From Chthonomonadales bacterium (GTDB lineage: Bacteria; Armatimonadota; Chthonomonadetes; Chthonomonadales; CAJBBX01), in the NCBI GenBank assembly GCA_020849275.1, contig JADLGO010000054.1:1-64000 (forward strand): a stretch of 64,000 bases of DNA, read 5' to 3'. This document shows, one piece after another, positions 1 to 64,000 of the stretch. The notes under the pieces were generated by a model that saw nothing but the letters and a program-made list of their open reading frames with translations, did no database searches and was not told the origin of the DNA. The first letter of the stretch is position 1, and each line of letters starts with the position of its first letter. The translations under genes and the position numbers were made by a program.

Positions 1-102
1 AACCTCTTACGCCAGGACAATACCGCCAAATGCGGCATCCGCAACCGCAGGCTCTCCGCCGGATGGGACAACCGCTATCTCAGCCAGATCCTAGCCGTGT
101 AG
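1..102 (+). CDS. ISAs1-family transposase, C-terminal fragment (cut by window edge)
   Basis: Frame 1 is open from the first base to a TAG stop at 100-102 and gives 33 residues. The order NLLRQD, then KCGIRNRR, then AGWDNRYL matches the usual C-terminal ending of ISAs1-family (H-repeat-associated) DDE transposases, which typically end in a KVGIKxKRxxAGWDxxYL-like block. Only the tail is present, so the catalytic residues cannot be checked. It is unrelated to the convergent gene that follows. Confidence 0.65.
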   Translation, partial: NLLRQDNTAKCGIRNRRLSAGWDNRYLSQILAV

Positions 103-121
103 CTAAGATGCAATCGCCCTG
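1..121 (+). mobile_element. Right end of an ISAs1-family insertion sequence
   Basis: The window opens inside an insertion sequence. A transposase C-terminus stops at 102 and is followed at 107-121 by gatgcaatcgccctg, which resembles the GCCCTG outer end of ISAs1-family terminal inverted repeats. The boundary at 121 is inferred from that end. The left part of the element lies outside the window, so completeness cannot be judged. Confidence 0.55.
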
Positions 122-172
122 GCGCGCAACCGACGCGGCCGACCCTCGGTCTGCCACGAGCCCACGAGCAGC

Positions 173-2401
173 CTATGCCGAGCGAGCGGCCGGACAGGCA
201 CGCCGGAGTGCCTCACGGTCCAGGCCGCCAATGCGCCAGCAGGCGCCGGGCGACACGTCGATCGTCACCGGCTTGCCAAGGGGCCGCGGCTCGTCGGAGT
301 CCGGCGCGTAGAGAAGCCCGCCGGCCCCCGGTTCCGGCCGGAACTCCACTTTCTCCGGCGCCCCGCCCGTGAGATAGACGTAGGCCATCACGCCGCCCGG
401 TAACTCGAACACCTTGGCCATGACGCGCTCCCCCAGCCGCAGGTCCTGGCTGCGCGGCGGCCGGACGGGACCCCGCACCGTCAACTCGATATGGTTTGCT
501 CCCCGCCGGATGTCCGCCACCACGATGCCGCACAGGTTGCCCGTGAAGGCGGCACGCATCGGCAGAAAGCGAGTGGCGCCGACCACTCGGACGCGCGCGG
601 GGTCACGGGTATAGGCGCGCGGGATGTCCCAGACGGCCAGGGCCAGCGCGCGGCGGGGCTCCTTCGACTGCACGTCGATCAGGACGCGCGTGGCGTCCGC
701 TCCTTCTTCCAGGCGGCTCGTGACGGTGAACGGGCGCGTGTCCACGATGCGCGGGGTCACGCGAAATCGGTCGTCGGTGCCGGGGATCACGTAGCCGCGC
801 GCGTCGCGAGGGATGTCCTCGTTGCCCCAGTCCGGGTAGCGCCAGGCCCCGGTGTAGTCGTACTGCGCGTAGGGTAGCGCCTCGCCGCGGCGGAAGATGG
901 CCTTGAGCCGGTCGTTCTCGAACTCCATGGTGTCGGGGATGGCGGCCGGCTTGCCGTTGGAAACGATGCCGGCGTAGACGTCGGGCATGTAGACGGCGGA
1001 CTCGGGAGTGCGACGGGCGTGACGGCGCAGGTAGTCCGCGGCGGCCGTCGCACTCACGAAGACGACCTTCTCCGAGCGGGCCCGGCGCGACAGGTACTGA
1101 AGGAAGTGGCGGTTGACGGCGGCCATGTCCGGCCAGACGCCGTTGAACTCGATGCCGCAACTCACCATGAGCGGAGCGCCCGTCTGCCCCGCGGCCTGCG
1201 CGAAGCACTCGAAGAAGGCGGCCTCCCGGGCGATCAAGGCATCATCCACCACGCGCCGGCGGGTGACGCCGGAGTACTGGTCGAGCGCATAGGCGATCGC
1301 TCCCTCGAAGGAGTAGACGCAGTCGTAGTCGCGGCACTCCACGGTCTGCCGCTCACACTGCTGCACGCCGACCATCGCTCCGGACCCGCCGGCTCCCGGC
1401 TTGCGGAAGTCCTCGCGGCTAACGAAGTAGGGGCGCGCGGGCATTCCCCAGTGATTGATCTTGAAGGGGCCGTCGCCCCAGTTCTGATCGGCGCACAGGG
1501 CCCCGAGCAGGTCATAGCCGAGCGAGCGCGCCACGCGGGCGGGCCCGTTGCCCATTCCGTAGGTGTAGAGGCTGCGCAGGGGGCGCGGGAAGCGATGCAT
1601 CGGCCAGATCTCGCGGTAGCCGCCCAGCACGGCGCGCTGCACCTCCTCCGGCTCGTCGTAGAACACCGTCTTGTCGTCCGGAAGATAGTCGCCGCCCATG
1701 AAGACCATCAGGCCGGGGTCATCGCCGTGGCGGCGGGCCAGGCGGCTCGGGCCGGCGAAGGCCTCCGCGGAGGCGCGCCCACCGAAGAGCAGCAGTTCCG
1801 CCCAGTAGCTGAAGGGCAGGCCGAGGGCGTGGAAGTCGGGCTCCGGTCGCGGCTCCCGGTGGCTGGTGGAGTTGAGGACCACCACGAGCCAGGAGTCGTC
1901 GATCACAGAGAAGGCGCGGCGAAACTCGGGCACGTCGCCGCCCACATCGCAGGCCCAGCGCACCTGATAGCTGCCCGGTCCGGGCGGGCGCCAGCGCCAC
2001 GCGGCCGTGTAGAAATCGGGCGCCTCCCGCTTCCAGAGGAGCGCTTCCTCGCGCCGCTCCGGGCTCGCGTCGTGGACGCCGCGAACCACCTCGAGGGCGG
2101 CATTCGGGGGCTTCGCGGAGCGCGCTCGGACCGTGAGCGTCACTTCCTCGCCCGGTCGCAGCAGCTCCGGGGCAAGCTCTACGTGCACGCGCACCAGGTC
2201 GTCGATCGCCTCACGGTGCCGCTCATAGTCGCGCTGTATCCCCTCGATCCCCTCGCGGATGCGGCGGGCGCGTTCGCCGCCCGCGCCGCCCGGGCTGGCC
2301 TCTTGCGCGCCCGACGGGGCGGCGAGCGCGGCGGGCGCGGCAACGGCCAGAGCGCCCACACGGACCAGGAAGTCGCGGCGGCTCTCCCCGGAGGCGCTCA
2401 T
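173..2401 (-). CDS. Tat-exported protein of unknown function (742 aa)
   Basis: The N-terminus carries a twin-arginine signal (SRRDFLVRVG followed by an Ala-rich hydrophobic stretch ending near ALAAPSGAQ), so export in folded form is likely. A beta-rich N-terminal region (about residues 60-170) precedes a long central region with many conserved-looking Trp, Gly and Asp residues, for example FMGGDYLPDD and ALCADQNWGDG. This suggests a secreted carbohydrate-active or deacetylase-like enzyme, but I do not recognise the family. Its start codon overlaps the stop of the upstream protease gene by 4 bases (ATGA), so the two are almost certainly made together. The long reading frame on the opposite strand is a G+C-driven shadow. 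Confidence 0.75.
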   Translation of the reverse strand: MSASGESRRDFLVRVGALAVAAPAALAAPSGAQEASPGGAGGERARRIREGIEGIQRDYERHREAIDDLVRVHVELAPELLRPGEEVTLTVRARSAKPPNAALEVVRGVHDASPERREEALLWKREAPDFYTAAWRWRPPGPGSYQVRWACDVGGDVPEFRRAFSVIDDSWLVVVLNSTSHREPRPEPDFHALGLPFSYWAELLLFGGRASAEAFAGPSRLARRHGDDPGLMVFMGGDYLPDDKTVFYDEPEEVQRAVLGGYREIWPMHRFPRPLRSLYTYGMGNGPARVARSLGYDLLGALCADQNWGDGPFKINHWGMPARPYFVSREDFRKPGAGGSGAMVGVQQCERQTVECRDYDCVYSFEGAIAYALDQYSGVTRRRVVDDALIAREAAFFECFAQAAGQTGAPLMVSCGIEFNGVWPDMAAVNRHFLQYLSRRARSEKVVFVSATAAADYLRRHARRTPESAVYMPDVYAGIVSNGKPAAIPDTMEFENDRLKAIFRRGEALPYAQYDYTGAWRYPDWGNEDIPRDARGYVIPGTDDRFRVTPRIVDTRPFTVTSRLEEGADATRVLIDVQSKEPRRALALAVWDIPRAYTRDPARVRVVGATRFLPMRAAFTGNLCGIVVADIRRGANHIELTVRGPVRPPRSQDLRLGERVMAKVFELPGGVMAYVYLTGGAPEKVEFRPEPGAGGLLYAPDSDEPRPLGKPVTIDVSPGACWRIGGLDREALRRACPAARSA

Positions 2402-3126
2402 GGCTGGCCCTTCTCTTCCGCCGGGGCGCCGGCCGCCTCGATCCAGAGCACGTCACACAGGCGCGCGCGCGCCTCCTCGAAACTCATGGTCCCCTCCAGG
2501 CCCGATCCCGAGTCGCGGATGACGAAGGTGCCGCCGCCTGGCAGCGCCGGGTCCTGCCGGTAGGCGACGATCAGCACGCTGTGGTAGGAGCCGGCGCACA
2601 CCGGCCAGCCCGCGCGCAGTACGCGCTGGATCGCGGTCAGGTGTCCTTCGGTGATTCCCGTCATGCCATCGTTGGGCTTGATCCAGTGCATGCGCGGCCC
2701 CTGCCCGCGGATCGCCGCGGCCGTGCGCTCGGCTCGGCGCGAGGGAAGGTACTCCGCGTAGAAGCGCGGGGCGTAGGGCATCTCGGCCTCCAGGCAGATC
2801 CCGTGGCGCTCGAAGCCTCTCCAGAGGTCCGCGAAGAACTGTCCGCGGTCCTCCGTGCGGTTGCCGATCACCTGGTTCGTGGCCCAGTTAAGGTACTCCG
2901 GGCTGAGGATAACCGGGCCACGCCGCTGCTTCGAGAGGGCGAACTCCAGGGCGCCAGTTACCGTGAAGACGGAGCAAGCGCCACGCGCACCCTGGGGCCG
3001 AATGGGCAGCTTGAGTTCCCGGAAAAGTGGGCGCAGATCGGCGCCATCCGCGGTGGGCGCCAGCCGTGCCAGAGCGGGCGCCGAGGCGCAGGCGGCGCAT
3101 ACGAGAAGCGCCATCGGATATCGCAA
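2398..3126 (-). CDS. Papain-like (C1-type) cysteine protease, exported
   Basis: The mature protein begins after a short signal peptide (MALLVCAACASAPALA). The active-site block QGARGACSVF places a Gln six residues before the presumed nucleophile Cys51, as in papain. His182 in GSYHSVLIVAY is the likely catalytic base. The third position, normally Asn in a KNSWG-like motif, is Asp205 in VIRDSGSG, which is unusual. TTG at 3126 was chosen as start because a GGGGGAG ribosome-binding site sits five bases upstream; ATG at 3111 is possible. The stop overlaps the start of the Tat-exported protein, suggesting that the two act together. Family assignment is good, substrate unknown. Confidence 0.75.
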   Translation of the reverse strand: MRYPMALLVCAACASAPALARLAPTADGADLRPLFRELKLPIRPQGARGACSVFTVTGALEFALSKQRRGPVILSPEYLNWATNQVIGNRTEDRGQFFADLWRGFERHGICLEAEMPYAPRFYAEYLPSRRAERTAAAIRGQGPRMHWIKPNDGMTGITEGHLTAIQRVLRAGWPVCAGSYHSVLIVAYRQDPALPGGGTFVIRDSGSGLEGTMSFEEARARLCDVLWIEAAGAPAEEKGQP

Positions 3127-3254
3127 CGGTACTCCCCCTCTCGCGCCGTGAGCGCGCAAGTACGGCGCCTACCACGGCCTCGGCGGTGTGCCGACAAGGA
3201 GGCGGGCTGCCCCGCGTCGTAGTTGGCCCCAACTGCACGCGAGGAGGCCCCCCC

Positions 3255-4928
3255 ATGCACACCGCACCGCCGCCGCCCATCTATACCTATACGCTGCGCC
3301 ATGAGGCCACGCGCGATGCCTACGACGAGGCGGCGGCCGCCGCCACCATCCAGGGCATCGTCAACCGCCGACAGCCCACCCTCTACCTGCTCTCGGACCG
3401 CGACCGGCGGCCGCGCTACTGGCTCGACCTCTTCGCCCGGCCAGGCGAGTGGCTGCACGGACGCGAGGAGAAGCCGCTGGCGGACCTGGACGCGCTCGTG
3501 CGACTGGCCGGCCGACGCCTCAAGGGCGCCGTCATCTGGGACCCCGCCGTGCCCGCCACCCTGAACGTGGCCACCACCCTCGCCGGCATCGAGGACGCCG
3601 TCGTCCTCAGCCCCGAGCTCGCCGAGCGCAAGCTGCCCGAGTGGAAACTGAAGGTGGTACGCGACCTGCGCGGCATGTTCGACGGCTCCGTCTCCGGCAG
3701 CCGTAAGAACGACGCCGTTCGATGGTCCATCGGCGAGCACCTCGCGCGCAGCGCCTGCTCCGCCCATCTCTTCTGTCTCTACGAGGATTCCTTTTCCACG
3801 CGCAACCGCGGCAACATCGGCTACGTGGTGACGCGCGACTGGGCTGTCAGGAACCGCTCCTTCGTTTTCGACCTCTCCCCCTGGGGCGACGAGAAGCCCG
3901 GCGACGACCCGGAGCAGCCGATGGGTACCGACCTGACCACCTACCGCATGCTGCTGGAGGAGATGCTGCGCCAGTCGGCCGGCAAGCAGATGACCGAGAT
4001 GGCCGGCTTCTTCGCCTTCGCCAAATACAGCAACGTGCCCGGCCACGCCAGCCGCCACGACCCGGTGCCCACCGAGTGGGAGACCGTCTGGCTCATCTCG
4101 CCCTACAACTGCTATCAGAACACGGCGGCCAGCGACTGCTATAACCAGTCGTTCCACAGCCACGCCCCGCGCACCCCGCTGCGGCAGGCTCGCCCGGCCC
4201 CGTCGCCGCGCCTGGAAGACAAGACGTACCTCTGTATTCTGATGGCCGACTACGACTCGGCCACCCCCCTCTATTCCTTTCTGCCCAACCACTGGGACGA
4301 CCCGGGACGCGGCAGTCTGCCTCTCTGCTGGGGCATCAACCCGAACCTGGTGGAGACCTACCCCGACATCATTCGCCACATCTACGCGACGGCCTCGCCC
4401 AACGATCACTTTGGGTCCGACGCCAGCGCTGCCGGCTACATGAACCCCAACCGCGTTGCGCCGGAGTATCTTCCCCTCTTCGTGCGCCACAACCGCCGCT
4501 TCTTCCGCGAGACGGACATGACCATGGCGCCCATGGTGCTCGACTGGGACCAGCCCTCGGACGCCGTGAAGGATGCCTTCACCAAGTTCGCGCCGGACGG
4601 GCTGGCCACCATCGTGATGGACCTGCACGGAACGGGCGGCAAGCTGCCGGAGCCCCACGTGTGGAAGGGCATGCCGGTGCTCGAGCTCATCAACGAGGCG
4701 TGCAACTTCGCCGGTGTGGAGAAGACCGCCGAGACCATGTCGAGCGCCCTCTCGGCGCGCGGCTCCGCCAAACCGGCTTTCCGCTTCTTCCGGATCGTGT
4801 GGACCTCGCCCACTCAGGTCGCCGAGACGATCCAGGCGCTGCGCCGCCTGCGCCCGGAGCTCGATATCGAGGTGGTGGACCCCTACACCTTCTTCGCGCT
4901 GTTCAAGCAGCACTCCGGCCGGCCGTAG
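3255..4928 (+). CDS. GxGYxYP-domain protein (putative glycoside hydrolase fold)
   Basis: This 557-residue protein starts at ATG 3255, seven bases after GAGGAGG; no signal peptide is evident. The N-terminal region (ATIQGIVNRRQPTLYLL) is typical of the N-terminal part of GxGYxYP proteins, and the variable GxGYxYP-like signature appears as SDASAAGYMNP in the middle of the protein. These proteins are predicted TIM-barrel carbohydrate-active enzymes found next to polysaccharide utilisation genes; no substrate has been shown. It converges with the glycosidase-like gene at 4960. Confidence 0.75.
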   Translation: MHTAPPPPIYTYTLRHEATRDAYDEAAAAATIQGIVNRRQPTLYLLSDRDRRPRYWLDLFARPGEWLHGREEKPLADLDALVRLAGRRLKGAVIWDPAVPATLNVATTLAGIEDAVVLSPELAERKLPEWKLKVVRDLRGMFDGSVSGSRKNDAVRWSIGEHLARSACSAHLFCLYEDSFSTRNRGNIGYVVTRDWAVRNRSFVFDLSPWGDEKPGDDPEQPMGTDLTTYRMLLEEMLRQSAGKQMTEMAGFFAFAKYSNVPGHASRHDPVPTEWETVWLISPYNCYQNTAASDCYNQSFHSHAPRTPLRQARPAPSPRLEDKTYLCILMADYDSATPLYSFLPNHWDDPGRGSLPLCWGINPNLVETYPDIIRHIYATASPNDHFGSDASAAGYMNPNRVAPEYLPLFVRHNRRFFRETDMTMAPMVLDWDQPSDAVKDAFTKFAPDGLATIVMDLHGTGGKLPEPHVWKGMPVLELINEACNFAGVEKTAETMSSALSARGSAKPAFRFFRIVWTSPTQVAETIQALRRLRPELDIEVVDPYTFFALFKQHSGRP

Positions 4929-4940
4929 TCGGCCGGAGTG
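4911..4940. terminator. Perfect inverted repeat between convergent genes
   Basis: CACTCCGGCCG (4911-4921) and CGGCCGGAGTG (4930-4940) form a perfect 11-bp stem with an 8-base loop that contains the TAG stop of the plus-strand gene. It lies in the 31-bp gap between two convergent genes and could act as a bidirectional terminator. No T-tract follows on either strand, so the role is inferred from position and stem strength only. Confidence 0.4.
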
Positions 4941-4959
4941 GCGACTGGATTCGTGCCCC

Positions 4960-7533
4960 CTACGCGGTCACGTCGCGATAGTAGCGCTGGTAGTCGCGAT
5001 ACCACGCCGCGGCGGCGGGGCCCAGTGAGGGCCGGCCGAACTGATAGTAACCCCATGCGACGATGCGCTCGGCGTACTCGGCGGCCAGGCGCAGCTTGCT
5101 CTGCAATCGCTCAATCGGCACAGCGCGCCAGGGAGCGCTCTTCACCGCGGAGTGATGGATCCGCCCGTAGCGCTTCACGTATTCCTCGATGCTCGGGCAC
5201 TCGAACTCGGCCGTCTCCACGTTGGCCCAGAAGCGCGCTCCGCCGGCGCGGCACGCATCGCGCATCGCCGTGAAGAAGGGGCGGCGCTGCGCGTTCGTCA
5301 CGTAGGAGAAGTGCTCCCCGCTGTCCTGAAGCATGATGACGTCGAAGCCGCTCCGACGAATCAGTTTGGCCCAGTAGTCGCGATACTCGTTCGGCTCGGC
5401 GTAGCGGAACTGGCCGAAGACCTGGTCGCGGTCCAGGATGAAAAAGGGCGAGAGGGTGACCGGCTTGTCGGGAACGGCCTTCTTGCAGGCAGAGACGAGG
5501 GCCGGGTAGACCGTGTTGAGATAGTCGGCCATGCGGTCCCACGCCACGTAGACCTCGTGGGGCACATACCAGGCGAAGAAGGCCGGATGGTCACCGTAGC
5601 GCCGGGCGATCTCGGCGATGTTGGCGCCGATCGCCTTGCGCTCCGCGGCGGCATCGAGCGTGCCGTACCAGTTGGGCGTCGAGCCGATGTCCAGGATGAC
5701 CTGGGTGCCGACCCCGGCACACACGTCGAGCAGGTCGCGCACGGGGTCGGCGGCGCCCGCGCTCCAGGCCGGCGTGATGTGCGATAGCCAGAGCAGGTCG
5801 AAGCCGATGGCCCGCTCCTCGGCGATCTCCCGCTCCCAGCCGGCGCGGCCCTCGCTCCTGGCGAGGGCCTGGTCGTAGGGGCGCAGGTTGCCCGAGATGA
5901 CGGGCGCGCAGCGCAGCTTCGCGGGCCTGAGGTCGGGGTCCCCCGGCAGTCGCAGGTCGAGGTCGCGCTCGTGCGGCACCTCGTAGTCGGTAGGGTTCTG
6001 CGCGGGGTCATACTCCGTGAAGTTCGTCACCAGCGCGCCCGACTTTTTCGGCACGAGCTCGACGGCGCGCTCGAGTTTGACCACGCGGCGCGCCGGCCGG
6101 CGGGCGAGGTCGGCACGGGCGAGCTCGGCGGCCAGGCCCCGGGCGGCCTCTCCCCAGGGCGTCGGCGAGAGGTCGGCGTTGAGCCACGCCATCTGGTAGG
6201 GCGTGTCGGCCGTCGAGGCTCCCTCGGCGCCTTCGGGGAACTGCAGGTACCAGGTGGTCCAGCCGGAGATGTGGCCGATGGTGCCGCGAACGATGGCCTC
6301 CTGAGCCCGCGCGGTGCGCCGCGAGTCCGGCGTGGCGTAGGTGAACTCCTCCAGAATGAGCGGCATGGGCCGCCCGGCGTGCGAGAAGCGCGCCAGCACC
6401 TCGATCTCCGGCACCACCTTCTCCACCGGACGGTTGTTGGAGGTCTCTCCCTCGGCGTAATTGGCGTGGAGCGTCATGTAGTCGATGTAGGGGGTCTCCT
6501 CGGCGGGCGTGTAGCCTAGGAAGTGGCGCGCGGCTCCCTCCCACAGGTTCCATGAGCGCATATGGTTGCTGATGGTGACCATATGGTTGGAGTCGACGGC
6601 GCGGATGGCGGCGAGCTGCGGGCGAAAGTAGCGCAGAGTGGCCCACTCGCGGAAGTTCTGGTAGTCCAGGATCCTGGCGTCGGGGTCCTTGTAGCGCCTG
6701 GCGGCCGCGTCGTAGGCGTAGTCGACGATCGGGATCTCCTCCGGCGCGGCGTGCGCCGTGCCCCAGGCGCGGTTGACGCGCTCCATGCTTCCGTACTTCG
6801 CCAGCACCCAGTGCCGCCAGTACCACAGGGCGATGGGGCCCTGCAGCAGCCCGATCTCCGCCTCGGGCGGCGCCCAGGGCGGGGTCATGTTGCCGTTGGG
6901 CATCGACCACTCCGCGCAGGGCGTGTAGGAAAAGACAGCGGGGTCGGTCCGCAGGCGCGTGGCGAGCACCGTCCAGAAGGCGCCAAGGATGTCCAGTGAG
7001 TCCGGGCCAGCATCCGTGCGCCACGGCTGGCGGCCGTAGTACTGCCCGCCCTCCTGCCACCATCGGCAGCCCGAGACGCCCCATTCGGAGAGGCAGACCA
7101 CGGCGCGGATGCCGTGCTTGCGAGAGAGGGCGAGGTAGCTATCCAGGTTATCCAGGTAGCCCGGCGCCACGCGAGCCTCACCCGGCTGCTGCGGGTCCGG
7201 CAGGAGCGAGCCGATCGGCAGGAAGACCTTCAGCAGGTTGATCCCCTGTCGAGCGCACGCCTCCAGGATCCGTTCGTAGCGGTCGGGCGCGTAGCGCGGC
7301 CCGAAGATGTTGAGGTCCTCCTTGGACGTGAGCACCAGGTTGGCTCCGAAGGGCACGAAGCGCCGGTGCGAACGCGCGGTCTCGAAGGTCCATCGGTCGG
7401 GCGCGACGCGAATGAGCTCGTCCGCGTCGCCGCGCGTCGCCCCGGTGGCGCCAGCCTCGCCGGACCACGCCAGCATCGCGGCCGCGCCGGCCGCCTCAAC
7501 AAACTCGCGCCGGCTCAGATTCTCCAGTTGCAT
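4960..7533 (-). CDS. Tat-exported glycoside hydrolase-like protein with C-terminal DUF4434-like barrel
   Basis: ATG 7533 is preferred over an upstream in-frame ATG at 7548 because AGAGAGGAATCA precedes it. A twin-arginine signal (LSRREFVEAAGAA) starts the 857-residue protein. The first half is a (beta/alpha)8 glycosidase-like domain (GH5/GH42-like). Glu in TPCAEWSMPNG is a candidate acid/base and Glu in ILEEFTYATPD a candidate nucleophile. From about residue 560 a second TIM-barrel-like domain resembles DUF4434 (AWYVPHEVY, VIMLQDSGEHF). It is the last gene of the regulator-led unit and lies 46 bases after the UroD-fold gene. The sugar substrate cannot be told from sequence. Confidence 0.75.
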   Translation of the reverse strand: MQLENLSRREFVEAAGAAAMLAWSGEAGATGATRGDADELIRVAPDRWTFETARSHRRFVPFGANLVLTSKEDLNIFGPRYAPDRYERILEACARQGINLLKVFLPIGSLLPDPQQPGEARVAPGYLDNLDSYLALSRKHGIRAVVCLSEWGVSGCRWWQEGGQYYGRQPWRTDAGPDSLDILGAFWTVLATRLRTDPAVFSYTPCAEWSMPNGNMTPPWAPPEAEIGLLQGPIALWYWRHWVLAKYGSMERVNRAWGTAHAAPEEIPIVDYAYDAAARRYKDPDARILDYQNFREWATLRYFRPQLAAIRAVDSNHMVTISNHMRSWNLWEGAARHFLGYTPAEETPYIDYMTLHANYAEGETSNNRPVEKVVPEIEVLARFSHAGRPMPLILEEFTYATPDSRRTARAQEAIVRGTIGHISGWTTWYLQFPEGAEGASTADTPYQMAWLNADLSPTPWGEAARGLAAELARADLARRPARRVVKLERAVELVPKKSGALVTNFTEYDPAQNPTDYEVPHERDLDLRLPGDPDLRPAKLRCAPVISGNLRPYDQALARSEGRAGWEREIAEERAIGFDLLWLSHITPAWSAGAADPVRDLLDVCAGVGTQVILDIGSTPNWYGTLDAAAERKAIGANIAEIARRYGDHPAFFAWYVPHEVYVAWDRMADYLNTVYPALVSACKKAVPDKPVTLSPFFILDRDQVFGQFRYAEPNEYRDYWAKLIRRSGFDVIMLQDSGEHFSYVTNAQRRPFFTAMRDACRAGGARFWANVETAEFECPSIEEYVKRYGRIHHSAVKSAPWRAVPIERLQSKLRLAAEYAERIVAWGYYQFGRPSLGPAAAAWYRDYQRYYRDVTA

Positions 7534-7579
7534 TGATTCCTCTCTCATCGCACCAGCAGCCCCGGGGGCCGCGCTGGAC

Positions 7580-8722
7580 TCAGTACGCGCCGTGGATTCG
7601 GGCGACCTCGATCATGGCGCGGATGTTCTCGTCCGGCGTGTCCCGACCGCACTGATCGCCGGTGGAGAGGATGAACCCTCCACCCTCCGCGGCGTCATCG
7701 ATCGCCTCTCGCGAAGCGCGGGCGACGTCGTCGGGCGATCCGCGGAGCATCACGTCGGTGGTGTGCAGGTTGCCCATCAGGCTCAGGCGCCGCCCATACT
7801 CGCGCTTGGCGCGGCGCAGATCGCAGTCGCCCATGGGCCGGATCTCGAGCGGGTTGATGCTGTCGAGGTCGGATTCCTCGGCCGCGATGCGTACCAGGGC
7901 ATACTCTGGCCCGCAGCAGTGGATCTGCGAGAGGACTCCGGCGGACCGGCAGCGGGCGGTGATCGCCTGTAGGGTGGGCAGCGCCAGCCGACGGAAGATG
8001 GGCTCCGGGTTGAAGATCATGAAGCCGGACACACCGATCAGCAGCAAGTCGGGCGCGAGCGTCACGGCCTCGTCCACCCATCGCAGGATGTCGTGATGGG
8101 TCTTCTCACAGCGAGCGGCCACGGCGGCGGGGTCGTCGTAGAACTCGTAGGTCGACTCCGGGTGCTGCCCCAGGCCGGGCAGCCCCACGGAGACCCCCAC
8201 CACCCCGTCCTCCCCCATGCGCTCGCGCGCGGCGTGGAATGCCTCCAGGCCGGGGTAGCGAGTGCGCGGCTCCACGTCCTCCCACGAGGGTGGCGAACCC
8301 TCCGGCAGGCCGACCCTGGCGAGCGGGACGCAGGCGGTTGGCGGGTCGGCCACGTAGTAGACGTGGCACCAGTCGGTCCAGCGCTCCGCGCCGTCGACGC
8401 GCGCGTGCAGGCGGGTGTAGATGCGCTCTGGCGTGCGCGCCACGATCGCCTCGCGCCACTCCGGCCCGCGCTCACGCGCCTCCGTCTGGTAGGGGAACTC
8501 GACGGGCACGGAGGGCAGCCAGCCGTCGAACCCGAAGTGGCGCGCGGCGTCGATGTAGGCCTGCCAGAGCGGTGGATCTTGGTAGAGGTAGATGTCCCAG
8601 AACGCCTTACCCGTGAGCCGACAGGGGATCATGTTGGAGATGTCTGGCGCGACCGGCACGCGGTCCGGCTGTCGATTGGCCATTGCCGTCATCATCCGCT
8701 CTCTTGGCGTGGATCTCCTCAC
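7580..8722 (-). CDS. Uroporphyrinogen decarboxylase (UroD)-fold protein
   Basis: The start is GTG 8722, six bases after GGGGAGG. The 380-residue protein has the hallmarks of the wider UroD/methyltransferase superfamily: an N-terminal RQPDRVPVAPD segment, a His-Cys-Gly motif (QIHCCGPEY), SINPLEIRPMGDCDLRRAK, MGNLHTT and a C-terminal GGFILSTGD. Members near glycosidase genes are unlikely to be haem enzymes; many are corrinoid-dependent methyltransferases or uncharacterised. It lies 17 bases after the DUF5060 glycosidase gene and 46 bases before the Tat glycosidase, so all three are probably co-transcribed and may act on one methylated or modified sugar. That role is inference. Confidence 0.8.
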   Translation of the reverse strand: MRRSTPRERMMTAMANRQPDRVPVAPDISNMIPCRLTGKAFWDIYLYQDPPLWQAYIDAARHFGFDGWLPSVPVEFPYQTEARERGPEWREAIVARTPERIYTRLHARVDGAERWTDWCHVYYVADPPTACVPLARVGLPEGSPPSWEDVEPRTRYPGLEAFHAARERMGEDGVVGVSVGLPGLGQHPESTYEFYDDPAAVAARCEKTHHDILRWVDEAVTLAPDLLLIGVSGFMIFNPEPIFRRLALPTLQAITARCRSAGVLSQIHCCGPEYALVRIAAEESDLDSINPLEIRPMGDCDLRRAKREYGRRLSLMGNLHTTDVMLRGSPDDVARASREAIDDAAEGGGFILSTGDQCGRDTPDENIRAMIEVARIHGAY

Positions 8723-8739
8723 GTGCGCCTCCCCGGACC

Positions 8740-11433
8740 TCAGCGGCCCGCTCCGTCACGCGTTATGCGGCACGCGATGTCGCGGCGGAACGCCGGCGCG
8801 GTGAGCCGAAGCCGTCCGCGCTCCGCGCGCGCGGATTCGCGCCGCACCACGCGGCCGCGCCATGTGTCCCACCACTCCACGCGCCAGGCGCCGTCGCGCG
8901 CGGGCACCGTGAGCTGCGTCCCGTGGATAGGCTCCGGCTCCGGCTGGTCCCAGTTCACCCAGATGCTCGCGCGGTTCCGCACCCAGAGCACGATCGTGCC
9001 GCGGCCGGCCAGGCCCAGCGCGCGCACGGACGGCGGGCCGACGCGCGTCAGGGCGTAGCCCATCACCTGGATCCAGCTCGTGGTCGGCGCGGCGTTCTCC
9101 ACCGCGATCTCATGCCTGCCGGGCGGAACCCGCGCCGTGAATCCCTCGCGGTAATCGCAGTACCAGGCGTTCCACTGCGGGTCGCGGGCGGAGAGCTTCC
9201 CCGGCACGTCGCGCGCGGGAAGGTCCACCGCGCAAGCGACCGCGTTGTCCACCCGGATCTCCAGCCGTGGGCCGGCGAACGCGCGCCCCACGTGCACTGT
9301 GAACGTGCCGCCGTGCGGGTAGTCGACGGCGAAGCGCGGGACGACTCGCTCCTTGCCGCGCCCGCGGGCCAGAAGGTAGGCGGGCGGGCGCTCCTCGCCG
9401 GCGAGCTTGCCGTGGGCATCCACCGCGAAGGGGCCGGCGCGGGCATCGCCGAAGCCGCCGATGCCGCCGAACGCGGCCGTGGCCACGGTGCGGCGCCCCT
9501 GGCCGGGCACCGTGGCCTGCACGGGCACCGGCCGGAACCTCTCGCCCGGCCAGTCGATGCGAACGGCGAACGCGCGCAGCGGCGGGAAGGCGCGGTAGAG
9601 GCCATGGCGGTCGATGAACTCCCACCACCAGGCGAGCGCACCGCCGGACGCGCCGGATGCCACGCTGGCCCAGAGGCCGTTGTGCAGGCAGATCCCCGTA
9701 GGATCCAGGCCCTCCGGGTCGGCCTGGTTGTCCCAGCCGAACTCCGTCACCATCGTCGGCTTGACGTAGCGCGCCGTCATCTCGCGGACCCGGTGCCCGA
9801 GCGTCAGGGCGGCGTCCGGCGTGCTGTAGGCGTGGATCTGCGTGTAGTCCACCTCCGGCAGCCGCCAGTGGTTCTCGTCGCCGGCCTCGCTGCTGTAGGA
9901 GGTGGTGAACAACCGGTCGTAGGGATCCACGCTCGCCAGGTGGCGCGCGAGGCGGCGCAGGAAGGCGCCGAGCGCGGCCGACAGCTTCTCGCTGTTCGCG
10001 CGCCGAGGATAGTCCCAGCCCTCCTGACCGTCGAGCTGCGTTCCGCCGTCGAGTTCCGCGACCGGCTCCCACGCCATGATGTTCGGGCTGTAGCCCCAAC
10101 GCGCCGCGATGTAGCGCACGCGCCGGGCATAATAGCGCCAGGCCGCCTCGCTCGTGTAGAAGTCGTTGGGCCCGGCGCACGGGCCGCCGCGCGCGACGTT
10201 GTACGGGTTGTCCTTCCAGTCGGCGCTCGGGCGCAGCGCGCCGTGCACGTCGAAGGAGAGCTTCAAATAGACGCCGTTGCGGCGGGCCGCCTCCACCACC
10301 CGGTCCAGGCGGGCCGCGCGCTCCTGGTCGTAGGAGCCAAGGGTGCGCCACTCGATCGCCGTGTCGTGCGGCATCATGATGAAGTAGGTGGCGTTCTCGC
10401 CGTGCGCCCGCATCTTCGGGAAGTAGGCGCGCGCGTCGGGCAGGCCCCAGGGCACGTCGTGGCCGATCGGGAAGAACGGCTTCCCGCTGTCGAAGGCGAA
10501 GTAGCGCGGGTCGCGGCGACTGACGCGCACGAAGCCGGGATCGCGCGACGGAGTCACGGTGAACGAGCGCCAGGGGCTCGCCGCGGAGGCGCCCCCGGCG
10601 CGCGCCGCCAGGCGGACCTGGTAGCGACCGAGCCGCGATGGCGTGAACCGCACGCGCCACTCGGCCCGCCCTCGCGGCACGAGGGTCACGGCTGGCGGCC
10701 GGTTCCGCCAGCGCCACACGAGCCGGTTCCAGCGGTTCGGGCGCAGTTCTCCCCCGCGCTCGCCCACCCGCCGGAACGTCGCGGTAGCGGAGGAGGCGTC
10801 CTCATAGGCCAGGTAGACGGGCCCGACGGGGCCCTCGACTCGCGGGTAGACCCAGGCAACCAGGCCGCGGTAGGCGCGCCAGTCCGCGCCCGGCATCGGA
10901 AGCACGGCCGAGGGCCAGGTCTCCTTCCCTCCCCCGGCCTCCGCGCCGAGCGAGAGCGCGCGCCGGCCGGAGTGCGGGGTCTGCTCGCTCCAGGCGACCC
11001 GCGCGCCGCCGTAGCCGTGCCAGCGCGGCGCCTCGCCCCGCTCCATGTCATCGACGGGCACCTCCCGCCCGCGCGAGTCCAGAAGAGCCACGTCGTCTAC
11101 GAGCAACTCCAACGGGGAGCTCGGCGGCCAGTCCCTTCGCGTCACGAACAGCTTGAGCGACCGCACGCTCTGGCGCGGCCGCGAAGCGGGCGACTCCTCG
11201 GCGTACGGCTCATACCAGAAGGCCGGCACGCGCAGCGTACATCCGCCCGGCGCGAGGATCTCGGCCTGGACGTCGATTTCGCCGGGGTCGTAGGGGTTGT
11301 CCCAGGCGCGCGTGATGTCGGCGGCCATCTCGAAGCGCGCATAGCGCTCCACGCGCGGGGTGAGGATGCGCACGGAGCGGATGGCGGGGGCCGCTAAGGC
11401 AGCGGGTCCCGCCGTGACGAGCGCCGCCGCCAT
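8740..11433 (-). CDS. Secreted glycosidase-like protein with DUF5060-type N-terminal domain
   Basis: A beta-sandwich N-terminal region and a Trp-rich linker precede a GH5-like catalytic barrel that begins at about FAFDSGKPFFPIGHDV. AWEPVAELDGG offers the acid/base Glu and MVTEFGWDNQ the nucleophile Glu. A C-terminal beta-rich domain follows. The start is uncertain. ATG 11433 gives 897 residues beginning within a hydrophobic signal-like stretch (AAALVTAGPAALAAP), but no ribosome-binding site is visible, and upstream in-frame codons would add a basic n-region (HRSGPPRALL). Starting as far up as 11580 would overlap the pilin-like gene. It is in the same unit as the UroD-fold and DUF4434 proteins. 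Confidence 0.75.
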   Translation of the reverse strand: MAAALVTAGPAALAAPAIRSVRILTPRVERYARFEMAADITRAWDNPYDPGEIDVQAEILAPGGCTLRVPAFWYEPYAEESPASRPRQSVRSLKLFVTRRDWPPSSPLELLVDDVALLDSRGREVPVDDMERGEAPRWHGYGGARVAWSEQTPHSGRRALSLGAEAGGGKETWPSAVLPMPGADWRAYRGLVAWVYPRVEGPVGPVYLAYEDASSATATFRRVGERGGELRPNRWNRLVWRWRNRPPAVTLVPRGRAEWRVRFTPSRLGRYQVRLAARAGGASAASPWRSFTVTPSRDPGFVRVSRRDPRYFAFDSGKPFFPIGHDVPWGLPDARAYFPKMRAHGENATYFIMMPHDTAIEWRTLGSYDQERAARLDRVVEAARRNGVYLKLSFDVHGALRPSADWKDNPYNVARGGPCAGPNDFYTSEAAWRYYARRVRYIAARWGYSPNIMAWEPVAELDGGTQLDGQEGWDYPRRANSEKLSAALGAFLRRLARHLASVDPYDRLFTTSYSSEAGDENHWRLPEVDYTQIHAYSTPDAALTLGHRVREMTARYVKPTMVTEFGWDNQADPEGLDPTGICLHNGLWASVASGASGGALAWWWEFIDRHGLYRAFPPLRAFAVRIDWPGERFRPVPVQATVPGQGRRTVATAAFGGIGGFGDARAGPFAVDAHGKLAGEERPPAYLLARGRGKERVVPRFAVDYPHGGTFTVHVGRAFAGPRLEIRVDNAVACAVDLPARDVPGKLSARDPQWNAWYCDYREGFTARVPPGRHEIAVENAAPTTSWIQVMGYALTRVGPPSVRALGLAGRGTIVLWVRNRASIWVNWDQPEPEPIHGTQLTVPARDGAWRVEWWDTWRGRVVRRESARAERGRLRLTAPAFRRDIACRITRDGAGR

Positions 11434-11528
11434 GCACAACAGCGCGCGCGGGGGGCCGGAGCGATGGGCAGGGACCGCCGAGACGATCGGCGGCCCTGCC
11501 CCAGCAGAACAACAACCATTCGAGCCGG

Positions 11529-12281
11529 CTACGGGCACATGAAGTACATGTTCTTGGCCGGGTCGTAGCCGTTGAACCACCAGAAGTTCCAGCGAACGCC
11601 GTCATCGCCGCGAAGGCCTGGCTCGCAGGGGCGAGGGATGTAGAACTTGGCGTGGCCGTCCAGGTACGACACGTTCATCCCGGAGTCGCGGTTCATCTTG
11701 GAATACGGGATACCATTGCCCCAGTCGGGATCGTTGCGAGAAGCATCGATGCCGCCGCCGCCATGGTTGAGGCACCACTCATGGATCCAGATCGTCTGGG
11801 TCGGGCGATCCCAGTTGGCGAGCTTGTCCCAGCCCCAGGCGACGGCCATGTACTGCGGGCCGTTGCGCATGGCGTAGGAGAGGTTGGTCGGGTCGTTCGG
11901 TTTCTGCAGCGAGCTCGTGCAGTAGAGCATCTGGGTGTTCTTCAGGTAGGGCTGGATGATCCAGCCCCAGCCCTGTCGGCCCGGAGTCTCGGCGGGGTTG
12001 AAGCGGCTGTAGTCGAAGTCGCCGTCGCTGGCCCATCCGGCGTTGTAGGCACCACCGCCGCCCGTGAGGCCGTTCGACTTGCGGGTGAGCATGCTCTCGT
12101 CGTTGTCCTGAACGTACATCGCCAGGGCGGTGGCGATCTGACGGTTATTGCTCAGACAGACGACGGATCGGGCCTGGTCGCGCGCCTTGGCAAAGACCGG
12201 GAACAGAATGGCCGCCAAGATGGCGATGATCGCGATGACGACGAGCAACTCGATGAGCGTGAAGCCCTGCGTTCGACGCAT
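11529..12281 (-). CDS. Prepilin-type secreted protein with DUF1559-like C-terminus (pseudopilin-like)
   Basis: ATG 12281 is chosen because AAGGAG lies seven bases upstream. Residues 1-40 form a textbook type IV/type II prepilin leader: [20 protein letters not shown], with cleavage expected after the Gly and the conserved Glu5 of the mature form. It continues [13 protein letters not shown], a sequence very common in Armatimonadota proteins. The remainder has the [19 protein letters not shown] block and a late SYLDGHAKF motif like the H-x9-DG region of DUF1559 proteins. It is predicted to sit on the cell surface or in the envelope. It lies inside the glycosidase unit, and its exact job is unknown. 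Confidence 0.85.
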
Positions 12282-12346
12282 AGGGGTTCTCCTTTCAGAC
12301 ATCACTCCACGAGATAAGATGCACGCGGCTCACTGAAGGCGCGCCG

Positions 12347-12640
12347 CTAGCCTCCCGGCGCCAGTCCGGGCGGCGCACTGGGCCTTCCCTGGCCTCCGGG
12401 CATGGTGCCCGGTCCTCCCATCATGCCGGGAGGCGGTCCACCGGGGCGAGCCCCCGCCGCTGGGCCACCCGGGCCGGACATCATTCCTGCGGGCGGTCCG
12501 CCGGGGCGCGCCGGCGGCTCGCCATGTGGGGTCGAGCTGTACATGTAGAAACCGACGATGACCGCCAGAATGGCAACGACGACGACCGCCGCCAGCCACG
12601 CGGGCACGGACGGTCCGCCCTTCATTGCCTGCTTAGCCAT
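12347..12640 (-). CDS. Small membrane-anchored Gly/Pro/Met-rich protein
   Basis: ATG 12640 follows GAGGAGG at a five-base spacing. The 97-residue product has a short cytoplasmic segment, one transmembrane helix (about residues 14-33, AWLAAVVVVAILAVIVGFYM) and a low-complexity tail of PGGPP, GMM and GPGG repeats that should be outside the membrane. No family is recognised. It lies between the regulator gene and the pilin-like gene with 36- and 65-base gaps and so is probably in the same transcript. Its tail composition resembles two secreted proteins at 20759-22523. Confidence 0.65.
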   Translation of the reverse strand: MAKQAMKGGPSVPAWLAAVVVVAILAVIVGFYMYSSTPHGEPPARPGGPPAGMMSGPGGPAAGARPGGPPPGMMGGPGTMPGGQGRPSAPPGLAPGG

Positions 12641-12676
12641 CAATACCTCCTCTCTGCGCCAGGGGAACTGCGCCCT

Positions 12677-13789
12677 TCAGTCATGTCTTGTGCTGCGACA
12701 GGAGCCCCGCACTACCAGAGTGCAGGAGCACACGGCCACCGGGCAGGCATGGCCGCCGCCTTCTATCAGGTCGAGGAGCATCTCCGCCGCGCGGCGACCC
12801 ATCTGCTGGAGGGGCTGCTGCACCGTGGTGAGCGGCGGGGAAAGATAAGGAGCCGACAGCGAGTCGTCGAAGCCGACGACGGAGACGTCGTTGGGGATAT
12901 GCAGCCCGAGCGCGCGCAGTCGCGCCATCGACTCGAGCGCCAGAGAGTAGTCGGTGGCGAACAGCGCCGTGGGCGCTCCCGTCGAGCGCATCAGCGCGTC
13001 GAGTTGCGCAGCGGCCCCGGACCCCATCTCGTACTGAAAGGCGGAGTGGACGATCAACTCCTCGCGCGGCTGGACGCCGTTGCACAGGAGAGCCCGGCGG
13101 TAGCCGTCGAGCCGATCCACCGAGTTGGTTCGAATGGGCGGCGAGCAGACCAGCGCGATGTCGCGGTGCCCCAGGCGCAGCAGGTACTCCACCACCTGGG
13201 AGGCCGCCTCCACGTTGTCGCTATCGACAGTGGGCACCTGCACGCCGGGCCAGCGCGCGCCGCAGACCACCAGGGGAATGCGCCGTGCCATCTCGGCGAC
13301 CTCGCCCCCGCGCTCGGCGAGCGGCGCCAGCACGAGCAGGCCCTGTCGCGGCTTCGGCTCGAGGCGCAGGCGCGCGCCGGGGGCGCCGGGGCGCAGGAAC
13401 CGCACGAAGCAGCCGTGCTGGACGACGGCCTCCTGCAGGCCGCTCATCACCGTGCCCATGTAGTAGTTGGCCATGGGCTGCCCGATGGGGCTGGTGTCGA
13501 CGAGGATCTCGTAGAGGTGGCGTGCCGTCATGTCGGAGGAGCCGCGCCCGTCGCCCTCGCTGCGCACATAGGTGCCGTCTCCGGGAACGCGCACCACGAT
13601 CCCCTCGCGAGCCAGTTCGGCCAGCGCGCGGCTCATGGTGACCGGGCTCACGCCGAAGTCGCGGGCGAGTTGGCGCTCGCCGGCGAGCTTCTCGCCGACG
13701 GGAATCTCTCCGCACTGAACGCGCTCGCGGAGGATCCGCCCGATCTCCAGATATCTGGGCAAGGTCTGTTGGCCGGCAGAACTCCGCAT
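12677..13789 (-). CDS. GntR-type HTH regulator with LacI/GalR-like sensor domain (AraR-like)
   Basis: Residues 11-76 form a GntR winged helix (LPRYLEIGRILRERV, GEKLAGERQLARDFGVS, MSRALAELAREGIV, VPGDGTYV). From about residue 90 the protein follows the LacI/GalR periplasmic-binding fold (VVCGARWPG, VDSDNVEAASQVVEYLL, FATDYSLALESM, VSVVGFDD, LTTVQQP). This architecture is typical of sugar-responsive repressors such as AraR. ATG 13789 is used; the region upstream fits a leader. It is the first gene of the six-gene unit that ends at 4960, so autoregulation and control of the glycosidases is a fair inference. The ligand is unknown. Confidence 0.85.
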   Translation of the reverse strand: MRSSAGQQTLPRYLEIGRILRERVQCGEIPVGEKLAGERQLARDFGVSPVTMSRALAELAREGIVVRVPGDGTYVRSEGDGRGSSDMTARHLYEILVDTSPIGQPMANYYMGTVMSGLQEAVVQHGCFVRFLRPGAPGARLRLEPKPRQGLLVLAPLAERGGEVAEMARRIPLVVCGARWPGVQVPTVDSDNVEAASQVVEYLLRLGHRDIALVCSPPIRTNSVDRLDGYRRALLCNGVQPREELIVHSAFQYEMGSGAAAQLDALMRSTGAPTALFATDYSLALESMARLRALGLHIPNDVSVVGFDDSLSAPYLSPPLTTVQQPLQQMGRRAAEMLLDLIEGGGHACPVAVCSCTLVVRGSCRSTRHD

Positions 13790-13884
13790 CGAGCCCGCTT
13801 CCCTCTTCCTGACACATGGGGAGGGCGGTGCGCAGACGGACGTCAGGGGGAGCGCACACCGCCACCGCGACACGATTGCACTCT

Positions 13885-13913
13885 AGTGTATCACATAACG
13901 CCATAGTGCGCAA
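13885..13913 (-). promoter_or_regulatory. Candidate sigma70-type promoter of the regulator-led unit
   Basis: On the minus strand TTGCGC (13913-13908) and TACACT (13890-13885) are separated by 17 bases, a good match in spacing to a housekeeping promoter, though each box departs from consensus. A start near 13878 would leave a leader of about 90 bases before ATG 13789. The 13-bp repeat at 13899-13911 overlaps the -35 box and spacer, which suits repression. Start-site mapping would decide. Confidence 0.4.
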
Positions 13914-13955
13914 GCGCGTATTTCGGCGGCCCAGAGCAGCATCGCCATAGTGCGC
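13899..13955. repeat. 13-bp direct repeat pair, candidate operator
   Basis: CGCCATAGTGCGC occurs at 13899-13911 and again at 13943-13955. The repeats are 44 bases apart start to start, about four helical turns, so both face the same side of the DNA. The first overlaps the candidate promoter of the GntR/LacI-type regulator. Two spaced identical sites upstream of such a regulator are a common operator arrangement; binding is not shown. Confidence 0.4.
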
Positions 13956-14350
13956 GAGGTTCCGGCGCTCCACGTGCGCGCACTGCCCGCTCCGTTTCCA
14001 CCGTGGCCGCGCTTCCAGGAGTTGCGCGGCGATGCGCTCATCCGGGACGCGACGGCCATGCCGGCTGCCTCGCCTTCGCGCCGGGGGGTCCTCCTTCTGC
14101 CTCCTACGGCGTCACCGGCCGGATGCAGGGCTTCCTTCGCCAGTGCGAGCGCATCGCGGTGCCGACCGTGCCGCGGGTCACGATGGAGCAGGCCAGGCAG
14201 GTCGCCATGCTCGACTGCCGCCACGACCCCGCGCTCGTTCCCTTTCGTCGAGATTCGACCGCAGATCATCGAGCTCAACAAGGACGCGCAGGCCCTCCTG
14301 TGGACGTTCTGTCAACAGTCGGGCCTACCGGACGATCCGGGCCGGGCATC
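13956..14350 (+). other. Region without an intact gene; possible decayed plus-strand reading frame
   Basis: No intact gene is credible here. On the plus strand one frame reads as protein-like (TGRMQGFLRQCERIAVPTV, then QARQVAMLDCRHDPALVPF) up to about 14250. Sense then continues one frame over as VEIRPQIIELNKDAQALLW to a stop at 14375. This looks like the C-terminal part of a degraded gene with a frameshift, and it abuts the truncated MazF relic at about 14353. The family is not recognised and the call is weak. Confidence 0.25.
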
Positions 14351-14352
14351 AC

Positions 14353-14471
14353 CCGATTGGCGGCATCGTTGCTGACGGCTATTGCGGGCCGCACCTTGCG
14401 GATCCCCCGCCGATCGAGGGCTCAAAGTCAACCCACCATATCTCGCCCCGCCGGGGCGGCGGCTCAGCCAT
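14353..14471 (-). pseudogene. MazF-like toxin relic (frameshifted and truncated)
   Basis: From ATG 14471 the minus strand reads PPRRGEIWWVDFEPSIGG, the conserved N-terminus of MazF/PemK toxins. Near 14404 the frame slips within a run of G. The next frame continues IRKVRPAIAVSNDAANR, again classic MazF, and then homology stops at about 14353. A normal MazF is about 110 residues; fewer than 45 remain. The ATG overlaps the end of the antitoxin-like frame by 8 bases, as in intact mazEF pairs. The module is dead as a toxin unless the base order here is wrong. Confidence 0.6.
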
Positions 14472-14580
14472 GGAGCACGTCCCCTATGAGCGCCTCCGCC
14501 CATTCCATCGCCTCAGCTTCGCGCTCGCGATCCTCGGCCATCATCCGGTAGCCGGTCTCGATGTCCGCATCGACGACATA
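14464..14580 (-). pseudogene. MazE-like antitoxin, C-terminal remnant
   Basis: The frame ending at 14464 reads VDADIETGYRMMAEDRE, then REAEAMEWAEALIGDVLHG. Its acidic, Trp-containing tail is typical of small antitoxins paired with MazF. Upstream the frame stays open but turns into low-quality Arg/Ala-rich sequence with no plausible DNA-binding domain, so the N-terminus seems lost, perhaps when the aminotransferase operon came next to it. It sits directly upstream of, and overlaps, the MazF relic, which supports the call. Confidence 0.45.
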
Positions 14581-14710
14581 CGGCCGCGCGGGACACGACG
14601 CCAGGCACGCGTGGTGTGCCGATGCCCGGCCGGAGGAACCGTCTCGCCTCGCGTCGAACGCCACCGCGTGGCTCGCGGCGGCACGACCGCGGCGCCAACG
14701 GGAGACCCAC

Positions 14711-16033
14711 ATGCCCTCGCCGCTCGCTCTCCTTGGCGGCACGCCCGCCGTGCCGCCCGACGCCGTGCGGCCCTGGCCGCCCACCGGCCCCCGCGACGAG
14801 GAACGGGTGCTCGACGCCCTTCACAGCGGCGTGCACGCCTGGGGAGCCCACTGCGAGGCCCTTCAGGCCGAATGGGCCTCCTGGAACGGCAACCGCTTCT
14901 GCATGGCCACCAACAGCGGCACCGCCGCGCTCCATATGGCGCTGGCCGCCTGCGGGGCCGGCGCGGGGGACGAGGTGCTGACGCCGGCCTACTCCTGGAC
15001 CTCCTCCGTGAGCTGCATCCTCCATCACAACGCGATCCCGGTGTTCGTTGACGTCGAGCCGACCTGGGCCAACATCGACCCCGCCCGCATCGAGGAGGCG
15101 ATCACCCCGCTCACGAAGGCCATCCTGATCGTCCACCTGCACGGCGTTCCCGCCGACATGGAGGCCATCGCCGAGATCGCCGCGCGCCACGGCCTCGCCG
15201 TGGTCGAGGACTGCTGCCAGGCCCACGGCGCGCTCCACCAGGGGCGCAAGGTTGGCACGCTCGGCGACTGCGCGGCATTCAGCCTCAACCAGAACAAGAT
15301 GCTCTGCGCCGGCGAGGGTGGCCTGTTCGTGACGGATGACGCCGCGCGATTGGAGCGCGGCCGGGCCCTGGCCCTCTTCGGCGACTTCCGACGTCCGCCC
15401 TACGACGAGGGCGAGGCCCACTACGGCCTGGGCTGGATGTACCGCTGCAACGAGCTCAACGCCGCCTTCGCCCGGGCGCAGCTCGAGCGCCTGGACGAGA
15501 ACATCGCCCACGCCCGCCGCCTCTTCGGCGCGCTGCGCGAGCGGCTGGCCGGCGTGCCCGGGCTCGTGCTGCCCACCGAGCCGGAGTGGGCCGCCGAGAA
15601 CGGCTACAACTTCGTCTGTCACGTGGATCCGGAGGGCGTGGGCTACGCCGGCCCCGCCAACGTATTGCGCGAGGCCGTGGTTTGCGCGCTGGCCGCGGAG
15701 GGCGTGCCGGCGATGGTGTGGCAGCGACGGGTCCTGCCCGAGATGGCGGCCGTGCGCTCGCGCAACGCCTACGGAGGCGGCAGTCCGTGGCGGGAGTCCG
15801 GCTCCACGGTACGCTACGACCCGGCACGGTTCCCCATGTCGCTCTACCACTCCGCCACCTACTTCATTGTGGGCGGCCTGCGGCTGCCGAACACCGTGGA
15901 GACGGCCGGCCTCATCGCGGACGCCGTGCTCAAGGTGTTTCGCCACCTGCCGTCCCTCGACATCGACGCCGTGGGGCACTCCGCCGACGTGAGCCTCTAC
16001 GAGCGCGGTTGGCGCCGTCACCGGGCGGACTGA
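14711..16033 (+). CDS. DegT/DnrJ/EryC1/StrS-family PLP aminotransferase
   Basis: ATG 14711 follows GGGAG. The 440-residue protein shows the family's landmarks: LLGGTPAV at the N-terminus, NSGTAALHMAL (phosphate binding), Asp167 in VVEDCCQAHGA contacting the PLP ring nitrogen, and Lys196 in NQNKMLCAGEGG as the Schiff-base lysine. These enzymes aminate keto-sugars or keto-cyclitols, usually with glutamate as donor. It opens a four-gene operon, 11 bases ahead of a ceramidase-like hydrolase, and the dehydrogenases behind it could supply or use the keto intermediate. Whether the pathway is synthetic or catabolic is open. Confidence 0.85.
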   Translation: MPSPLALLGGTPAVPPDAVRPWPPTGPRDEERVLDALHSGVHAWGAHCEALQAEWASWNGNRFCMATNSGTAALHMALAACGAGAGDEVLTPAYSWTSSVSCILHHNAIPVFVDVEPTWANIDPARIEEAITPLTKAILIVHLHGVPADMEAIAEIAARHGLAVVEDCCQAHGALHQGRKVGTLGDCAAFSLNQNKMLCAGEGGLFVTDDAARLERGRALALFGDFRRPPYDEGEAHYGLGWMYRCNELNAAFARAQLERLDENIAHARRLFGALRERLAGVPGLVLPTEPEWAAENGYNFVCHVDPEGVGYAGPANVLREAVVCALAAEGVPAMVWQRRVLPEMAAVRSRNAYGGGSPWRESGSTVRYDPARFPMSLYHSATYFIVGGLRLPNTVETAGLIADAVLKVFRHLPSLDIDAVGHSADVSLYERGWRRHRAD

Positions 16034-16044
16034 GGAGACATCCC

Positions 16045-17361
16045 ATGGCCCCGTCGCTGCTGGCCGGCTTCGCGGAGTCCGAGTTCACGCCGGAGCCGGG
16101 ACTGCTCCTGTTCGGCCAGATGCACGAGCGCGTGGCGACCCACGCGCGCGACCCGCTGTCGGCCTGCGCGGCGGCCTTCGCCGAGGAGGGCGAGACGCCC
16201 CTCGCGATCGTCGCGGCGGACGTGTGCGTGCTGGATGAGGCCTTCGTCGCCTCGGCGCGGGCGGCCTTCGAGCGCCGATCCGGCGTATCCGGCGACCGGC
16301 TGCTGCTCCACGCCACGCACACCCACACGGGGCCCTCCACCCTCACGCTGATGGCGGGCCAGATCGACGCCGCGTGCATGGCGCGGCTCGAGGCCGCCGT
16401 CGTGGAGGCCGCTACCTCCGCCGTGCAGCGCCTCGCCCCCGCGACCGTGCACGCGGGCATGGGCCGGTTGGACGGGCTCGTGTTCAACCGGCGCGGCGCC
16501 TTCGCGGACGGGACGAGCGCCATGTACGGCCACGCCGGGCAGCCGGGCTTCCGTGGCGCGGAGGGGCCCGCGGACGAATCGCTTCCGGTGCTCTGGGCGC
16601 GGCGACTCGACGGGACGATCGCGGGGGTCGTGCTCGGCTTCGGCGCGCACCCGTGCGCGGTGGAGGGCGCCAGCTACTACAGCGCCGACGTGCCCGGCGA
16701 GGTCCGCCGCCGCCTGGCGGGCCTGCTGGGCGGCGCCGGAGTTGTCTTCCTCACCGGCGCAGCCGGTGACGCCTCGCTCTGCCGCATCGACCCGTGGCCG
16801 GACACGCAGCCCTGGCACGGCGAGGAGGGCCTGGCGCGCGCCGGGCTGCGGGTGGCCGGCGAGGCCGCGCGGGCGATGTCGGCGCCGGCGCCCGCTGGCG
16901 CGCACGTGGTGCGGCTGGCCCGGGGCGGCGTGCGCGTGCCTCCGCGCCCCTGGCCGGCGCCCGACGCGCCGAACTTCCCCCGCCCGCTCGCCGGGCCGGA
17001 CTGGCCAGACGCCCGGCCCTACTACGAGCGTGCCGCCCGCGACTGGCCGGAGATGGAGGCGCGCGGCCCGATCGACGTGCCGATCAGCGTGGCGCGCATC
17101 GGCGACACGGTGATCTGCGCGAACCCCTGCGAACTCTTTGTGGAGTTCGGTCTGGCCATCCGCGAAGCGTCGCCCGCCCCGGTGACGCTTCTGGCCGAGC
17201 TCACCGACGGGTACGCCGGCTACGCCCCCACGCCGCTGGCCATGGGGCGCGGCGGCTACGAGACCTGGCCGGCCCCCACGAGCAAGCTGGCGGAGGAAGC
17301 CGGCGAGCGCATCGTGGCGGAGACGCGGCGGCTCCTCCTCTCAGCGTTCGACGGGGGGTAG
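16045..17361 (+). CDS. Neutral/alkaline ceramidase-like metallohydrolase
   Basis: ATG 16045 follows GAGGAGA. The 438-residue protein resembles the N-terminal catalytic domain of the neutral/alkaline non-lysosomal ceramidase family. LLLHATHTHTGP supplies His89, His92 and His94 as likely zinc ligands, and FGAHPCAVEG and SADVPGEVRRRL are further conserved blocks. No signal peptide is visible, so it is probably cytoplasmic and may cleave an amide or act on a sugar lactone rather than ceramide. Operon position between an aminotransferase and an SDR suggests that it processes an amino-sugar or cyclitol intermediate; this is inference. Confidence 0.8.
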   Translation: MAPSLLAGFAESEFTPEPGLLLFGQMHERVATHARDPLSACAAAFAEEGETPLAIVAADVCVLDEAFVASARAAFERRSGVSGDRLLLHATHTHTGPSTLTLMAGQIDAACMARLEAAVVEAATSAVQRLAPATVHAGMGRLDGLVFNRRGAFADGTSAMYGHAGQPGFRGAEGPADESLPVLWARRLDGTIAGVVLGFGAHPCAVEGASYYSADVPGEVRRRLAGLLGGAGVVFLTGAAGDASLCRIDPWPDTQPWHGEEGLARAGLRVAGEAARAMSAPAPAGAHVVRLARGGVRVPPRPWPAPDAPNFPRPLAGPDWPDARPYYERAARDWPEMEARGPIDVPISVARIGDTVICANPCELFVEFGLAIREASPAPVTLLAELTDGYAGYAPTPLAMGRGGYETWPAPTSKLAEEAGERIVAETRRLLLSAFDGG

Positions 17362-17437
17362 GCTTCCCCGGCTGCCGACATGGGTTCCCACGGCGCTCGC
17401 GACAGCGCGCGTGCTTCATACGAAAAGGAGAGCATCC

Positions 17438-18193
17438 ATGCTGCTCGATGGAAAGGTCGTGATCGTCACTGGCGGCGGGCGCGGCATCGGCGCCTGTATC
17501 TCGCGCGTGTTGGCGCGCCACGGCGCGCGTGTCGCCGTCGATTACTGCGCCGGCGCCGAGAAGGCGGAGCGCACCGTGCGAGAGATCAGGGAGGCAGGCG
17601 GCACGGCGCGCGCCTTCCGTGCCGACGTACGCGACTCGGAGGCGGTGCGGGAGATGGCGGAGGCGGTGGCGGCCGAGTACGGGCGGATCGACGGCCTGGT
17701 GAACAACGCCATCGGCGGCCGCCAGGAGGGGACCCTGGCCGAGTCCGGCCTCGACGCCTACCGCAACATGCTCGACTTTGGCTGCATCGCCGTCGTCAAC
17801 ACGATCTCGGCGGTGCGCCCCTACATGCGCGAGCAAGGCGGTGGGCGCATCGTCAATATCGTCACCGAGCTCTGGAACATGGCGCCGGCGGGCTGGTCGC
17901 CCTACCTGGCCGGTAAGGGGGCGATGGTGGGGCTCTCGCGCTCGCTGGCCTGCGAGCTGGGGCCCGAGAGCATTACGGTCAACATGGTCGCGCCGGGCTG
18001 GATGGCCGACGAGAAGGTCGACACGGACTCGGAGGGCTCCCGCCGCTTCGGCGAGTCGCTGCCGCTGCGGCGCCACGGCAGCGGTGACGAGATCGGCAAC
18101 GGCTGCGTCTTCTTCCTGAGCGACCTCGCCGGCTACGTCACGGGCGCCTACCTGCCCGTCACGGGCGGGCGAGTCACCCAGGCGGGCGTCTGA
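17438..18193 (+). CDS. Short-chain dehydrogenase/reductase (SDR)
   Basis: ATG 17438 follows AAAAGGAG at seven bases. The 251-residue protein has the classical SDR layout: the cofactor loop TGGGRGIG (11-18), an NNA motif (about 89-91), and Tyr156 and Lys160 in PYLAGKGA. The catalytic serine, expected 13 residues before the tyrosine, is Thr143 (NIVTELW), an uncommon but probably functional swap. It is the third gene of the aminotransferase operon and lies 13 bases before the Gfo/Idh gene. Likely an NAD(P)-dependent sugar or cyclitol dehydrogenase. Confidence 0.85.
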   Translation: MLLDGKVVIVTGGGRGIGACISRVLARHGARVAVDYCAGAEKAERTVREIREAGGTARAFRADVRDSEAVREMAEAVAAEYGRIDGLVNNAIGGRQEGTLAESGLDAYRNMLDFGCIAVVNTISAVRPYMREQGGGRIVNIVTELWNMAPAGWSPYLAGKGAMVGLSRSLACELGPESITVNMVAPGWMADEKVDTDSEGSRRFGESLPLRRHGSGDEIGNGCVFFLSDLAGYVTGAYLPVTGGRVTQAGV

Positions 18194-18206
18194 CGGAGGA
18201 ATAGAG

Positions 18207-19328
18207 ATGGAGCGAGTCGGGATCGGCGTGGTCGGCGCGGGCAGCATCGGCATCCGTGGCGCGCTGCAGCACCTGTGTCTGCCGGACGTGCAGGACCGCG
18301 TGCGCCTGGCGGCCGTGTGCGACCCGGTGCCGGGGCGCGCCGCCGCGGCCGCGGAGAAGTTCGGAGTCGAGCGCAGCTACGAGCGCTACGAGGACCTGCT
18401 GGCCGACGCGGGGGTGGATGCCATCACGCTCGGCTCCCCCATCGGCCTCCACTATGAGCAGGGGATGGCCGCTCTGCGCGCCGGCAAGCACGCCCACTTC
18501 AACAAGACGATGACGACGACGGCCGACGAGGCCACGCGCCTGATCGACGAGGCAGCCGCGCGTGGCCTGCGGCTCGTCGCTTCGCCGGGGCAGATGCTGC
18601 GCCCCGTGAACCTGCGGATCCGCCAGTTGATCCGAGAGGGCACGCTGGGGCGCCTGGCGTGGGCCACCACGGGCGCGGCGTTCGGCGCCTACCATGAGCA
18701 GGAGAGCGTGCGCCAGGGGGAGGATGTGCTCTCCAACATCAATCCGGCCTGGTACTGGCGCCGGCCGGGCGGCGGGCCGATGTACGACATGACCGTCTAC
18801 GGCCTGCACGCCCTCACCGGCGTGCTCGGACCGGCGCGACGCGTCGCCGGGATGTCCGGCGTGGCGGTGCGGGAGCGCGAGTTTGGGGGGCGGACGTACC
18901 CCTGCGACATGGACGACAACACGTTCCTCGTGCTCGACTTCGGCGGCGAGCTCTACGCGTTCGTCTACGGCGCCCTGACGGGCTCCGTCTCGGCCTTTGG
19001 CGCGCCGAGCTACTTCGGCACCCGGGGCGCCATCGCCGGCTCCACGCTCAACGGCCAGCCAATCGAGTACCCGGGGCGCGAGGAGGCGGAGCGCTCTGGC
19101 GACAACGTGCTGCTGCCGCACGTGGTGGGCGCACACCGCGCGATGGATGAGGCACACGTATTCGAGGACATCATGCAGCTCGTCGACTGGGTGCGCGAGG
19201 GCAGGGGGAGCTGCGCGACGGCCGAGCACGCCCGCCACGTGATCGAGATCATCGAGGCCGGCTACCGCGCCGCGGAGACCGGCCGAACGCAGGACCTCAC
19301 GACGACCTTCGCGCCGGCCGACGCGTAG
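18207..19328 (+). CDS. Gfo/Idh/MocA-family oxidoreductase
   Basis: The 373-residue protein begins with a Rossmann fold (GVVGAGSIGIRG, 8-19) and carries the catalytic-lysine block of the family as HFNKTM (Lys100; usually EKP). The C-terminal alpha/beta domain includes WYWRRPGGGPMYDM and ALTGVLGP. Such enzymes oxidise or reduce sugars and inositols with NAD(P). ATG 18207 follows GAGGAATA. As the last gene of the operon it likely works with the SDR and the aminotransferase on the same carbon skeleton. It ends 27 bases from the convergent STN-domain remnant. Confidence 0.85.
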   Translation: MERVGIGVVGAGSIGIRGALQHLCLPDVQDRVRLAAVCDPVPGRAAAAAEKFGVERSYERYEDLLADAGVDAITLGSPIGLHYEQGMAALRAGKHAHFNKTMTTTADEATRLIDEAAARGLRLVASPGQMLRPVNLRIRQLIREGTLGRLAWATTGAAFGAYHEQESVRQGEDVLSNINPAWYWRRPGGGPMYDMTVYGLHALTGVLGPARRVAGMSGVAVREREFGGRTYPCDMDDNTFLVLDFGGELYAFVYGALTGSVSAFGAPSYFGTRGAIAGSTLNGQPIEYPGREEAERSGDNVLLPHVVGAHRAMDEAHVFEDIMQLVDWVREGRGSCATAEHARHVIEIIEAGYRAAETGRTQDLTTTFAPADA

Positions 19329-19355
19329 CGGCCGCGTGGCGTTGTCTCTCAGGCC

Positions 19356-20230
19356 TCAGCGTAGATCCCCGAGGAACGTGCCGTCCGGGCGCTGGGCGAC
19401 GACGGCAAGCTCCGGCGGGTAGCCGCCGCTCATCCCCTGCAGCACGCGCAGCGTCGCGTCGCGGGGCAGCGCCGTCAGGCCGGCGTCTGCCGTCAGGCTC
19501 GCGAGCGCCCGGCTCTGTACGGAACCGAGCGCGGAGGCCCGTATGCCGGCCCCAAACAGGGACCGGCGTTCCGCGTCCGACAGGCTGCCGAGCCAGGCGA
19601 AGAGACGCAAGTGCGAGCGCAGCGAGAGCGCCGGTCCGACGCCGAACTCGACGGATCCGTCTCGCCAGCGGGCGAGACCGCTCACCTGCTCGCGCGTGAG
19701 CCGGGTCGCGACATAGAGCAGATCCTCGAGAGACGGGGGGCGGTTCCTGCTCAGGCGATCGGTCAGGGCATCGAGAAGGGCGGCTGGCGGCTCCTCCGCG
19801 AGGCGATCCTCCCAGCGTCGGAGCCGAAAGAGGAGCACGCCATCGGCCCACTTCCGCGTGACGTGGAGCTTTCTGGCATAGCGTCCAAGAACATCGCGCA
19901 GGGGAGCTCCGTCCCAGGTGCCGGCCACACGCTCGTTGAGGGTGAAGGCATCTGCCACGATATTGCGGCCCGTGGCCGCCGACAGCGCCAGCACGGCCCT
20001 GGCGTAGTCAGCGTCGTTGAGCGCGAGGGTAACCAGCGCATCCTCCTCGCGGGCTCTGGCGTTGGGGCCCGGTAACTCCTCCTCATCCCCGCCCTCCGCC
20101 GCCTCGTCGTCCGCAGCTATTCGCTCCGAGGAGCGGGCGAACGCGATCGGGATATCGGGCGACCATGCCTGTCCGGCAAAATGCACCGACATGTGCAGCG
20201 TCTGCATGCCGCGACGGTTCAGCGTCCAAA
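19356..20230 (-). pseudogene. 5'-truncated secretin/STN-domain-like protein, cut by an IS3-family element
   Basis: The frame is open across the IS boundary, but protein sense starts at about NRRGMQTLHM. Within it, LALNDADYARAVLALSAATG, then NIVADAFTLNERVAGTW, match the STN/secretin N-terminal short-domain pattern (a beta-alpha-beta unit seen in secretins and TonB receptors). DVLGRYARKLHVT follows, then a helical region. No signal peptide is left, whereas such proteins are exported, so the native start has been lost to the element ending at 20231. ATG 20207 is the first internal start. It is probably inactive. Confidence 0.55.
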
Positions 20231-20634
20231 TGGTCCTCCCCCGATTCCGTGGACAGGGAGTTGCGCTGCCCTGGCAATCTGTTGCCTCTCGAACTGCTCG
20301 GGGCTGAGGTAGCCGAGCGCTGAGTGCCTTCTCGTGCGGTTGTACCAGGTCTCGATCCAGGCGAACACGGCACTCCTGGCCTGGTGCCGCCTGCCTGCCG
20401 GCAGGCAGGGTCGGCGAAGGACACCCGATGGACCAGCTCACGCTTGAGCGATGCGAAGAAGCTCTCGACGGGCGCGTTGTCGTAGCAGTTGCCCTTGCGG
20501 CTCATGCTGCACGCGATGCCGGCCTCCCGCAGCCGCCTCTGGTAGTCGTCGCTGGCGTACTGGCTGCCGCGGTCGCTGTGGCACACAAGAGCGCCTGGCT
20601 CGGGCCGACGGGTCCGAAGCCCCATCACCGGGCG
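20231..20634 (-). pseudogene. IS3-family OrfB transposase, C-terminal fragment, frameshifted
   Basis: One frame reads TRRPEPGALVCHSDRGSQYA, then GNCYDNAPVESFFASLKREL, the rve-type DDE core with its second Asp and the catalytic Glu. Near 20390 the frame is broken. The C-terminus resumes one frame over as VFAWIETWYNRTRRHSALGY, then LSPEQFERQQIA, standard for IS3 OrfB. The break coincides with the insertion of a short palindrome. The N-terminal half and OrfA are absent. Confidence 0.75.
20390..20409. repeat. 20-bp perfect palindrome inserted in the IS3 transposase
   Basis: CCTGCCTGCCGGCAGGCAGG is its own reverse complement. Comparing both sides with normal IS3 OrfB sequence (RVSFAD then QARSAVFAW), about 26 bases including this palindrome appear to be extra, and they shift the frame. 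The unit resembles short palindromic elements seen in many environmental genomes, where they read as CRQAG or LPAGRQA in proteins. No second copy was noticed here. Confidence 0.65.
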
Positions 20635-20640
20635 ACGGCC

Positions 20641-20758
20641 CGGGCGCCCTGCGTCTCGAGCGCCTGGCCACGGCTTCGACGGCGCGACATGAAGAGGCCC
20701 ACGCGCGAAGCGTCCGGGCGCCGGGACAAGCGTCCCGGCGCCCGGACGCGCTCAGGTG
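20641..20758. other. Short region between IS remnant and DUF5666 gene
   Basis: Apart from the strong hairpin at 20710-20749, I see nothing recognisable here. The left edge of the IS remnant could extend a little into it. Confidence 0.4.
20710..20749 (-). terminator. 18-bp perfect-stem hairpin downstream of DUF5666 gene
   Basis: GCGTCCGGGCGCCGGGAC (20710-20727) pairs perfectly with 20732-20749 around a 4-base loop. It starts 10 bases after the stop of the minus-strand gene at 20759. Such stability suggests transcription termination or 3'-end protection. A T-tract is lacking, so it is not a classical intrinsic terminator. Confidence 0.5.
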
Positions 20759-21616
20759 CTACTGGCCGGCGCTCTCGCCGCCCGGCCCGCCCGGAGGGGC
20801 ATCGGGGCCGCCAGGAGGAAAGCCGCCGGGACCGCCGGGGGCGGGGAATCCGCCGCCCATGCCCGGCCCCATCATGCCCGGACCGCCCATTCCCATGCCC
20901 ATGTTGATCCCGATGGTGGTCGCGGCGAGCACACCCTCGTCACCCATCTCGCCGGCCGCCATAAGCTGATCGCCCTCCTTCAGGTCGCCCAGCGTCGCCG
21001 TCGAGATACGGGTCAGTCGCGTGGAGGAGGTGACCTTCAGAACGACGGAGACCGTCTCGTTCAAGGCGACGGTGAGGGGCGAGGTGGAGGTCACCTTGCC
21101 CGTAGCGGCGGCGAACGCCATGCTCTGCTGCGCGCGGGCTCCGCGCTGCCGGGCGCGGCCGGGCCCACCGGGGCCGAAGCCGCCGGGCATCAGGTTGGGC
21201 ATCTGCCCGATCGTCACGGTGTTTGCCGTGATGGCGGTCGGCATGCCCTGCACCTGCACCTGCTCGCCCACCTTCAGCGATTCGGCCCTGGCCGGCTTCT
21301 GGGAGTAGAGGCGGGTGTCGTTCGTCAATCGCACCACCTGCGGCTCGCCCCCAAACGGCGAAGCCACGGCGACCAGGCCGTTATCGCGGTCGATCTGGGC
21401 GACTGCGCCCGTCACGAACGGCATTCGGCCGGGGCCCTGGCCCGGGAATCCCCACGGCGGCCCGATGGGGCCCTGCCCTGGCGGGTCCTGCGCATAGGCG
21501 GCCGACTGCCGCGGCGCCGCGCGCATCAGCATGGCCCCGCCGAGCACCAGCGCCGCCAGGAGCGGCGAGACCGCCGCGATAGACGCCCATCGGCGCCCCA
21601 AATCCCTGCTGCTCAT
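20759..21616 (-). CDS. Exported DUF5666-like protein with Met/Gly/Pro-rich tail
   Basis: ATG 21616 follows GGGAG. The 285-residue protein starts with a basic n-region and a hydrophobic signal (LGRRWASIAAVSPLLAALVL). Two OB-like beta repeats follow: VTGAVAQIDRDNGLVAVAS with TNDTRLYS, and ATGKVTSTSPLTVAL with SSTRLTRIS, which fit DUF5666 repeats. The last 70 residues are GMGMGGPGMMGPGMGGG-type low complexity. Function unknown; a periplasmic or surface location is likely. It is 52 bases downstream of the Spy-like gene and shares its composition, so the pair probably forms a unit. Confidence 0.75.
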   Translation of the reverse strand: MSSRDLGRRWASIAAVSPLLAALVLGGAMLMRAAPRQSAAYAQDPPGQGPIGPPWGFPGQGPGRMPFVTGAVAQIDRDNGLVAVASPFGGEPQVVRLTNDTRLYSQKPARAESLKVGEQVQVQGMPTAITANTVTIGQMPNLMPGGFGPGGPGRARQRGARAQQSMAFAAATGKVTSTSPLTVALNETVSVVLKVTSSTRLTRISTATLGDLKEGDQLMAAGEMGDEGVLAATTIGINMGMGMGGPGMMGPGMGGGFPAPGGPGGFPPGGPDAPPGGPGGESAGQ

Positions 21617-21668
21617 CGTCGTCTCCCTCTCTGCCGACCCGACGGCCGGCGGGACGAGAACCTGATCG

Positions 21669-22523
21669 TCAGGACAGGGCCGACCGGGTGAACCACGTGC
21701 CGACTCCAGCGATCCGCTGGATTCTGAGCCCACCGCGGCCCCTCGGCGACGGGCCACCCGGTCCCGGCGCGCCCATCGGGCCCATCCGCCCGCCCGGAAT
21801 GGCGGGGCCAAACCGCTGCCGGGCCGTCTTGCCGAGGGTGGCCCGCTGCGCGTGCGTCAGCGCCGCCATCGCCTCACCATGCGCGTTGCGTCGGGCCGCC
21901 ATCGCCTCGTGTTGCGCCTTGCGCCAGGTCGCCATCGCCTCGGGGCCGGCTGCCCACGGCGACTTCGCCTTCCTTCGGGCGGCCTGCTCGCGTTTGCGGC
22001 TCCGGGCGGCGATCGCGCCGATCGTCTGGCGCTGCGCCGCCGTGAGCTTGAGCTCCTTCGTCGCCCGCATCGGGAGGCCGACCGTCGAGAAGTCGCCGAT
22101 GTCGCGCAGCAGCGCGGCAAGGGCGCGCCGCTGCTCGGCGTTCAGCGCGGCCATGAGTTGCTTGTTGGCCTGCACGTGGAGCCTGCGCCCGCGCTCCATT
22201 GCCGCGCGCATCGCCCCGGGAGTCGGCGGCGGTACACCGGGCCCGAACGCCGGCGGGCGAAATCCCTCCTCAAGCTGCCGGCGGATCACGTGCAGGCGGG
22301 AGCGCTGCCTGGCGCTCAGCTTCAGCGCCTGCTCGAGCACCGGCCCCGGCACATCGATGGCCGAGGGTGGCCCCATCATGGGCCAGATCGGCATCATCGG
22401 CCCGCCGAAGCCGCCGGGGCGAGGTCCGGCCGCGCCGACGGGCCACTGCGCGGCGGCCGGAGCGATGAACGTGACGAGCATCGCGGCCAGGAGCGCTCGG
22501 ATCAGACGAAGTCGGCCGAGCAT
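21669..22523 (-). CDS. Exported Spy/CpxP-like (LTxxQ) protein
   Basis: ATG 22523 is preferred because GAGGAGGGATGCGAC precedes it. A signal peptide (RLIRALLAAMLVTFIAPAAA) begins the 284-residue product. Four LTxxQ-type units can be seen: LSARQRSRL, LNAEQRRAL, LTAAQRQTI and LTHAQRATL, in Arg/Ala/Lys-rich helical sequence. This is the hallmark of periplasmic Spy/CpxP-like proteins that bind unfolded proteins or sense metal and envelope stress. The flanks are Pro/Gly/Met-rich. It is followed by the DUF5666-like gene on the same strand. A chaperone or metal-stress role is inference. Confidence 0.7.
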   Translation of the reverse strand: MLGRLRLIRALLAAMLVTFIAPAAAQWPVGAAGPRPGGFGGPMMPIWPMMGPPSAIDVPGPVLEQALKLSARQRSRLHVIRRQLEEGFRPPAFGPGVPPPTPGAMRAAMERGRRLHVQANKQLMAALNAEQRRALAALLRDIGDFSTVGLPMRATKELKLTAAQRQTIGAIAARSRKREQAARRKAKSPWAAGPEAMATWRKAQHEAMAARRNAHGEAMAALTHAQRATLGKTARQRFGPAIPGGRMGPMGAPGPGGPSPRGRGGLRIQRIAGVGTWFTRSALS

Positions 22524-22662
22524 GTCGCATCCCTCCTCATCAGCAGATCGCGCCTCTACTCGGAAGAATACGCCGCCTGGATGAAGCCGACATGAAGGAT
22601 GCGCCGCCTGGCGGAGCGCCATGGCGGGCGATTCCGACCGACCGATGCGACATGGCTGCCTG

Positions 22663-24051
22663 TCAGGGGCGGCGCTCCGAACGCGCCTTCGCGATGAACG
22701 CGATCGACTCCTCGAACTCCGGCAGCGCAACGCGCAGGGCGCCTCGGGCGTCCACCGTCACGGGGTCGCCAAGAGGCCCTCCGGTGCGCGCATCGTAGAA
22801 CCGCACGCTCCACCGTCCCCCTCGCGCTCCCGGAAGCGTGACGAGCCCGCCTTCCACGCGGCGAGCCGGCCACTCCGGAGGGCCGCAGCGGGCGTCGCGG
22901 AACCAGCCGACCACGAGCCCGCCCCCGGCCAGCGCGGCTCCCGTGAGGCCGGGCGAGGGAACGGCATCGGCAGGCCGAAGGCCGCGGAAAGAGAGCCCCT
23001 CGACGAAGCGCGCCATCGGCGCGGCCGCGTCCACGTACCGCCCCGCAATGTCGGCGTGCTCGTACTTGTCGTAGCCATCTTCCCACCAGAGCATGCGTCC
23101 GTTCATCGCGCCGGAGACAACGGAGGCCCAGAGGGCGTGCCGGATGCCGACGGCGGCCCGCCCGGCCAGCGTGATCGTCTTCGCGGGCGGGCGCGCGTCC
23201 AGTCCGCACTCGCCGATCAGCACCGGCTTGCCATAGCGGCGCAGGCGCTCGCGCACGCTGTCCACGATCATCGTGTCCAGGTTGCCCGCGTAGCGCGGGT
23301 GCTCTCCGTAGGGGTGGGTCTGCACGATGTCGACCGCGGGGCTGCCGTTCACCTCGGGCCAGTCGACGATGCCCGAGAGGGAGACGGTGAGCGGCCTTCG
23401 TCGCGGGTCGGCGGCGCGCACGACGCGCGCGGCCTCCGCGGCGAACCCGGCGGCGGAAGACGGCGTCGACCCGGTCACCAGATCGATCTCGGAGATGGGC
23501 TCCCACGCCACGATGCAGGGGTGCGGCTGCCACCGCCTCACGAGAGCGCCGAGCCAGCCAAGCCACGCGCGGCGGCACGCGGTGTCGCGGAACAGGTCGG
23601 CGGGAGTGGCGGCGGGGCCCCCGCGCGCGGCGTTGTACGGGTTGTCGTTCCACACGTGCCAGTACTCGCCGTTGCTGCCGTCGTTCCACTGCGCCCAGAT
23701 CGTGAACACCGGGATGACGGCGATCCCGCGCCGCTCGGCGGCATCGAGGACGCGGTCCCACTGTGCCGCCCACGTCTCATCAACCTTGCCGGGCGCGCCA
23801 CCGGGCGGGATGCCGTGCATCAGGTGCACGCGCACGATCTTCTCGCCGGCCGCGGCCGCGTCCCGAAAGCCACGATCGAAGGCCTCGACGCTGGTCTCCG
23901 TGGGGTTGCGACCCAGGACGAAAGTGGCGCGGCCGTCCACACGAAAGCATCGCTCGCCCCGGCGCAGCTCCCAGCGAGGGAGTGCCAGGACGGGCCGGGC
24001 GAGGGCCGAGGCAGCGAGGAGGACGGCGAGAATCGGGCAGCGGCGGGTCAC
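22663..24051 (-). CDS. Secreted GH5-like glycoside hydrolase
   Basis: GTG 24051 is chosen because GGAGGGAGAG lies just upstream and it gives a clean signal peptide (TRRCPILAVLLAASALARP); ATG 24093 or 24114 would extend it without a better site. The 462-residue protein is a cellulase-like (beta/alpha)8 barrel. IVAWEPISEIDLVTG provides the acid/base Glu, QTHPYGEHPRY a substrate loop, and VLIGECGLDAR the nucleophile Glu. A small beta domain ends the protein. Architecture resembles the catalytic part of the protein at 8740-11433. Substrate not predictable. Confidence 0.8.
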   Translation of the reverse strand: MTRRCPILAVLLAASALARPVLALPRWELRRGERCFRVDGRATFVLGRNPTETSVEAFDRGFRDAAAAGEKIVRVHLMHGIPPGGAPGKVDETWAAQWDRVLDAAERRGIAVIPVFTIWAQWNDGSNGEYWHVWNDNPYNAARGGPAATPADLFRDTACRRAWLGWLGALVRRWQPHPCIVAWEPISEIDLVTGSTPSSAAGFAAEAARVVRAADPRRRPLTVSLSGIVDWPEVNGSPAVDIVQTHPYGEHPRYAGNLDTMIVDSVRERLRRYGKPVLIGECGLDARPPAKTITLAGRAAVGIRHALWASVVSGAMNGRMLWWEDGYDKYEHADIAGRYVDAAAPMARFVEGLSFRGLRPADAVPSPGLTGAALAGGGLVVGWFRDARCGPPEWPARRVEGGLVTLPGARGGRWSVRFYDARTGGPLGDPVTVDARGALRVALPEFEESIAFIAKARSERRP

Positions 24052-24249
24052 GAGCGCTCTCCCTCCGTTCGCGCGACGCCATCCGCCGGACATGAGCGGC
24101 GGTCGCCGAATCATGCGTGAGTAGCATGTCTCCGTCCCGGCATCTGGTCAGGGCCGCGGGCGCTTTACATATATCTATCTGCTCGTTCCGAACGGCTGCG
24201 CCCCGGATCGGTACATAATAATATAGCGTGATTAAGCATGGAGGGCGCG
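24052..24249. promoter_or_regulatory. Divergent intergenic region with AT-rich promoter-like island
   Basis: This 198-bp gap separates divergently transcribed genes. On the plus side the otherwise G+C-rich sequence becomes AT-rich at 24211-24226 (GTACATAATAATATAG), giving several possible -10 boxes (TACATAAT, TAATAT) 25-40 bases ahead of the ClC gene. A second AT-rich patch lies at about 24165-24180. No convincing -35 box was found at 16-18 bases. Confidence 0.3.
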
Positions 24250-26052
24250 ATGGATCAGATCGAGGACAGACTGGCGGACTTCACGACCGACCGACGGGTA
24301 CTGATACTTTCGGCGGCGGCGGTGGTGATCGGCGTCATCGGCGCGGCGGTCGCCTACAGCCTGGTGTGGCTGATCGCCGTCATGACGAACCTGGCCTACT
24401 ACCACCGCCTATCGTCGGCGTCCGTGTCCCCGGCGGGCAGCCCGCTCGGCTACGCGGCGGTCCTGGTGCCCGTGGTCGGCGGGCTCATCGTCGGTCTGAT
24501 GGCGCGCTACGGCTCGGATAAGATCCGGGGCCACGGGATACCGGAGGCGCTCGAAGCCATCCTGATCGGGCGCAGCCGCATCGGGCCGAAGGTGGCGATC
24601 CTCAAGCCCCTGTCCTCGGCGATCTCCATCGGCACCGGAGGCCCTTTCGGCGCCGAGGGTCCCATCATCATGACGGGCGGCGCCTTCGGATCGCTGCTGG
24701 CGCAGTTCGTGCATCTTTCCTCCGCCGAGCGCAAGACCCTGCTGGTCGCCGGAGCCTCCGCGGGCATGGCGGCCGTCTTCGGCACGCCGGTCGCCGCGGT
24801 CCTGCTCGCGGTCGAACTGCTGCTCTTCGAATGGAAGCCCCGCAGCTTCATCCCCGTCGCCATCGCGGCCGCCACGGCGGCGGCGCTGCGCGTGCCGCTC
24901 CTCGGAGCGGGTCCGCTCTTCCCCGTGGGCCCGCACGCCCCGCTGGGAGTGCATGGGCTCGTGATCGCGGGCGTCGTCGGCGTCCTGGCCGGCCTCGGCT
25001 CGGGGGCGCTCACCAACCTGGTCTATGGGTTCGAGGACCTCTTTCCGAAGCTGCCGATCCACTGGATGTGGTGGCCGGCCATCGGCGGGCTCTTCGTTGG
25101 ACTCGGCGGCCTGATAGACCCGCGCGTGCTCGGAGTCGGTTACGAGACCATCCATGCCCTGCTGCGCAACCAGGTCGTGGGGGTCGCGCTCCTGGGCATC
25201 CTGATCGGCAAGTCGCTGGTCTGGTCGATCGCGCTCGGATCGGGCACCTCCGGGGGCGTCCTGGCCCCGCTGCTGATGATGGGCGCGGCGCTCGGAGCCC
25301 TCGAGGCGCGCTATCTGCCCATCGGGAGCCCGGGGCTCTGGGCGATGGTCAGCATGGCGGCCATGATGGGCGGCACCATGCGCTCGCCGTTCACCGCCGT
25401 CGTCTTCACCCTCGAGTTAACGCACGACCTGAACGTCGTCCCGGCGCTCCTGGTGGGATGCATCGCGTCCGAGGCGGTCAGCGTCCTCCTCCTGCGTCGC
25501 TCCATCCTGACCGAGAAGGTGGCGCGGCACGGGCACCACATCACGCGCGAGTACGCCATGGACCCCTTCGACATCTGCCGGGTGGGCGAGGCGATGGAGT
25601 CCAATCCGACGCCGCTGCGCGCCGACATGCGGCTTGCCGATCTTGCCGCCGGGGCCGCCGGCGGGTACCAGGCGATGGCCCGCGTCCATGCCGCGCCGAT
25701 CGTCGATGGCGCCGGGCGCCTGGTGGGCGTCATTACGCAGAGCGACATCTTGCGCGCTCTGGAGGAGCCGGACGGCGACTGCACCACCGTCCTGGAGGCG
25801 GGCACGCCGGATCCCGTCGTAGCCTATCCCGACGAACTGATGCGCGACGCCGTCAAACGCATGCTCCGGCACCAGATCGGGCGCCTGCCGGTCGTCAGCC
25901 GCGAGAACCCGCGCCAGCTCGTCGGCTTCCTCGAGCGCCGAAACGTGATGGCCGCGCGCCAGGGCTGGTACGAGGAGGAATACGTCCGCGAGCGGGTCTG
26001 GAAGGCCCGCCGCCCGCGGAGCCGAACGGATGGAAGCTCGCCCATCGCCTGA
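24250..26052 (+). CDS. ClC-family chloride channel/transporter with C-terminal CBS pair
   Basis: ATG 24250 follows GGAGGGCGCG; an ATG at 24238 is less likely. The 600-residue membrane protein has the three ClC selectivity signatures in order: GHGIPEAL (94-101; usually GSGIP), FGAEGPIIM (134-138 is GAEGP, usually GREGP, with the gating Glu kept) and GSGTSGGVLAP (330-340). About ten membrane helices span residues 16-430. A tandem CBS domain follows in the cytoplasm (about 450-570: VGEAMESNPTPL, VGVITQSDILRAL, VVAYPDELMRDAV, LVGFLERRNVM). CBS pairs usually bind adenosine nucleotides to gate transport. It stands alone on this strand, ahead of the pectate-lyase-fold gene. Confidence 0.9.
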   Translation: MDQIEDRLADFTTDRRVLILSAAAVVIGVIGAAVAYSLVWLIAVMTNLAYYHRLSSASVSPAGSPLGYAAVLVPVVGGLIVGLMARYGSDKIRGHGIPEALEAILIGRSRIGPKVAILKPLSSAISIGTGGPFGAEGPIIMTGGAFGSLLAQFVHLSSAERKTLLVAGASAGMAAVFGTPVAAVLLAVELLLFEWKPRSFIPVAIAAATAAALRVPLLGAGPLFPVGPHAPLGVHGLVIAGVVGVLAGLGSGALTNLVYGFEDLFPKLPIHWMWWPAIGGLFVGLGGLIDPRVLGVGYETIHALLRNQVVGVALLGILIGKSLVWSIALGSGTSGGVLAPLLMMGAALGALEARYLPIGSPGLWAMVSMAAMMGGTMRSPFTAVVFTLELTHDLNVVPALLVGCIASEAVSVLLLRRSILTEKVARHGHHITREYAMDPFDICRVGEAMESNPTPLRADMRLADLAAGAAGGYQAMARVHAAPIVDGAGRLVGVITQSDILRALEEPDGDCTTVLEAGTPDPVVAYPDELMRDAVKRMLRHQIGRLPVVSRENPRQLVGFLERRNVMAARQGWYEEEYVRERVWKARRPRSRTDGSSPIA

Positions 26053-26206
26053 TACGCACTCCCGCTCACGCCGGGGTCCCGTGCGCGGCTTCGGCGCAGT
26101 GGGCTCCGGCCATCCCGGCGGGCGGATGGAAAGAGGGAGCCGGGCGCGCGGCGCGGAATCCCTGCGGGGCCGCGCGACGTCAGCCAGCGAGCCCGGGAGG
26201 TTGACC

Positions 26207-27478
26207 ATGCCCTTCGCCGTCCTCGTCTGCATCGCCGCGCTCGCCCCGGCGGGCCAGCCTGCGCAGCCGCCTGTTCCGCGCAGCGTCGACGCCCGCGACT
26301 TCGGCGCCAAGGGCGATGGGGTCGCCGACGACACCGCCGCCATCCAGAAGGCGCTCGATGCCGTGCGGGGCGCCCCCGGCCTCGTGCGCCTGGGCGCCGG
26401 AAAGTACCGCATCACCGCCACGCTGCTCGTGGGCGACGGCGCCACGCTCCTGGGCGAGGGGGCGCGCTGGGAGAACGCGGCCACCCAGATCCTCGTGCTG
26501 GAGCCGGGTTTCGCCGCCATTCGGCTTCACCACGGCAGCGCCGTGAAGGGGCTGTGCCTCTCCTACCCCAACAACCGCCGGAACGTCTCGCCCGTTAAGT
26601 ACCCGCCCGCCATTCTGCTCGGCGGCATCAATCCCGCGCTCGAGGACATCACCTTCGACTGCGCCTGGGACGGCGTCTCCACCGTGCCGGGCATCCACAC
26701 GGGGCAGGCGCTGTTCCGCAACCTGACCGGCCACATCCACAACGTGGGGATGCACCTGTCGGGAATCCGCGACGTCGTGCGCATCGAGAACGTGCACTGG
26801 TTCGTGGGCGGCGATCCCATCGACTCCACCGCCTACTTCCGCAGCCACCGCGTCGGCTTCGAGCTGGGCGACGTGGATGGGCTCATCATGAGCAAGTGCT
26901 TCATCATCGGGGCGAAGACCTTCCTCCACCAGCTACCGTACCGCGACACCACGGACGGCTCCCGCCAGCCGGCCCACTCGCTGGGGCTGCACATCGACCA
27001 GTGCTGGATCGAGGACGTGGACAACGGGTTCCTCTTCGAGGGTACCTGCGGGTTCGTACTGGAGAGCACCAACATCCTGGTGCGCAAGGGAGGCGTGGGC
27101 GTGCGGGTGGACGCCGACAACCTCTTCTATAACGCGGTCATCTCGGGCGTGCAGGTGCGTCCTTTCGACCAGCCGATTCGCGGGTTCGAGTACCGCGTGA
27201 AGAACGCGCACCCGCGCAACCGCCTGAGCATCGCCGACTGCCAGGTGGTGATGGGCGAGCCGGCGGTGCACCTGATGAAGGGAGGCGTGCGCGCCAGCAT
27301 CCACAACTGCCACCTCGAATCGCTGCCAGGGAAGCCAGCCATCCGGATCGACGAGGGGGTGGACCTCTTCACGATCACCGACAACATCTTCACCTCGGCC
27401 CGACCGATCCTCGACCTGAGCGGCCCCCGCGCCCGAAAGGAGGTTCGCGGCAATCTGGTGGAGACTCCCGCGAAGTAG
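26207..27478 (+). CDS. Exported pectate-lyase-superfamily (right-handed beta-helix) protein
   Basis: ATG 26207 follows GGGAGG and starts a signal peptide (FAVLVCIAALAPAGQPA). The mature 423-residue protein opens with the pectate_lyase_3 signature (DARDFGAKGDGVADDTAAIQ) and runs through short beta-helix turns (GKYRITATLLVGDGATLLGEG is typical of coil 2). Members include GH55-like glucanases and polygalacturonase relatives that act on polysaccharides outside the cell. No catalytic pair is identified with confidence. It lies 154 bases after the ClC gene. Confidence 0.8.
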   Translation: MPFAVLVCIAALAPAGQPAQPPVPRSVDARDFGAKGDGVADDTAAIQKALDAVRGAPGLVRLGAGKYRITATLLVGDGATLLGEGARWENAATQILVLEPGFAAIRLHHGSAVKGLCLSYPNNRRNVSPVKYPPAILLGGINPALEDITFDCAWDGVSTVPGIHTGQALFRNLTGHIHNVGMHLSGIRDVVRIENVHWFVGGDPIDSTAYFRSHRVGFELGDVDGLIMSKCFIIGAKTFLHQLPYRDTTDGSRQPAHSLGLHIDQCWIEDVDNGFLFEGTCGFVLESTNILVRKGGVGVRVDADNLFYNAVISGVQVRPFDQPIRGFEYRVKNAHPRNRLSIADCQVVMGEPAVHLMKGGVRASIHNCHLESLPGKPAIRIDEGVDLFTITDNIFTSARPILDLSGPRARKEVRGNLVETPAK

Positions 27479-27735
27479 GGCGCGCGGCGCCGAGTGGTGG
27501 TACCATGCCGGGAGTCGTGGCCATCATGGTGGTGTTAACGGCCCTGCGAGGCAACTCAACGCGGAAGATAGGCTCGGCGGCGAGGGCGCGGGGCCCTGCG
27601 CCGTGCGGCGGAGGCGCCAGCCGCCGGAACGCTCCGACCCCGGCGCGTGAGGCGGCAGCCGATGCCTCGACGCCAGGGCGGGCGAGCGCCGCGTCGACCG
27701 GCCACGGCCGCGACGCGGGAAAGGAGCCTTTGCGC

Positions 27736-28650
27736 GTGCGGCAGCCGTGGGACCCCGAGATCCAGGTCACCCCCGAGATCGCCGCGGCGGCCATCGAGCG
27801 CCAGTTCCCGGCGCTGCGCCCGGCGCGCCCGGAGCCCCTCGGCTCCGGGTGGGACAACGCCGCCTTCCTCGTCAATGGGCGCTACGTCTTCCGCTTCCCG
27901 CGCCGCCACATCGCCGTGCCGCTCATCCGAGCTGAAATGCGCTACCTGCCCCTCCTCGCCCCGCGCCTGCCCGTCGCCGTGCCGATGCCGCGCTTCGCCG
28001 GAGCCCCCGATTCGGGCTTCCCCTACCCCTTCGCCGGCTACGAGAGGCTCCTGGGCACTCCCGCCTGCCGCCTGACGTGGACAGCGGAGGCGCGCGCGGG
28101 GCTGGCCTGGCCGCTCGGGCGCTTCCTGGCCGCGCTGCACGCCATCCCGGTCGACTCCAGGTCCGCCGCCGAGGCTCCCGGCGACACGCTGCGGCGCGCC
28201 GACATGCGCGCTCGCCTGCCGCTCCTTCGCCAGCGGCTGGCGCGCGCGTTGCCTCCGCAGCCGGGGTTGGGCTCCGAGGAGCTCGCCGAGCTCGCCGGCC
28301 GGCTCGCTGAGGCGCCCCCGCACACGTCCGGCCCGTGCTGGGTGCACGGAGACCTCTACGCATGCCACCTGCTCGTGGAGGAGGCGGGGCGCCTGAGCGG
28401 GGTGATCGACTGGGGCGACCTGCACCTGGGCGACCCCGCAGTCGACCTCTCCATCGCCTTCAGCTTCCTGCCGCCCGCGGCGCGCCCGGCCCTCCGCGAG
28501 GCGTACGGACCCGTTCCGGAGGCGGCCTGGGATCGGGCGCGCTTCCGCGCGCTGCACTACGGGGTGGTGCTGCTCCTCTACGGCCGCGAGACGGGCGACG
28601 AGGCCTTCCGCGCGGCCGGCGAGCACGCTCTGCGTGGCGCGATGGAGTGA
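27736..28650 (+). CDS. Aminoglycoside phosphotransferase (APH)-family kinase
   Basis: The start is uncertain: GTG 27736 is nine bases after AAAGGAG and TTG 27730 is three bases after; both give about 305 residues, the usual size. The kinase-like fold is seen from GSGWDNAAFLVNG (nucleotide loop) through the Brenner motif WVHGDLYACHLLV to the DFG equivalent GVIDWGDLHLGDPAVD. In the Brenner motif His replaces the usual metal-binding Asn, a variant I associate with bacterial APH-like proteins of unknown substrate. Small-molecule kinase; antibiotic resistance should not be assumed. Confidence 0.8.
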   Translation: MRQPWDPEIQVTPEIAAAAIERQFPALRPARPEPLGSGWDNAAFLVNGRYVFRFPRRHIAVPLIRAEMRYLPLLAPRLPVAVPMPRFAGAPDSGFPYPFAGYERLLGTPACRLTWTAEARAGLAWPLGRFLAALHAIPVDSRSAAEAPGDTLRRADMRARLPLLRQRLARALPPQPGLGSEELAELAGRLAEAPPHTSGPCWVHGDLYACHLLVEEAGRLSGVIDWGDLHLGDPAVDLSIAFSFLPPAARPALREAYGPVPEAAWDRARFRALHYGVVLLLYGRETGDEAFRAAGEHALRGAME

Positions 28651-29165
28651 GGCGGACGTGGCCCCCCGGGGTCACCCGCGGGCGCGGCGGAACAAACCAG
28701 TGGCTCGCATCGTCGGACAGCGGGCGGCCGCTTTGCGCCGACCGGGGTGATTGGTCGTCTGCCCCGAACGGCCGCGCGCCCATGCAAGCAGCGCCGCCAC
28801 GCGAACCCCATAGATCTCGCCGTCACCTGCCTTCGGAGGACCGCCCATGCGCCAGATCCCCCCATCTGGATGCGCTTCCCCCCCGGTCCGACGCAGCGCC
28901 GTCATCGGCTCGCCACGCCACCAGCCCTGGCTGACGGCGTGGCGAGCCGCGCCGTGCCGCGCCGCACCTCCACCGGGGAGCCGGAGTCGCCGCGCCTGCC
29001 CGAACCTGCCACCTTGACCTGTTTCCGCTCGGGTTCGCCCTCGCCAGCCTTCAGAGAGCGTCCGCACCTCCCGACACCGTACACAAGGCGCACGAGCCGC
29101 GTGTACGCGTGCGTGTGCGTCGAGCCCGACGGCGGCCCCACGGGGCCGCATATAGGAAACAGGAA
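28651..29165. other. Intergenic region, 515 bp, no gene seen
   Basis: I see no convincing gene on either strand; the open frames are Arg/Pro-rich and lack any motif. Just after the APH stop GTGGCCCCCCGGGGTCAC (28659-28676) is a near-perfect hairpin with one mismatch and may end transcription. GCGGCCCCACGGGGCCGC at 29132-29149 is a perfect 8-bp inverted repeat 16 bases before the next start codon and could affect initiation. Confidence 0.4.
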
Positions 29166-30257
29166 ATGCGCACCTTCCATCGAGTCCACGGCCTGGTGAT
29201 GCTGTTGCTGCTGTTCGGCGCCGCCCAGGCCGGCGCCCAGACCACCGATCCTGGCTCCGTGCTGGTCGTGGCCAATGCCAACAGCCCGCAGAGCATCGCG
29301 CTGGCCGACTACTACATGGGCCGACGCGCCATTCCCGCCGAGAACCGGCTGCTCCTGGACTGGAACGCCAGCGACACCGCCGAGAGCTGCGACCTGCCTA
29401 CCTACAACCTCAAGATCGCCGACCCGATCCGCGAGCGGATCGCGCAGCTCCCCGGCATCGACTACATCGTGCTCTGCCGCAACCTGCCCTACCGCATCCT
29501 GCGCTCGACCGTCACCATTCGCGGTGTCGTGCTCGGGCCCAACTCCGTCGCCGGGGCGGCCGCCAGCGTCGACAGCGCCCTCAGCGCCGGACGCGCCTCC
29601 GTGGCCCGCAACCCCTACTTCGGGGCCGCCGACGCCTTCAGCTCCGCCCGCTACGGCATCTACCTGGTCACCCGCCTCGACGGCGCCACGTGGGGCGACG
29701 CCTTCAAGCTCGTCGACCGCTCCGTCATGGCGGCGCCCGGCGGGGTGATCTTCTTCGACCTCGACCCGGAGAAGGACACCTATCCCGTCTACAAGGTGTT
29801 CAACGACGCCATGGGACGCGCCCTCAACGCCGTCGCCGACGCCGGCCAGGCCGCCCTGGTCGACAGCACCAGCGCCTTCGCCGACCCGGCCCCCGCCCTG
29901 GCCGTCTACGTGGGCTGGGGCGCCAGCGACTCGGGCTTCTCGTCAACGCGCTACGCCAACTTCGCCTTCACGCCAGGCTCCATCGCCGAGATGGGCTGCC
30001 CAACCTCGGCCGCCTCCCTTCGCAGCGAGTCGGCCTCCACCGGGCAGATCAACGTGCTGATTCGCAATGGGGTGACGGGCGTGAAGGGCTACCTGGGCGG
30101 CACGCCCGCCCTGGCCTCGGCCGACCCCGAGCTGCTGATGCGCTCCTACCTGGGAGGGCGCAACCTGGCGGAGTCCTTCTACGGCGCCTCGCGCTTCGTC
30201 GGAGGCTACGACGTGGTGATCGGAGACCCACTCTGCCGGACCTACGTCGCTCCGTAG
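29166..30257 (+). CDS. TIGR03790-family exported protein, copy 1
   Basis: ATG 29166 has AGGA eight bases upstream. A signal peptide (VMLLLLFGAAQAGAQ) starts the 363-residue protein. The TIGR03790 family pattern is clear: VLVVANANSPQSIALADYY, then RRAIPAENRLLLDW, IDYIVLCRNLPYRI, ARYGIYLVTRLDGATWGDA, and a C-terminal GVTGVKGYLGGTPALASADP. The family is uncharacterised; members occur in Planctomycetes-like and other envelope-rich bacteria. A tandem paralogue follows 105 bases later, and two PEP-CTERM proteins face the pair, suggesting a shared surface role. Confidence 0.85.
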   Translation: MRTFHRVHGLVMLLLLFGAAQAGAQTTDPGSVLVVANANSPQSIALADYYMGRRAIPAENRLLLDWNASDTAESCDLPTYNLKIADPIRERIAQLPGIDYIVLCRNLPYRILRSTVTIRGVVLGPNSVAGAAASVDSALSAGRASVARNPYFGAADAFSSARYGIYLVTRLDGATWGDAFKLVDRSVMAAPGGVIFFDLDPEKDTYPVYKVFNDAMGRALNAVADAGQAALVDSTSAFADPAPALAVYVGWGASDSGFSSTRYANFAFTPGSIAEMGCPTSAASLRSESASTGQINVLIRNGVTGVKGYLGGTPALASADPELLMRSYLGGRNLAESFYGASRFVGGYDVVIGDPLCRTYVAP

Positions 30258-30362
30258 CGGCTGGCGAGCACGGACCGAGAGAAGCACACCGGATGAAGGT
30301 TCCGAACGCGGTGTCGGAGGGATGCCGCGCCAACCGGGAACGGAAAGCGGAGAGGAACTGCG

Positions 30363-31394
30363 ATGGGATCCCGAGCGACCTGGCTTCTGGCCTCACTCCT
30401 GGCGCTCAGCGCGACCATGGCGCGGGCCGAGCAGGCCGACCCCGCCACGGTGCTGGTGGTGGCCAACGCCAACAACGCCAGGAGCATTGCCCTGGCCGAC
30501 TACTATATGTGGAAGCGGGCCGTCCCGCCCCAGAACCGGCTGCTGCTGAGCTGCGACGCCGCCGACAACGCGGACACCTGCAGCCTGGCATTCTACAACT
30601 CCAACATCTCCGCGCCAATCTATGCGAAGATCGCCACGCTCCCGCGGATCGACTACATCGTCCTCTGTCGCAACCTGCCGGTGAAGATCACCAATACCGC
30701 CGGCAGCGTCGACAGCGCCCTCGCGGGGAAGGGGACCGTCAAGCGCGATAACCCGTACTATGGAGGGACTCCCCCCTTCTCCTCCGCCGCGACCGGAGTC
30801 TATCTGGTCACACGGCTTGATGGGTGGTCGTGGGGGGATGCGTTCGGCCTCGTGGACCGGGGCCAGACCCACGCCGGTTCCGGGCTGTTCGCGTTCGATA
30901 TGGATCCGGGCAAGACGACGAGTTTCTCCTACAAGTTCTATAACAACCTCATGTCGACGGCCAATGCCGCGGTCGCGGCGCTCGGCCTTCCGACGGTGCT
31001 GGACAACACGAGCACGTTCATACGTCCGAACGCCCCGCTCGGCGGCTACATCAGTTGGGGAAGCAACGATTCTCACTATTCGGCCACGGCCTACACCGGG
31101 CTCGTGTTCGCGCCCGGCGCCATCGTCGAGACGTTGGTCAGCACCTCGGCGAGCAACGTGCGCTACCCGGGCGGAGGGCAGAGCCAGATATCGATGCTCG
31201 TGCGCAACGGCGTCGCCGGCATCAAGGGCTATGTGGCCGAGCCGATGGTGGACGCAACCGCTCGACCGCAGATCCTCTTCGTGCGGTACGCCCAGGGCGC
31301 CAACCTGGCGGAGTCGTTCTACGCGGCATCGCCCTACATGGCGTGGAAGGACGTCGTGCTCGGGGATCCGCTCTGTGCTCCCTACGCGCCGTAG
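30363..31394 (+). CDS. TIGR03790-family exported protein, copy 2
   Basis: ATG 30363 follows GAGAGGAACTGCG. This 343-residue paralogue keeps the order of copy 1: signal peptide, VLVVANANNARSIALADYY, KRAVPPQNRLLLSC, IDYIVLCRNLPVKI, TGVYLVTRLDGWSWGDA, GVAGIKGYVAEPM and ANLAESFYAASPY. The two share most motif residues but differ between them, so the duplication is not recent. Conserved Cys residues (SLAF region, VLCRNLP, PLCAPY at the C-terminus) recur in both. Function unknown. Confidence 0.85.
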   Translation: MGSRATWLLASLLALSATMARAEQADPATVLVVANANNARSIALADYYMWKRAVPPQNRLLLSCDAADNADTCSLAFYNSNISAPIYAKIATLPRIDYIVLCRNLPVKITNTAGSVDSALAGKGTVKRDNPYYGGTPPFSSAATGVYLVTRLDGWSWGDAFGLVDRGQTHAGSGLFAFDMDPGKTTSFSYKFYNNLMSTANAAVAALGLPTVLDNTSTFIRPNAPLGGYISWGSNDSHYSATAYTGLVFAPGAIVETLVSTSASNVRYPGGGQSQISMLVRNGVAGIKGYVAEPMVDATARPQILFVRYAQGANLAESFYAASPYMAWKDVVLGDPLCAPYAP

Positions 31395-31424
31395 GGCCTT
31401 GCTCCCCAGCGCACCATGAAAAAG

Positions 31425-31455
31425 GGGCCCCCTCTGTCGGTGGCAGAGGGGGCCC
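31425..31455 (-). terminator. Intrinsic terminator of the 31483 PEP-CTERM gene
   Basis: GGGCCCCCTCTG (31425-31436) pairs perfectly with CAGAGGGGGCCC (31444-31455) around a 7-base loop. On the minus strand the stem is followed by CTTTTT, so this is a textbook intrinsic terminator 28 bases after the stop of the minus-strand gene. Without a T-tract on the plus strand it may still slow transcription of the converging TIGR03790 pair. Confidence 0.75.
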
Positions 31456-31482
31456 GCGCTCGTCTACCGATGCCGTGCGACG

Positions 31483-32283
31483 CTAGCGGCGCGCGCGGCG
31501 ACGAAGCAGGGGAAGCACTCCGAGGCCGAGGAGCCCCGCCATCTGGAAGAAGGCGGGCTCGGGGATCGGACTGGCGTCGCGGAACGCATAGTCCTGGGGA
31601 CCCGACGAAGCCGGGACCGTTCCAGGCTCGGTGCGGATCAAGTAGCTCTGGTAGACCACGGTATTTCGATTGGTCCACGCCGTCGTCGCCCAGGTATTGA
31701 TGTCCGCGAGGCTCACGCCGAGGTTGTTGCCGCTGGAAGTGAAGTTGCCCGCGGCCATGCTGATGGAAGAGCCATCCGCCAGGATCTCCCAGATCGCGAG
31801 CTGCGTCTTGAGAGCCTCCACGGCGGACACCCCGGGACTGATCGGATACGCCCCGCCGCCGGAAGCCGGCAGGTAGTTGTCGATCAGGTAGCGCACGGCC
31901 TTGGCGCGCTCGAGCTTGTCGGCCGCATCCACACCCCGGTTGTAGTCCTGGAACTGCAGCCCATCGGCCACGTCGAGGAGCTCGTTCACCTCGGTCGGGT
32001 TCGACGAGGGCTCGCTCCAGTGGTCGATGTCCACACAGTACATGTAGACGTAGGAATCCGTCGAGCCGTCGTTCAGGATGCCCTTGTCCATCGTGGCGTA
32101 GACCCCGCCACTCCAGGCTCCTGTCCCGGCCGCGCCGTTCGCCGTCCTGGCGATGGTAGCTGTGCCACCGATGACGGTGCCTGTGTACGTCAGCGTATAG
32201 CTTGCCCGAGCCGACGTCGTCGCGGCCACCAGAACGGCGGCCGACAACCCGGTCAGCAGCAGGCGCCCTGTGAATCGGTTCAC
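31483..32283 (-). CDS. PEP-CTERM sorting-signal protein (266 aa)
   Basis: GTG 32283 follows GGAGGGAG and gives a good signal peptide (RFTGRLLLTGLSAAVLVAA, cleaved near ARA-SYT). The mature part is Ser/Thr/Gly-rich with CVDIDHWSEPSS and VRYLIDNYLP segments. The last 25 residues are a PEP-CTERM signal: PIPEPAFFQMAGLLGLG, a hydrophobic stretch, then RRRARR. Exosortase should cut at PEP and attach the protein to the envelope or release it with polysaccharide; an exosortase gene is at 54056. Overall function unknown. Confidence 0.85.
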   Translation of the reverse strand: MNRFTGRLLLTGLSAAVLVAATTSARASYTLTYTGTVIGGTATIARTANGAAGTGAWSGGVYATMDKGILNDGSTDSYVYMYCVDIDHWSEPSSNPTEVNELLDVADGLQFQDYNRGVDAADKLERAKAVRYLIDNYLPASGGGAYPISPGVSAVEALKTQLAIWEILADGSSISMAAGNFTSSGNNLGVSLADINTWATTAWTNRNTVVYQSYLIRTEPGTVPASSGPQDYAFRDASPIPEPAFFQMAGLLGLGVLPLLRRRARR

Positions 32284-32504
32284 GGGTCTCCCTCCTAGAT
32301 CTCGCGACGGCGCCCGCCAACGACACGATGCGGATGCGCCGGAGCGATCCGGCAGATGAAACACTCGGGCGGCAGCGGCCGGGTGAGCCGCCCGGGTGAG
32401 AGCCATGGCGCTCGGTCACCGTTCAGACAGACACGGACCATGGCAGTGGATAAGTCCAGAAGCGCCGAGCGCCGGGCGCCTCTCGTCCGCCGCAGCGCAG
32501 CGCG
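32284..32504. other. Gap between the two PEP-CTERM genes
   Basis: This 221-bp stretch holds the ribosome-binding site of the 31483 gene at its left edge and presumably that gene's promoter; no clear -10/-35 pair was found. The only inverted repeat noticed near the end of the upstream gene is a weak 5-bp stem. I see no small gene. Confidence 0.35.
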
Positions 32505-33023
32505 CTACGTGCGACGCCTGGCAACCGTCAGTCCAGAAGCTCCGAGGGCCAGCAGGCCGGCCATCTGCCACAGAGCGGGCTCCGGGATCGGCTCCGCGTC
32601 CACGACCACCACATCGTCGCCAAACCGCACGGCAAACGGATGGCCGCCCTGCAGGTCGATACTCCCGGCGTACGAGAAGGAGACGGGCTGCCCGTCGTTG
32701 GCGATCGGGCTGATGGGCGCCAACGCGTAGTTGTAGGTCCAGCCGTCCGGCAGATCGACGAACCCGTCCGTCGTCCCGCTGGCCGGCGTGACGAAGTCGC
32801 CCGTAACGCTTTCGCCCTGGAAGAGCAACTGGGTCACGGTAAAGAGATCGTCTGTGCTCGTGTTCGTCACAGAGATCGCGCTGTCCCCGAGATCGATCGC
32901 GGCCTGGTGCCCATCCCAGAAGGCGTAATAGGTCCCGGCCCACGCACCGGTGGCGGTCCATGACAGCAGCGCCGCCACGGCGACAAGCTGCGTGAGAGTT
33001 CGGGTCAGCGTCGTCCTGGACAT
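32505..33023 (-). CDS. PEP-CTERM sorting-signal protein (172 aa)
   Basis: ATG 33023 is preceded by AAAGGAGGAGAG. A signal peptide (LTQLVAVAALLSWTATGAWA) and a short beta-rich body (YYAFWDGHQAAIDLGDSA, DGWTYNYALAPISP) lead to the C-terminal signal PIPEPALWQMAGLLALG, hydrophobic helix and ARRRT. The signal shares the QMAGLL core with the neighbouring PEP-CTERM protein, which indicates that one exosortase serves both. It lies between that gene and the foldase gene on the same strand. Confidence 0.85.
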   Translation of the reverse strand: MSRTTLTRTLTQLVAVAALLSWTATGAWAGTYYAFWDGHQAAIDLGDSAISVTNTSTDDLFTVTQLLFQGESVTGDFVTPASGTTDGFVDLPDGWTYNYALAPISPIANDGQPVSFSYAGSIDLQGGHPFAVRFGDDVVVVDAEPIPEPALWQMAGLLALGASGLTVARRRT

Positions 33024-33072
33024 CTCTCCTCCTTTCACCGGCTACTGGCCGCCAACCGCGCGGCCGATGCCC

Positions 33073-34116
33073 CTAATCGACCTTGACCGCGTCCTTGTAG
33101 TAGGTCCAGAACGCCTGGATGTTCGCCTTGCGCTGGAACCCCTCGAACGCGGCCTGGGTCTTCTTCGAGTTGACGGGGAGCCCCTTGACCAGCATGGCTC
33201 CCGTGCGCGCCTCGCCCTTCACTTCCTCGAACGGGCGCTTCTTCGCCGGCTGCTTGTCCAGGCAGCGAATGATCCACCACGCGCCGGCGAACTTGCGCGG
33301 CCCTATCTGCTGCCCCACCTTCATGCCGAACACAGCGTCTTCGAAGCCCGGCGTCTTGCTCGCCCGGGTTCGGCCCCGCAGCGTGGGGCCGGGAAGCACG
33401 CCGCCGCGCTCGCGGCTCTGGTCTGTGCTGTACGTCCGCGCCACGGTCGCGAACGGAATACCCTTGTTCAGATCGCCCAATGCGCGCCGGGACTGCGCCT
33501 CGGTGGCGGTCACGATGACCGCCATCTGTACCCACTCCGGCGTGTAGTAGAGCGCGCGCGAGTTCTTCGGATCGACGTTCTGCTGGTAGAAGCGTTTGAT
33601 CTCGGCATCGGACACCTGGATGCCCTTGTTGACGATGTCTGTCGCACTCAGCTCGAGGCGGATATCGTGCCTGGCCTCGTCCGGCGTGAAGCCGCGACGC
33701 GCCATACGTTCGGCAAAGGCCTTGTTGCGGCTCAGCTCGGCGTACCGCTTCGCCACCTCCGCGTCGCTCGGCAGCGTCCCGTTCTTCGCGGCGAACTGCA
33801 ACTGGAGCTCCTCGCCGACCATCTGCCGGATCACCTGGCGTCCGGACGCCATCTCCAGCCGCCGGAAGAAGGCATCGCGCCGAATCGGAACCCCGTTCAC
33901 CGCCACCACCGTCTGCGTCAGGTAGGCACGACTCCTCGCGCGCATCGCCAGCGCCCCGCCCGCCACGCCGACCACGAACGCGGCGCACACCAGCACCCAG
34001 ACCGGAACGCGCGACCGCTTGCTCCCCGCGCGCTCCCCCGCCGCCGGGGCGGCCATACGCCGCGCCGGCCTCTCCGCCGGCCCACTGCCGGGCGGTGTCT
34101 GCACCTTCGTTTCCAT
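33073..34116 (-). CDS. PrsA/SurA-like peptidyl-prolyl isomerase foldase, membrane-anchored
   Basis: The 347-residue protein has a cytoplasmic basic segment, one membrane anchor (about 38-58, VPVWVLVCAAFVVGVAGGAL) and a large periplasmic part. A SurA_N-like helical domain (VVAVNGVPIRRDAFFRRLE through IVNKGIQVSDAEIKRFY) precedes a parvulin domain (FATVARTYSTDQSRERGGVLP, VGQQIGPRKFAGAWWIIRCL). Such foldases assist folding of exported proteins. It lies between the PEP-CTERM genes and the polysaccharide glycosyltransferases, so its clients may be these surface proteins. No strong ribosome-binding site is seen before ATG 34116. Confidence 0.8.
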   Translation of the reverse strand: METKVQTPPGSGPAERPARRMAAPAAGERAGSKRSRVPVWVLVCAAFVVGVAGGALAMRARSRAYLTQTVVAVNGVPIRRDAFFRRLEMASGRQVIRQMVGEELQLQFAAKNGTLPSDAEVAKRYAELSRNKAFAERMARRGFTPDEARHDIRLELSATDIVNKGIQVSDAEIKRFYQQNVDPKNSRALYYTPEWVQMAVIVTATEAQSRRALGDLNKGIPFATVARTYSTDQSRERGGVLPGPTLRGRTRASKTPGFEDAVFGMKVGQQIGPRKFAGAWWIIRCLDKQPAKKRPFEEVKGEARTGAMLVKGLPVNSKKTQAAFEGFQRKANIQAFWTYYKDAVKVD

Positions 34117-34190
34117 AGCGCTTACTGCTCACTCCCTGTTGCTTGGCGACCGCCCGGCCGGCGAGCGGCCTTGCGGCTCCCGGCGCGCCC

Positions 34191-35579
34191 TCAGCGGGAG
34201 AGCGCGCTCCACAGCAGCGCGCGGAGGCCCTCGCTCGCCCGCGCAAGGCGGCCGCTCGGCGCCAGGCGCTGCCCCGGCCGCTCCCGCGCCAGAAGGCTCT
34301 CGTAGATACGCTCCACCTTGCGCGCGGTCTGCTGGATGGTGAAGCGCTCCTCCACTCGCTCCCTGCCGCGCCGCCCCATGGCGCGCGCCGCATGCGGGTC
34401 GGCCAGCAGGCGCTCCATCGCCCCGGCCATCGCCTCCGCGTCGCCCATCGGCACCAGCAGGCCCGTCACGCCGTCCTCCACGATCTCGGGAACGCCGCCG
34501 CCGCGCGTGGCCACCACCGGCTTGCCCGCCGCCATCCCCTCCACCACCACCTGCCCGAACGGCTCCCCCGTGGTGGAGGCGTGCACGAGGAGGTCCAGAC
34601 CGCCCACCAACTCCGGCACATCGTCGCGGTGGCCGGTGAACTCCACGCACTCCTCCAGCCCCAGCGTTCGCGCCAGCTCGCGCACCTCCCGCTCGTAGGT
34701 CCGCTCCTCGAAGAGCGCTCCTCCTATAACCAGAAAGCGCGCGCCGGGGAAGCGCTTGCGCACCCGCGCCGCAGAGCGTAGGAAGACGTGCTGCCCCTTC
34801 CACGGGCTGATGCGCCCCACGAGGCCGACGCGCGGACCGCCTCGCGATGAGCCGGCGCCGGCGAATGCCTCAAGCCAGACACCGTCGTGCACCACGTGCC
34901 AGGTCCCGCCACTGCTGACCGTCGAACGTCCATCCATGGCAACGCCGCTGTAGACCGTCGCGGCCCGCTTGGTCTTCGGGGGCCGGATGGTGCCGAGTGT
35001 CGCGGTTGAGTTCGCCACCACGCAGTCTGGCAAGGCCCGGCACAGCCAGCGAAACACCCGCACGACCGGGCCGGGCAGGTAGTCGGAATCGATCCGATCA
35101 CGGACGTGCCACAGAACCGGCGTCCGCGCGAGCTTCGCGGCGACCCCGCCGACAATATCTGCCTTGAGCGAGTTGGTGTGGACCAGGTCGATGCCGTGCT
35201 CGCGGATGAAGCGCGCCACCTGACGAACGCACCGAAGCGTCTGGAGCGCATCCCGGCCACGGAGGAGCGAGCGCGCCCCCAGCGTGTCCTTGCGCGTGTT
35301 CACCACACTGGCGGCAAGCGGCATCAGGTGCGTCTCGACGCCGGCCTCCTCCAGGGCGCGGCGGAGCGCGCCCTCCGAGAAGAGGAGGACCACAGGGCAA
35401 TACCGCTCACGATCCAGATAGCGAACGAGGTTCAGCAGCGCGACCTCGCCCCCTCCCATGGTCGCCGTGTGGTCCATGTAGAGGACGCGCGCGGGCGCGT
35501 TCGATTGGCGTCTGCCGGAGGAGAGACGACGGGCGTCCCTTGCCTCGGCGGGGCAGACCGAAGCAACGGCGGATGGCAT
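34191..35579 (-). CDS. Glycosyltransferase family 4
   Basis: A GT-B glycosyltransferase of 462 residues. The N-terminal acceptor domain begins at VLYMDHTATMGGGEVALLN, after about 30 possibly untranslated or disordered residues. The donor domain shows VGLVGRISPWKGQHVFL, the EPFGQVVVEGMAAGKPV nucleotide-sugar motif with the usual two Glu, and LLVPMGDAEAMAGAM. It adds a sugar to the growing repeat unit on the cytoplasmic face; which sugar cannot be told. It is the last intact glycosyltransferase gene of the locus before the foldase gene. Confidence 0.85.
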   Translation of the reverse strand: MPSAVASVCPAEARDARRLSSGRRQSNAPARVLYMDHTATMGGGEVALLNLVRYLDRERYCPVVLLFSEGALRRALEEAGVETHLMPLAASVVNTRKDTLGARSLLRGRDALQTLRCVRQVARFIREHGIDLVHTNSLKADIVGGVAAKLARTPVLWHVRDRIDSDYLPGPVVRVFRWLCRALPDCVVANSTATLGTIRPPKTKRAATVYSGVAMDGRSTVSSGGTWHVVHDGVWLEAFAGAGSSRGGPRVGLVGRISPWKGQHVFLRSAARVRKRFPGARFLVIGGALFEERTYEREVRELARTLGLEECVEFTGHRDDVPELVGGLDLLVHASTTGEPFGQVVVEGMAAGKPVVATRGGGVPEIVEDGVTGLLVPMGDAEAMAGAMERLLADPHAARAMGRRGRERVEERFTIQQTARKVERIYESLLARERPGQRLAPSGRLARASEGLRALLWSALSR

Positions 35580-35845
35580 GTCCGGGCAGTCCTTTCGTGC
35601 GGCTGGATCGTCCTTCGGCGCGCGCTGCCCGAAGGACTACAGCGGGTACTGCCGTGCTCCTGTTGAGGGAACTCGAAGGCAATCCGAATCGTCAGACTAC
35701 CTTCGCCGAATGTTAATGCAGAATCCATGCCAGCGTGCACTTCCAGACGAAAACAGATTGAAATCCGTCCGTACCGCGGCCGATGGCAACCCGGTCCACG
35801 GGGGAGGACGGCGGCGCGCGGGCCGCTGGGGCACGCCGCTCCAGC
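35580..35845. other. Intergenic region between GT4 gene and broken GT4 gene
   Basis: This 266-bp stretch is less G+C-rich in its middle (about 35640-35770). It probably holds the promoter of the 34191 gene, but no clear box pair was found. The part next to 35846 may be the eroded 3' end of the broken glycosyltransferase gene; no protein sense remains in any frame. Confidence 0.3.
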
Positions 35846-36640
35846 CTACCGAAGGCCGGAGCGAACCTCCTCCACCACGACGAGCATGTCCGCATGCTCC
35901 CGGCACACCCGCTGCGCAGCCCGCAGCAGCAGGTCCAGGCCCATGCGCCGCGCCAACCGGCGTACCGACAGAACGATGAACGCCCCGGGCACGAGCCCGA
36001 GCCTCTCGCGGGCTCGTGCTCTGTCGCCCGGCGCGAAGACGGCGGTGTCGACGCCGGGCGGGATCACCGAGACCTTGCTCGCCGGAGTGCCGAAGCGGCA
36101 GCGAGCCTCGGAGGCCATGTACTCGCTGAGTGTCACCACGCGGTGGCTCCGGCGAAGCGAGTAGCGCTCGATCCGGAACGTCGCGCCGACCGCGAGCCGG
36201 TCGCGTGGTCGCAGCGCTGTCCTCGCTCCACCGCCTTCCGCCGTATCGCGCGGCAGCCCGCGCTCCACTGCCGTCTCCCGATCCCAGGGCCCCTGGAACA
36301 GACGCACGGTGGGGATGCGCTGCGAGAGGCGGAGCGCGTGGTAGCCTCAGGCCGTGTAGGCAAAGTGCACGAGCACGGCGTCGACGGGGGTATCGGCATT
36401 CAGGCGGCCGAATGCGAGGCGGAGGTTCACCTGCTGCCGCAAGAGGTCCGGCTTATCGTAGCGAACTACGCGGCACCCTTCGACGGACTCCTCGTGAGGA
36501 AGCTCGGGGCGGATCCGTGGCACCAGGAAGCTCACCCGATGGCCAGCCTCCCGAAAGCACCGAGCCATCTCCCGCGCGTACTGACGGCTCCCGCCCGGCT
36601 TGTCGCGGAATACCGCGTCAGCGAGGTTCAGGATATGCAT
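35846..36640 (-). pseudogene. Broken glycosyltransferase family 4 gene (in-frame stop, missing 3' end)
   Basis: From ATG 36640 the frame gives a normal GT4 N-terminus (MHILNLADAVFRDKPGGSRQ, then VLVHFAYTA) and meets TGA at 36349-36347. The same frame resumes at once (RLSQRIPTVRLFQGPWDRE) and continues through VSVIPPGVDTAVFAPGD and VLSVRRLARRMGLDLLLRAA to ADMLVVVEE. It then ends at 35846 without the donor-site EX7E region, so about 150 residues are missing. Two separate lesions argue for decay. Its start overlaps the end of the GT9 gene by 23 bases, showing that it was once part of the operon. Confidence 0.75.
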
Positions 36641-37745
36641 GGCCACCCGTCCCGGCGGAGGATGCGCCGGTAGCATCATCGAGCGCCCGTCGAACGGCCG
36701 CGATGACGGCTTCCTCGGAGAGATAGTGCAGGCACTCCTGGGTCCGGCACGTCATCGCGCGGCCGATGTTGGAGGCGCGGTAGCAGGGGGAGCAGGGCAG
36801 CCCCAGCCGCACGACGCGATGTCCCTGCCGCCACGGCCCGCACCATACGGGGTTCGTCGGCCCGAACACCCCCACGCACGGGCGGTCCATGGCCGCCGCA
36901 AGGTGGAGCACCATCCCATCGGTTCCCACGACGAGCGCGCTCTGGCTCACGAGCGCTGCCAGGTCGGCGAAGCCGGTCTCCCCCGCCGTGTTCTCTCCCG
37001 GCGCCCCGAGGGCCAGGATCGTGTCGATCGCCGCGCGCTCCCGGCGGTCGCCCACGAAGACGGGGGTCCTCCCCTGCGCGACGAGCCAACGGCACAGCGC
37101 CGCCCACTTCGGCGCCGGCCAGCGCTTGAACGCGAGCGCCGGGTCGCTGCCCGGAGAGACGACGACGTAATCGCCGAACCGGCCGCGCAGGCCGCGAAGC
37201 GGGAAGGCGGCGGCCCGCTCCTCGAGGGGCGGCAGGTAGCGCCCCTCGGGCTCCGCCGCGTCAACGTGCCCCAGGCGGCGCAGCAGGTTCAGGTTGAGCG
37301 TGATGTAGTGCAGCCGATCGTCGATGGGTATGCGATGCGTGAGCCGATTCGCGAAGCGTCCGTCATCGAAGCCGACGCGCACGCCCGCTCGAGTCGCGCC
37401 CATGAGCAGGTTGCCAAACGCGCCGTGCGACGCGAACGTCTGGACCGCAAGGTCGGCGCGAAGCCCCCGCACAACGAGCAGAGCGCGCGCGAGGGCGAGG
37501 GGCGCCCGCCGCGCGCCCGGCGGGAGCAGGACGACGCGATCGGCGGCCTCCAGCTCGCGCGCGAAGGCCGCCGTGGCGCCTCGCTCCGCCACGATGGTCA
37601 GCGCCGCGCCGGGGTGCGGGCGCCGCAGCGCCTGCAGCAGCGGGAGCGCCAGCAGCAGGTCACCCAGCGCGGAGAGAGAAAGCACCGCGATTTGCCGCGA
37701 CCCGCTCGACTTCCCGCCCGCCGTCGTTCCCTGCTCGCTATCCAT
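36618..37745 (-). CDS. Glycosyltransferase family 9 (heptosyltransferase-like)
   Basis: The 375-residue protein follows the ADP-heptose:LPS heptosyltransferase fold: IAVLSLSALGDLLLALPLL at the N-terminus, VVVSPGSDPALAFKRWP at the donor-domain entry, FVGDRRERAAID, and the sugar-nucleotide site TGFADLAALVSQSALVVGTD with GMVLHLAAAMDRPCVGVFG. Cys-rich GLPCSPCYRAS near the C-terminus is often seen in GT9 members. It may add heptose or another sugar to a lipid-linked glycan. It overlaps the polymerase gene upstream by 8 bases. Confidence 0.85.
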   Translation of the reverse strand: MDSEQGTTAGGKSSGSRQIAVLSLSALGDLLLALPLLQALRRPHPGAALTIVAERGATAAFARELEAADRVVLLPPGARRAPLALARALLVVRGLRADLAVQTFASHGAFGNLLMGATRAGVRVGFDDGRFANRLTHRIPIDDRLHYITLNLNLLRRLGHVDAAEPEGRYLPPLEERAAAFPLRGLRGRFGDYVVVSPGSDPALAFKRWPAPKWAALCRWLVAQGRTPVFVGDRRERAAIDTILALGAPGENTAGETGFADLAALVSQSALVVGTDGMVLHLAAAMDRPCVGVFGPTNPVWCGPWRQGHRVVRLGLPCSPCYRASNIGRAMTCRTQECLHYLSEEAVIAAVRRALDDATGASSAGTGGHAYPEPR

Positions 37746-39186
37746 AGGCCTGGCTTCTCGCTGCGCGCGCCACGGCCGCCTCTCGCCGCTGCGCGCCGTG
37801 GAGGGCGAAGCCCACGAACATCCACGTCAGCACGCCTCCGAGGCCCGGGAGGAAGTTGTACGAGGCGAGGCCGACCGCGCCGGCCGCCAGCATCCCGATG
37901 CCCAGCCGGGCGTAGGGAGGCCAGCGCTGCGTCCTGCCGTGGCGCCACACCGCCCGCGCGAGCATGATGAGCGTACAGAAGACGGCCGCGCTGCCCAGGA
38001 TGCCGAACGTGAACGCGATGGCGATGAAGCCGTTGTCGAAATCCTGATACTGCGCCGCGTCTCCGCCTGTCGCCACCTTGCCTACCACCCCCACGGCACC
38101 GAGGCCCCTCCCCAGCGGCTCGTCCTCAAACACCGAGAGCCACGCCTGCAGGAAACCGGTTCGCGCCCGGGCCGATGTGTCTGTCCCCAGTTTGCCGAAC
38201 GTCTGCGCGCGCGAGCTGATCGTGTCTCCGCCGGGCAGCAGAGGAACGAGGAAGTACAGACAGACGCCCGCCGCCATGACGCTGAGCGCCGTGCGCCACC
38301 GGGTCCTGCCCGTTGACGTCGCGACATAAGCCACGACGCACACCGCCGCCGAGAGCCATGCCGTGCGGTTCAGGGTGATGCCGAGGGCGGTCGCGACCAG
38401 GACGACGCCCGCGGCGCCAAAGAAGCCGCGCCAACGCCGCTCAAGCAGCATGGGCGCCAGCGCCGCGGCCAGGAAGGCCCCGGTCGGGCCCGGCGAGTTC
38501 AGGGTGCTGAAGACGCGGATCTTGTACGGCTCCGGCTGGCCGATGCTGCTGATGGGCGCCTGCTCCATCCAGAACACGTCCCACGCAGGCGCGACGAGGA
38601 ACTGGATCCACCCATACACCGCCACGAGAACCGCCATGCAGGCGAGGGCCGACACCCAGCGGTCCCATGTCGCCTCATCGCGCCGCCGCGCGGTGATGTA
38701 GGGAATCATGAGGGCGGGGCAGCCGTAGTTGGCCAGATCCAGCAGCGCGCCCTCTCCGTTGCTTCGCATTCCCAGGATGAGGCCATAGCCGAGCGCGAGC
38801 CCGAACAGGACCATCAGCCCGCGAAGCCGGCCGGAGATGCCGGCGCCGTGCTTGATGACCGGAATGAGGAGCGCCATGCTGGCAATCGTCGGCGCCAGGC
38901 TGATCGGAGAGAGGGAGTTGAAGACGCCCTCCAACCAGTCGGAGACGCGCCGCACCTCGGGCGTGACGGCGAAGGTGAAGAGGATGTACGGGACGAGGTA
39001 GGGGGAATCGAAGAGCGCGAGCAGGATCGCGGGGACGACGAGAAAGGTCAGAAGGCTCAGGTGCTGCGCCTGAGCGGGGTGGCCGACGGCGACCGACACC
39101 CACACGCCGCAGGCGGTCAGCACGACCGCCACCACGCCCGCTGCCCCCGCGCGCCGAAGAGCCTGCGTCGAGCCGAGCACCCTCAC
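37738..39186 (-). CDS. O-antigen ligase/polymerase (Wzy/WaaL-like) membrane protein
   Basis: The 482-residue protein has about eleven hydrophobic helices and a large extracytoplasmic loop. TLNSPGPTGAFLAAALAPML and LNRTAWLSAAVCVVAY match the Wzy_C (O-antigen ligase) region, and the loop carries SARARTGFLQAWLSVFEDEP, then GRGLGAVG, with the conserved G-x-G-x near a late transmembrane helix. It would polymerise or ligate lipid-linked repeat units at the outer face of the membrane. It overlaps the flanking genes by 4 bases (upstream) and 8 bases (downstream), so it is operon-borne. Confidence 0.85.
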   Translation of the reverse strand: MRVLGSTQALRRAGAAGVVAVVLTACGVWVSVAVGHPAQAQHLSLLTFLVVPAILLALFDSPYLVPYILFTFAVTPEVRRVSDWLEGVFNSLSPISLAPTIASMALLIPVIKHGAGISGRLRGLMVLFGLALGYGLILGMRSNGEGALLDLANYGCPALMIPYITARRRDEATWDRWVSALACMAVLVAVYGWIQFLVAPAWDVFWMEQAPISSIGQPEPYKIRVFSTLNSPGPTGAFLAAALAPMLLERRWRGFFGAAGVVLVATALGITLNRTAWLSAAVCVVAYVATSTGRTRWRTALSVMAAGVCLYFLVPLLPGGDTISSRAQTFGKLGTDTSARARTGFLQAWLSVFEDEPLGRGLGAVGVVGKVATGGDAAQYQDFDNGFIAIAFTFGILGSAAVFCTLIMLARAVWRHGRTQRWPPYARLGIGMLAAGAVGLASYNFLPGLGGVLTWMFVGFALHGAQRREAAVARAARSQAYG

Positions 39187-40361
39187 CTCCCACCGGTCCG
39201 TCGGCAGCTCTCGGCTTCGCCGGCCGTGGCCCGACCCGAGTACCGGCGCAGGAGCTTCAGCATCCGACCGGCGATCCGCTCCCAGGCGAACTCGGTCGCG
39301 TGCAGCGCCCGCGCCCCGCTGCCAAGCGCGGCGCGAAGGTCCGCGTCCTCCGCCAGCCTGACCACGTTGGCCGTGAACCCGTCCTGATCCGATACATCAG
39401 ACAGCAGGAATGCGCGCCCGTCCTCTTTCAGAAGCACATCGTCAGTCAGAGGCCCGCGCGTTGCCGCAACGGCGCATCCGTGCTGCAGGCCGGTCATGAG
39501 CGAGGTCCTGCGCGTCGAGACTCCGTCGGCGAACGGCGCCAGGTAGATGTCCATCGCGGAGAAGCGCCGTGAGACCTCGTCGGCCGGCAGGGGCCCTTCG
39601 CAGATGGAGGGCACATCGCCCATGGCGGCGCGCACGCGATCGCCGTGGGGCCCGATGTACAGCACCCCTGCATCGATCCCGCGACTGCGCAGGCGCCCCA
39701 CGGCCTCACCCGCCAGGCCGAACAGCCGGGAATGGTGCGCGGTGCCGAACAGGCCCAGAACCACTCGCTCGCCGGGGATGCTCAGCCGCCGCCTCGCCTC
39801 CTCACGCGTGATCTCGACTCGCGGCACGTTCGAGCCGACCGGCAGGTGATACGCCGGCGTGCCCGGGAACCACGGACCGAACTGGCGCACCCAGGGATCG
39901 ATCGAGAAGAAGACCACGTCGGCGGTCCGCCCCAGCTCGCGAAGCTGCCAGCGCTGCCACACGTTCATCAGGCGCAGCTTCCAGTTTATCGGCCACGCGA
40001 GGGGCTCGTGCACCATCAGCGCAAACCGCGTATCCGGGCAGGCCCGCATGACGCGGCGTATGGCGAGGGGCAGGTATGGGTTCAGGCCCCAACGCCCGTA
40101 TGCGAACGCGCAGTACTGCAGGATGAGCCAGTCTGGTCGGAACTCCCGGACGGTGCGCACGACCGCCAGGATGCCGCTGCGCGTGCGCGTGGAGAAGGCA
40201 GGTGCTATCCTGCATCCACCAACCGGTTCCCACCGACCATCTAACGATGTCACTACCTCGAGGTCGACCGCGGAAGCGACCTCCGCAGCCAAGCGGGCCG
40301 TGTAGCCGCCGATACCATCTACCTTCGGCGGCAGTGCGTGGCACAGCAGACCGAGCCTCAC
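39183..40361 (-). CDS. Glycosyltransferase family 4
   Basis: GTG 40361 is taken as start because it opens directly on the GT4 N-terminus (RLGLLCHALPPKVDGIGGYT). ATG 40406 would add 15 basic residues, and no ribosome-binding site favours either. The 392-residue GT-B protein has MVHEPLAWPINW, VGSNVPRVEITREEARRRL, VVLGLFGTAHHSRLFGLA at the donor domain, and FADGVSTRRTSLMTGLQHG in place of the usual EX7E region, so it is a divergent member. It overlaps the polymerase start by 4 bases. Confidence 0.75.
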   Translation of the reverse strand: MRLGLLCHALPPKVDGIGGYTARLAAEVASAVDLEVVTSLDGRWEPVGGCRIAPAFSTRTRSGILAVVRTVREFRPDWLILQYCAFAYGRWGLNPYLPLAIRRVMRACPDTRFALMVHEPLAWPINWKLRLMNVWQRWQLRELGRTADVVFFSIDPWVRQFGPWFPGTPAYHLPVGSNVPRVEITREEARRRLSIPGERVVLGLFGTAHHSRLFGLAGEAVGRLRSRGIDAGVLYIGPHGDRVRAAMGDVPSICEGPLPADEVSRRFSAMDIYLAPFADGVSTRRTSLMTGLQHGCAVAATRGPLTDDVLLKEDGRAFLLSDVSDQDGFTANVVRLAEDADLRAALGSGARALHATEFAWERIAGRMLKLLRRYSGRATAGEAESCRRTGGR

Positions 40362-40582
40362 TGCCGGCGACCAGAATCGCCAAGTACGCGCGTGACGCCG
40401 CGCCATTCCGCGGGCACGTAATGGAGATTAGCGTTCACCTTGGGCTTCCACGGGAGAGTTCCTTCGCGCTTCCATCGGGCCCAGACGCCGGCAACGCCGC
40501 AGCGCTATGCCGATGGGTTGATGAGTCGCTGCGCCCTGCTGTCCCGCAGTCACGCCATCTTGTTTCGGCCGGCGCATGCCAG
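40362..40582. other. Gap between GT4 and GT2 genes
   Basis: This stretch of 221 bp holds no gene I can support on either strand. It likely marks the end of the transcript that includes the 40583 gene and a promoter for the downstream genes, but no clear sites were found. Confidence 0.3.
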
Positions 40583-41434
40583 CTAACACCCATGCCGTCC
40601 GAGCCTGGCCAGGTGGAGCGCCACCAGCGCGTCGCCATAGACCAGCCACGCGAGGTTAACCAAGGCCGATCGGAACCGGCGCCTCCGAAGCGACTCGAAG
40701 AGGGCCTTCTGGTGCGGCCGGTATATCCAGAGGAGCAGCTTCACCGTCCCCGGAATGCCAAGCCGCCTCGCGTTGAGGTGATAGTAGACGGCGGTCGCGA
40801 CGCTGTGCCGCGGGATGCGGCGCAGGGCGCCGCGCAGGCCCGGCGTTCTGATCGGATGCAGGACGCGGGCGCCGGGCACGAAGCGCACCCGCGTCCGCTC
40901 TCGCAGGCGCAGGTAGAGATCCTCGTCCTCGTGCGCCGCATAGGGGAACCGGGCGTCGAAGCCGCCAACGGCCTCGAAGAGCGAGCGCTTCACGCTGATG
41001 TTGGCCGACCAGAAGCAGCCGCCGGCCAGGTTCGTCGGGCACTCGGAGAGCTCGCTCGCGGGCTCGCCAACCGGCGCGATCGCCCCCTCGAGCGCCAGGG
41101 CGTCCTGTGCCATCGCGTCCGCGTACGCCGCCAACCACGCCGGCTCGGGAAGGCAATCGTCATCGGTGAACACGAGCCACTCGCCGCGCGCCTGGCGCGC
41201 GCCGCTGTTACGGTTGGCGGCGGGCCCCTTGCGCGGCCCTGGAACCCACCTGGCCCACGGGTAGCGCTCGCGCAGGATTCGCTCCGCCGTGGACGCGGAG
41301 CCGTCGTCCGTCACGATGACCTCATATCGGTCCGGCGGCAGCGTTTGCTCCCCCGGCGCCAGGCGATCCAGGCAGAGCGCGAGCTGCTCGTTGCGGTGAC
41401 AGGTCGGGATGATGACGCTGATACAGGGACTCAC
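40583..41434 (-). CDS. Glycosyltransferase family 2
   Basis: GTG 41434 overlaps the stop of the upstream acetyltransferase (GTGA), which decides the start. The 283-residue GT-A protein opens with ISVIIPTCHRNEQLALCLD, has VIVTDDGSAS, the DXD motif as WLVFTDDDCLPEPAWLAAY, and the acceptor-loop segment AAHEDEDLYLRLRERTRVRF with the ED general base. One or two weak hydrophobic segments near the C-terminus (VKLLLWIY) may bind it to the membrane. Inverting sugar transfer to the repeat unit; specificity unknown. Confidence 0.9.
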   Translation of the reverse strand: MSPCISVIIPTCHRNEQLALCLDRLAPGEQTLPPDRYEVIVTDDGSASTAERILRERYPWARWVPGPRKGPAANRNSGARQARGEWLVFTDDDCLPEPAWLAAYADAMAQDALALEGAIAPVGEPASELSECPTNLAGGCFWSANISVKRSLFEAVGGFDARFPYAAHEDEDLYLRLRERTRVRFVPGARVLHPIRTPGLRGALRRIPRHSVATAVYYHLNARRLGIPGTVKLLLWIYRPHQKALFESLRRRRFRSALVNLAWLVYGDALVALHLARLGRHGC

Positions 41435-42033
41435 AGGGCAGGTGCTCCGCTGACAGACGCGCTCTCGTTTCGATAGCGCACGACGCGCGCCGGGTTCCCA
41501 ACCACGATCGCCCAATCCGGCACGTCCCTGGCGACCACCGCGCCGGCGCCGATCACCGCGCCGCGGCCGATGCGCACGCCGCGAAGCAGGATAGCCCGTG
41601 TGCCGATCCACACGTCGTCCTCGATCACCACCGGACGCTCTCCCTGCATCCCCTGTTGCGTCATCGGCACGTCCACCCGATCGAAGGCGTGGTTGTTGGT
41701 CCAGATGGCGACATCGGGGCCCATCATGACGTGAGATCCGATGAACACCGTGCCATGTATGCGGGCGTTCACGCCGATGTCCGAGTAGTCGCCGAGGTGG
41801 ACCCCAGCCCCCCATCCAAACGACGCGGAGCGCTCGACATTGACCCCGCAACCGCATCGCGCGAACAGCCGCCGGCATGCCAGGACGCGGATGGCCTTCC
41901 AAAGGACGCCGCCGGGATCCGTCGAGCCAGGCAGCCTTCGCGCGACCGCGTAGTACAGGAGGTAGAACGGGGCCCGCCTGAGCAACTCGAGTCTCTTTCG
42001 CACGACGGCCGCACTCCGTACCAGACTCTGCAT
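41431..42033 (-). CDS. Left-handed beta-helix (hexapeptide) acyltransferase
   Basis: ATG 42033 is preferred over GTG 42054; neither has a strong ribosome-binding site. The 200-residue protein has a helical N-terminus and then hexapeptide repeats from FGWGAGVHLGDYSDIGVNA through MGPDVAIWTNNHAFDRVD (with the catalytic His of the NHxF loop) to IEDDVWIGTRAILLRGVRIG and IGAGAVVARDVPDWAIVVG. This is the WcaF/CatB-like sugar O-acetyltransferase group acting on acyl-CoA. Coupled by GTGA to the GT2 gene, it most likely decorates the same glycan. Confidence 0.9.
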   Translation of the reverse strand: MQSLVRSAAVVRKRLELLRRAPFYLLYYAVARRLPGSTDPGGVLWKAIRVLACRRLFARCGCGVNVERSASFGWGAGVHLGDYSDIGVNARIHGTVFIGSHVMMGPDVAIWTNNHAFDRVDVPMTQQGMQGERPVVIEDDVWIGTRAILLRGVRIGRGAVIGAGAVVARDVPDWAIVVGNPARVVRYRNESASVSGAPAL

Positions 42034-42131
42034 GTCACCCGCACACTTGCCCACGCGGCGCGGATGTGGGCCTCAGGCAAGCACTCGTCAGCGCGAGGGC
42101 TATCCGCACGCGATCGACTATCGCATCTCGC

Positions 42132-43118
42132 CTACCGTGAGCCACTTCTTGGAGCCTCTCCGAACGAGCGGCGCGTGCGGGTCAGCCCCTCGTCCAGTGT
42201 GTGGCAGGCGCGGTAGCCGAGCCGCCGGACCTTCTCCACGCTGACCTCCCAGCGCTGCGCGTCGCCAACCCAGCTCTTGCCCGTGTAGACGATCTGCGTC
42301 CGGCCGCTCAGTCCTTCGGACGCGATCACGCGCTCCGCGAGCTCCGTCACCGTGCAGTGCGCGCCGGACGACACGTTGTACGCCTCTCCCAGCGCGCCGC
42401 GAATGCCCAGCACCAACAGGCCGGCGACGGTGTCCCCCACGTACGTGAAATCACGAACCTGACGCCCGGTCCCGAGCACCTCGAGCCGCTCCGGATCGAT
42501 GCGCAGCTTCCGCAGGAAGTCCAACACCACGAACCTGGCCATCCGCGGACCGTAGGTGTTGAAGATTCGCGCGATCACCGTCGGGACGCCGTACACTGCG
42601 TGGAACATGCGCGCCTCGACCTCGGACGCAAGCTTGCTGGCTCCGTACGGGCTGATCGGCCGCAGCGGCGAGTCCTCGCAGATCGGGAAGCTCTGGGGCT
42701 CACCGTAGACCGCCCCGGACGACACCACGACCACCCTCTCGCAGCCCCCGACCTGCCGGCATGCCTCGAGCACCGAGAACGTGCCGGCGCAGTTCGTATC
42801 GAAGTCGTAGACCGGGTCCTCCACGGAGCCGGGAACGGAAGCGTTGGCCGCCAGGTGGAACACGTACCGCGGCGCGTGCGCGCGCATGGCCCGCACCACC
42901 TCGGCCCGGTCGCGCACGTCGACCTCGACGCACACGACGCGATCCCGCACGCCATCGAGGTTGTCCCAGGAGCCGGCCTGCAGGTTATCGAGCACGGCCA
43001 CGCTCGCGCCGGAGGCGACGAGCGCCTCCACCAGGTGCGACCCGATGAACCCACAGCCGCCGGTCACCAGCACGGGCTCGCCCCGGTACTCCACCATTCC
43101 ACCTACAGCCTCGTTCAT
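42132..43118 (-). CDS. NAD-dependent nucleotide-sugar epimerase/dehydratase
   Basis: ATG 43118 overlaps the stop of the upstream GT4 gene (ATGA). The 328-residue extended SDR has the NAD motif VTGGCGFIGSH (18-28), FHLAANASVPGS, VSSGAVYGEP and the YxxxK pair in PYGASKLASE, then RIFNTYGPRM and GTGRQVRDFTYVGD, characteristic of UDP-glucose 4-epimerase-like enzymes. It probably makes an epimerised UDP- or dTDP-sugar for this polysaccharide. The last residues (TLDEGLTRTRRSF) are the usual C-terminal helix. Confidence 0.9.
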   Translation of the reverse strand: MNEAVGGMVEYRGEPVLVTGGCGFIGSHLVEALVASGASVAVLDNLQAGSWDNLDGVRDRVVCVEVDVRDRAEVVRAMRAHAPRYVFHLAANASVPGSVEDPVYDFDTNCAGTFSVLEACRQVGGCERVVVVSSGAVYGEPQSFPICEDSPLRPISPYGASKLASEVEARMFHAVYGVPTVIARIFNTYGPRMARFVVLDFLRKLRIDPERLEVLGTGRQVRDFTYVGDTVAGLLVLGIRGALGEAYNVSSGAHCTVTELAERVIASEGLSGRTQIVYTGKSWVGDAQRWEVSVEKVRRLGYRACHTLDEGLTRTRRSFGEAPRSGSR

Positions 43119-44347
43119 CGTCTGACCCCGACCGCATCCCTGTCGCACACTGACCGATAGATGCTCTCGAGCGCATTCGTGACGGCCGGCACGGAATACT
43201 CGCGCTCCACCAACCGGCGCCCGTTCTCGCCCAGCTCTGTCCGCAGCCCCTCGTCTTCCAGCAGCCGGACAAGGATGCTGGCCAGGTCCACGGGGTCCTG
43301 GCTTGCACAGACGCCGGCGCCATGCCCCTCTACCAGCTCGGGCAATCCGTGTGCCATTCCGCCGATCACCGGCTTCGCGTAGCTCCAGGCCTCCAAGTAG
43401 ACGGTCGGGAGGATCTCGCTGACGGAGGGCATGCAGAACACGTCGCACGCCGAGAGCGCGTCGGCCTTCTCCTGAAGGCTGACCTTGCCCAGGTAGCTCG
43501 CTCGCGCATCACTTCCCTCGAAGAGGGCGGCCTCCGTCGGAGTCGCCGGCCCGATGAAGACGAACCTGGCGTCCGGCACCCGCCGCCGCACGTGCTCGGC
43601 CGCCTCGAGCACCGCGCGCGCCCCCTTCTGGGCCATCATGCGCCCCACGTACAGCACGACGGGCGCCGTGCCGAGGCCGTGACGCGCTCGGAAGCCGGAG
43701 GGGTCAGAGGCGAGAGGCAACTCAGGCGACACCCCCACGACGCGCGTTCGCTCGATGGGTACGCCGCCCGAAACCAGATACGCTCTATTCGATTCGGTGA
43801 GGCAGATCACGACATCTGAACGCCTATAGAGCGCGATATCGTCGGGTCCGTCGCCCCACTGCCGGGGATGCGCAAACGACGTACACACGAAAGGCACGTG
43901 GCACGCAGTCGCCGTCTCCTCCGCCAGCCATCCCACATACCCGAAGGTAAGGGAATGAACTACGTCCGCTTGGCACACGAGCTCGCGCATGCGCTCCCAA
44001 AACACGGACCTGTACCAGCGGTAGCCGAAGCGCCGGAGCCCATTGTACGCGTAGCGCTGCCAGCGCGGCGTGCAGCGCACGAGGATTGGCAGCATCCGGA
44101 CACGGTCACCGAGCGTCGGGGTGAGCGCGTGAACCGGCACACCATCGTCATCGTAGCTGCCGAACGACGGAGCGAGCACACTGTCGTGCGCTGGCGCAAG
44201 TCGGGCAGGTAGGCAGCTCGGAGCGAACGTCACCGCCACGATCTTAACGTCGTGCCTCGCCGCCAGCGTGTGGGCGACCTGGCGAGCGTGAATCTCGATC
44301 CCGCCGATGAACGGTAGATAGTTCTGGCAGACGAGCAGGATCCTCAT
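43115..44347 (-). CDS. Glycosyltransferase family 4
   Basis: The 410-residue GT-B enzyme starts at ATG 44347, overlapping the stop of the preceding gene by 4 bases. It has LLVCQNYLPFIGGIEIHARQ, VVLYVGRMMAQKGARAVLEA, ARFVFIGPAT, and a donor-site region MPSVSEILPTVYLEAWSYAK with the paired Glu of the EX7E motif, followed by PVIGGMAHGLPELV. Retaining sugar transfer to the repeat unit is expected; sugar unknown. It forms a tightly coupled block with the genes on both sides. Confidence 0.9.
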   Translation of the reverse strand: MRILLVCQNYLPFIGGIEIHARQVAHTLAARHDVKIVAVTFAPSCLPARLAPAHDSVLAPSFGSYDDDGVPVHALTPTLGDRVRMLPILVRCTPRWQRYAYNGLRRFGYRWYRSVFWERMRELVCQADVVHSLTFGYVGWLAEETATACHVPFVCTSFAHPRQWGDGPDDIALYRRSDVVICLTESNRAYLVSGGVPIERTRVVGVSPELPLASDPSGFRARHGLGTAPVVLYVGRMMAQKGARAVLEAAEHVRRRVPDARFVFIGPATPTEAALFEGSDARASYLGKVSLQEKADALSACDVFCMPSVSEILPTVYLEAWSYAKPVIGGMAHGLPELVEGHGAGVCASQDPVDLASILVRLLEDEGLRTELGENGRRLVEREYSVPAVTNALESIYRSVCDRDAVGVRR

Positions 44348-45393
44348 AGCGGATGCCCCACCGGGGCCGCAAGCCGCCGCATCGCCTCGGCCATCTCTGC
44401 AACTGACCCGACGACGGCGCAGCTATCCCCCGCCTGCTCGGGCAAGCCGCCGGATGCGCCGACGACCACCGGTCTGTCGAACATCTTTGCCCGCTCGATG
44501 ATGCTCGACGAGAACGCCGCGGTGTAGGGAGCCATCACGCAGTCGGACGCGGCGATCCACGTGTCGAACTGCTCGTCCGCCACGAACCCCTCCACGAGCG
44601 TTGCCCCGGGCGTCCGCCTGGCCTGCTCTGCGAGCTGCCGGACATACGCTCGCGCCGCAGCCGTCTCGTCAAGGACGGATCCCACCACGTAGATCCGCGC
44701 GCGCGCGTCGCCGAGGTCGGCGAACGCCTCCAGCGCTCGATGGAAGCCCTTGTGTTCTCCGAGGAAGCCGATGCACAGGAACACGAACGCGTCCGCCGGG
44801 ATCTCCAGCTCACGGCGCGCCTGCTCTCTCCCGATGTCGCGGTACCGGGCGAAGAACATGCCGTGCGGGCGGATCGCAACCTTGCCGTCGTCCAGACGCA
44901 ACCCGTAGGCCGCCTCCATCTTCTCCCGCTCGGCCTGGCTGTGGAACCACACGCGGCTCGCGCGGCGCCACACGGCGCGCCTGCCCGCCTGATGCGCGAG
45001 CCGGAGCACGGATCGGACCGGGTCGCGCGCCGGCTCGAGCGGATATGTCTCGTGGCAAAGAATCTCCCACTCGCCGAACGCGCGCATCGCGCGCAGGAAC
45101 GCGAGATCCGTCGGGATGCGGCTCGCGAACCCCCCGCGGTAGTAGAACCCGTCGTGCCAGTGGATCACCACGCGCGACGCGCGCGGTTCCACTCCGCCGC
45201 TTCGCACTGCCCCGGCGAGAGCCGCCGGTTTGCGCCCGCCGCACAGGTCCGCCACGACGTCGGCCTCGCTGCCGGGTAGCCCCACGGTCAGCACGCTCTC
45301 GCCCCGCCGGCGCAGCCACGCGACCTGCTGATCAGCATAGCGTGCGATCCCGTCCCGCAGAGGCGGATAGGTCGACACGATGACCGTGGTCAC
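44344..45393 (-). CDS. Glycosyltransferase family 4-like
   Basis: GTG 45393 is used because it overlaps the upstream stop (GTGA) and opens on TVIVSTYPPLRDGIARYADQ. The 349-residue GT-B protein has IHWHDGFYYRGGF, FVFLCIGFLGEHKGFHRALEA at the donor domain and MAPYTAAFSSSIIERAKMFD where EX7E is expected, with PVVVGASGGLPEQ after it. The family is clear although the donor motif departs from consensus. It ends in an ATGA overlap with the next glycosyltransferase. Confidence 0.85.
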   Translation of the reverse strand: MTTVIVSTYPPLRDGIARYADQQVAWLRRRGESVLTVGLPGSEADVVADLCGGRKPAALAGAVRSGGVEPRASRVVIHWHDGFYYRGGFASRIPTDLAFLRAMRAFGEWEILCHETYPLEPARDPVRSVLRLAHQAGRRAVWRRASRVWFHSQAEREKMEAAYGLRLDDGKVAIRPHGMFFARYRDIGREQARRELEIPADAFVFLCIGFLGEHKGFHRALEAFADLGDARARIYVVGSVLDETAAARAYVRQLAEQARRTPGATLVEGFVADEQFDTWIAASDCVMAPYTAAFSSSIIERAKMFDRPVVVGASGGLPEQAGDSCAVVGSVAEMAEAMRRLAAPVGHPL

Positions 45394-46322
45394 GACGCTA
45401 CCTTCGTGCGACGCGGCGGCGCTATGCGCAGGCAGCACCGCGCGAACACCTTCACGGCGCGAACGTCGCACGCGCGCGGATCGGCGGCGATCATCCGGGC
45501 GAAGTACCGGACGGAAGCGCGCAGGTCCGCCTCCCAGGCGTAGTTCTCAAACGCAAGACGCCGATAGAAGCGCGCGGACGCGCTGCGCAGTCGGCGCCGG
45601 CGCGCCGGCGGCAGGCTCTCCGCACGGACGCGGCCATGTACCTTTTCCATATCGGCGTCGAAGTGGCTTCGAGACGTTTGCGTCTTCGAGGACGGGTGCA
45701 GGCGGTAGAGCGAGAGGAGCTCCGGCAGGGCGGACAGCCGGTATCCCCTGAGCATCGCACGCACCCAGTAGTCGTGGTCGAACGCGTAGTGCATCGTCTC
45801 GTCGAACCGCCCGACTTCGCGGCACACGTCCATCCGGACGAACGCGGAGGGCTGCGGCAGCAGGTTGTCGGCCAGCACCGTCTCCAGGTCGAGGGCCGGA
45901 TGGAACGGGAACTCGTCCATCGGCGCGCCCTCAGCGTCGACATAGCGGCACTTGCCGTAGAGCAGCGCCGGCGGGTTCTCCCGAAACGCCGCGCCGACGC
46001 GGCGCAGCGCGCCGGCCGTGTACAGGTCGTCCGAGTTAAGGAACGCGAAGACGTCGCCGGTCGCGCGTTCGAGGCCCTTGTTGATGGCGTGGGCCTGGCC
46101 GCGGTCCTTCTCGCTCACCCACCAGGCCAGCCGGTCCTCAAGACGCCGGATGATATCGACGCTGCCGTCGGTGCTGCCGCCGTCGATGATCATGTACTCG
46201 AGGTTCGGATACTCCTGGTTGAGGACCGATTGGATGGTCTCTTCCAGGAAGTCCGCCTGGTTGTAGGACGGTGTGACCACGCTGATGCGCGGCCACTCAG
46301 CTCCGGCGCGCGACTCGGCCAT
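45390..46322 (-). CDS. Glycosyltransferase family 2
   Basis: ATG 46322 has AGAGG seven bases upstream and gives 310 residues. ISVVTPSYNQADFLEETIQS begins the GT-A domain. MIIDGGSTDGS, KDRGQAHAINKG and the metal site FAFLNSDDLYTAG (DD) follow; the acceptor region has FVRMDVCREVGRFDETMHYA with DHDYWVRA. It overlaps the upstream GT4 gene by 26 bases and the downstream gene by 4, so translation is coupled. A C-terminal Arg-rich helical tail (about 60 residues) is extra to the catalytic fold. Confidence 0.9.
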   Translation of the reverse strand: MAESRAGAEWPRISVVTPSYNQADFLEETIQSVLNQEYPNLEYMIIDGGSTDGSVDIIRRLEDRLAWWVSEKDRGQAHAINKGLERATGDVFAFLNSDDLYTAGALRRVGAAFRENPPALLYGKCRYVDAEGAPMDEFPFHPALDLETVLADNLLPQPSAFVRMDVCREVGRFDETMHYAFDHDYWVRAMLRGYRLSALPELLSLYRLHPSSKTQTSRSHFDADMEKVHGRVRAESLPPARRRRLRSASARFYRRLAFENYAWEADLRASVRYFARMIAADPRACDVRAVKVFARCCLRIAPPRRTKVAS

Positions 46323-47538
46323 CGGCAGCCTCTTCCACCGCTCGGGCAAACATACGCCCAAAACCCCGCTGGCGCTCTGTGAACGCCGCTCTCGCCTCCG
46401 CCTCGAGCCGCAGATTCGGCCCGGGGGCCGCATCACGCCAGACCGCGCTGAGCACGGACGCGAGGTCCTCGGCGCTCGATCGGTCGAAGTAGGCCGCGCG
46501 GGGCGGGTCCTGCTCACGATGTACGACCAGGTCGGAGAGCACGGCGCGCTTACCCAGCGACTTCGCCTCCTCCACGGTCGTGCTCCACCCTTCGAAGAGC
46601 GAGGGCTGGAGCAGTGCCACGGATTGCCGCATCAACGGAAGGATGTGCTCCGAAGGGACCATCCCGAGAACGACCATCCGTTCGCGCAATCCGCGCGCAG
46701 AGATGTCGGCGAGCAACTCACCGAAGTACGTCGGGTTCCGGTGGTCGCTGGAGTTGCCCGTGCAGACGACGACGACGTCCGGCTCCCGGTCCCGCAAGAT
46801 GTCCAGGGCATCCAGCACTAGCCGGTGGTTCTTGTGCTTCCAAAACTGGTTGGGCAGGTAGAAGAAGCGCTCCGGCAGCCGGTACTGCCGGCATACCCAC
46901 GCGGGATCCGCCTCGTACACCGCCCCGGGAATGGACGCGACGAAAGGAAGCACGCGCGCCTTGTCCCGGTGCTCGGGTGCGAACCCTTCGAAGTCCGCCC
47001 GCGCGTCGCGGCTGCTCAGTACGACCAGAGCCGCCCGCTCCGCCAGAGCGCGAAACTGGGCGTCACGCGCGCCACGCTCTTCTGCCGCGAACATGGCGGC
47101 GAGCCGCACGTGCTGGAAATCCGGTATCCAGCCGACGAACGGCAGCCGGAGACCTTCTCCGGGATCGAAGCACCCGAACACGACCGATGCGCCCTCTGCA
47201 CGCAGACGGCGCGACGTCGACGTCTCCGCCGGCAGCGAGAGCCGGGTGCGCCGATGAACCCGGTTGATCAGCCGCTGCCCCAGGCCGAGCCCCTCGCTGC
47301 CGCGCGGCGCCTCCACAACGCGGTCCGCCAGCCCGACAAGCGCTGGCGCGACGGCGCCCGAAGTGGCCACGAACAGGATCTCCGGGCGCTCCTCGTCGCC
47401 AAGCGACCGGATGGCGAGGCAGAGGTTGCGCAGGTAGTGCACACCCCCGGTCCATCCCGCCCCCGCGGAATCGAAGAACGCGACCCGCAGCCGACCAACC
47501 CCGGGCTCCCTGGTGCTCGGTTGTGTGACTGCGCTCAC
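46297..47538 (-). CDS. Glycosyltransferase family 4
   Basis: GTG 47538 is the likely start, 6 bases after the preceding acyltransferase gene. The 413-residue protein has a GT-B layout with VAFFDSAGAGWTGGVHYLRN, VPFVGWIPDFQHVRLAAMF-like acceptor segments (seen as FVGWIPDFQHVRLA), FYLPNQFWKHKNHRLVLDAL, and the donor motif LLQPSLFEGWSTTVEEAKSL with paired Glu. WIPDFQH and PNQFWKHKNH are typical of mannosyl- or related transferases of this group. It overlaps the following GT2 gene by 26 bases. Confidence 0.9.
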   Translation of the reverse strand: MSAVTQPSTREPGVGRLRVAFFDSAGAGWTGGVHYLRNLCLAIRSLGDEERPEILFVATSGAVAPALVGLADRVVEAPRGSEGLGLGQRLINRVHRRTRLSLPAETSTSRRLRAEGASVVFGCFDPGEGLRLPFVGWIPDFQHVRLAAMFAAEERGARDAQFRALAERAALVVLSSRDARADFEGFAPEHRDKARVLPFVASIPGAVYEADPAWVCRQYRLPERFFYLPNQFWKHKNHRLVLDALDILRDREPDVVVVCTGNSSDHRNPTYFGELLADISARGLRERMVVLGMVPSEHILPLMRQSVALLQPSLFEGWSTTVEEAKSLGKRAVLSDLVVHREQDPPRAAYFDRSSAEDLASVLSAVWRDAAPGPNLRLEAEARAAFTERQRGFGRMFARAVEEAADGRVARRS

Positions 47539-47544
47539 GGATGG

Positions 47545-48156
47545 CTACCCCTGCAGCGGCGTCATGATCGGGCGCACCTCGCACCGGTAGAGCACGCCCG
47601 GTGGCACATCGTGCGTCACAGTGGCGCCCGCCGCGATGATGCTCCCAGCCCCGATGCGTACGCCGCGCAAAACGCTGACGCCGAAGCTGATCCACACATC
47701 GTCTTCGATAACCACCGGCGACGTCCCGATCCCTTCCAGCAGCTCCCCGCACAGCGGGTGCCCTCTCTCGACGATATGCGCGTGGTGGCGATGACGGGTA
47801 CCCGCGTCCCTCGGGTGCGCCGTATTGTCGAAGATGTTCACGTCATGGGCGATCAGCACCCGGTCGCCGATGTGTACGCTTGCCATGGAGGAGATATCGG
47901 TTCGGTGCCCCACGTAGCTCCATGTCCCGATGTCGATCACCCCGCCGTGCGGATGGACGAGGAGCCGACCCAACACATGGGTATGCGCGCCGATCCGGAT
48001 CCGATGCGCGTCGTCCGTCGGATTCTGCAGCCTCGCCTCCAGGTGCACGCAGGCCGACGGATCTACCTCGGCCGGACCGTGGACTGTGCGACGCTGGTGC
48101 TCCTCGATGGCCCTCGCCAGACGGCCGACGAGAGCCGCCTTCGCCCTTGCGAGCAT
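47545..48156 (-). CDS. Left-handed beta-helix (hexapeptide) acyltransferase
   Basis: ATG 48156 follows GGAGCAGGG and yields 203 residues. Hexapeptide repeats run from IRIGAHTHVLGRLLV through IDIGTWSYVGHRTDISSMAS to VHIGDRVLIAHDVNIFDNTA, where the His/Asn loop places it with WbbJ-like sugar O-acetyltransferases. IEDDVWISFGVSVLRGVRIG, then AGATVTHDVPPG, close the helix. It lies 6 bases before the GT4 gene and at the edge of the low-G+C segment. Likely decorates the exported glycan. Confidence 0.85.
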   Translation of the reverse strand: MLARAKAALVGRLARAIEEHQRRTVHGPAEVDPSACVHLEARLQNPTDDAHRIRIGAHTHVLGRLLVHPHGGVIDIGTWSYVGHRTDISSMASVHIGDRVLIAHDVNIFDNTAHPRDAGTRHRHHAHIVERGHPLCGELLEGIGTSPVVIEDDVWISFGVSVLRGVRIGAGSIIAAGATVTHDVPPGVLYRCEVRPIMTPLQG

Positions 48157-48297
48157 CCCTGCTCCACTCAACCGCAGTTCCTTCCGTTGGACAGGACGTC
48201 ACGACAAGTTCGCGTCAGCCACCTCGCAGTGTTGCTCTGCGCCCGCACCAGGCGACATGCTACGCCCAGACGCGTGGCACACAACCACGCGATGGCC

Positions 48298-49425
48298 TCA
48301 TAGGATCGTGCTCACCAGCTCGACCAGTTCGCCCATTCGGTGTCTATACGTGTGCTCTGCTAGCGTTCGTCGCTGTCCCGCAGCCGCCACGCCGCGCCTA
48401 GCGGACTCGCTGTTCAAGTAGGAGATTATCAGGTCTGCGCATTCCTCGGGAGTACGGTACGCCACCACCTCCTCACCAATGGCGAAGATACTGTCTAGAT
48501 TGGGTTTCCAATCCGTCACAAGCAGCGTACCCACACCAGTCGCCTCATACATCCGCATGTTCGCTGCATATCGGTTGGCTATTTCACCATGCGCATTAAC
48601 CGTGATGCGAGATGCCTGCAGCACTCTGTACATATCCAGCCCCCATACCGGCCCATGCGCACGCCCGCAAATTGGAGACTTCTCATCCAGTGCTCCAAAG
48701 TCATTCGCCCAGATCTGGATCGGAGTCCTCTCGCACAAAGCCTCCAGCAATCTGATGCGCCCGATATGTAAGCTCGAGACACTACCTACAAACGACACGT
48801 CTACAGGATCATGCGGCGGGCTATGGTGGAGCCTGTCCAAGATATCGGGCTCGAATCCAAGTCTACATAGCTCCGCCTTCAGTCCTACCTTCCGGAACTG
48901 CGCCACGTAGTCGGGTAGCAGTGACACAATCAGATCGTATTGACCATAATCGGACTGCATATCAATTGGCGATCCGTGATACCCCACCAGGGCCCGCGTC
49001 CACCTCCGGATCTCCCGCAACGTGCCGCCACTCAAGAAACGCATGGCGATGTTGAAGACGACATCAGGTCTGTAGTGCTTCACCTGGGCAATGATCAGTT
49101 CGTCGAACCGATTAGCTGCTGGGCGCCTGTAGATCCACGGTACGATGCCCCGTCGATACCGAATTGCCAACTCCCACTCACTCGGTACCGAGAATCCGTG
49201 CTCGACTGCCCAAGCGCACATCATAGGGGCATTGTTAATCCATATCTCGTGTGCCTCATGGCCCAACAGCCGGAGGTTCTGCGAGCGAAAATCCGCCGAG
49301 CCGAACAGCGACTCCGCCCGCACGTGTGCCTGCTCAGCAAAGCTACACATCTCCAAGCCACGGTGTCGGCCGTAGAGATCGGTCAGGAAGCCCGAATAGT
49401 CCGTGTCAAGAATCAGGAATCGCAC
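48298..49425 (-). CDS. CgeB-like glycosyltransferase
   Basis: GTG 49425 follows GAGGGAG closely and opens on RFLILDTDYSGFLTDLYG. The 375-residue protein resembles the CgeB/glycosyltransferase family 1-like group: VDVSFVGSVSSLHIGRIRLL, VWGLDMYRVLQASRITVNAH and ANMRMYEATGVGTLLVTDWK form the standard C-terminal donor part, with EEVVAYRTPEECADLI after it. Its base composition is visibly lower in G+C than the locus average, as are the next two minus-strand genes upstream. Acts in glycan assembly or on a protein; substrate unknown. Confidence 0.8.
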   Translation of the reverse strand: MRFLILDTDYSGFLTDLYGRHRGLEMCSFAEQAHVRAESLFGSADFRSQNLRLLGHEAHEIWINNAPMMCAWAVEHGFSVPSEWELAIRYRRGIVPWIYRRPAANRFDELIIAQVKHYRPDVVFNIAMRFLSGGTLREIRRWTRALVGYHGSPIDMQSDYGQYDLIVSLLPDYVAQFRKVGLKAELCRLGFEPDILDRLHHSPPHDPVDVSFVGSVSSLHIGRIRLLEALCERTPIQIWANDFGALDEKSPICGRAHGPVWGLDMYRVLQASRITVNAHGEIANRYAANMRMYEATGVGTLLVTDWKPNLDSIFAIGEEVVAYRTPEECADLIISYLNSESARRGVAAAGQRRTLAEHTYRHRMGELVELVSTIL

Positions 49426-49522
49426 ACCCGCTCCCTCGTGCAGGTCGCCCGCCCAATGGCGCGACCGCCCGCACGTCGGTTGTCGCAGCACAGGGAGCAT
49501 TCGAGACCAGCCTGGTTACCAG

Positions 49523-50473
49523 TCATCGCGCGCATGGCCGACTCAGAATCCGGGGCTCTGACGAGACTACGATTGCGTCTTCAGGAACGCAAATGCCAGA
49601 CACCGTAGTTCGCGTGCCCACTGTACACCTGCTGCCGAGCACCGTCCCTTTAAGAATGGTCGCCCCCAACCCAATCCAGACGTCGTCGCCTATGGTAACT
49701 GGTGCTGTCCTAGGCCGAGATGTCTCGTGAACACCGCGAGGGAAGCTCGCTTCTGCGATCCGCCGTCTATCCACCCAATCCGTGGAGTGCGTGTTGGTAT
49801 CGAAGAGAAGGGTGTCATACGAGATCATGCAGTGCGTACCGATCTGTACTCTCTCCTCGCACCTCAGCTTCGTACCATACCCAATGCCCGTGTAGCTTCC
49901 GATGGTCAGTATGCCTCCGAATCGGACCAGGACGTCGCCTTGCACTCTAACGGTTGGAGCCAACTCCATCGTGCCTGCCTGCAAGGTAATCGTGTTCGGG
50001 TCTCGCGCTGGGCAGTCAAGAACATCGCCTTCGCCGAAGACAGCTCTTGAGCCCTCGTGGGCGTCGATGATTGCGTTGCGAATTAGAGCACGTGGGCCAA
50101 TGTGCACAACCGATTGGTCCGCCGTGACTGTCACCTCGGCGATATCTGCCTCGTCTTCAATGTCAACAACCGAATTCCTCGTCGCGCGGATTGTGACTCC
50201 GTGTAGCTTCGCACGATCCCCAATCCGCACCTCTGAGTGCCCGTCGACGACGAATGTGGCATCTACCGATGCAGCACAGCCGACCATGAGCGAGGACATA
50301 CCCGATATATGCGCGCGACCGCTCTCCCACTGGGCACGGGGGAGCAGGTGCAAATTGGAGCCGTGATCAACCAACGGGCGCACGCACACAGCTAAGCGCA
50401 CGCTGCCGTGTTTGAGCAGAAGGCGGAGCAGAGCCCATGCTCGCCCCAGCTTGTTGTGTACCGACAACCTCAT
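49523..50473 (-). CDS. Acyltransferase with extended left-handed beta-helix
   Basis: The 316-residue protein begins with a helical segment (RAWALLRLLLKHGSVRLAV). A long, irregular series of hexapeptide-like turns then runs from about residue 60 to the end, including IGPRALIRNAIIDAHEG, VRFGGILTIGSYTGIGYGT, MISYDTLLFDTNTHSTDW and IGDDVWIGLGATILKGTVLG. The THSTDW loop stands where transferases of this fold keep the catalytic His. The helix is longer than in WcaF-type enzymes. It sits in the low-G+C segment and is likely an O-acetyltransferase for the polysaccharide. Confidence 0.8.
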   Translation of the reverse strand: MRLSVHNKLGRAWALLRLLLKHGSVRLAVCVRPLVDHGSNLHLLPRAQWESGRAHISGMSSLMVGCAASVDATFVVDGHSEVRIGDRAKLHGVTIRATRNSVVDIEDEADIAEVTVTADQSVVHIGPRALIRNAIIDAHEGSRAVFGEGDVLDCPARDPNTITLQAGTMELAPTVRVQGDVLVRFGGILTIGSYTGIGYGTKLRCEERVQIGTHCMISYDTLLFDTNTHSTDWVDRRRIAEASFPRGVHETSRPRTAPVTIGDDVWIGLGATILKGTVLGSRCTVGTRTTVSGICVPEDAIVVSSEPRILSRPCAR

Positions 50474-50606
50474 GGCGGGCCTGTCCGGACACGGAGTCCT
50501 ACGCAGAGATGCGCAGCAGATCCCATACGCCTGTCGCCCATGCCTTGGCTTCGTGCTGTCCGAACGTCGGGCATCGGAACCCCCGTGTCGCCTCAGTCGC
50601 GCTACA

Positions 50607-51875
50607 CTACACCATTGCGGAGTTGACGTCGGGAGCGCGCTCGCTGGCGGATTCGTCCTGTCGAGAGCTACGCCAGGTGTGCTTCATCAGGAAGGGGCCC
50701 TGTGTGCGAGCGGGCAGCGTGCCATGCCCATAGTAGTCCGAGGCGACAATGCTGAGGAACCCAGGCAGCTCCAGCTGGTCAATGCTCTGCTGGCCGGATG
50801 CCACGGCGATCGTGAATCCGTACTCACCTGGCGCAAGAGCGACCTCCGGCACCTCGCACATGACGGTGACGTTCTCGTCAACCGAGTCGATTTCGAAGCC
50901 AGTGTAGTGGGTCTGCAGCGTCGCAAGGCGCTGGCCCGTCGTATCGTTGATGCCGATGCCCACACGGACGTGGCTGAGTCGAGATGTCGGTCTGAGATCG
51001 ACAGCGACAAGCATCCCTTCGCCGGACCTGAGTGATGACCGGCATTGGCCGCCACGATCAAGCAGCCGCACACGCGTGATCGCTGCGCCTGGCATCCGTG
51101 GCTCGGAGGCCTCAGTGGGCGTCCCTGTGGCTGCGTACCTCCCCGTGCAGTCGGCAGCAATGCCGTCGAAGGCAACATTGCCGCGTCGCATCAACACCGC
51201 ACGCGGGCAGAGGTTCTCAATTGCCGCCATGTTATGGCTCACGAACAGCACCGTCCGCCCTTCCTGCCGCGACACGTCCTGCATCTTCCCCAGGCACTTC
51301 CTCTGGAACGCCACGTCACCCACCGCCAGCACCTCGTCCACGATCAGGATCTCCGGGTTCAGGTGCGCCGCCACCGCGAAGGCCATCCGCACGTACATGC
51401 CGCTCGAGTAGCGCTTCACCGGCGTGTCCAGGAACTGCTCCACCTCCGCGAAGTCCACGATCGCGTCGAACTGGCGGTCGATCTCCCGCCGCTTCATCCC
51501 CAGGATCGCGCCGTTCAGGTAGATGTTCTCGCGCCCCGTCAGCTCCGGGTGAAAGCCCGTGCCCACCTCCAGCAGGCTGCCGACCCGGCCATAGAGCTTC
51601 ACCTCTCCCGCCGTCGGCTCCGTGATGCGGCTCAGGATCTTCAGCAGCGTGCTCTTGCCGGCGCCGTTGCGCCCGATGATGCCCACCACCTCGCCCTTCT
51701 TCACGTCGAAGGACACGTCGCGCAGCGCCCAGAACGTCTCGCGCTCCGCCCCGCCGAACGGGCGGCGCAGACGCTCGAGCAGCGCTTCGCCAAGCAGGGT
51801 GTGCTTCGCCTGATTATGGGCGATCGTGTAGGCCTTGGAGAGGCCGCGAATCGAGATGGCGGTGTCGTTGGGCAT
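50607..51875 (-). CDS. wzt: ABC-type polysaccharide export ATPase with C-terminal glycan-binding-like domain (Wzt-like)
   Basis: The 422-residue protein has Walker A GRNGAGKST (68-76), the Q-loop region, signature RYSSGMYVRMAFA, Walker B ILIVDEVLAVGD and the switch SHNM. These are typical of O-antigen/teichoic acid exporters (TagH/Wzt). From about residue 260 a beta-sandwich Wzt_C-like domain follows, which usually recognises the glycan end. ATG 51875 is the natural start but has no Shine-Dalgarno sequence; 24 bases upstream a 142-bp repeat begins. The frame remains open into that repeat. It pairs with the permease at 52598, now separated from it by a mobile-looking cassette. The C-terminal half has lower G+C. 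Confidence 0.9.
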   Translation of the reverse strand: MPNDTAISIRGLSKAYTIAHNQAKHTLLGEALLERLRRPFGGAERETFWALRDVSFDVKKGEVVGIIGRNGAGKSTLLKILSRITEPTAGEVKLYGRVGSLLEVGTGFHPELTGRENIYLNGAILGMKRREIDRQFDAIVDFAEVEQFLDTPVKRYSSGMYVRMAFAVAAHLNPEILIVDEVLAVGDVAFQRKCLGKMQDVSRQEGRTVLFVSHNMAAIENLCPRAVLMRRGNVAFDGIAADCTGRYAATGTPTEASEPRMPGAAITRVRLLDRGGQCRSSLRSGEGMLVAVDLRPTSRLSHVRVGIGINDTTGQRLATLQTHYTGFEIDSVDENVTVMCEVPEVALAPGEYGFTIAVASGQQSIDQLELPGFLSIVASDYYGHGTLPARTQGPFLMKHTWRSSRQDESASERAPDVNSAMV

Positions 51876-51898
51876 GGCAATCGTTGAATCTACGTCTA

Positions 51899-52040
51899 AC
51901 CACAGAGAACACAGAGGACACAGAGAACGGCTTAGTTTACAGGATCGCGCGGGCTGTTTCGTCAGAGGCGCGATGGCCTCACATGACTGCCCCACCGGAT
52001 TCACCGGGTCCTTCTCCGTGCTCTCTGTGTCCTCTGTGGT
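51899..52040. repeat. 142-bp repeat, copy A, with imperfect terminal inverted repeats
   Basis: The copy begins ACCACAGAGAACACAGAGG and ends CTCTCTGTGTCCTCTGTGGT. Its ends are imperfect inverted repeats of about 30 bp built from CACAGAG/ACACAGAGGA units. It matches copy B at 52449-52590 over the same length with scattered differences, in the same orientation. It lies 24 bases upstream of the export ATPase start. Confidence 0.9.
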
Positions 52041-52061
52041 GAACCCTCACTCAGCGGCGCC

Positions 52062-52443
52062 TCATCCGTTCCGCATGCGCCGAATGCCGTCGCGCAGCAT
52101 CGGCACGTGGAAGTTGATCAACAGCCCGACGGCATGGCCGGAGAGCTTCAGGTAGGAGAGCAACTGGGCCTCGTGGATCGGCAGCAGCTTCTCCACGGCC
52201 TTCAACTCCACGATCACGCTGTCCTCCACAACGAGATCCAGCCGGTAGCCGCAGTCGATCCGCGCCTCGCGGTAGACCACCGGCATCGGTTTCTGCCGCT
52301 CCACGCAGAGGCCTTGCTGCGCCAGCTCGTATGCCAGGCAGGCCTCGTAGGCTCGACTCGAGCAGCCCGGGGCCGAGCTCTCGATGCACGCGAATCGCCG
52401 CGCCGATAATCCTCCCCGTCAGGTCGTCGACCACGCCGGCCAC
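52062..52443 (-). pseudogene. GxxExxY-family protein (PD-(D/E)XK nuclease-like), frameshifted
   Basis: The minus strand reads IIGAAIRVHRELGPGLLES in one frame and AYEACLAYELAQQGLCVERQ in the next; the break is at about 52353-52358, where one extra base lies. Joined, they make GLLESAY, the GxxExxY signature, so the lesion is inside the motif. The rest is intact: VVYREARIDCGYRLDLVVED, then VIVELKAVEKLLPIHEAQLL, with the D...ExK pattern of this nuclease-like family, ending at 52062. Native length would be about 125 residues, starting at GTG 52443 or 52434. Function of the family is not established. It is bracketed by two 142-bp repeats. Confidence 0.8.
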
Positions 52444-52448
52444 ATCCC

Positions 52449-52590
52449 ACCACAGAGAGCACAGAGGACACAGAGAACGGCCTGGGTTCTGGGATCGCGC
52501 GGGCTGTTTCGTCAGAGGCGCGATGGCCTCACATGACCGCCCCACCGGATTCACCGGGTCTTTCTCCGTGCTCTCTGTGTTCTCTGTGGT
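52449..52590. repeat. 142-bp repeat, copy B, with imperfect terminal inverted repeats
   Basis: This copy begins ACCACAGAGAGCACAGAGG and ends CTCTCTGTGTTCTCTGTGGT. It is a direct repeat of copy A, 550 bp away start to start. It ends 7 bases after the stop codon of the export permease (52598), and its left end lies 5 bases from the putative start of the GxxExxY frame. Confidence 0.9.
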
Positions 52591-52597
52591 GAAACCC

Positions 52598-53431
52598 CTA
52601 GATCACGTCCGCAAACCGGCGCTCCATCCGCCGGAACGAGAACGCCCCCGCCGCCAGCACGACGAGCGTGAAGCCGGCCGAGTACGCGACGTAGGCGGGC
52701 CGCAGATGACCGGTGCCGAGCAGCGACCAGCGGAACGCCTCCAGCAGCCCCGAGAGCGGGTTCAGCAGGTAGACCGACCGCAGGCGCTCCGGCACCGCGC
52801 TCACCGCGTAGGCCACCGGGCTCGCGTAGAGCAGCATCTGCGTCAGCACCGGCAGCACGTGCATCACGTCCCGGTAGGTCACCATGAGCGCCGAGAAGAT
52901 GAGCCCCATCCCCAGCGCCAGCCCGAGCAGCACCGCCAGCCACACGGGCAGGAGCAGGAGCCCCCAGTGCGGCGCCACGCCGTTCAGACACATCAGCGCC
53001 GCCATCATCCCGAGCGCCACGGCGAAGTCGATGAGCACCGAGGGGACCGACGAGAGCGGCAGCACGAGCCGCGGAAAGTAGACCTTCGAGACCAGGCCGG
53101 CGTTGCCCACCAGGCTCTGGCTTGACTTCGTCAGGGTCGCGCTGAACGCGTTCCAGCCGAGCAGCCCGGCGTAGGAGAAGAGGAAGTAGGGCACGCCGTC
53201 GCTCGGCAGCTTCGCCACCCGGCCAAAGACGAACGAGAAGATCCCGGCGCCCACCAGCGGTTGGAGCACCACCCAGATGGCCCCCAGCGCCGTCTGCCGG
53301 TAGCGCAGCTTCACGTCGCGCCCGGCCAGCGTCAGCAGAAGGTCCCGAAACCGCCAGATCTCTCGCAGGTTCACCGCCTGCCAACCCGACGCCGGGCGGA
53401 TCACCAGGGCCGGCTTCTCGACCGCCTCCAC
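52598..53431 (-). CDS. wzm: ABC-type polysaccharide export permease (Wzm-like)
   Basis: The 277-residue ABC-2-type permease has the usual N-terminal amphipathic lead (LREIWRFRDLLLTLAGRDVK) and RYRQTALGAIWVVLQPLVGA, a signature of polysaccharide exporters. Six hydrophobic helices follow, with VSKVYFPRLVLPLSSV between helices 2 and 3 and LNPLSGLLEAFRWSLLG between 4 and 5. It forms the channel with two copies of the ATPase encoded at 50607 and exports a lipid-linked glycan across the inner membrane. It lies 4 bases downstream of the EpsI-type gene. Confidence 0.95.
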   Translation of the reverse strand: MEAVEKPALVIRPASGWQAVNLREIWRFRDLLLTLAGRDVKLRYRQTALGAIWVVLQPLVGAGIFSFVFGRVAKLPSDGVPYFLFSYAGLLGWNAFSATLTKSSQSLVGNAGLVSKVYFPRLVLPLSSVPSVLIDFAVALGMMAALMCLNGVAPHWGLLLLPVWLAVLLGLALGMGLIFSALMVTYRDVMHVLPVLTQMLLYASPVAYAVSAVPERLRSVYLLNPLSGLLEAFRWSLLGTGHLRPAYVAYSAGFTLVVLAAGAFSFRRMERRFADVI

Positions 53432-53435
53432 CGAG

Positions 53436-54083
53436 CTACGCCCTCCCCTCGCCGCCCGTCGGCGCGCCGGACCGCAGCAGCGCCCGCACCGACGGCAGGA
53501 TCGCCTGCGCGAAGGCGCGCATCTCGCCGCGCGCCTCCGGTCCCTCCGGCGCCGTCACCCGCACGAAGAGCGTCTGCCCCTGCTCCCGCGTCACCAGCCG
53601 CCGCAGCCCCGAGATCTTCCCCCACAGGCTCGTGTTCGGCACGCCCGGGAGCTGGTCCCCCTCCAGCCAGAAGAGCACCGCGATGCCGCTGCCCTCCTTG
53701 CGCGCCACCATCTCGCTCATGCCCCGCCCGCCCACCCGGCAGGTCGTCTCCTCGCCAAGCTGGTAGCCCTGGCTCGGGAAGCAGACGTTGGGGTCGTGGA
53801 AATCCTTGTAGTTGCCGGCGCTCACCAGCACCAGGTTAAGCGGCATGCCGGAGCGGCTCAGGTAGACGCGGTCGAGCACGCTCGCCGTGGGAAGCGCCTT
53901 GCGCGTCTCCGCGTCCAGCGGCCGGTCCGCCTTCGCCGTCCAGCCGCCCACCTGCCTCGGGAACTCGGCCACGGGCACCACGCGCAGCCGCGTGAGCGGA
54001 AGCCGCCCGAACGCATGGTTGCCCGCCAGGGCGACCCCGAGCAGCGCGAGCGCCGCTACCGCGAGTATCGAAGGTTTCCGCAT
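53436..54083 (-). CDS. epsI: EpsI-family (DUF3485) exosortase-associated protein
   Basis: The 215-residue protein has one N-terminal membrane segment (ILAVAALALLGVALAGN), VGGWTAKADRPLDAET, VLDRVYLSRSGMPLNLVLVS, and the diagnostic HDPNVCFPSQGYQLGEE followed by FWLEGDQLPG. This is the EpsI domain, often fused to or directly downstream of exosortase in extracellular polysaccharide loci, though its biochemical job is not settled. It overlaps the exosortase gene by 28 bases, which supports a working pair. Confidence 0.9.
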   Translation of the reverse strand: MRKPSILAVAALALLGVALAGNHAFGRLPLTRLRVVPVAEFPRQVGGWTAKADRPLDAETRKALPTASVLDRVYLSRSGMPLNLVLVSAGNYKDFHDPNVCFPSQGYQLGEETTCRVGGRGMSEMVARKEGSGIAVLFWLEGDQLPGVPNTSLWGKISGLRRLVTREQGQTLFVRVTAPEGPEARGEMRAFAQAILPSVRALLRSGAPTGGEGRA

Positions 54084-54979
54084 CCCACCAGCTTTCCGAA
54101 GAGCACGAACAGGAAGAAGGCCACCACCAGCACCACCATCTCCGCCCAGTCGTGCGCGATATGCAGCGCCGATTGGCCTCCCGCCGACGCCACCGCGATC
54201 AGCCCGGCCACGCGGAGCACGTTGGCGAACACAGCGATCGGCACCGCGCCGGCCACGAGCAGCACGCGCCGCAGGGGGCTCGCCGCGAACATGAACCCGT
54301 ACAGAAGCGCGAAGGCCACCAGGGCAGTCAGCTTCTTATAGCCGCTGCAGGCCTCCGCCACCTGTAGCGACATCCCCGGGACCTCGATCACGTTGCCCGA
54401 GCGCAGGATGTCGTAGCCGATGCTGGACATTACCGCCGTGGCGCCCCGTGTGCTTACGCTTTGGACCCAGGTGCTCGGCACACTCAGGATCGCCTCGGGC
54501 AGCGGCGCCGCGAAGAGCAGGAAGAGCACCGCGAAGCGCCACACGCGCCACAGGTCGCGCCCGTGCAGCAGCAGCAGCGCCCCGGCGAGCGTCGGCACCA
54601 GCGAAGCCATCGCCACGAACTTCACGCGCCCCAGATAGCCCACCGCCTCGAGCGCCAGGCCGAAGACCAGCGGCACGATCCCCCACGCGGTCGGGCGGTA
54701 GACGGCCTCGCGCATCCGGCGGCGCTCCAGCCAGAGCACGGCCGCCGCGACGGGCAGGATGAACACGCCATGCGCGTGGTTCTCGTTCTCCATCCATACC
54801 TGCGCCGTCTCGCGGATCACCGGCACATAGAGGGCAAGCAGGCACAGCCCCGCCAGTTTGGCCGCGAGCGGCCAGCGGCGTACGCCGGCAAGCGCCTCGG
54901 TCACCTCCGCGCGCGCCGATGCGCGCGGCTCCGCGGCCGCCGGCGCGCCGACCGCCTCGGTGACCTCGCTCACGCTCAT
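54056..54979 (-). CDS. Exosortase (cysteine transpeptidase for PEP-CTERM proteins)
   Basis: ATG 54979 overlaps the upstream stop (ATGA) and gives 307 residues with about eight membrane helices. The three exosortase landmarks are present: Cys211 in VAEACSGYKKL, Arg256 in FANVLRVAG and His276 in HIAHDWAEM. HAHGVFILPVAAAVLWLERR near the N-terminus is also typical. Exosortases recognise PEP-CTERM tails and probably transfer the protein to a surface anchor. Two candidate substrates lie at 31483 and 32505. Its place between an acetyltransferase and EpsI within an EPS locus is the classical context. Confidence 0.95.
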   Translation of the reverse strand: MSVSEVTEAVGAPAAAEPRASARAEVTEALAGVRRWPLAAKLAGLCLLALYVPVIRETAQVWMENENHAHGVFILPVAAAVLWLERRRMREAVYRPTAWGIVPLVFGLALEAVGYLGRVKFVAMASLVPTLAGALLLLHGRDLWRVWRFAVLFLLFAAPLPEAILSVPSTWVQSVSTRGATAVMSSIGYDILRSGNVIEVPGMSLQVAEACSGYKKLTALVAFALLYGFMFAASPLRRVLLVAGAVPIAVFANVLRVAGLIAVASAGGQSALHIAHDWAEMVVLVVAFFLFVLFGKLVGCGNLRYSR

Positions 54980-55476
54980 GGAGCCCCCCACCATCCACCC
55001 ATCGCCGCCATGCCCGCCTCCACCGGCGCGCCGTTGGTCCGCCGCTCCACCGGCCGCGCCGGCGCCCCCACCACCGTCTGCCCGGGCGCCACATCGCGCG
55101 TGACCACCGCGTTCGCCCCGACCACCGCGCCCGCGCCGATGACCAGGTCGCGCTCCCGCTTGCACAGGAGCACCGCCCCCGCGCCGATCATCGTCCCGTC
55201 TCCCACCCGAATACGATGGGGCGAACCGATCCAGGTCTCCGAAGCCAGAGTCACGTGGTGGTAGATCCGCACACCGTGCCCCAGCGTCACGTTCGGATGG
55301 ATGACGACCCCCAGACCGTAGTGCTCCAGCGCGATGTCTCGCTCGATCTCCGCCTGATAGGGGAGAATCGCCCGGAACAACAGATAGTTCGCTAACTTGA
55401 GGAGCCGGGCTGCCCACACCAGCCGCCGACGGTACGCGCAGCAGCTAAGCCACCAGAGGAACTCCGGGTTCAGCAT
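54976..55476 (-). CDS. Serine acetyltransferase-like hexapeptide transferase (EPS-type)
   Basis: ATG 55476 begins at the conserved NPEFLWWLSCCAYRRR and avoids overlap; an ATG at 55554 would overlap the upstream glycosyltransferase gene by 50 bases. The 166-residue product has a helical lead (LANYLLFRAILPYQAEI) and hexapeptide coils LGVVIHPNVTLGHGVRIYHH, IRVGDGTMIGAGAV and VIGAGAVVGANAVVTRDV, which fit the CysE-like serine O-acetyltransferase group found in EPS and exosortase loci. It is coupled by ATGA to the exosortase gene. Acetylation of a sugar rather than serine is likely here. Confidence 0.85.
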   Translation of the reverse strand: MLNPEFLWWLSCCAYRRRLVWAARLLKLANYLLFRAILPYQAEIERDIALEHYGLGVVIHPNVTLGHGVRIYHHVTLASETWIGSPHRIRVGDGTMIGAGAVLLCKRERDLVIGAGAVVGANAVVTRDVAPGQTVVGAPARPVERRTNGAPVEAGMAAMGGWWGAP

Positions 55477-55504
55477 CCCGCCGAGCCCACGCCTGGGCAC
55501 GCGA

Positions 55505-56671
55505 TCAGCCACGGCCGCTCCCCACCACACGCGATCGGTCGCGCTCTCGTCCATTCGCGGCCGCGGCCATCGCCACAGCCCGCCCGTCGCGCGCCAACTC
55601 GTCTTCGATGACCCGCAGGATCCCCCGGCGGAAGTTCTCCGCGCTGAATCGCATGGCGTGCTCCCGGATCGCCGCCGGGTTCAGCGCGAGCGTGTCCAAC
55701 CGGTTGACCGCCGCGCAGAGCGACTCGATCGTCTGCTCCCCGAACAGCACTCCCGTCACGCCGTCGATCTGTGAGTCGAGGGCGCCTCCGGCGCCGTAGG
55801 CGATGACGGGCCGGCCACAGGCGTTCGCCTCCACCGGGGCGATGCCGAAGTCCTCCTCGCCCGGCATCACGTACGCGAAGGCGCGCGACATCAGCCCCGC
55901 CAACTCCGTGTCGCTCACCCGCCCGCGAAACTCAACGCTGGCCCCCGCGCGCGCCCGAAGACGCTTCATCTGCCGCCCATCCCCCACCACGAGCAGGCGC
56001 CGACCCAGGCGCGTGAACGCTTCAATCGCCAGGTCGATCCGCTTGTACGGGATACACCGCGAGGCGATCAGGTAGTAGTCTTCCACCTCCGACGATATCT
56101 GGAACCGCTGCACGTCGACGGGAGGGTGCACGATGTCGCACTCTCGCCGGTAGAACTTCTCGATGCGGCGCGCCACGATGCGGGAGTTGGCGATGAAGCG
56201 GTCCACACGGCTCGTGGCCACGGCGTCCCACACGCGCAGGTAGTGAAGCCCGGGAGCGAGCAGGCCGCGCAGGAAGCGCCCGGCACGCTCGTTCTTCATG
56301 TAGCCGCGCGCCATCCAGGCGAAGCGCATCGGCGTATGGCAATAGGTCACATGGAGCGTGTCCGGAAGAGTCACCACGCCCTTGGCGAAAGCCGAGGAGG
56401 AGCTGATCACCAGGTCGAAGCCGCTCAGGTCCATGCCCTCAAAGGCAATCGGGTAGAGCATGAGGGCCAAGCGGTGCAGCCGGCGCTTCAGGGGCATCCA
56501 CTGGAGGAAGGTTGTGTGGATGTCCCACGTCCGATAGTATGTCGGCATGGTGGCGGCATCGTAGACCGAGGTATAGACGGGGGCGTCCGGGAACATGTCG
56601 TGGAGCACCTCCACGACCTTCTCCGCTCCACCCATCTGCGTCAGGAAATCGTGAACGATCGCAACCTTCAT
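55505..56671 (-). CDS. Glycosyltransferase family 4 (mannosyltransferase-like)
   Basis: ATG 56671 opens on KVAIVHDFLTQMGGAEKVVE and has GAGG 11 bases upstream. The 388-residue GT-B enzyme shows ISSSSAFAKGVVTLPDTLHV, TYCHTPMRFAWM, DRFIANSRIVARRIEKFY, DYYLIASRCIPYKRIDLAIE and the donor motif MPGEEDFGIAPVEANACGRP with the paired Glu. TYCHTPMR and the EEDFGI block are common to WbaZ-type mannosyltransferases, so a mannose donor is plausible. It lies between the Wzc-type gene and the acetyltransferase gene. Confidence 0.9.
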   Translation of the reverse strand: MKVAIVHDFLTQMGGAEKVVEVLHDMFPDAPVYTSVYDAATMPTYYRTWDIHTTFLQWMPLKRRLHRLALMLYPIAFEGMDLSGFDLVISSSSAFAKGVVTLPDTLHVTYCHTPMRFAWMARGYMKNERAGRFLRGLLAPGLHYLRVWDAVATSRVDRFIANSRIVARRIEKFYRRECDIVHPPVDVQRFQISSEVEDYYLIASRCIPYKRIDLAIEAFTRLGRRLLVVGDGRQMKRLRARAGASVEFRGRVSDTELAGLMSRAFAYVMPGEEDFGIAPVEANACGRPVIAYGAGGALDSQIDGVTGVLFGEQTIESLCAAVNRLDTLALNPAAIREHAMRFSAENFRRGILRVIEDELARDGRAVAMAAAANGRERDRSRVVGSGRG

Positions 56672-56833
56672 GGGCCGTCGTTCCTCGCCCTTCGCAACGG
56701 CGCCGCGCGCCTCCGACGCGCGCTCCGCCAACGTTGCATTCGCTCGTCGCCCAGCCATCAAGCCGCTCCTCCGAAACAGCGGGGCGCTCTTGCCGGATAC
56801 GCCGGCGCAACCCTTCGCGTCTCCGGCGCCGAC

Positions 56834-59077
56834 CTACTCCTCCGACGTGTCGTGTCCGCGCGGCATCGACGGGCCGATCGTGCCGTCGCTCAGGTCCCAG
56901 AGTTCCGAGCCCGCATCGTGATAGCCGTTGCCTCTCCGGCCGTCGCGCCTTGCGCCCGCCCCGCTGTAGGCGTAGTAGTAGCGGTAGGTGTGGGCGTGCT
57001 CGCGCGGCGCGCGGTTCACGAAGAAGACCATCGTGTCCGGCGCGGCCGCCGAAAGCGCCGCCACCGTGTCGCGCACAATGCCCTGGTCCACCAACCCGGC
57101 GCCAACCACGTAGAGGATGCAGTCGACGTGCGGCGCCAGGAGCAGCGCGTCCGCCACGGCCGTGCAAGCGGCGGCGTCCAGCACCACCACGTCGGCCTCC
57201 GCGCGTAGCCGCTCGAGTGTCTCCTTGAGCACGGGCAGGGAGAGCAGCTCGGTCGGATTGTGCACCATCGGGCCGGCGTGCACCAGGTAAAGGTTCGGCG
57301 TGTCCGTCGAGACGATCGCCTCGGAGAGCGGCATCTCTCCGGTCAGCACGTCGGAGAGACCACTCGTCTCGGCAGTCCCGAATATGCGGCTCATCGATGG
57401 GCGGCGCACGTCCGTGTCGACCAGGATCACGCTCTTGCCCGATCGCGCGATGGTGCGCGCCATCGCCGCCGCCGTGACGGATTTCCCCTCGCCAGGAATG
57501 GCGCTCGTGACCAGGATGATCTGCTGATGCCACGGGTCGGCGTGCCCGGTGCTCCGCAGCGCCAGCGAGAGGTTGGCGCGCGCCAGGCTGTAGGCATCCA
57601 CCGCGGGCACGCGCGAGTCGCCGGTCGCGAGGCCCTCGATGTCGGAGCGCGGGATCCGCGGGAGCACCCCCACCACCGGCCCGTTCACCAGCCGCCGCAC
57701 GTCGTCCACGCTGCGCACCCTCCGATCCGACTGCTCCAGAAGAAGCACCGACACGATGGCCAGGAAGACGCCGATGGCCCCGCCGAACAGGAGATCGCGC
57801 GAGCGGCTCGGGCGGAACGGATCGTCCGGCACGAAGGCATACTGGGCGATCTGCACGTTGCCGCTGGCCATGTCCTTGTCGAGCCGCACGGAGTTGAGAG
57901 CCGTCTGCAGGGACGTGTAGAGATTGCGCGCGAGCTCGGCGTTCCGAACCAGCCGGGCGTACTCCATGTTGAGTCGCGGCACGCCGGAGATCTGGCCCCG
58001 GAGCTGGTCGCGGAACCGGGCCGCCGCATCCAGCTTGGCGCGCGTGAAGAGCGTCTCAAGCTGCGCTTGCCGATACTCCTCGGCCAGCGTGCCCTGCGCC
58101 TCGAGGGTCGGGCGCTTGTCCTGCACGCGCGTCCGCAAGGCCTGGGCGAGTTGCGTCTTTACGAACGCGATCTCCCCATCGACCTTGCGAACCTCCGGGT
58201 GCGCGGGCATGTACTGGCGCAGGAGCGTGGCGCGCTGCAACTCGAGATCGTTGAGCTTGGCCTGCAAGCTCCCGAGGGCGCCGTCGTCGCGAACGCCGCC
58301 GGTACCGGCGATAGCGGCATTGGCCCCGCGCAGCCGCTGCTCCGCTTCGCGAAGGCGCGCACCGCCGGCGGCAAGCACCTGCTTGAGTTGCTGCACCTCG
58401 GCGTCGCGCGCCATATACTCGTCCGCCAGCGCCTTCTGCTGCGCGGAGACATCCGCGGTCCTGTGTTGGCGGTTAAACTCGGCCTGCAGCGCCTCTGCCT
58501 CGATCATCTGGGTCCGCGCACGAGCGGCGCGCGTCTCCAGACTGCTGGAGGTGTCTTGCGCGTTTTGCTGCGCCACCTCACGCTTCCATTGCACGAAGGC
58601 CTGGCAAACCGCGTTGGTCAGATCCTCGGCCTCCACGCGGCTCCCAGCCTCCACGCTCACGTTGAGAAGGTTCGTGTCCCTGGGCGCCGTGGCGCTGATG
58701 CTCTCCTGAAGATCCTCGACGTCCTCGGGGATGGCGTCGAGCGGCTTGCCCTTGGAGAGCGCGTCGTTCTTCATCCAATCGATGGTCCGCCGGGCCATCG
58801 CGATGCTCTGGAGCATCGCGATCTGAGTCTCGGAGGTCTCCACCATCGGAGAGGTCGAGACGGTCTGCCCACCGGAGCCGACAACCGCGGCGCGCTGGAT
58901 CAGGATCATCTGCGCGCTGCCGCGCCAGCGCTTCGGCGTGCTCTTCGATACGAAGTAGGCCGTGCCCAGCGAAAACGCCAGCATTAGAACGATCACCCAT
59001 AGCCGCCGCCAGAGTACCTTCAGGACATCGCCGGCGGTTACGGTCGGGTGCGACTCAGCGGGTTGCACGAGATCCAT
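56834..59077 (-). CDS. wzc: Wzc-type polysaccharide co-polymerase with BY-kinase domain
   Basis: ATG 59077 follows GGAGCAAG. The 747-residue protein has two membrane helices (about 27-44 and 429-447) that bracket a periplasmic Wzz-type domain with a long coiled coil (about 170-400). The cytoplasmic BY-kinase has Walker A SAIPGEGKSVTA (525-536) and Walker A' ILVDTDVRRP (551-560). Walker B is unusual in reading VVVLDAAACT instead of the common IDTPP. A Tyr cluster (HTYRYYYAYSG) near the C-terminus is the expected autophosphorylation site. It sets chain length and couples synthesis to export. Confidence 0.95.
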   Translation of the reverse strand: MDLVQPAESHPTVTAGDVLKVLWRRLWVIVLMLAFSLGTAYFVSKSTPKRWRGSAQMILIQRAAVVGSGGQTVSTSPMVETSETQIAMLQSIAMARRTIDWMKNDALSKGKPLDAIPEDVEDLQESISATAPRDTNLLNVSVEAGSRVEAEDLTNAVCQAFVQWKREVAQQNAQDTSSSLETRAARARTQMIEAEALQAEFNRQHRTADVSAQQKALADEYMARDAEVQQLKQVLAAGGARLREAEQRLRGANAAIAGTGGVRDDGALGSLQAKLNDLELQRATLLRQYMPAHPEVRKVDGEIAFVKTQLAQALRTRVQDKRPTLEAQGTLAEEYRQAQLETLFTRAKLDAAARFRDQLRGQISGVPRLNMEYARLVRNAELARNLYTSLQTALNSVRLDKDMASGNVQIAQYAFVPDDPFRPSRSRDLLFGGAIGVFLAIVSVLLLEQSDRRVRSVDDVRRLVNGPVVGVLPRIPRSDIEGLATGDSRVPAVDAYSLARANLSLALRSTGHADPWHQQIILVTSAIPGEGKSVTAAAMARTIARSGKSVILVDTDVRRPSMSRIFGTAETSGLSDVLTGEMPLSEAIVSTDTPNLYLVHAGPMVHNPTELLSLPVLKETLERLRAEADVVVLDAAACTAVADALLLAPHVDCILYVVGAGLVDQGIVRDTVAALSAAAPDTMVFFVNRAPREHAHTYRYYYAYSGAGARRDGRRGNGYHDAGSELWDLSDGTIGPSMPRGHDTSEE

Positions 59078-59305
59078 CTTGCTCCGTACGCATCGCCTCG
59101 GCGCGGCCACGACGGCCCGCGCAAGGCGATTACAGCCTGGCTACTCCATCACGATCGGACTCGAATGGCATGCGCGGGCCGACCTCCCCGCGGTTCCACC
59201 AAGGCGGGGCGACTCGCGCGCACGGCCCGCCGTCGGCGGGCCGTGGAGGCCACAGGCAGCTACGCTGCCCCCTCCTGAACCCACGGCGGCGCGCTGTCTA
59301 GCGCT
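59078..59305. other. Gap upstream of the Wzc-type gene
   Basis: This 228-bp stretch has no gene. GGCCCGCCGTCGGCGGGCC (59224-59242) is an inverted repeat with an 8-base arm and lies about 65 bases from the end of the sugar transferase gene, so it may be a terminator for that gene; no T-tract is present. Confidence 0.3.
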
Positions 59306-60031
59306 TCAGTGGGCGCCCCGCGCGAAAATCACTGCGGGCACCGTCTGGAGCAGCAGCTTCACGTCCCCCCAGAACGTCATCGTGTCGATATAGGCGTGGT
59401 CCAACTCCATCCAGTGCTCGAAGCCCACGTTGCTGCGGCCACCGACTTGCCAGAGGCAGGTCAGGCCCGGCTTGACGGCAAGCCGCCCCTTCTCCCAGGC
59501 GCCGTACTGCTCGACCTCCCAGGGCACCGGGGGACGAGGCCCGACCAGCGACATGTCGCCACGGAGCACATTCCACAACTGGGGCAGTTCGTCGAGGCTG
59601 AACTTGCGCAGAACGGCGCCCACGCGGGTCACCCTCGGGTCCCTCTTCATCTTGAAGATAGGGCCGCTGACCTCGTTGAGGTGCTGGAGCGAGGCGCGCA
59701 GCGACTCCGCCTCGGCGCACATCGACCGGAACTTATACAGGGTAAAATGGCGACCGCCGAGCCCCGCGCGCGTCTGGCGGAAGAACACCGGGCCGCGCGA
59801 TGTACGCTTCACGAGCGCGGCGATCACGAGCAGCAACGGCGAGCTGAGCGCCAGGAGGACGACCGACACGACCACGTCTAGAACGCGCTTCGCCCGGGCG
59901 TAGGGAACGGCCTTCAGCGGGATGCCCGCGCACGGGGCGGCCGCGCGACCGGAAGCCGAGGGCGGCTCCTGAACCGCTATGGCAGAGGAGAGTGAGCTGA
60001 GCGGCAAGTCCGCGGAGCGAGCGGTCAACAT
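59306..60031 (-). CDS. Polyprenyl-phosphate sugar-1-phosphate transferase (initiating, WcaJ/PglC-like)
   Basis: ATG 60031 follows GAGGGAGAAGCGCCAGG. The 241-residue protein has a variable N-terminal tail, one membrane helix (VLDVVVSVVLLALSSPLLLV) and the bacterial sugar transferase core: GPVFFRQTRAGLGGRHFTLY, KFRSMCAEAE, VGAVLRKFSLDELPQLWNVL, GDMSLVGPRPPVPWEVEQY and KPGLTCLWQVGGRS. This short form lacks the extra N-terminal helices of WbaP. It loads the first sugar onto undecaprenyl phosphate and so starts each repeat unit. Confidence 0.95.
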   Translation of the reverse strand: MLTARSADLPLSSLSSAIAVQEPPSASGRAAAPCAGIPLKAVPYARAKRVLDVVVSVVLLALSSPLLLVIAALVKRTSRGPVFFRQTRAGLGGRHFTLYKFRSMCAEAESLRASLQHLNEVSGPIFKMKRDPRVTRVGAVLRKFSLDELPQLWNVLRGDMSLVGPRPPVPWEVEQYGAWEKGRLAVKPGLTCLWQVGGRSNVGFEHWMELDHAYIDTMTFWGDVKLLLQTVPAVIFARGAH

Positions 60032-60223
60032 CCCTGGCGCTTCTCCCTCGCAGAGATCGCATGTACTGGATGCGCGACCCACCCCGAAGCGCCGCGAACG
60101 CGAGCGGGCCGGGGGCGATGGCCGCTGACATACTGCCGATCATGGTTATTGCAAGTTTCGTGCCACAGCCCGAAACCTGAGCGACGGACCCGCAGATCGG
60201 CCGGGCCGCCGCGATGCCACGCG
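60032..60223. other. Gap upstream of the sugar transferase gene
   Basis: I see no gene in these 192 bp. A moderately AT-rich stretch at about 60125-60170 (CATGGTTATTGCAAGTTTCG) may hold promoter elements for the sugar transferase gene, but no convincing box pair was found. Confidence 0.3.
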
Positions 60224-61348
60224 TCATGGGGAGGCGCCGTCGCGCGTCCTGTCCTCCTCTTCGGTGGCCTCCCGTGCGGTGAGCGCGATGACCCCCGAGC
60301 GCGCCCGGTAGGCTCCCCCGTGCTCGCGCCGGTACTGGTTGCAGTTGCGGCAGGGAAGCGGGAAGTCGCCCGGCGCCACCGGCCCGCGGCGGAAGAGCTG
60401 CCGGGCCCGCCGCGAGGACTCGCCGTTGTAGAGAGACATCACGGAACGGTCCGCCAGGTTACCCATTCGGCCGAGGTTCTGATAGACCGGGCACCGTGCC
60501 AGCTCGCCGTCCGAGCGCACCACCGCCCCGCGCCACAGCCAGTAGCAGTGCCATCCGTGCCGCGGCGCGTCGGGGTCCTGGCGCATGTGCCCCCACTCCG
60601 GCGCATGCGGAAGCCACTTCCGCTCCAGAGCCGGCTCCCACTCCATCCCCCGCATCGGCGCCAACCGGAGCCGCACGCCCATCTCCCGCGCCATCGCGCG
60701 GGCCCGCGGGATCTCCGACACGTTGTGCGCGTTCACCAGGAACTGCCACTCGATCTCCAGTCGGCTGCGCTGCCGGCGTCGCGCATCGGCCAGAAGCCAC
60801 AGGTTCCGGAGCGCCACCTCGACCCGGCCCCCGACCCGATAGGCCCCGTAGCTCGCCTGCGTAACGCCGTCGATCGCGCAGACCAGATAATCCAGGCTGG
60901 AGGCGGCGATCTCATCGGCCATGCGCGGAGTCACCAGTGTGCAGTTGGTGCTGACCAGGGTGAAGATGCGCCGCCGGTGCGTGCGCTCGATCACCTCGCG
61001 GGTCAGCGGCCAATCGATGAGCGGCTCGCCCAGGCCGAAGATGTGGCACTGGAACAGGTAGTCGCCGAGCTCGTCGAGCACGCGCTCGTAGAGGTCGAGC
61101 GAGAGCCGGCGCGCGGGCTTCGGCCGGGGGTCGGGGTGCAGCTCCCGCTCGCAGAGGGGGCAGTGCAGGTTGCAGTGGTAGACCGGCTCGACGTGCAAGA
61201 TGTACGGGAGCGTGCGCACGTCGTCCCGCCGGCACCGGTAGGCCCACTCCGTGCGGAGGGCGTTCCACGCCTTGCGGGGCGTGGCGTACCGGAGGAGAGG
61301 CTTGACGTAGACGTGCCAGACCCGCCCGGGATTCTCGTAGTTAAGCAC
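60224..61348 (-). CDS. Radical SAM protein with SPASM-like C-terminus
   Basis: GTG 61348 starts a 374-residue protein. Cys59, Cys63 and Cys66 in YHCNLHCPLCERE form the CxxxCxxC motif that binds the SAM-cleaving 4Fe-4S cluster. FGLGEPLIDWPLTREVIER is the GGE-like segment. In the C-terminal part, HCYWLWRGAVVRSDGELARC with PLPCRNCNQYRRE gives the Cys pattern of a SPASM/twitch auxiliary-cluster domain. Such enzymes modify peptides, proteins or sugars. Position between fucose activation and chain initiation suggests action on a glycan or lipid carrier, or on a surface protein; this is inference. Confidence 0.9.
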   Translation of the reverse strand: MLNYENPGRVWHVYVKPLLRYATPRKAWNALRTEWAYRCRRDDVRTLPYILHVEPVYHCNLHCPLCERELHPDPRPKPARRLSLDLYERVLDELGDYLFQCHIFGLGEPLIDWPLTREVIERTHRRRIFTLVSTNCTLVTPRMADEIAASSLDYLVCAIDGVTQASYGAYRVGGRVEVALRNLWLLADARRRQRSRLEIEWQFLVNAHNVSEIPRARAMAREMGVRLRLAPMRGMEWEPALERKWLPHAPEWGHMRQDPDAPRHGWHCYWLWRGAVVRSDGELARCPVYQNLGRMGNLADRSVMSLYNGESSRRARQLFRRGPVAPGDFPLPCRNCNQYRREHGGAYRARSGVIALTAREATEEEDRTRDGASP

Positions 61349-61427
61349 CGGGCGCGCTCGCCGCGGGCGCCGGTTCCGGGTACGCGGGCCGCGCGGCCCG
61401 TTCCGACCGATACGGCAATGTCCGCTC

Positions 61428-64000
61428 CTAGCTCCTGGTCACCTCGAGGCCGGTCTGCGAGACGCGCACGTCCACGAACCGGGCACGCGCGTTCGGCGGG
61501 CGCTCCGTCAAGATGCGCCGCACCCGCCCCGCCGCCTCCTCGTCCCTGGCCAGCATCAGCAGGTAGCCGCCCCCGCCCGCACCCAGCAGCTTGCACGCCG
61601 CCAGGCAGTCCTCCACGGGCTCCAGCACCGCCCGCACCTCCGGCGGGTCCGTCCCCGCGTCCAGGCGCCGATTCAGGCGCCAGCTCCGGCGCACCGCCTC
61701 GCACACCCGCTCCCAGTCGCCGCGCTGGATGGCGTCCGCCGCGAAGTCGGCGTTGGCGCCGATGGACCGCAGCACCTCCAGCCGCTCGCCAGCGTTGAGG
61801 GACATCCCGCGCACGATCTCCTGCAGGATACCCTTCGCCAGGCGCGTGAGCCCCGTGTAGTAGAGCAGCACGCACCGGCGCGGCCCCTCCGCGGAGAAGA
61901 CGTGCTCCGGCAGCCACCGGAAGGTCATCTCCTGCGCGACTCCCGGCTGCGTGGCGACGTGCTTGACGCCCCGCAGCACGCCTCCCGCCTGGTCTTGCCA
62001 GCCGCCCCCCGTCGTCAGGAGCTGCTCCAGGGCGAGGGTGCGCCGCATCACCTCGCGGGCGTCCCAGCCCAGACCACACAACTCGCCCAGCGTCCCCAGG
62101 AGCGTGGCGGCCAGGATGCTGCTCGTCCCGAGCCCGGAGCCCTGCGGCACCGCCGCCAGCAGCGAGATCTCGATCCCGCCCCCGAACGCCTCCATCTGCG
62201 CGCGCAGCGACCCGCATCCGCCCTCCGCGTGGAACTCCGGCAGGAATCCGGCGAGCGCCAGCGCCGCCTTCGCCAGCGCGAACTCGCTCCCCGGCCGCGC
62301 GTACTCCGCGAGCTGCTCGTAGCGCTCGATGCGCTCCGCCGCCCCCAGATCGATCGAGCGCACCACGATCTCCGGCCGCTCCGACAGGCGGGCGAACACC
62401 TGGATGGGCGGCTGCCCGTTGAGCTCCGCCGCCACGTTCACCACGCGCCCGCCATGCTGCAAACAGTAGGGCGGAGTGTCGGTCCACCCGCCCGCCAGGT
62501 CCAGCCGCACCGGTGAGCGCCCCCAGACGATCTGGTCCGCGAGCACCCCGCAGGCCGGCAGCACCGGAGCGCTTCGGACCGGCGCGACCAGAGCCTCGCG
62601 CAGGCAGGCGAACGCGGCGGCCTCCTCGGCGTCGCCGGGCTCGCCCCGGTGCCGCCGCACCGCCGCGCGCCACATGTGCTCGTGCATGCGCGCGAGCGGC
62701 GGCTCCTCCGGCCGGGGCTCCTCCTCCGGCAGCGGCGCGCCCGATTCCGCCGGGATCCGGGCCGTCTCCTCCAGGTCGAGCCGGTAGAAGACGCTCGTCC
62801 GGCGGTTGGCGTACATCGTGCGCAGCGCGAGCTCGCGGTTGGCGGCGCGCCGGCCAAGGAGCGCCGCGACGTCGACTCGATCGCGGATCTGCTCCGCCGA
62901 GAGCCGGATGGAAGCAAGCCAGAGAGCGCGAGGCTCCGGGCTCTCCAGCGGCGCACCCTGGAAGAGCCACTCGATGAATCGCGGCTCCAGCGCCGCCTCG
63001 CCGACGACCGGGAAGAGCGGAGCCTCCTGAAGGTCGAGGTCTGGCGCGATCCCCGCCTCATCGAGGGCGATGCCGCGGGCGGCGAACCACGCAGCGGCAG
63101 GCCGGCCGAGCCAGGTAGTGCCCGCATCGGATACCGCGCCGCGGAAAGGGTCGTCGATGCCGTAGACGCGCACACAGAACCCCTCCGGCCTCACTGGCAC
63201 GAAATCCAGGCATACTCCGGGCTCCAGCCGCAGGTCCCAGGCGTTCTCCGGCACGCCCGTCAGCACGTGCTCGGAGGCCAGATGCCAGCTCGCCGGCACA
63301 ACCGCGTTCTCGATCCAGAGCGTGCGGTTCGCCGACTGCCGAATCGGCGGATCGACCCGGGAGTTCTGCGTGATCTGGTCGGGATGCGCCCGCAGCGCGA
63401 GCGCCGTGTGCTGCCGGCCCTGGTTCTGTAGCGCCCATACCGCCTCCACGAGCTGCCGACTGGAGCCCAGATGGTAGAACTCCGGCTCCGGCATGGAGGC
63501 CACCGCGCACCGGAGGCCGCTCACCAGGGGGTCACGCGCGCGCGGGCAACTCCCGAGCGCCAGGCCCAGGCCGGCGTAGAGCTCATACGGCCTCGGGCGG
63601 CCGCCCTCGAAATCACCGCGCCCGGCGTCCCACCCGGAGCGCGCCATCAGGAGCTCCACCGCCCGTTCCCCGAGCAGCCACATCCCCGTGTCGACCAGGA
63701 ACGCGTACTCCTCGCCGAGCTCGCGGATCTCCTCCTCGCCCGGTTTCTGCAGCATGAAGGCCAGTTCGTTGTCCGCGCCGCGCGACAGGAAGAAGACGCC
63801 GAAGTGCTGCGCGATCGCCGGCTCCACGCGCATCCCGAGCGCCACCACGTCAGCCTCCGGGAAGGGCGGGAGCTCCTCGGCAAACCGCAGCAGCACGTCG
63901 CCGCTCGCCACCATGACGGCCGCGCCGCCGGGCGCGTGGGCGAGCACCCGCCGGTAGGAGGCGGCCTGCAGATCGAGAAGGTCCTGGTCGAGCCGGTGAC
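61428..64000 (-). CDS. fkp: L-fucokinase / GDP-L-fucose pyrophosphorylase (FKP-like), N-terminus outside window
   Basis: The frame is open to the right edge (LDQDLLDLQAASYRRV precedes the first internal start), so at least 856 residues are encoded and the N-terminus is missing; complete FKP proteins have about 950. The first half is the fucokinase/pyrophosphorylase domain (AAVMVASGDVLLRFAEELP, VDTGMWLLGERAVELLMAR). The second half is a GHMP kinase: WGRSPVRLDLAGGWTDTPPY, AAVPQGSGLGTSSILAATL (ATP loop), TTGGGWQDQAGGVLRG and KLLGAGGGGYLLML. It makes GDP-L-fucose from free fucose by salvage, giving a likely donor sugar for the polysaccharide. Confidence 0.9.
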   Translation of the reverse strand, partial: HRLDQDLLDLQAASYRRVLAHAPGGAAVMVASGDVLLRFAEELPPFPEADVVALGMRVEPAIAQHFGVFFLSRGADNELAFMLQKPGEEEIRELGEEYAFLVDTGMWLLGERAVELLMARSGWDAGRGDFEGGRPRPYELYAGLGLALGSCPRARDPLVSGLRCAVASMPEPEFYHLGSSRQLVEAVWALQNQGRQHTALALRAHPDQITQNSRVDPPIRQSANRTLWIENAVVPASWHLASEHVLTGVPENAWDLRLEPGVCLDFVPVRPEGFCVRVYGIDDPFRGAVSDAGTTWLGRPAAAWFAARGIALDEAGIAPDLDLQEAPLFPVVGEAALEPRFIEWLFQGAPLESPEPRALWLASIRLSAEQIRDRVDVAALLGRRAANRELALRTMYANRRTSVFYRLDLEETARIPAESGAPLPEEEPRPEEPPLARMHEHMWRAAVRRHRGEPGDAEEAAAFACLREALVAPVRSAPVLPACGVLADQIVWGRSPVRLDLAGGWTDTPPYCLQHGGRVVNVAAELNGQPPIQVFARLSERPEIVVRSIDLGAAERIERYEQLAEYARPGSEFALAKAALALAGFLPEFHAEGGCGSLRAQMEAFGGGIEISLLAAVPQGSGLGTSSILAATLLGTLGELCGLGWDAREVMRRTLALEQLLTTGGGWQDQAGGVLRGVKHVATQPGVAQEMTFRWLPEHVFSAEGPRRCVLLYYTGLTRLAKGILQEIVRGMSLNAGERLEVLRSIGANADFAADAIQRGDWERVCEAVRRSWRLNRRLDAGTDPPEVRAVLEPVEDCLAACKLLGAGGGGYLLMLARDEEAAGRVRRILTERPPNARARFVDVRVSQTGLEVTRS

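What the first reader, a model, noticed from the sequence alone, without database searches (positions are those of the whole stretch)
51899..52590. GxxExxY gene bracketed by 142-bp direct repeats, inserted between the ABC export permease and ATPase genes
Permease and ATPase genes of polysaccharide exporters are normally adjacent. Here 722 bp separate them. Nearly all of it is one unit: repeat copy B, a GxxExxY nuclease-like gene and repeat copy A. Copy B ends 7 bases after the permease stop and copy A ends 24 bases before the ATPase start. The arrangement looks like a small cassette that landed between the two genes. A PD-(D/E)XK-like protein travelling with a terminal-inverted-repeat element would be a mobile system that I do not know to be described as such.
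Basis: partly seen in the sequence, partly recalled or inferred. Interest (0 to 1): 0.75.

Follow-up and report, generated by a model that had tools for sequence, protein, structure and literature searches.

The report
Nuclease gene bracketed by matching palindromes
A tiny gene for a DNA-cutting enzyme sits between two export genes, framed by its own palindromic repeats; the same gene-plus-repeat unit recurs in at least nine bacterial phyla, with each repeat matched to its enzyme, so it looks like an undescribed system of small mobile DNA built on an unusual kind of enzyme.

Summary
Confirmed. Two 143-bp direct repeats (133/143 identical) bracket a GxxExxY gene (TIGR04256/PF13366) in the 722-bp gap between a permease and its ATPase. 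Each repeat is itself palindromic, with arms of three 9-bp iterons (CACAGAGNN). The gene here is broken by one frame shift, and both repeats are the only copies in its genome.
The anatomy is general. Of 129 GxxExxY genes, 98 have iteron-built inverted repeats just outside the ORF, against 0 of 668 control windows. Homology between species with unrelated flanks ends at the repeats. Arm sequence tracks protein sequence (rho 0.5); DNA just outside does not (rho 0). In several genomes the gene's own arms recur as dispersed 93-277-bp palindromes without a gene. Filled and empty hom-thrC operons exist within one order. The gene is under purifying selection, stays at orthologous loci, and is nearly absent from plasmids and viruses.
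Best reading: a REPIN/RAYT-like system whose enzyme is a Cas4/RecB-type PD-(D/E)XK nuclease instead of a tyrosine transposase. Cleavage and transposition are inferred, not shown. I found no description in the open papers searched. DUF559 nuclease genes show the same anatomy with different repeats.

The parts
51899..52041 (.). palindromic unit, copy A (downstream of the GxxExxY gene; next to the ATPase start)
   Evidence: 133/143 identical to copy B; DNA fold -34.3 kcal/mol, z -4.9
51899..51927 (+). copy A left arm: ACCACAGAGAACACAGAGGACACAGAGAA, three ~9-bp iterons
   Evidence: inverted repeat I4, 86% complementary to 52012-52040
52012..52041 (-). copy A right arm (same iterons, inverted)
52062..52443 (-). 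GxxExxY (PF13366/TIGR04256) PD-(D/E)XK nuclease gene, disrupted by a one-base frame offset near 52350-52359; possible GTG start at 52443, TGA at 52062-52064
52449..52591 (.). palindromic unit, copy B (upstream of the GxxExxY gene; next to the permease stop)
   Evidence: DNA fold -36.8 kcal/mol, z -5.0
52449..52477 (+). copy B left arm: ACCACAGAGAGCACAGAGGACACAGAGAA
   Evidence: inverted repeat I1, 82% complementary
52562..52591 (-). copy B right arm
52598..53431 (-). ABC polysaccharide-export permease (host operon, upstream gene)
   Evidence: ORF; homologues
50607..51875 (-). ABC polysaccharide-export ATPase (host operon, downstream gene), start MPNDTAISIRG
   Evidence: ORF; homologues

Best explanation
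The insert is a relic of a widespread unit: a ~130-aa Cas4/RecB-like PD-(D/E)XK nuclease gene framed by its own recognition sequences, inverted arms made of about three tandem 8-10-bp iterons. Shown here: arms and gene form one unit with sharp ends; the arms diverge with the protein; in the well-aligned orthologous pairs both arms of a locus resemble each other more than orthologous arms do; gene-free arm-loop-arm palindromes with the same arms are dispersed in the same genome. Inferred: the protein binds the iterons as DNA, cuts at the palindrome (probably when extruded as a hairpin or cruciform) and so causes copying or moving of arm-bounded DNA into intergenic sites. Small gene-free palindromes are the main cargo; the gene unit moves rarely and is otherwise inherited vertically. 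That is how REPIN/RAYT (REPtron) systems are thought to behave, but with an unrelated enzyme. In the window, such a unit of the layout 'gene between two complete palindromes' entered the permease/ATPase junction and its nuclease gene has since acquired a frame shift.
For: Inverted repeats (score >=32) flank 98/129 GxxExxY genes and 0/668 control windows in the same loci. Element-only homology between species with unrelated flanks mostly ends within a few to ~16 bp of the repeat ends (L017/L029/L084/L042, L074/L089, L172/L209). Start and stop codons usually abut the inner arm ends (median 10 and 5 bp). Arm similarity rises with protein identity (rho 0.51; 0.49 for pairs <65% identical), DNA just outside does not (rho -0.03 and 0.01), and paralogues in one genome do not share arms. 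Best iteron lag is 8-10 in 77/84. Arms of G046, G048, G072, G034, G164, G044 and G092/G117 loci have dispersed copies in their own genome or its sister, many as complete 93-277-bp palindromes with different flanks. hom-thrC is filled in G141 and G173 and empty (short gap, no element) in G116, G157 and G136 of the same order. dN/dS 0.04-0.30. Catalytic D, E, K, Q are invariant or nearly so; model pLDDT 96, best structural match Cas4 SSO0001, Z 9.6. No excess of G-U-compatible mismatches between arms (125 v 127), so pairing as RNA is not indicated.
Against: No cleavage, binding or transposition was measured. No target-site duplication was seen (inspection only). No clean filled/empty pair of a gene-free palindrome was found in the one genus tried. 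Some genomes carry such palindromes with no detectable intact GxxExxY gene (G200, G031, G160), and some GxxExxY genes have no detectable arms (31/129 below score 32). In the window's own genome nothing is dispersed and the gene is broken. The protein-arm correlation shows joint descent of the unit; recognition is inferred from its persistence at protein identities where unconstrained DNA would be saturated.
Confidence: 0.65

Rival explanations
1. The arms are operator or regulatory sites, or mRNA hairpins, of a host-serving nuclease gene (for example a repair or defence nuclease) and mobility is incidental.
For: Strong purifying selection, single copies at conserved operon positions; start and stop codons abut the arms.
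Against: Gene-free palindromes with the same arms are scattered in the genome; element-only homology in unrelated flanks; empty hom-thrC sites; no wobble signature of RNA pairing; weak Cas4 matches only, plus one marginal hit, in the defence library.
Confidence: 0.15
2. The arms belong to an unrelated family of palindromic repeats (mobilised by some other enzyme) and GxxExxY genes are passengers that happen to sit in them.
For: Genomes with palindromes but no intact GxxExxY gene (G160, G031, G200); palindromes outnumber genes; in G046 palindromes with the arms of one locus contain iteron palindromes of other types in their interior.
Against: Arms co-vary with the GxxExxY protein but not with the genome; arms abut the ORF in at least nine phyla (with the titles); one G200 site holds a weak match to a GxxExxY fragment (18-19 aa, E down to 1e-5), as expected of loss.
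Confidence: 0.1
3. An ordinary insertion sequence: the nuclease is a transposase that moves its own gene by cut-and-paste, and the palindromes are its MITEs.
For: 430-512-bp TIR-ORF-TIR units, element-only homologies, dispersed MITE-like copies.
Against: Few near-identical copies of the gene: within genomes, paralogues are mostly <70% identical or too diverged to align, apart from a tandem pair in L188 and a larger duplication L180/L182; orthologous loci are kept across genera; no target-site duplication seen; rare on plasmids (7/72,556 records), none in 50,697 phages, 5 loci in 2.9 million viral contigs.
Confidence: 0.07
4. Homing-endonuclease-like: the enzyme cuts unoccupied intergenic alleles and the gene is copied in by repair.
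For: Precise seats between operon genes, empty and filled alleles; one weak fold match to I-Bth0305I.
Against: Homing needs no inverted iteron arms and would not disperse gene-free palindromes to many unrelated sites; the neighbouring genes differ from locus to locus.
Confidence: 0.03

Closest known systems
REPIN/RAYT (REPtron, TnpA-REP) systems
   Same: Gene usually one copy per type, chromosomal, flanked by the repeats it is paired with; short palindromic doublets with the same ends dispersed in intergenic DNA; tandem clusters of the doublets; each repeat type goes with one protein type (PMC3116915, PMC8266576, PMC3733652).
   Different: The protein is a PD-(D/E)XK nuclease, not a Y1/HUH tyrosine transposase; no GTAG/CGTC tag; arms are tandem 8-10-bp iterons; the gene often lies inside the inverted pair as a terminal-inverted-repeat unit.
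GxxExxY protein family TIGR04256 / PF13366 PDDEXK_3
   Same: The protein is a member (150 bits here with the break bridged, cut-off 35; relatives 144-158 bits to PF13366).
   Different: In the open papers searched the family is only named in passing; no link to repeats was found.
MITEs / classical insertion sequences
   Same: Short gene-free elements with terminal inverted repeats that match a gene-bearing unit.
   Different: No transposase family recognised; no target-site duplication seen; gene units are mostly vertical.
IS1272 / IS1182 palindrome-targeting insertion sequences
   Same: Several of the gene-free palindromes sit exactly in the middle of another palindrome; IS1272 replaces stem-loop targets (PMC5678879).
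   Different: No transposase gene of that kind; only some of the copies examined.
Cas4 / lambda-type / RecB nucleases and Hjc resolvase
   Same: Predicted fold and the D...ExK...QxxxY active-site layout.
   Different: No sequence hit among solved structures at E<=1; stand-alone ~130-aa protein tied to repeats.

Membership tests
TIGR04256 GxxExxY / PF13366 | profile match above curated cut-off | tested here: met
   149.9 bits v 35 with the break bridged; 123 bits for the C-terminal frame alone; relatives 144-158 bits v 22
TIGR04256 GxxExxY / PF13366 | conserved active-site residues (D, ExK, Q) | tested here: met
   D69, Q93 invariant, E79, K81 >=90% in 62 relatives; present in the window's C-terminal frame (YRLDLVV...VIVELKAV...EAQLLSY)
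TIGR04256 GxxExxY / PF13366 | intact open reading frame in the window | tested here: not met
   one-base frame offset near 52350-52359; assembly error not excluded
REPIN/RAYT (REPtron) | HUH/Y1 tyrosine transposase (RAYT) | tested here: not met
   protein is PF13366; Pfam shows no Y1 transposase domain; model has a restriction-endonuclease-like fold
REPIN/RAYT (REPtron) | palindromic repeats flank the gene | tested here: met
   98/129 genes v 0/668 controls
REPIN/RAYT (REPtron) | cognate palindromic doublets dispersed in the same genome | tested here: met
   in G046, G048, G072, G034 and others; not in the window's own genome
REPIN/RAYT (REPtron) | GTAG/CGTC terminal tag | tested here: not met
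   arms as printed are iterons such as CACAGAGNN or CGCAGATNN without such a shared tag
classical TIR insertion sequence | target-site duplication | tested here: inconclusive
   none seen by eye at the junctions printed; no exact filled/empty nucleotide pair
classical TIR insertion sequence | recognised DDE/HUH/serine/tyrosine transposase | tested here: not met
   Pfam, PHROGs and PADLOC scans of GxxExxY relatives
REPIN/RAYT (REPtron) | enzyme cleaves its repeats | not testable with these tools
   needs biochemistry

The most novel reading that the evidence does not exclude
A previously unrecognised class of minimal mobile DNA in which a lone ~130-aa PD-(D/E)XK nuclease recognises tandem-iteron palindromes and drives their spread, without any known recombinase fold; two small nuclease families (GxxExxY with iteron arms, DUF559 with CCCTCTCCC palindromes) may have arrived at it independently, which could account for some of the most common short palindromic repeats of bacterial genomes.
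Probability: 0.4. Interest if true: 0.92.

Novelty: new variant of a known kind. Interest (0 to 1): 0.8.

Why it matters
Repeats such as CACAGAGGACACAGAG and CACGAAGGACACGAAG are scattered through genomes of several phyla and have no assigned origin in the papers searched. Tying them to a common, unstudied nuclease family would give them an owner and give the family a function. It would also make a direct test possible: does a PD-(D/E)XK nuclease alone mobilise palindromes? The pairs of protein and iteron vary widely, so nature supplies a ready-made series for reading out a DNA-recognition code.

Tried and rejected
Pairing of the arms as RNA: mismatches between arms show no G-U bias (125 v 127, p 0.95) and no Rfam family matches in the region, so not favoured. 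Promoters or terminators in the insert: none found. Clean filled/empty pairs for gene-free palindromes: the only second species of G048's genus is too diverged, and G092's genus offered only two genomes. The ~50-copy repeat at L196:1960-2002 looked at first like the arms; it is a different GGGGAGGG palindrome. Palindromic flanks as proof of palindrome targeting: weakened, because in G048 three of them (L287, L292, L295) share one flanking sequence, and two further copies (L311, L312) carry half of it beside the element. Solved-structure sequence search: no hit at E<=1. Literature: only passing mentions of the family and none of the repeat. In the structural second look Z under 8 is not read as kinship.

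Full report
OBSERVATION. The window holds two 143-bp direct repeats, 51899-52041 and 52449-52591, 133/143 identical. They bracket a minus-strand GxxExxY reading in the 722 bp between an ABC-export permease (52598-53431, minus) and its ATPase (50607-51875, minus). All three genes read the same way. In the nearest homologous gene pair found (genome G048) and in two others the ATPase start overlaps the permease end, so the 722 bp is best read as an insertion. The genome has one GxxExxY gene, and exact CACAGAGNNCACAGAG occurs nowhere else in it. Each 143-bp unit is itself a palindrome: 29-bp arms of three ~9-bp iterons around an ~84-nt middle, folding far better than shuffles (z -4.9, -5.0). The GxxExxY frame is interrupted by a one-base offset near 52350-52359. 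With the break bridged it scores 150 bits to TIGR04256. Pseudogene or assembly error cannot be told apart here.

GENERALITY. I collected 80 relatives from 84,980 species genomes and more from the window's own phylum. A search that knows nothing of the motif, aligning upstream DNA with the reverse complement of downstream DNA, finds inverted repeats at the gene borders in 98 of 129 loci (score >=32) and in none of 668 control windows of the same loci. They appear in at least nine phyla by record titles (Pseudomonadota, Planctomycetota, Chloroflexota, Acidobacteriota, Verrucomicrobiota, Chlamydiota, Myxococcota, Bacteroidota, Desulfobacterota and others; titles assigned to phyla from general knowledge). 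The arms are runs of three or so iterons of 8-10 bp (77 of 84), of very different sequence from locus to locus: CACAGAG, CGCAGAG, CGCAAAG, CACGAAG, CGCAGAT, AGGAT and others, even among paralogues of one genome. The start codon lies a median 10 bp inside one arm and the stop 5 bp before the other; the unit is ~440-640 bp. Two layouts occur: single arms on each side, or a complete palindrome on each side as in the window (for example L150, L158, L181).

THE UNIT MOVES AS A WHOLE. In L017, L029, L042 and L084, from different species with unrelated flanks, similarity of 72-81% ends mostly within a few to ~16 bp of the repeat ends; likewise L074/L089 and L172/L209. In one order, the hom-thrC operon carries a ~430-bp unit in genomes G141 and G173, 5-6 bp after the hom stop and just before the thrC start region, while G116, G157 and G136 have only a short gap there (2 to about 17 bp, read from the printed junctions). 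Units typically fit tightly between genes (median 7 and 16 bp to the neighbours), and both neighbours are co-directional in 46 of 68.

THE ARMS BELONG TO THE PROTEIN. Arm similarity between loci rises with protein identity (Spearman 0.51; 0.49 for pairs below 65% identity), whereas the 45 bp immediately outside the unit show none (-0.03, 0.01). Paralogues of one genome are no more alike in their arms than matched pairs from different genomes (0.18 v 0.20). In well-aligned orthologous pairs (L196/L200, L197/L156, L169/L172) arms agree within a locus (0.88-1.0) better than between species (0.56-0.80); other pairs in that table are less clean because the arms were delimited differently. This shows joint descent and homogenisation; recognition is inferred.

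GENE-FREE COPIES. Arms of 30 loci searched against 21 genomes hit their own genome or a close sister, many times: G046 (arms of L191, ~20 hits, mostly as inward-facing pairs), G048 (L203), G072 (L206), G034 (L028), G164 (L171), G092/G117 (L196), G044 (L150). Read out, many are complete arm-middle-arm palindromes of 93-277 bp in different surroundings; some, as in G164 and G092, are single arms. Some genomes have such palindromes and no intact gene (G031, G160, and G200 with a weak 18-19-aa match to a GxxExxY fragment). This is the picture known for REPINs and their RAYT genes. At genome level the strict (CACNNAGNN)3 pattern and the gene co-occur in 17 of the 30 genomes that have the pattern, against 65 of 251 overall; a few of those pattern hits look like chance.

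THE PROTEIN. 62 relatives share D69, E79, K81 and Q93 of a PD-(D/E)XK site plus H20, E29, Y32, Y57 and N110. The model (pLDDT 96) is nearest to the Cas4 nuclease SSO0001 (Z 9.6) and other RecB-like nucleases and restriction enzymes; there is a weak Cas4 profile match. dN/dS is 0.04-0.30 between close pairs. The gene is chromosomal: 7 of 72,556 plasmid records, none of 50,697 phages, 5 loci among 2.9 million viral contigs, and many loci are orthologous across genera.

MECHANISM. Shown: unit, boundaries, co-variation, dispersal, selection. Inferred: the nuclease binds its iterons and cuts at the palindrome, so that arm-bounded DNA is copied or moved. Evidence against pairing as RNA is the lack of G-U bias. 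Not shown: cutting, the intermediate, target choice. Several gene-free copies sit in the middle of other palindromes, which recalls stem-loop-targeting IS1272, but part of that signal is one composite repeat.

NOVELTY. It works like a REPtron but fails two defining tests (no HUH transposase, no GTAG/CGTC tag). I found no account of it in the papers searched; the absence is limited to that open library. Filed as a new variant of a known kind; if the nuclease is shown to be the sole mobilising enzyme it would be a new class.

PARALLEL. A second family, DUF559, shows the same anatomy with CCCTCTCCC...GGGAGAGGG palindromes: 14 of 24 genes against 0 of 24 controls, and a filled/empty pair exists (L074/L058).

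Noticed in passing
L074 (484-bp insert absent from L058); L372-L401: DUF559 (PF04480) small nuclease genes are also flanked by their own inverted palindromes (CCCTCTCCC...GGGAGAGGG...GGGGTGAGGG): 14/24 genes v 0/24 controls. A second, separate nuclease-plus-palindrome system.
   Followed up: partly
L196:1960-2002 (G092, G117): A GGGGAGGG-type palindrome in many dozens of hits, often in pairs, across both genomes, possibly the repeats of the DUF559 system.
   Followed up: partly
L248-L253 (genome G046): Gene-free palindromes with L191-type arms contain other iteron palindromes (CGCAGAT and CACAAAG types) in their middle: nested elements.
   Followed up: no
L257, L251, L264; L287, L292, L295, L311, L312: Several gene-free copies lie at or beside the centre of another palindrome; in G048 the outer palindrome is a shared sequence, so part of this is a composite repeat.
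   Followed up: partly
L172/L169, L084, L062, L022/L026/L035/L047/L051/L067: Units sit between functionally linked genes: hom and thrC, apparently phoH and an HD-family gene, transporter genes, sugar-ABC-transporter genes (gene names given by eye from the translations).
   Followed up: partly
L352 (G200:C3:35027-36251): A weak match to an 18-19-aa GxxExxY fragment near a dispersed arm in a genome with no intact GxxExxY gene.
   Followed up: no
literature: In one paper a GxxExxY gene next to a reverse transcriptase was found where another program called cas4 (PMC8934634), in line with the Cas4-like fold; a GxxExxY gene is also listed in an algal virus genome (PMC12085832).
   Followed up: no
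window 53436-59110: By eye, the neighbourhood reads as an exopolysaccharide locus: exosortase/EpsI-like, glycosyltransferase, acetyltransferases and a Wzz/tyrosine-kinase-like protein.
   Followed up: no
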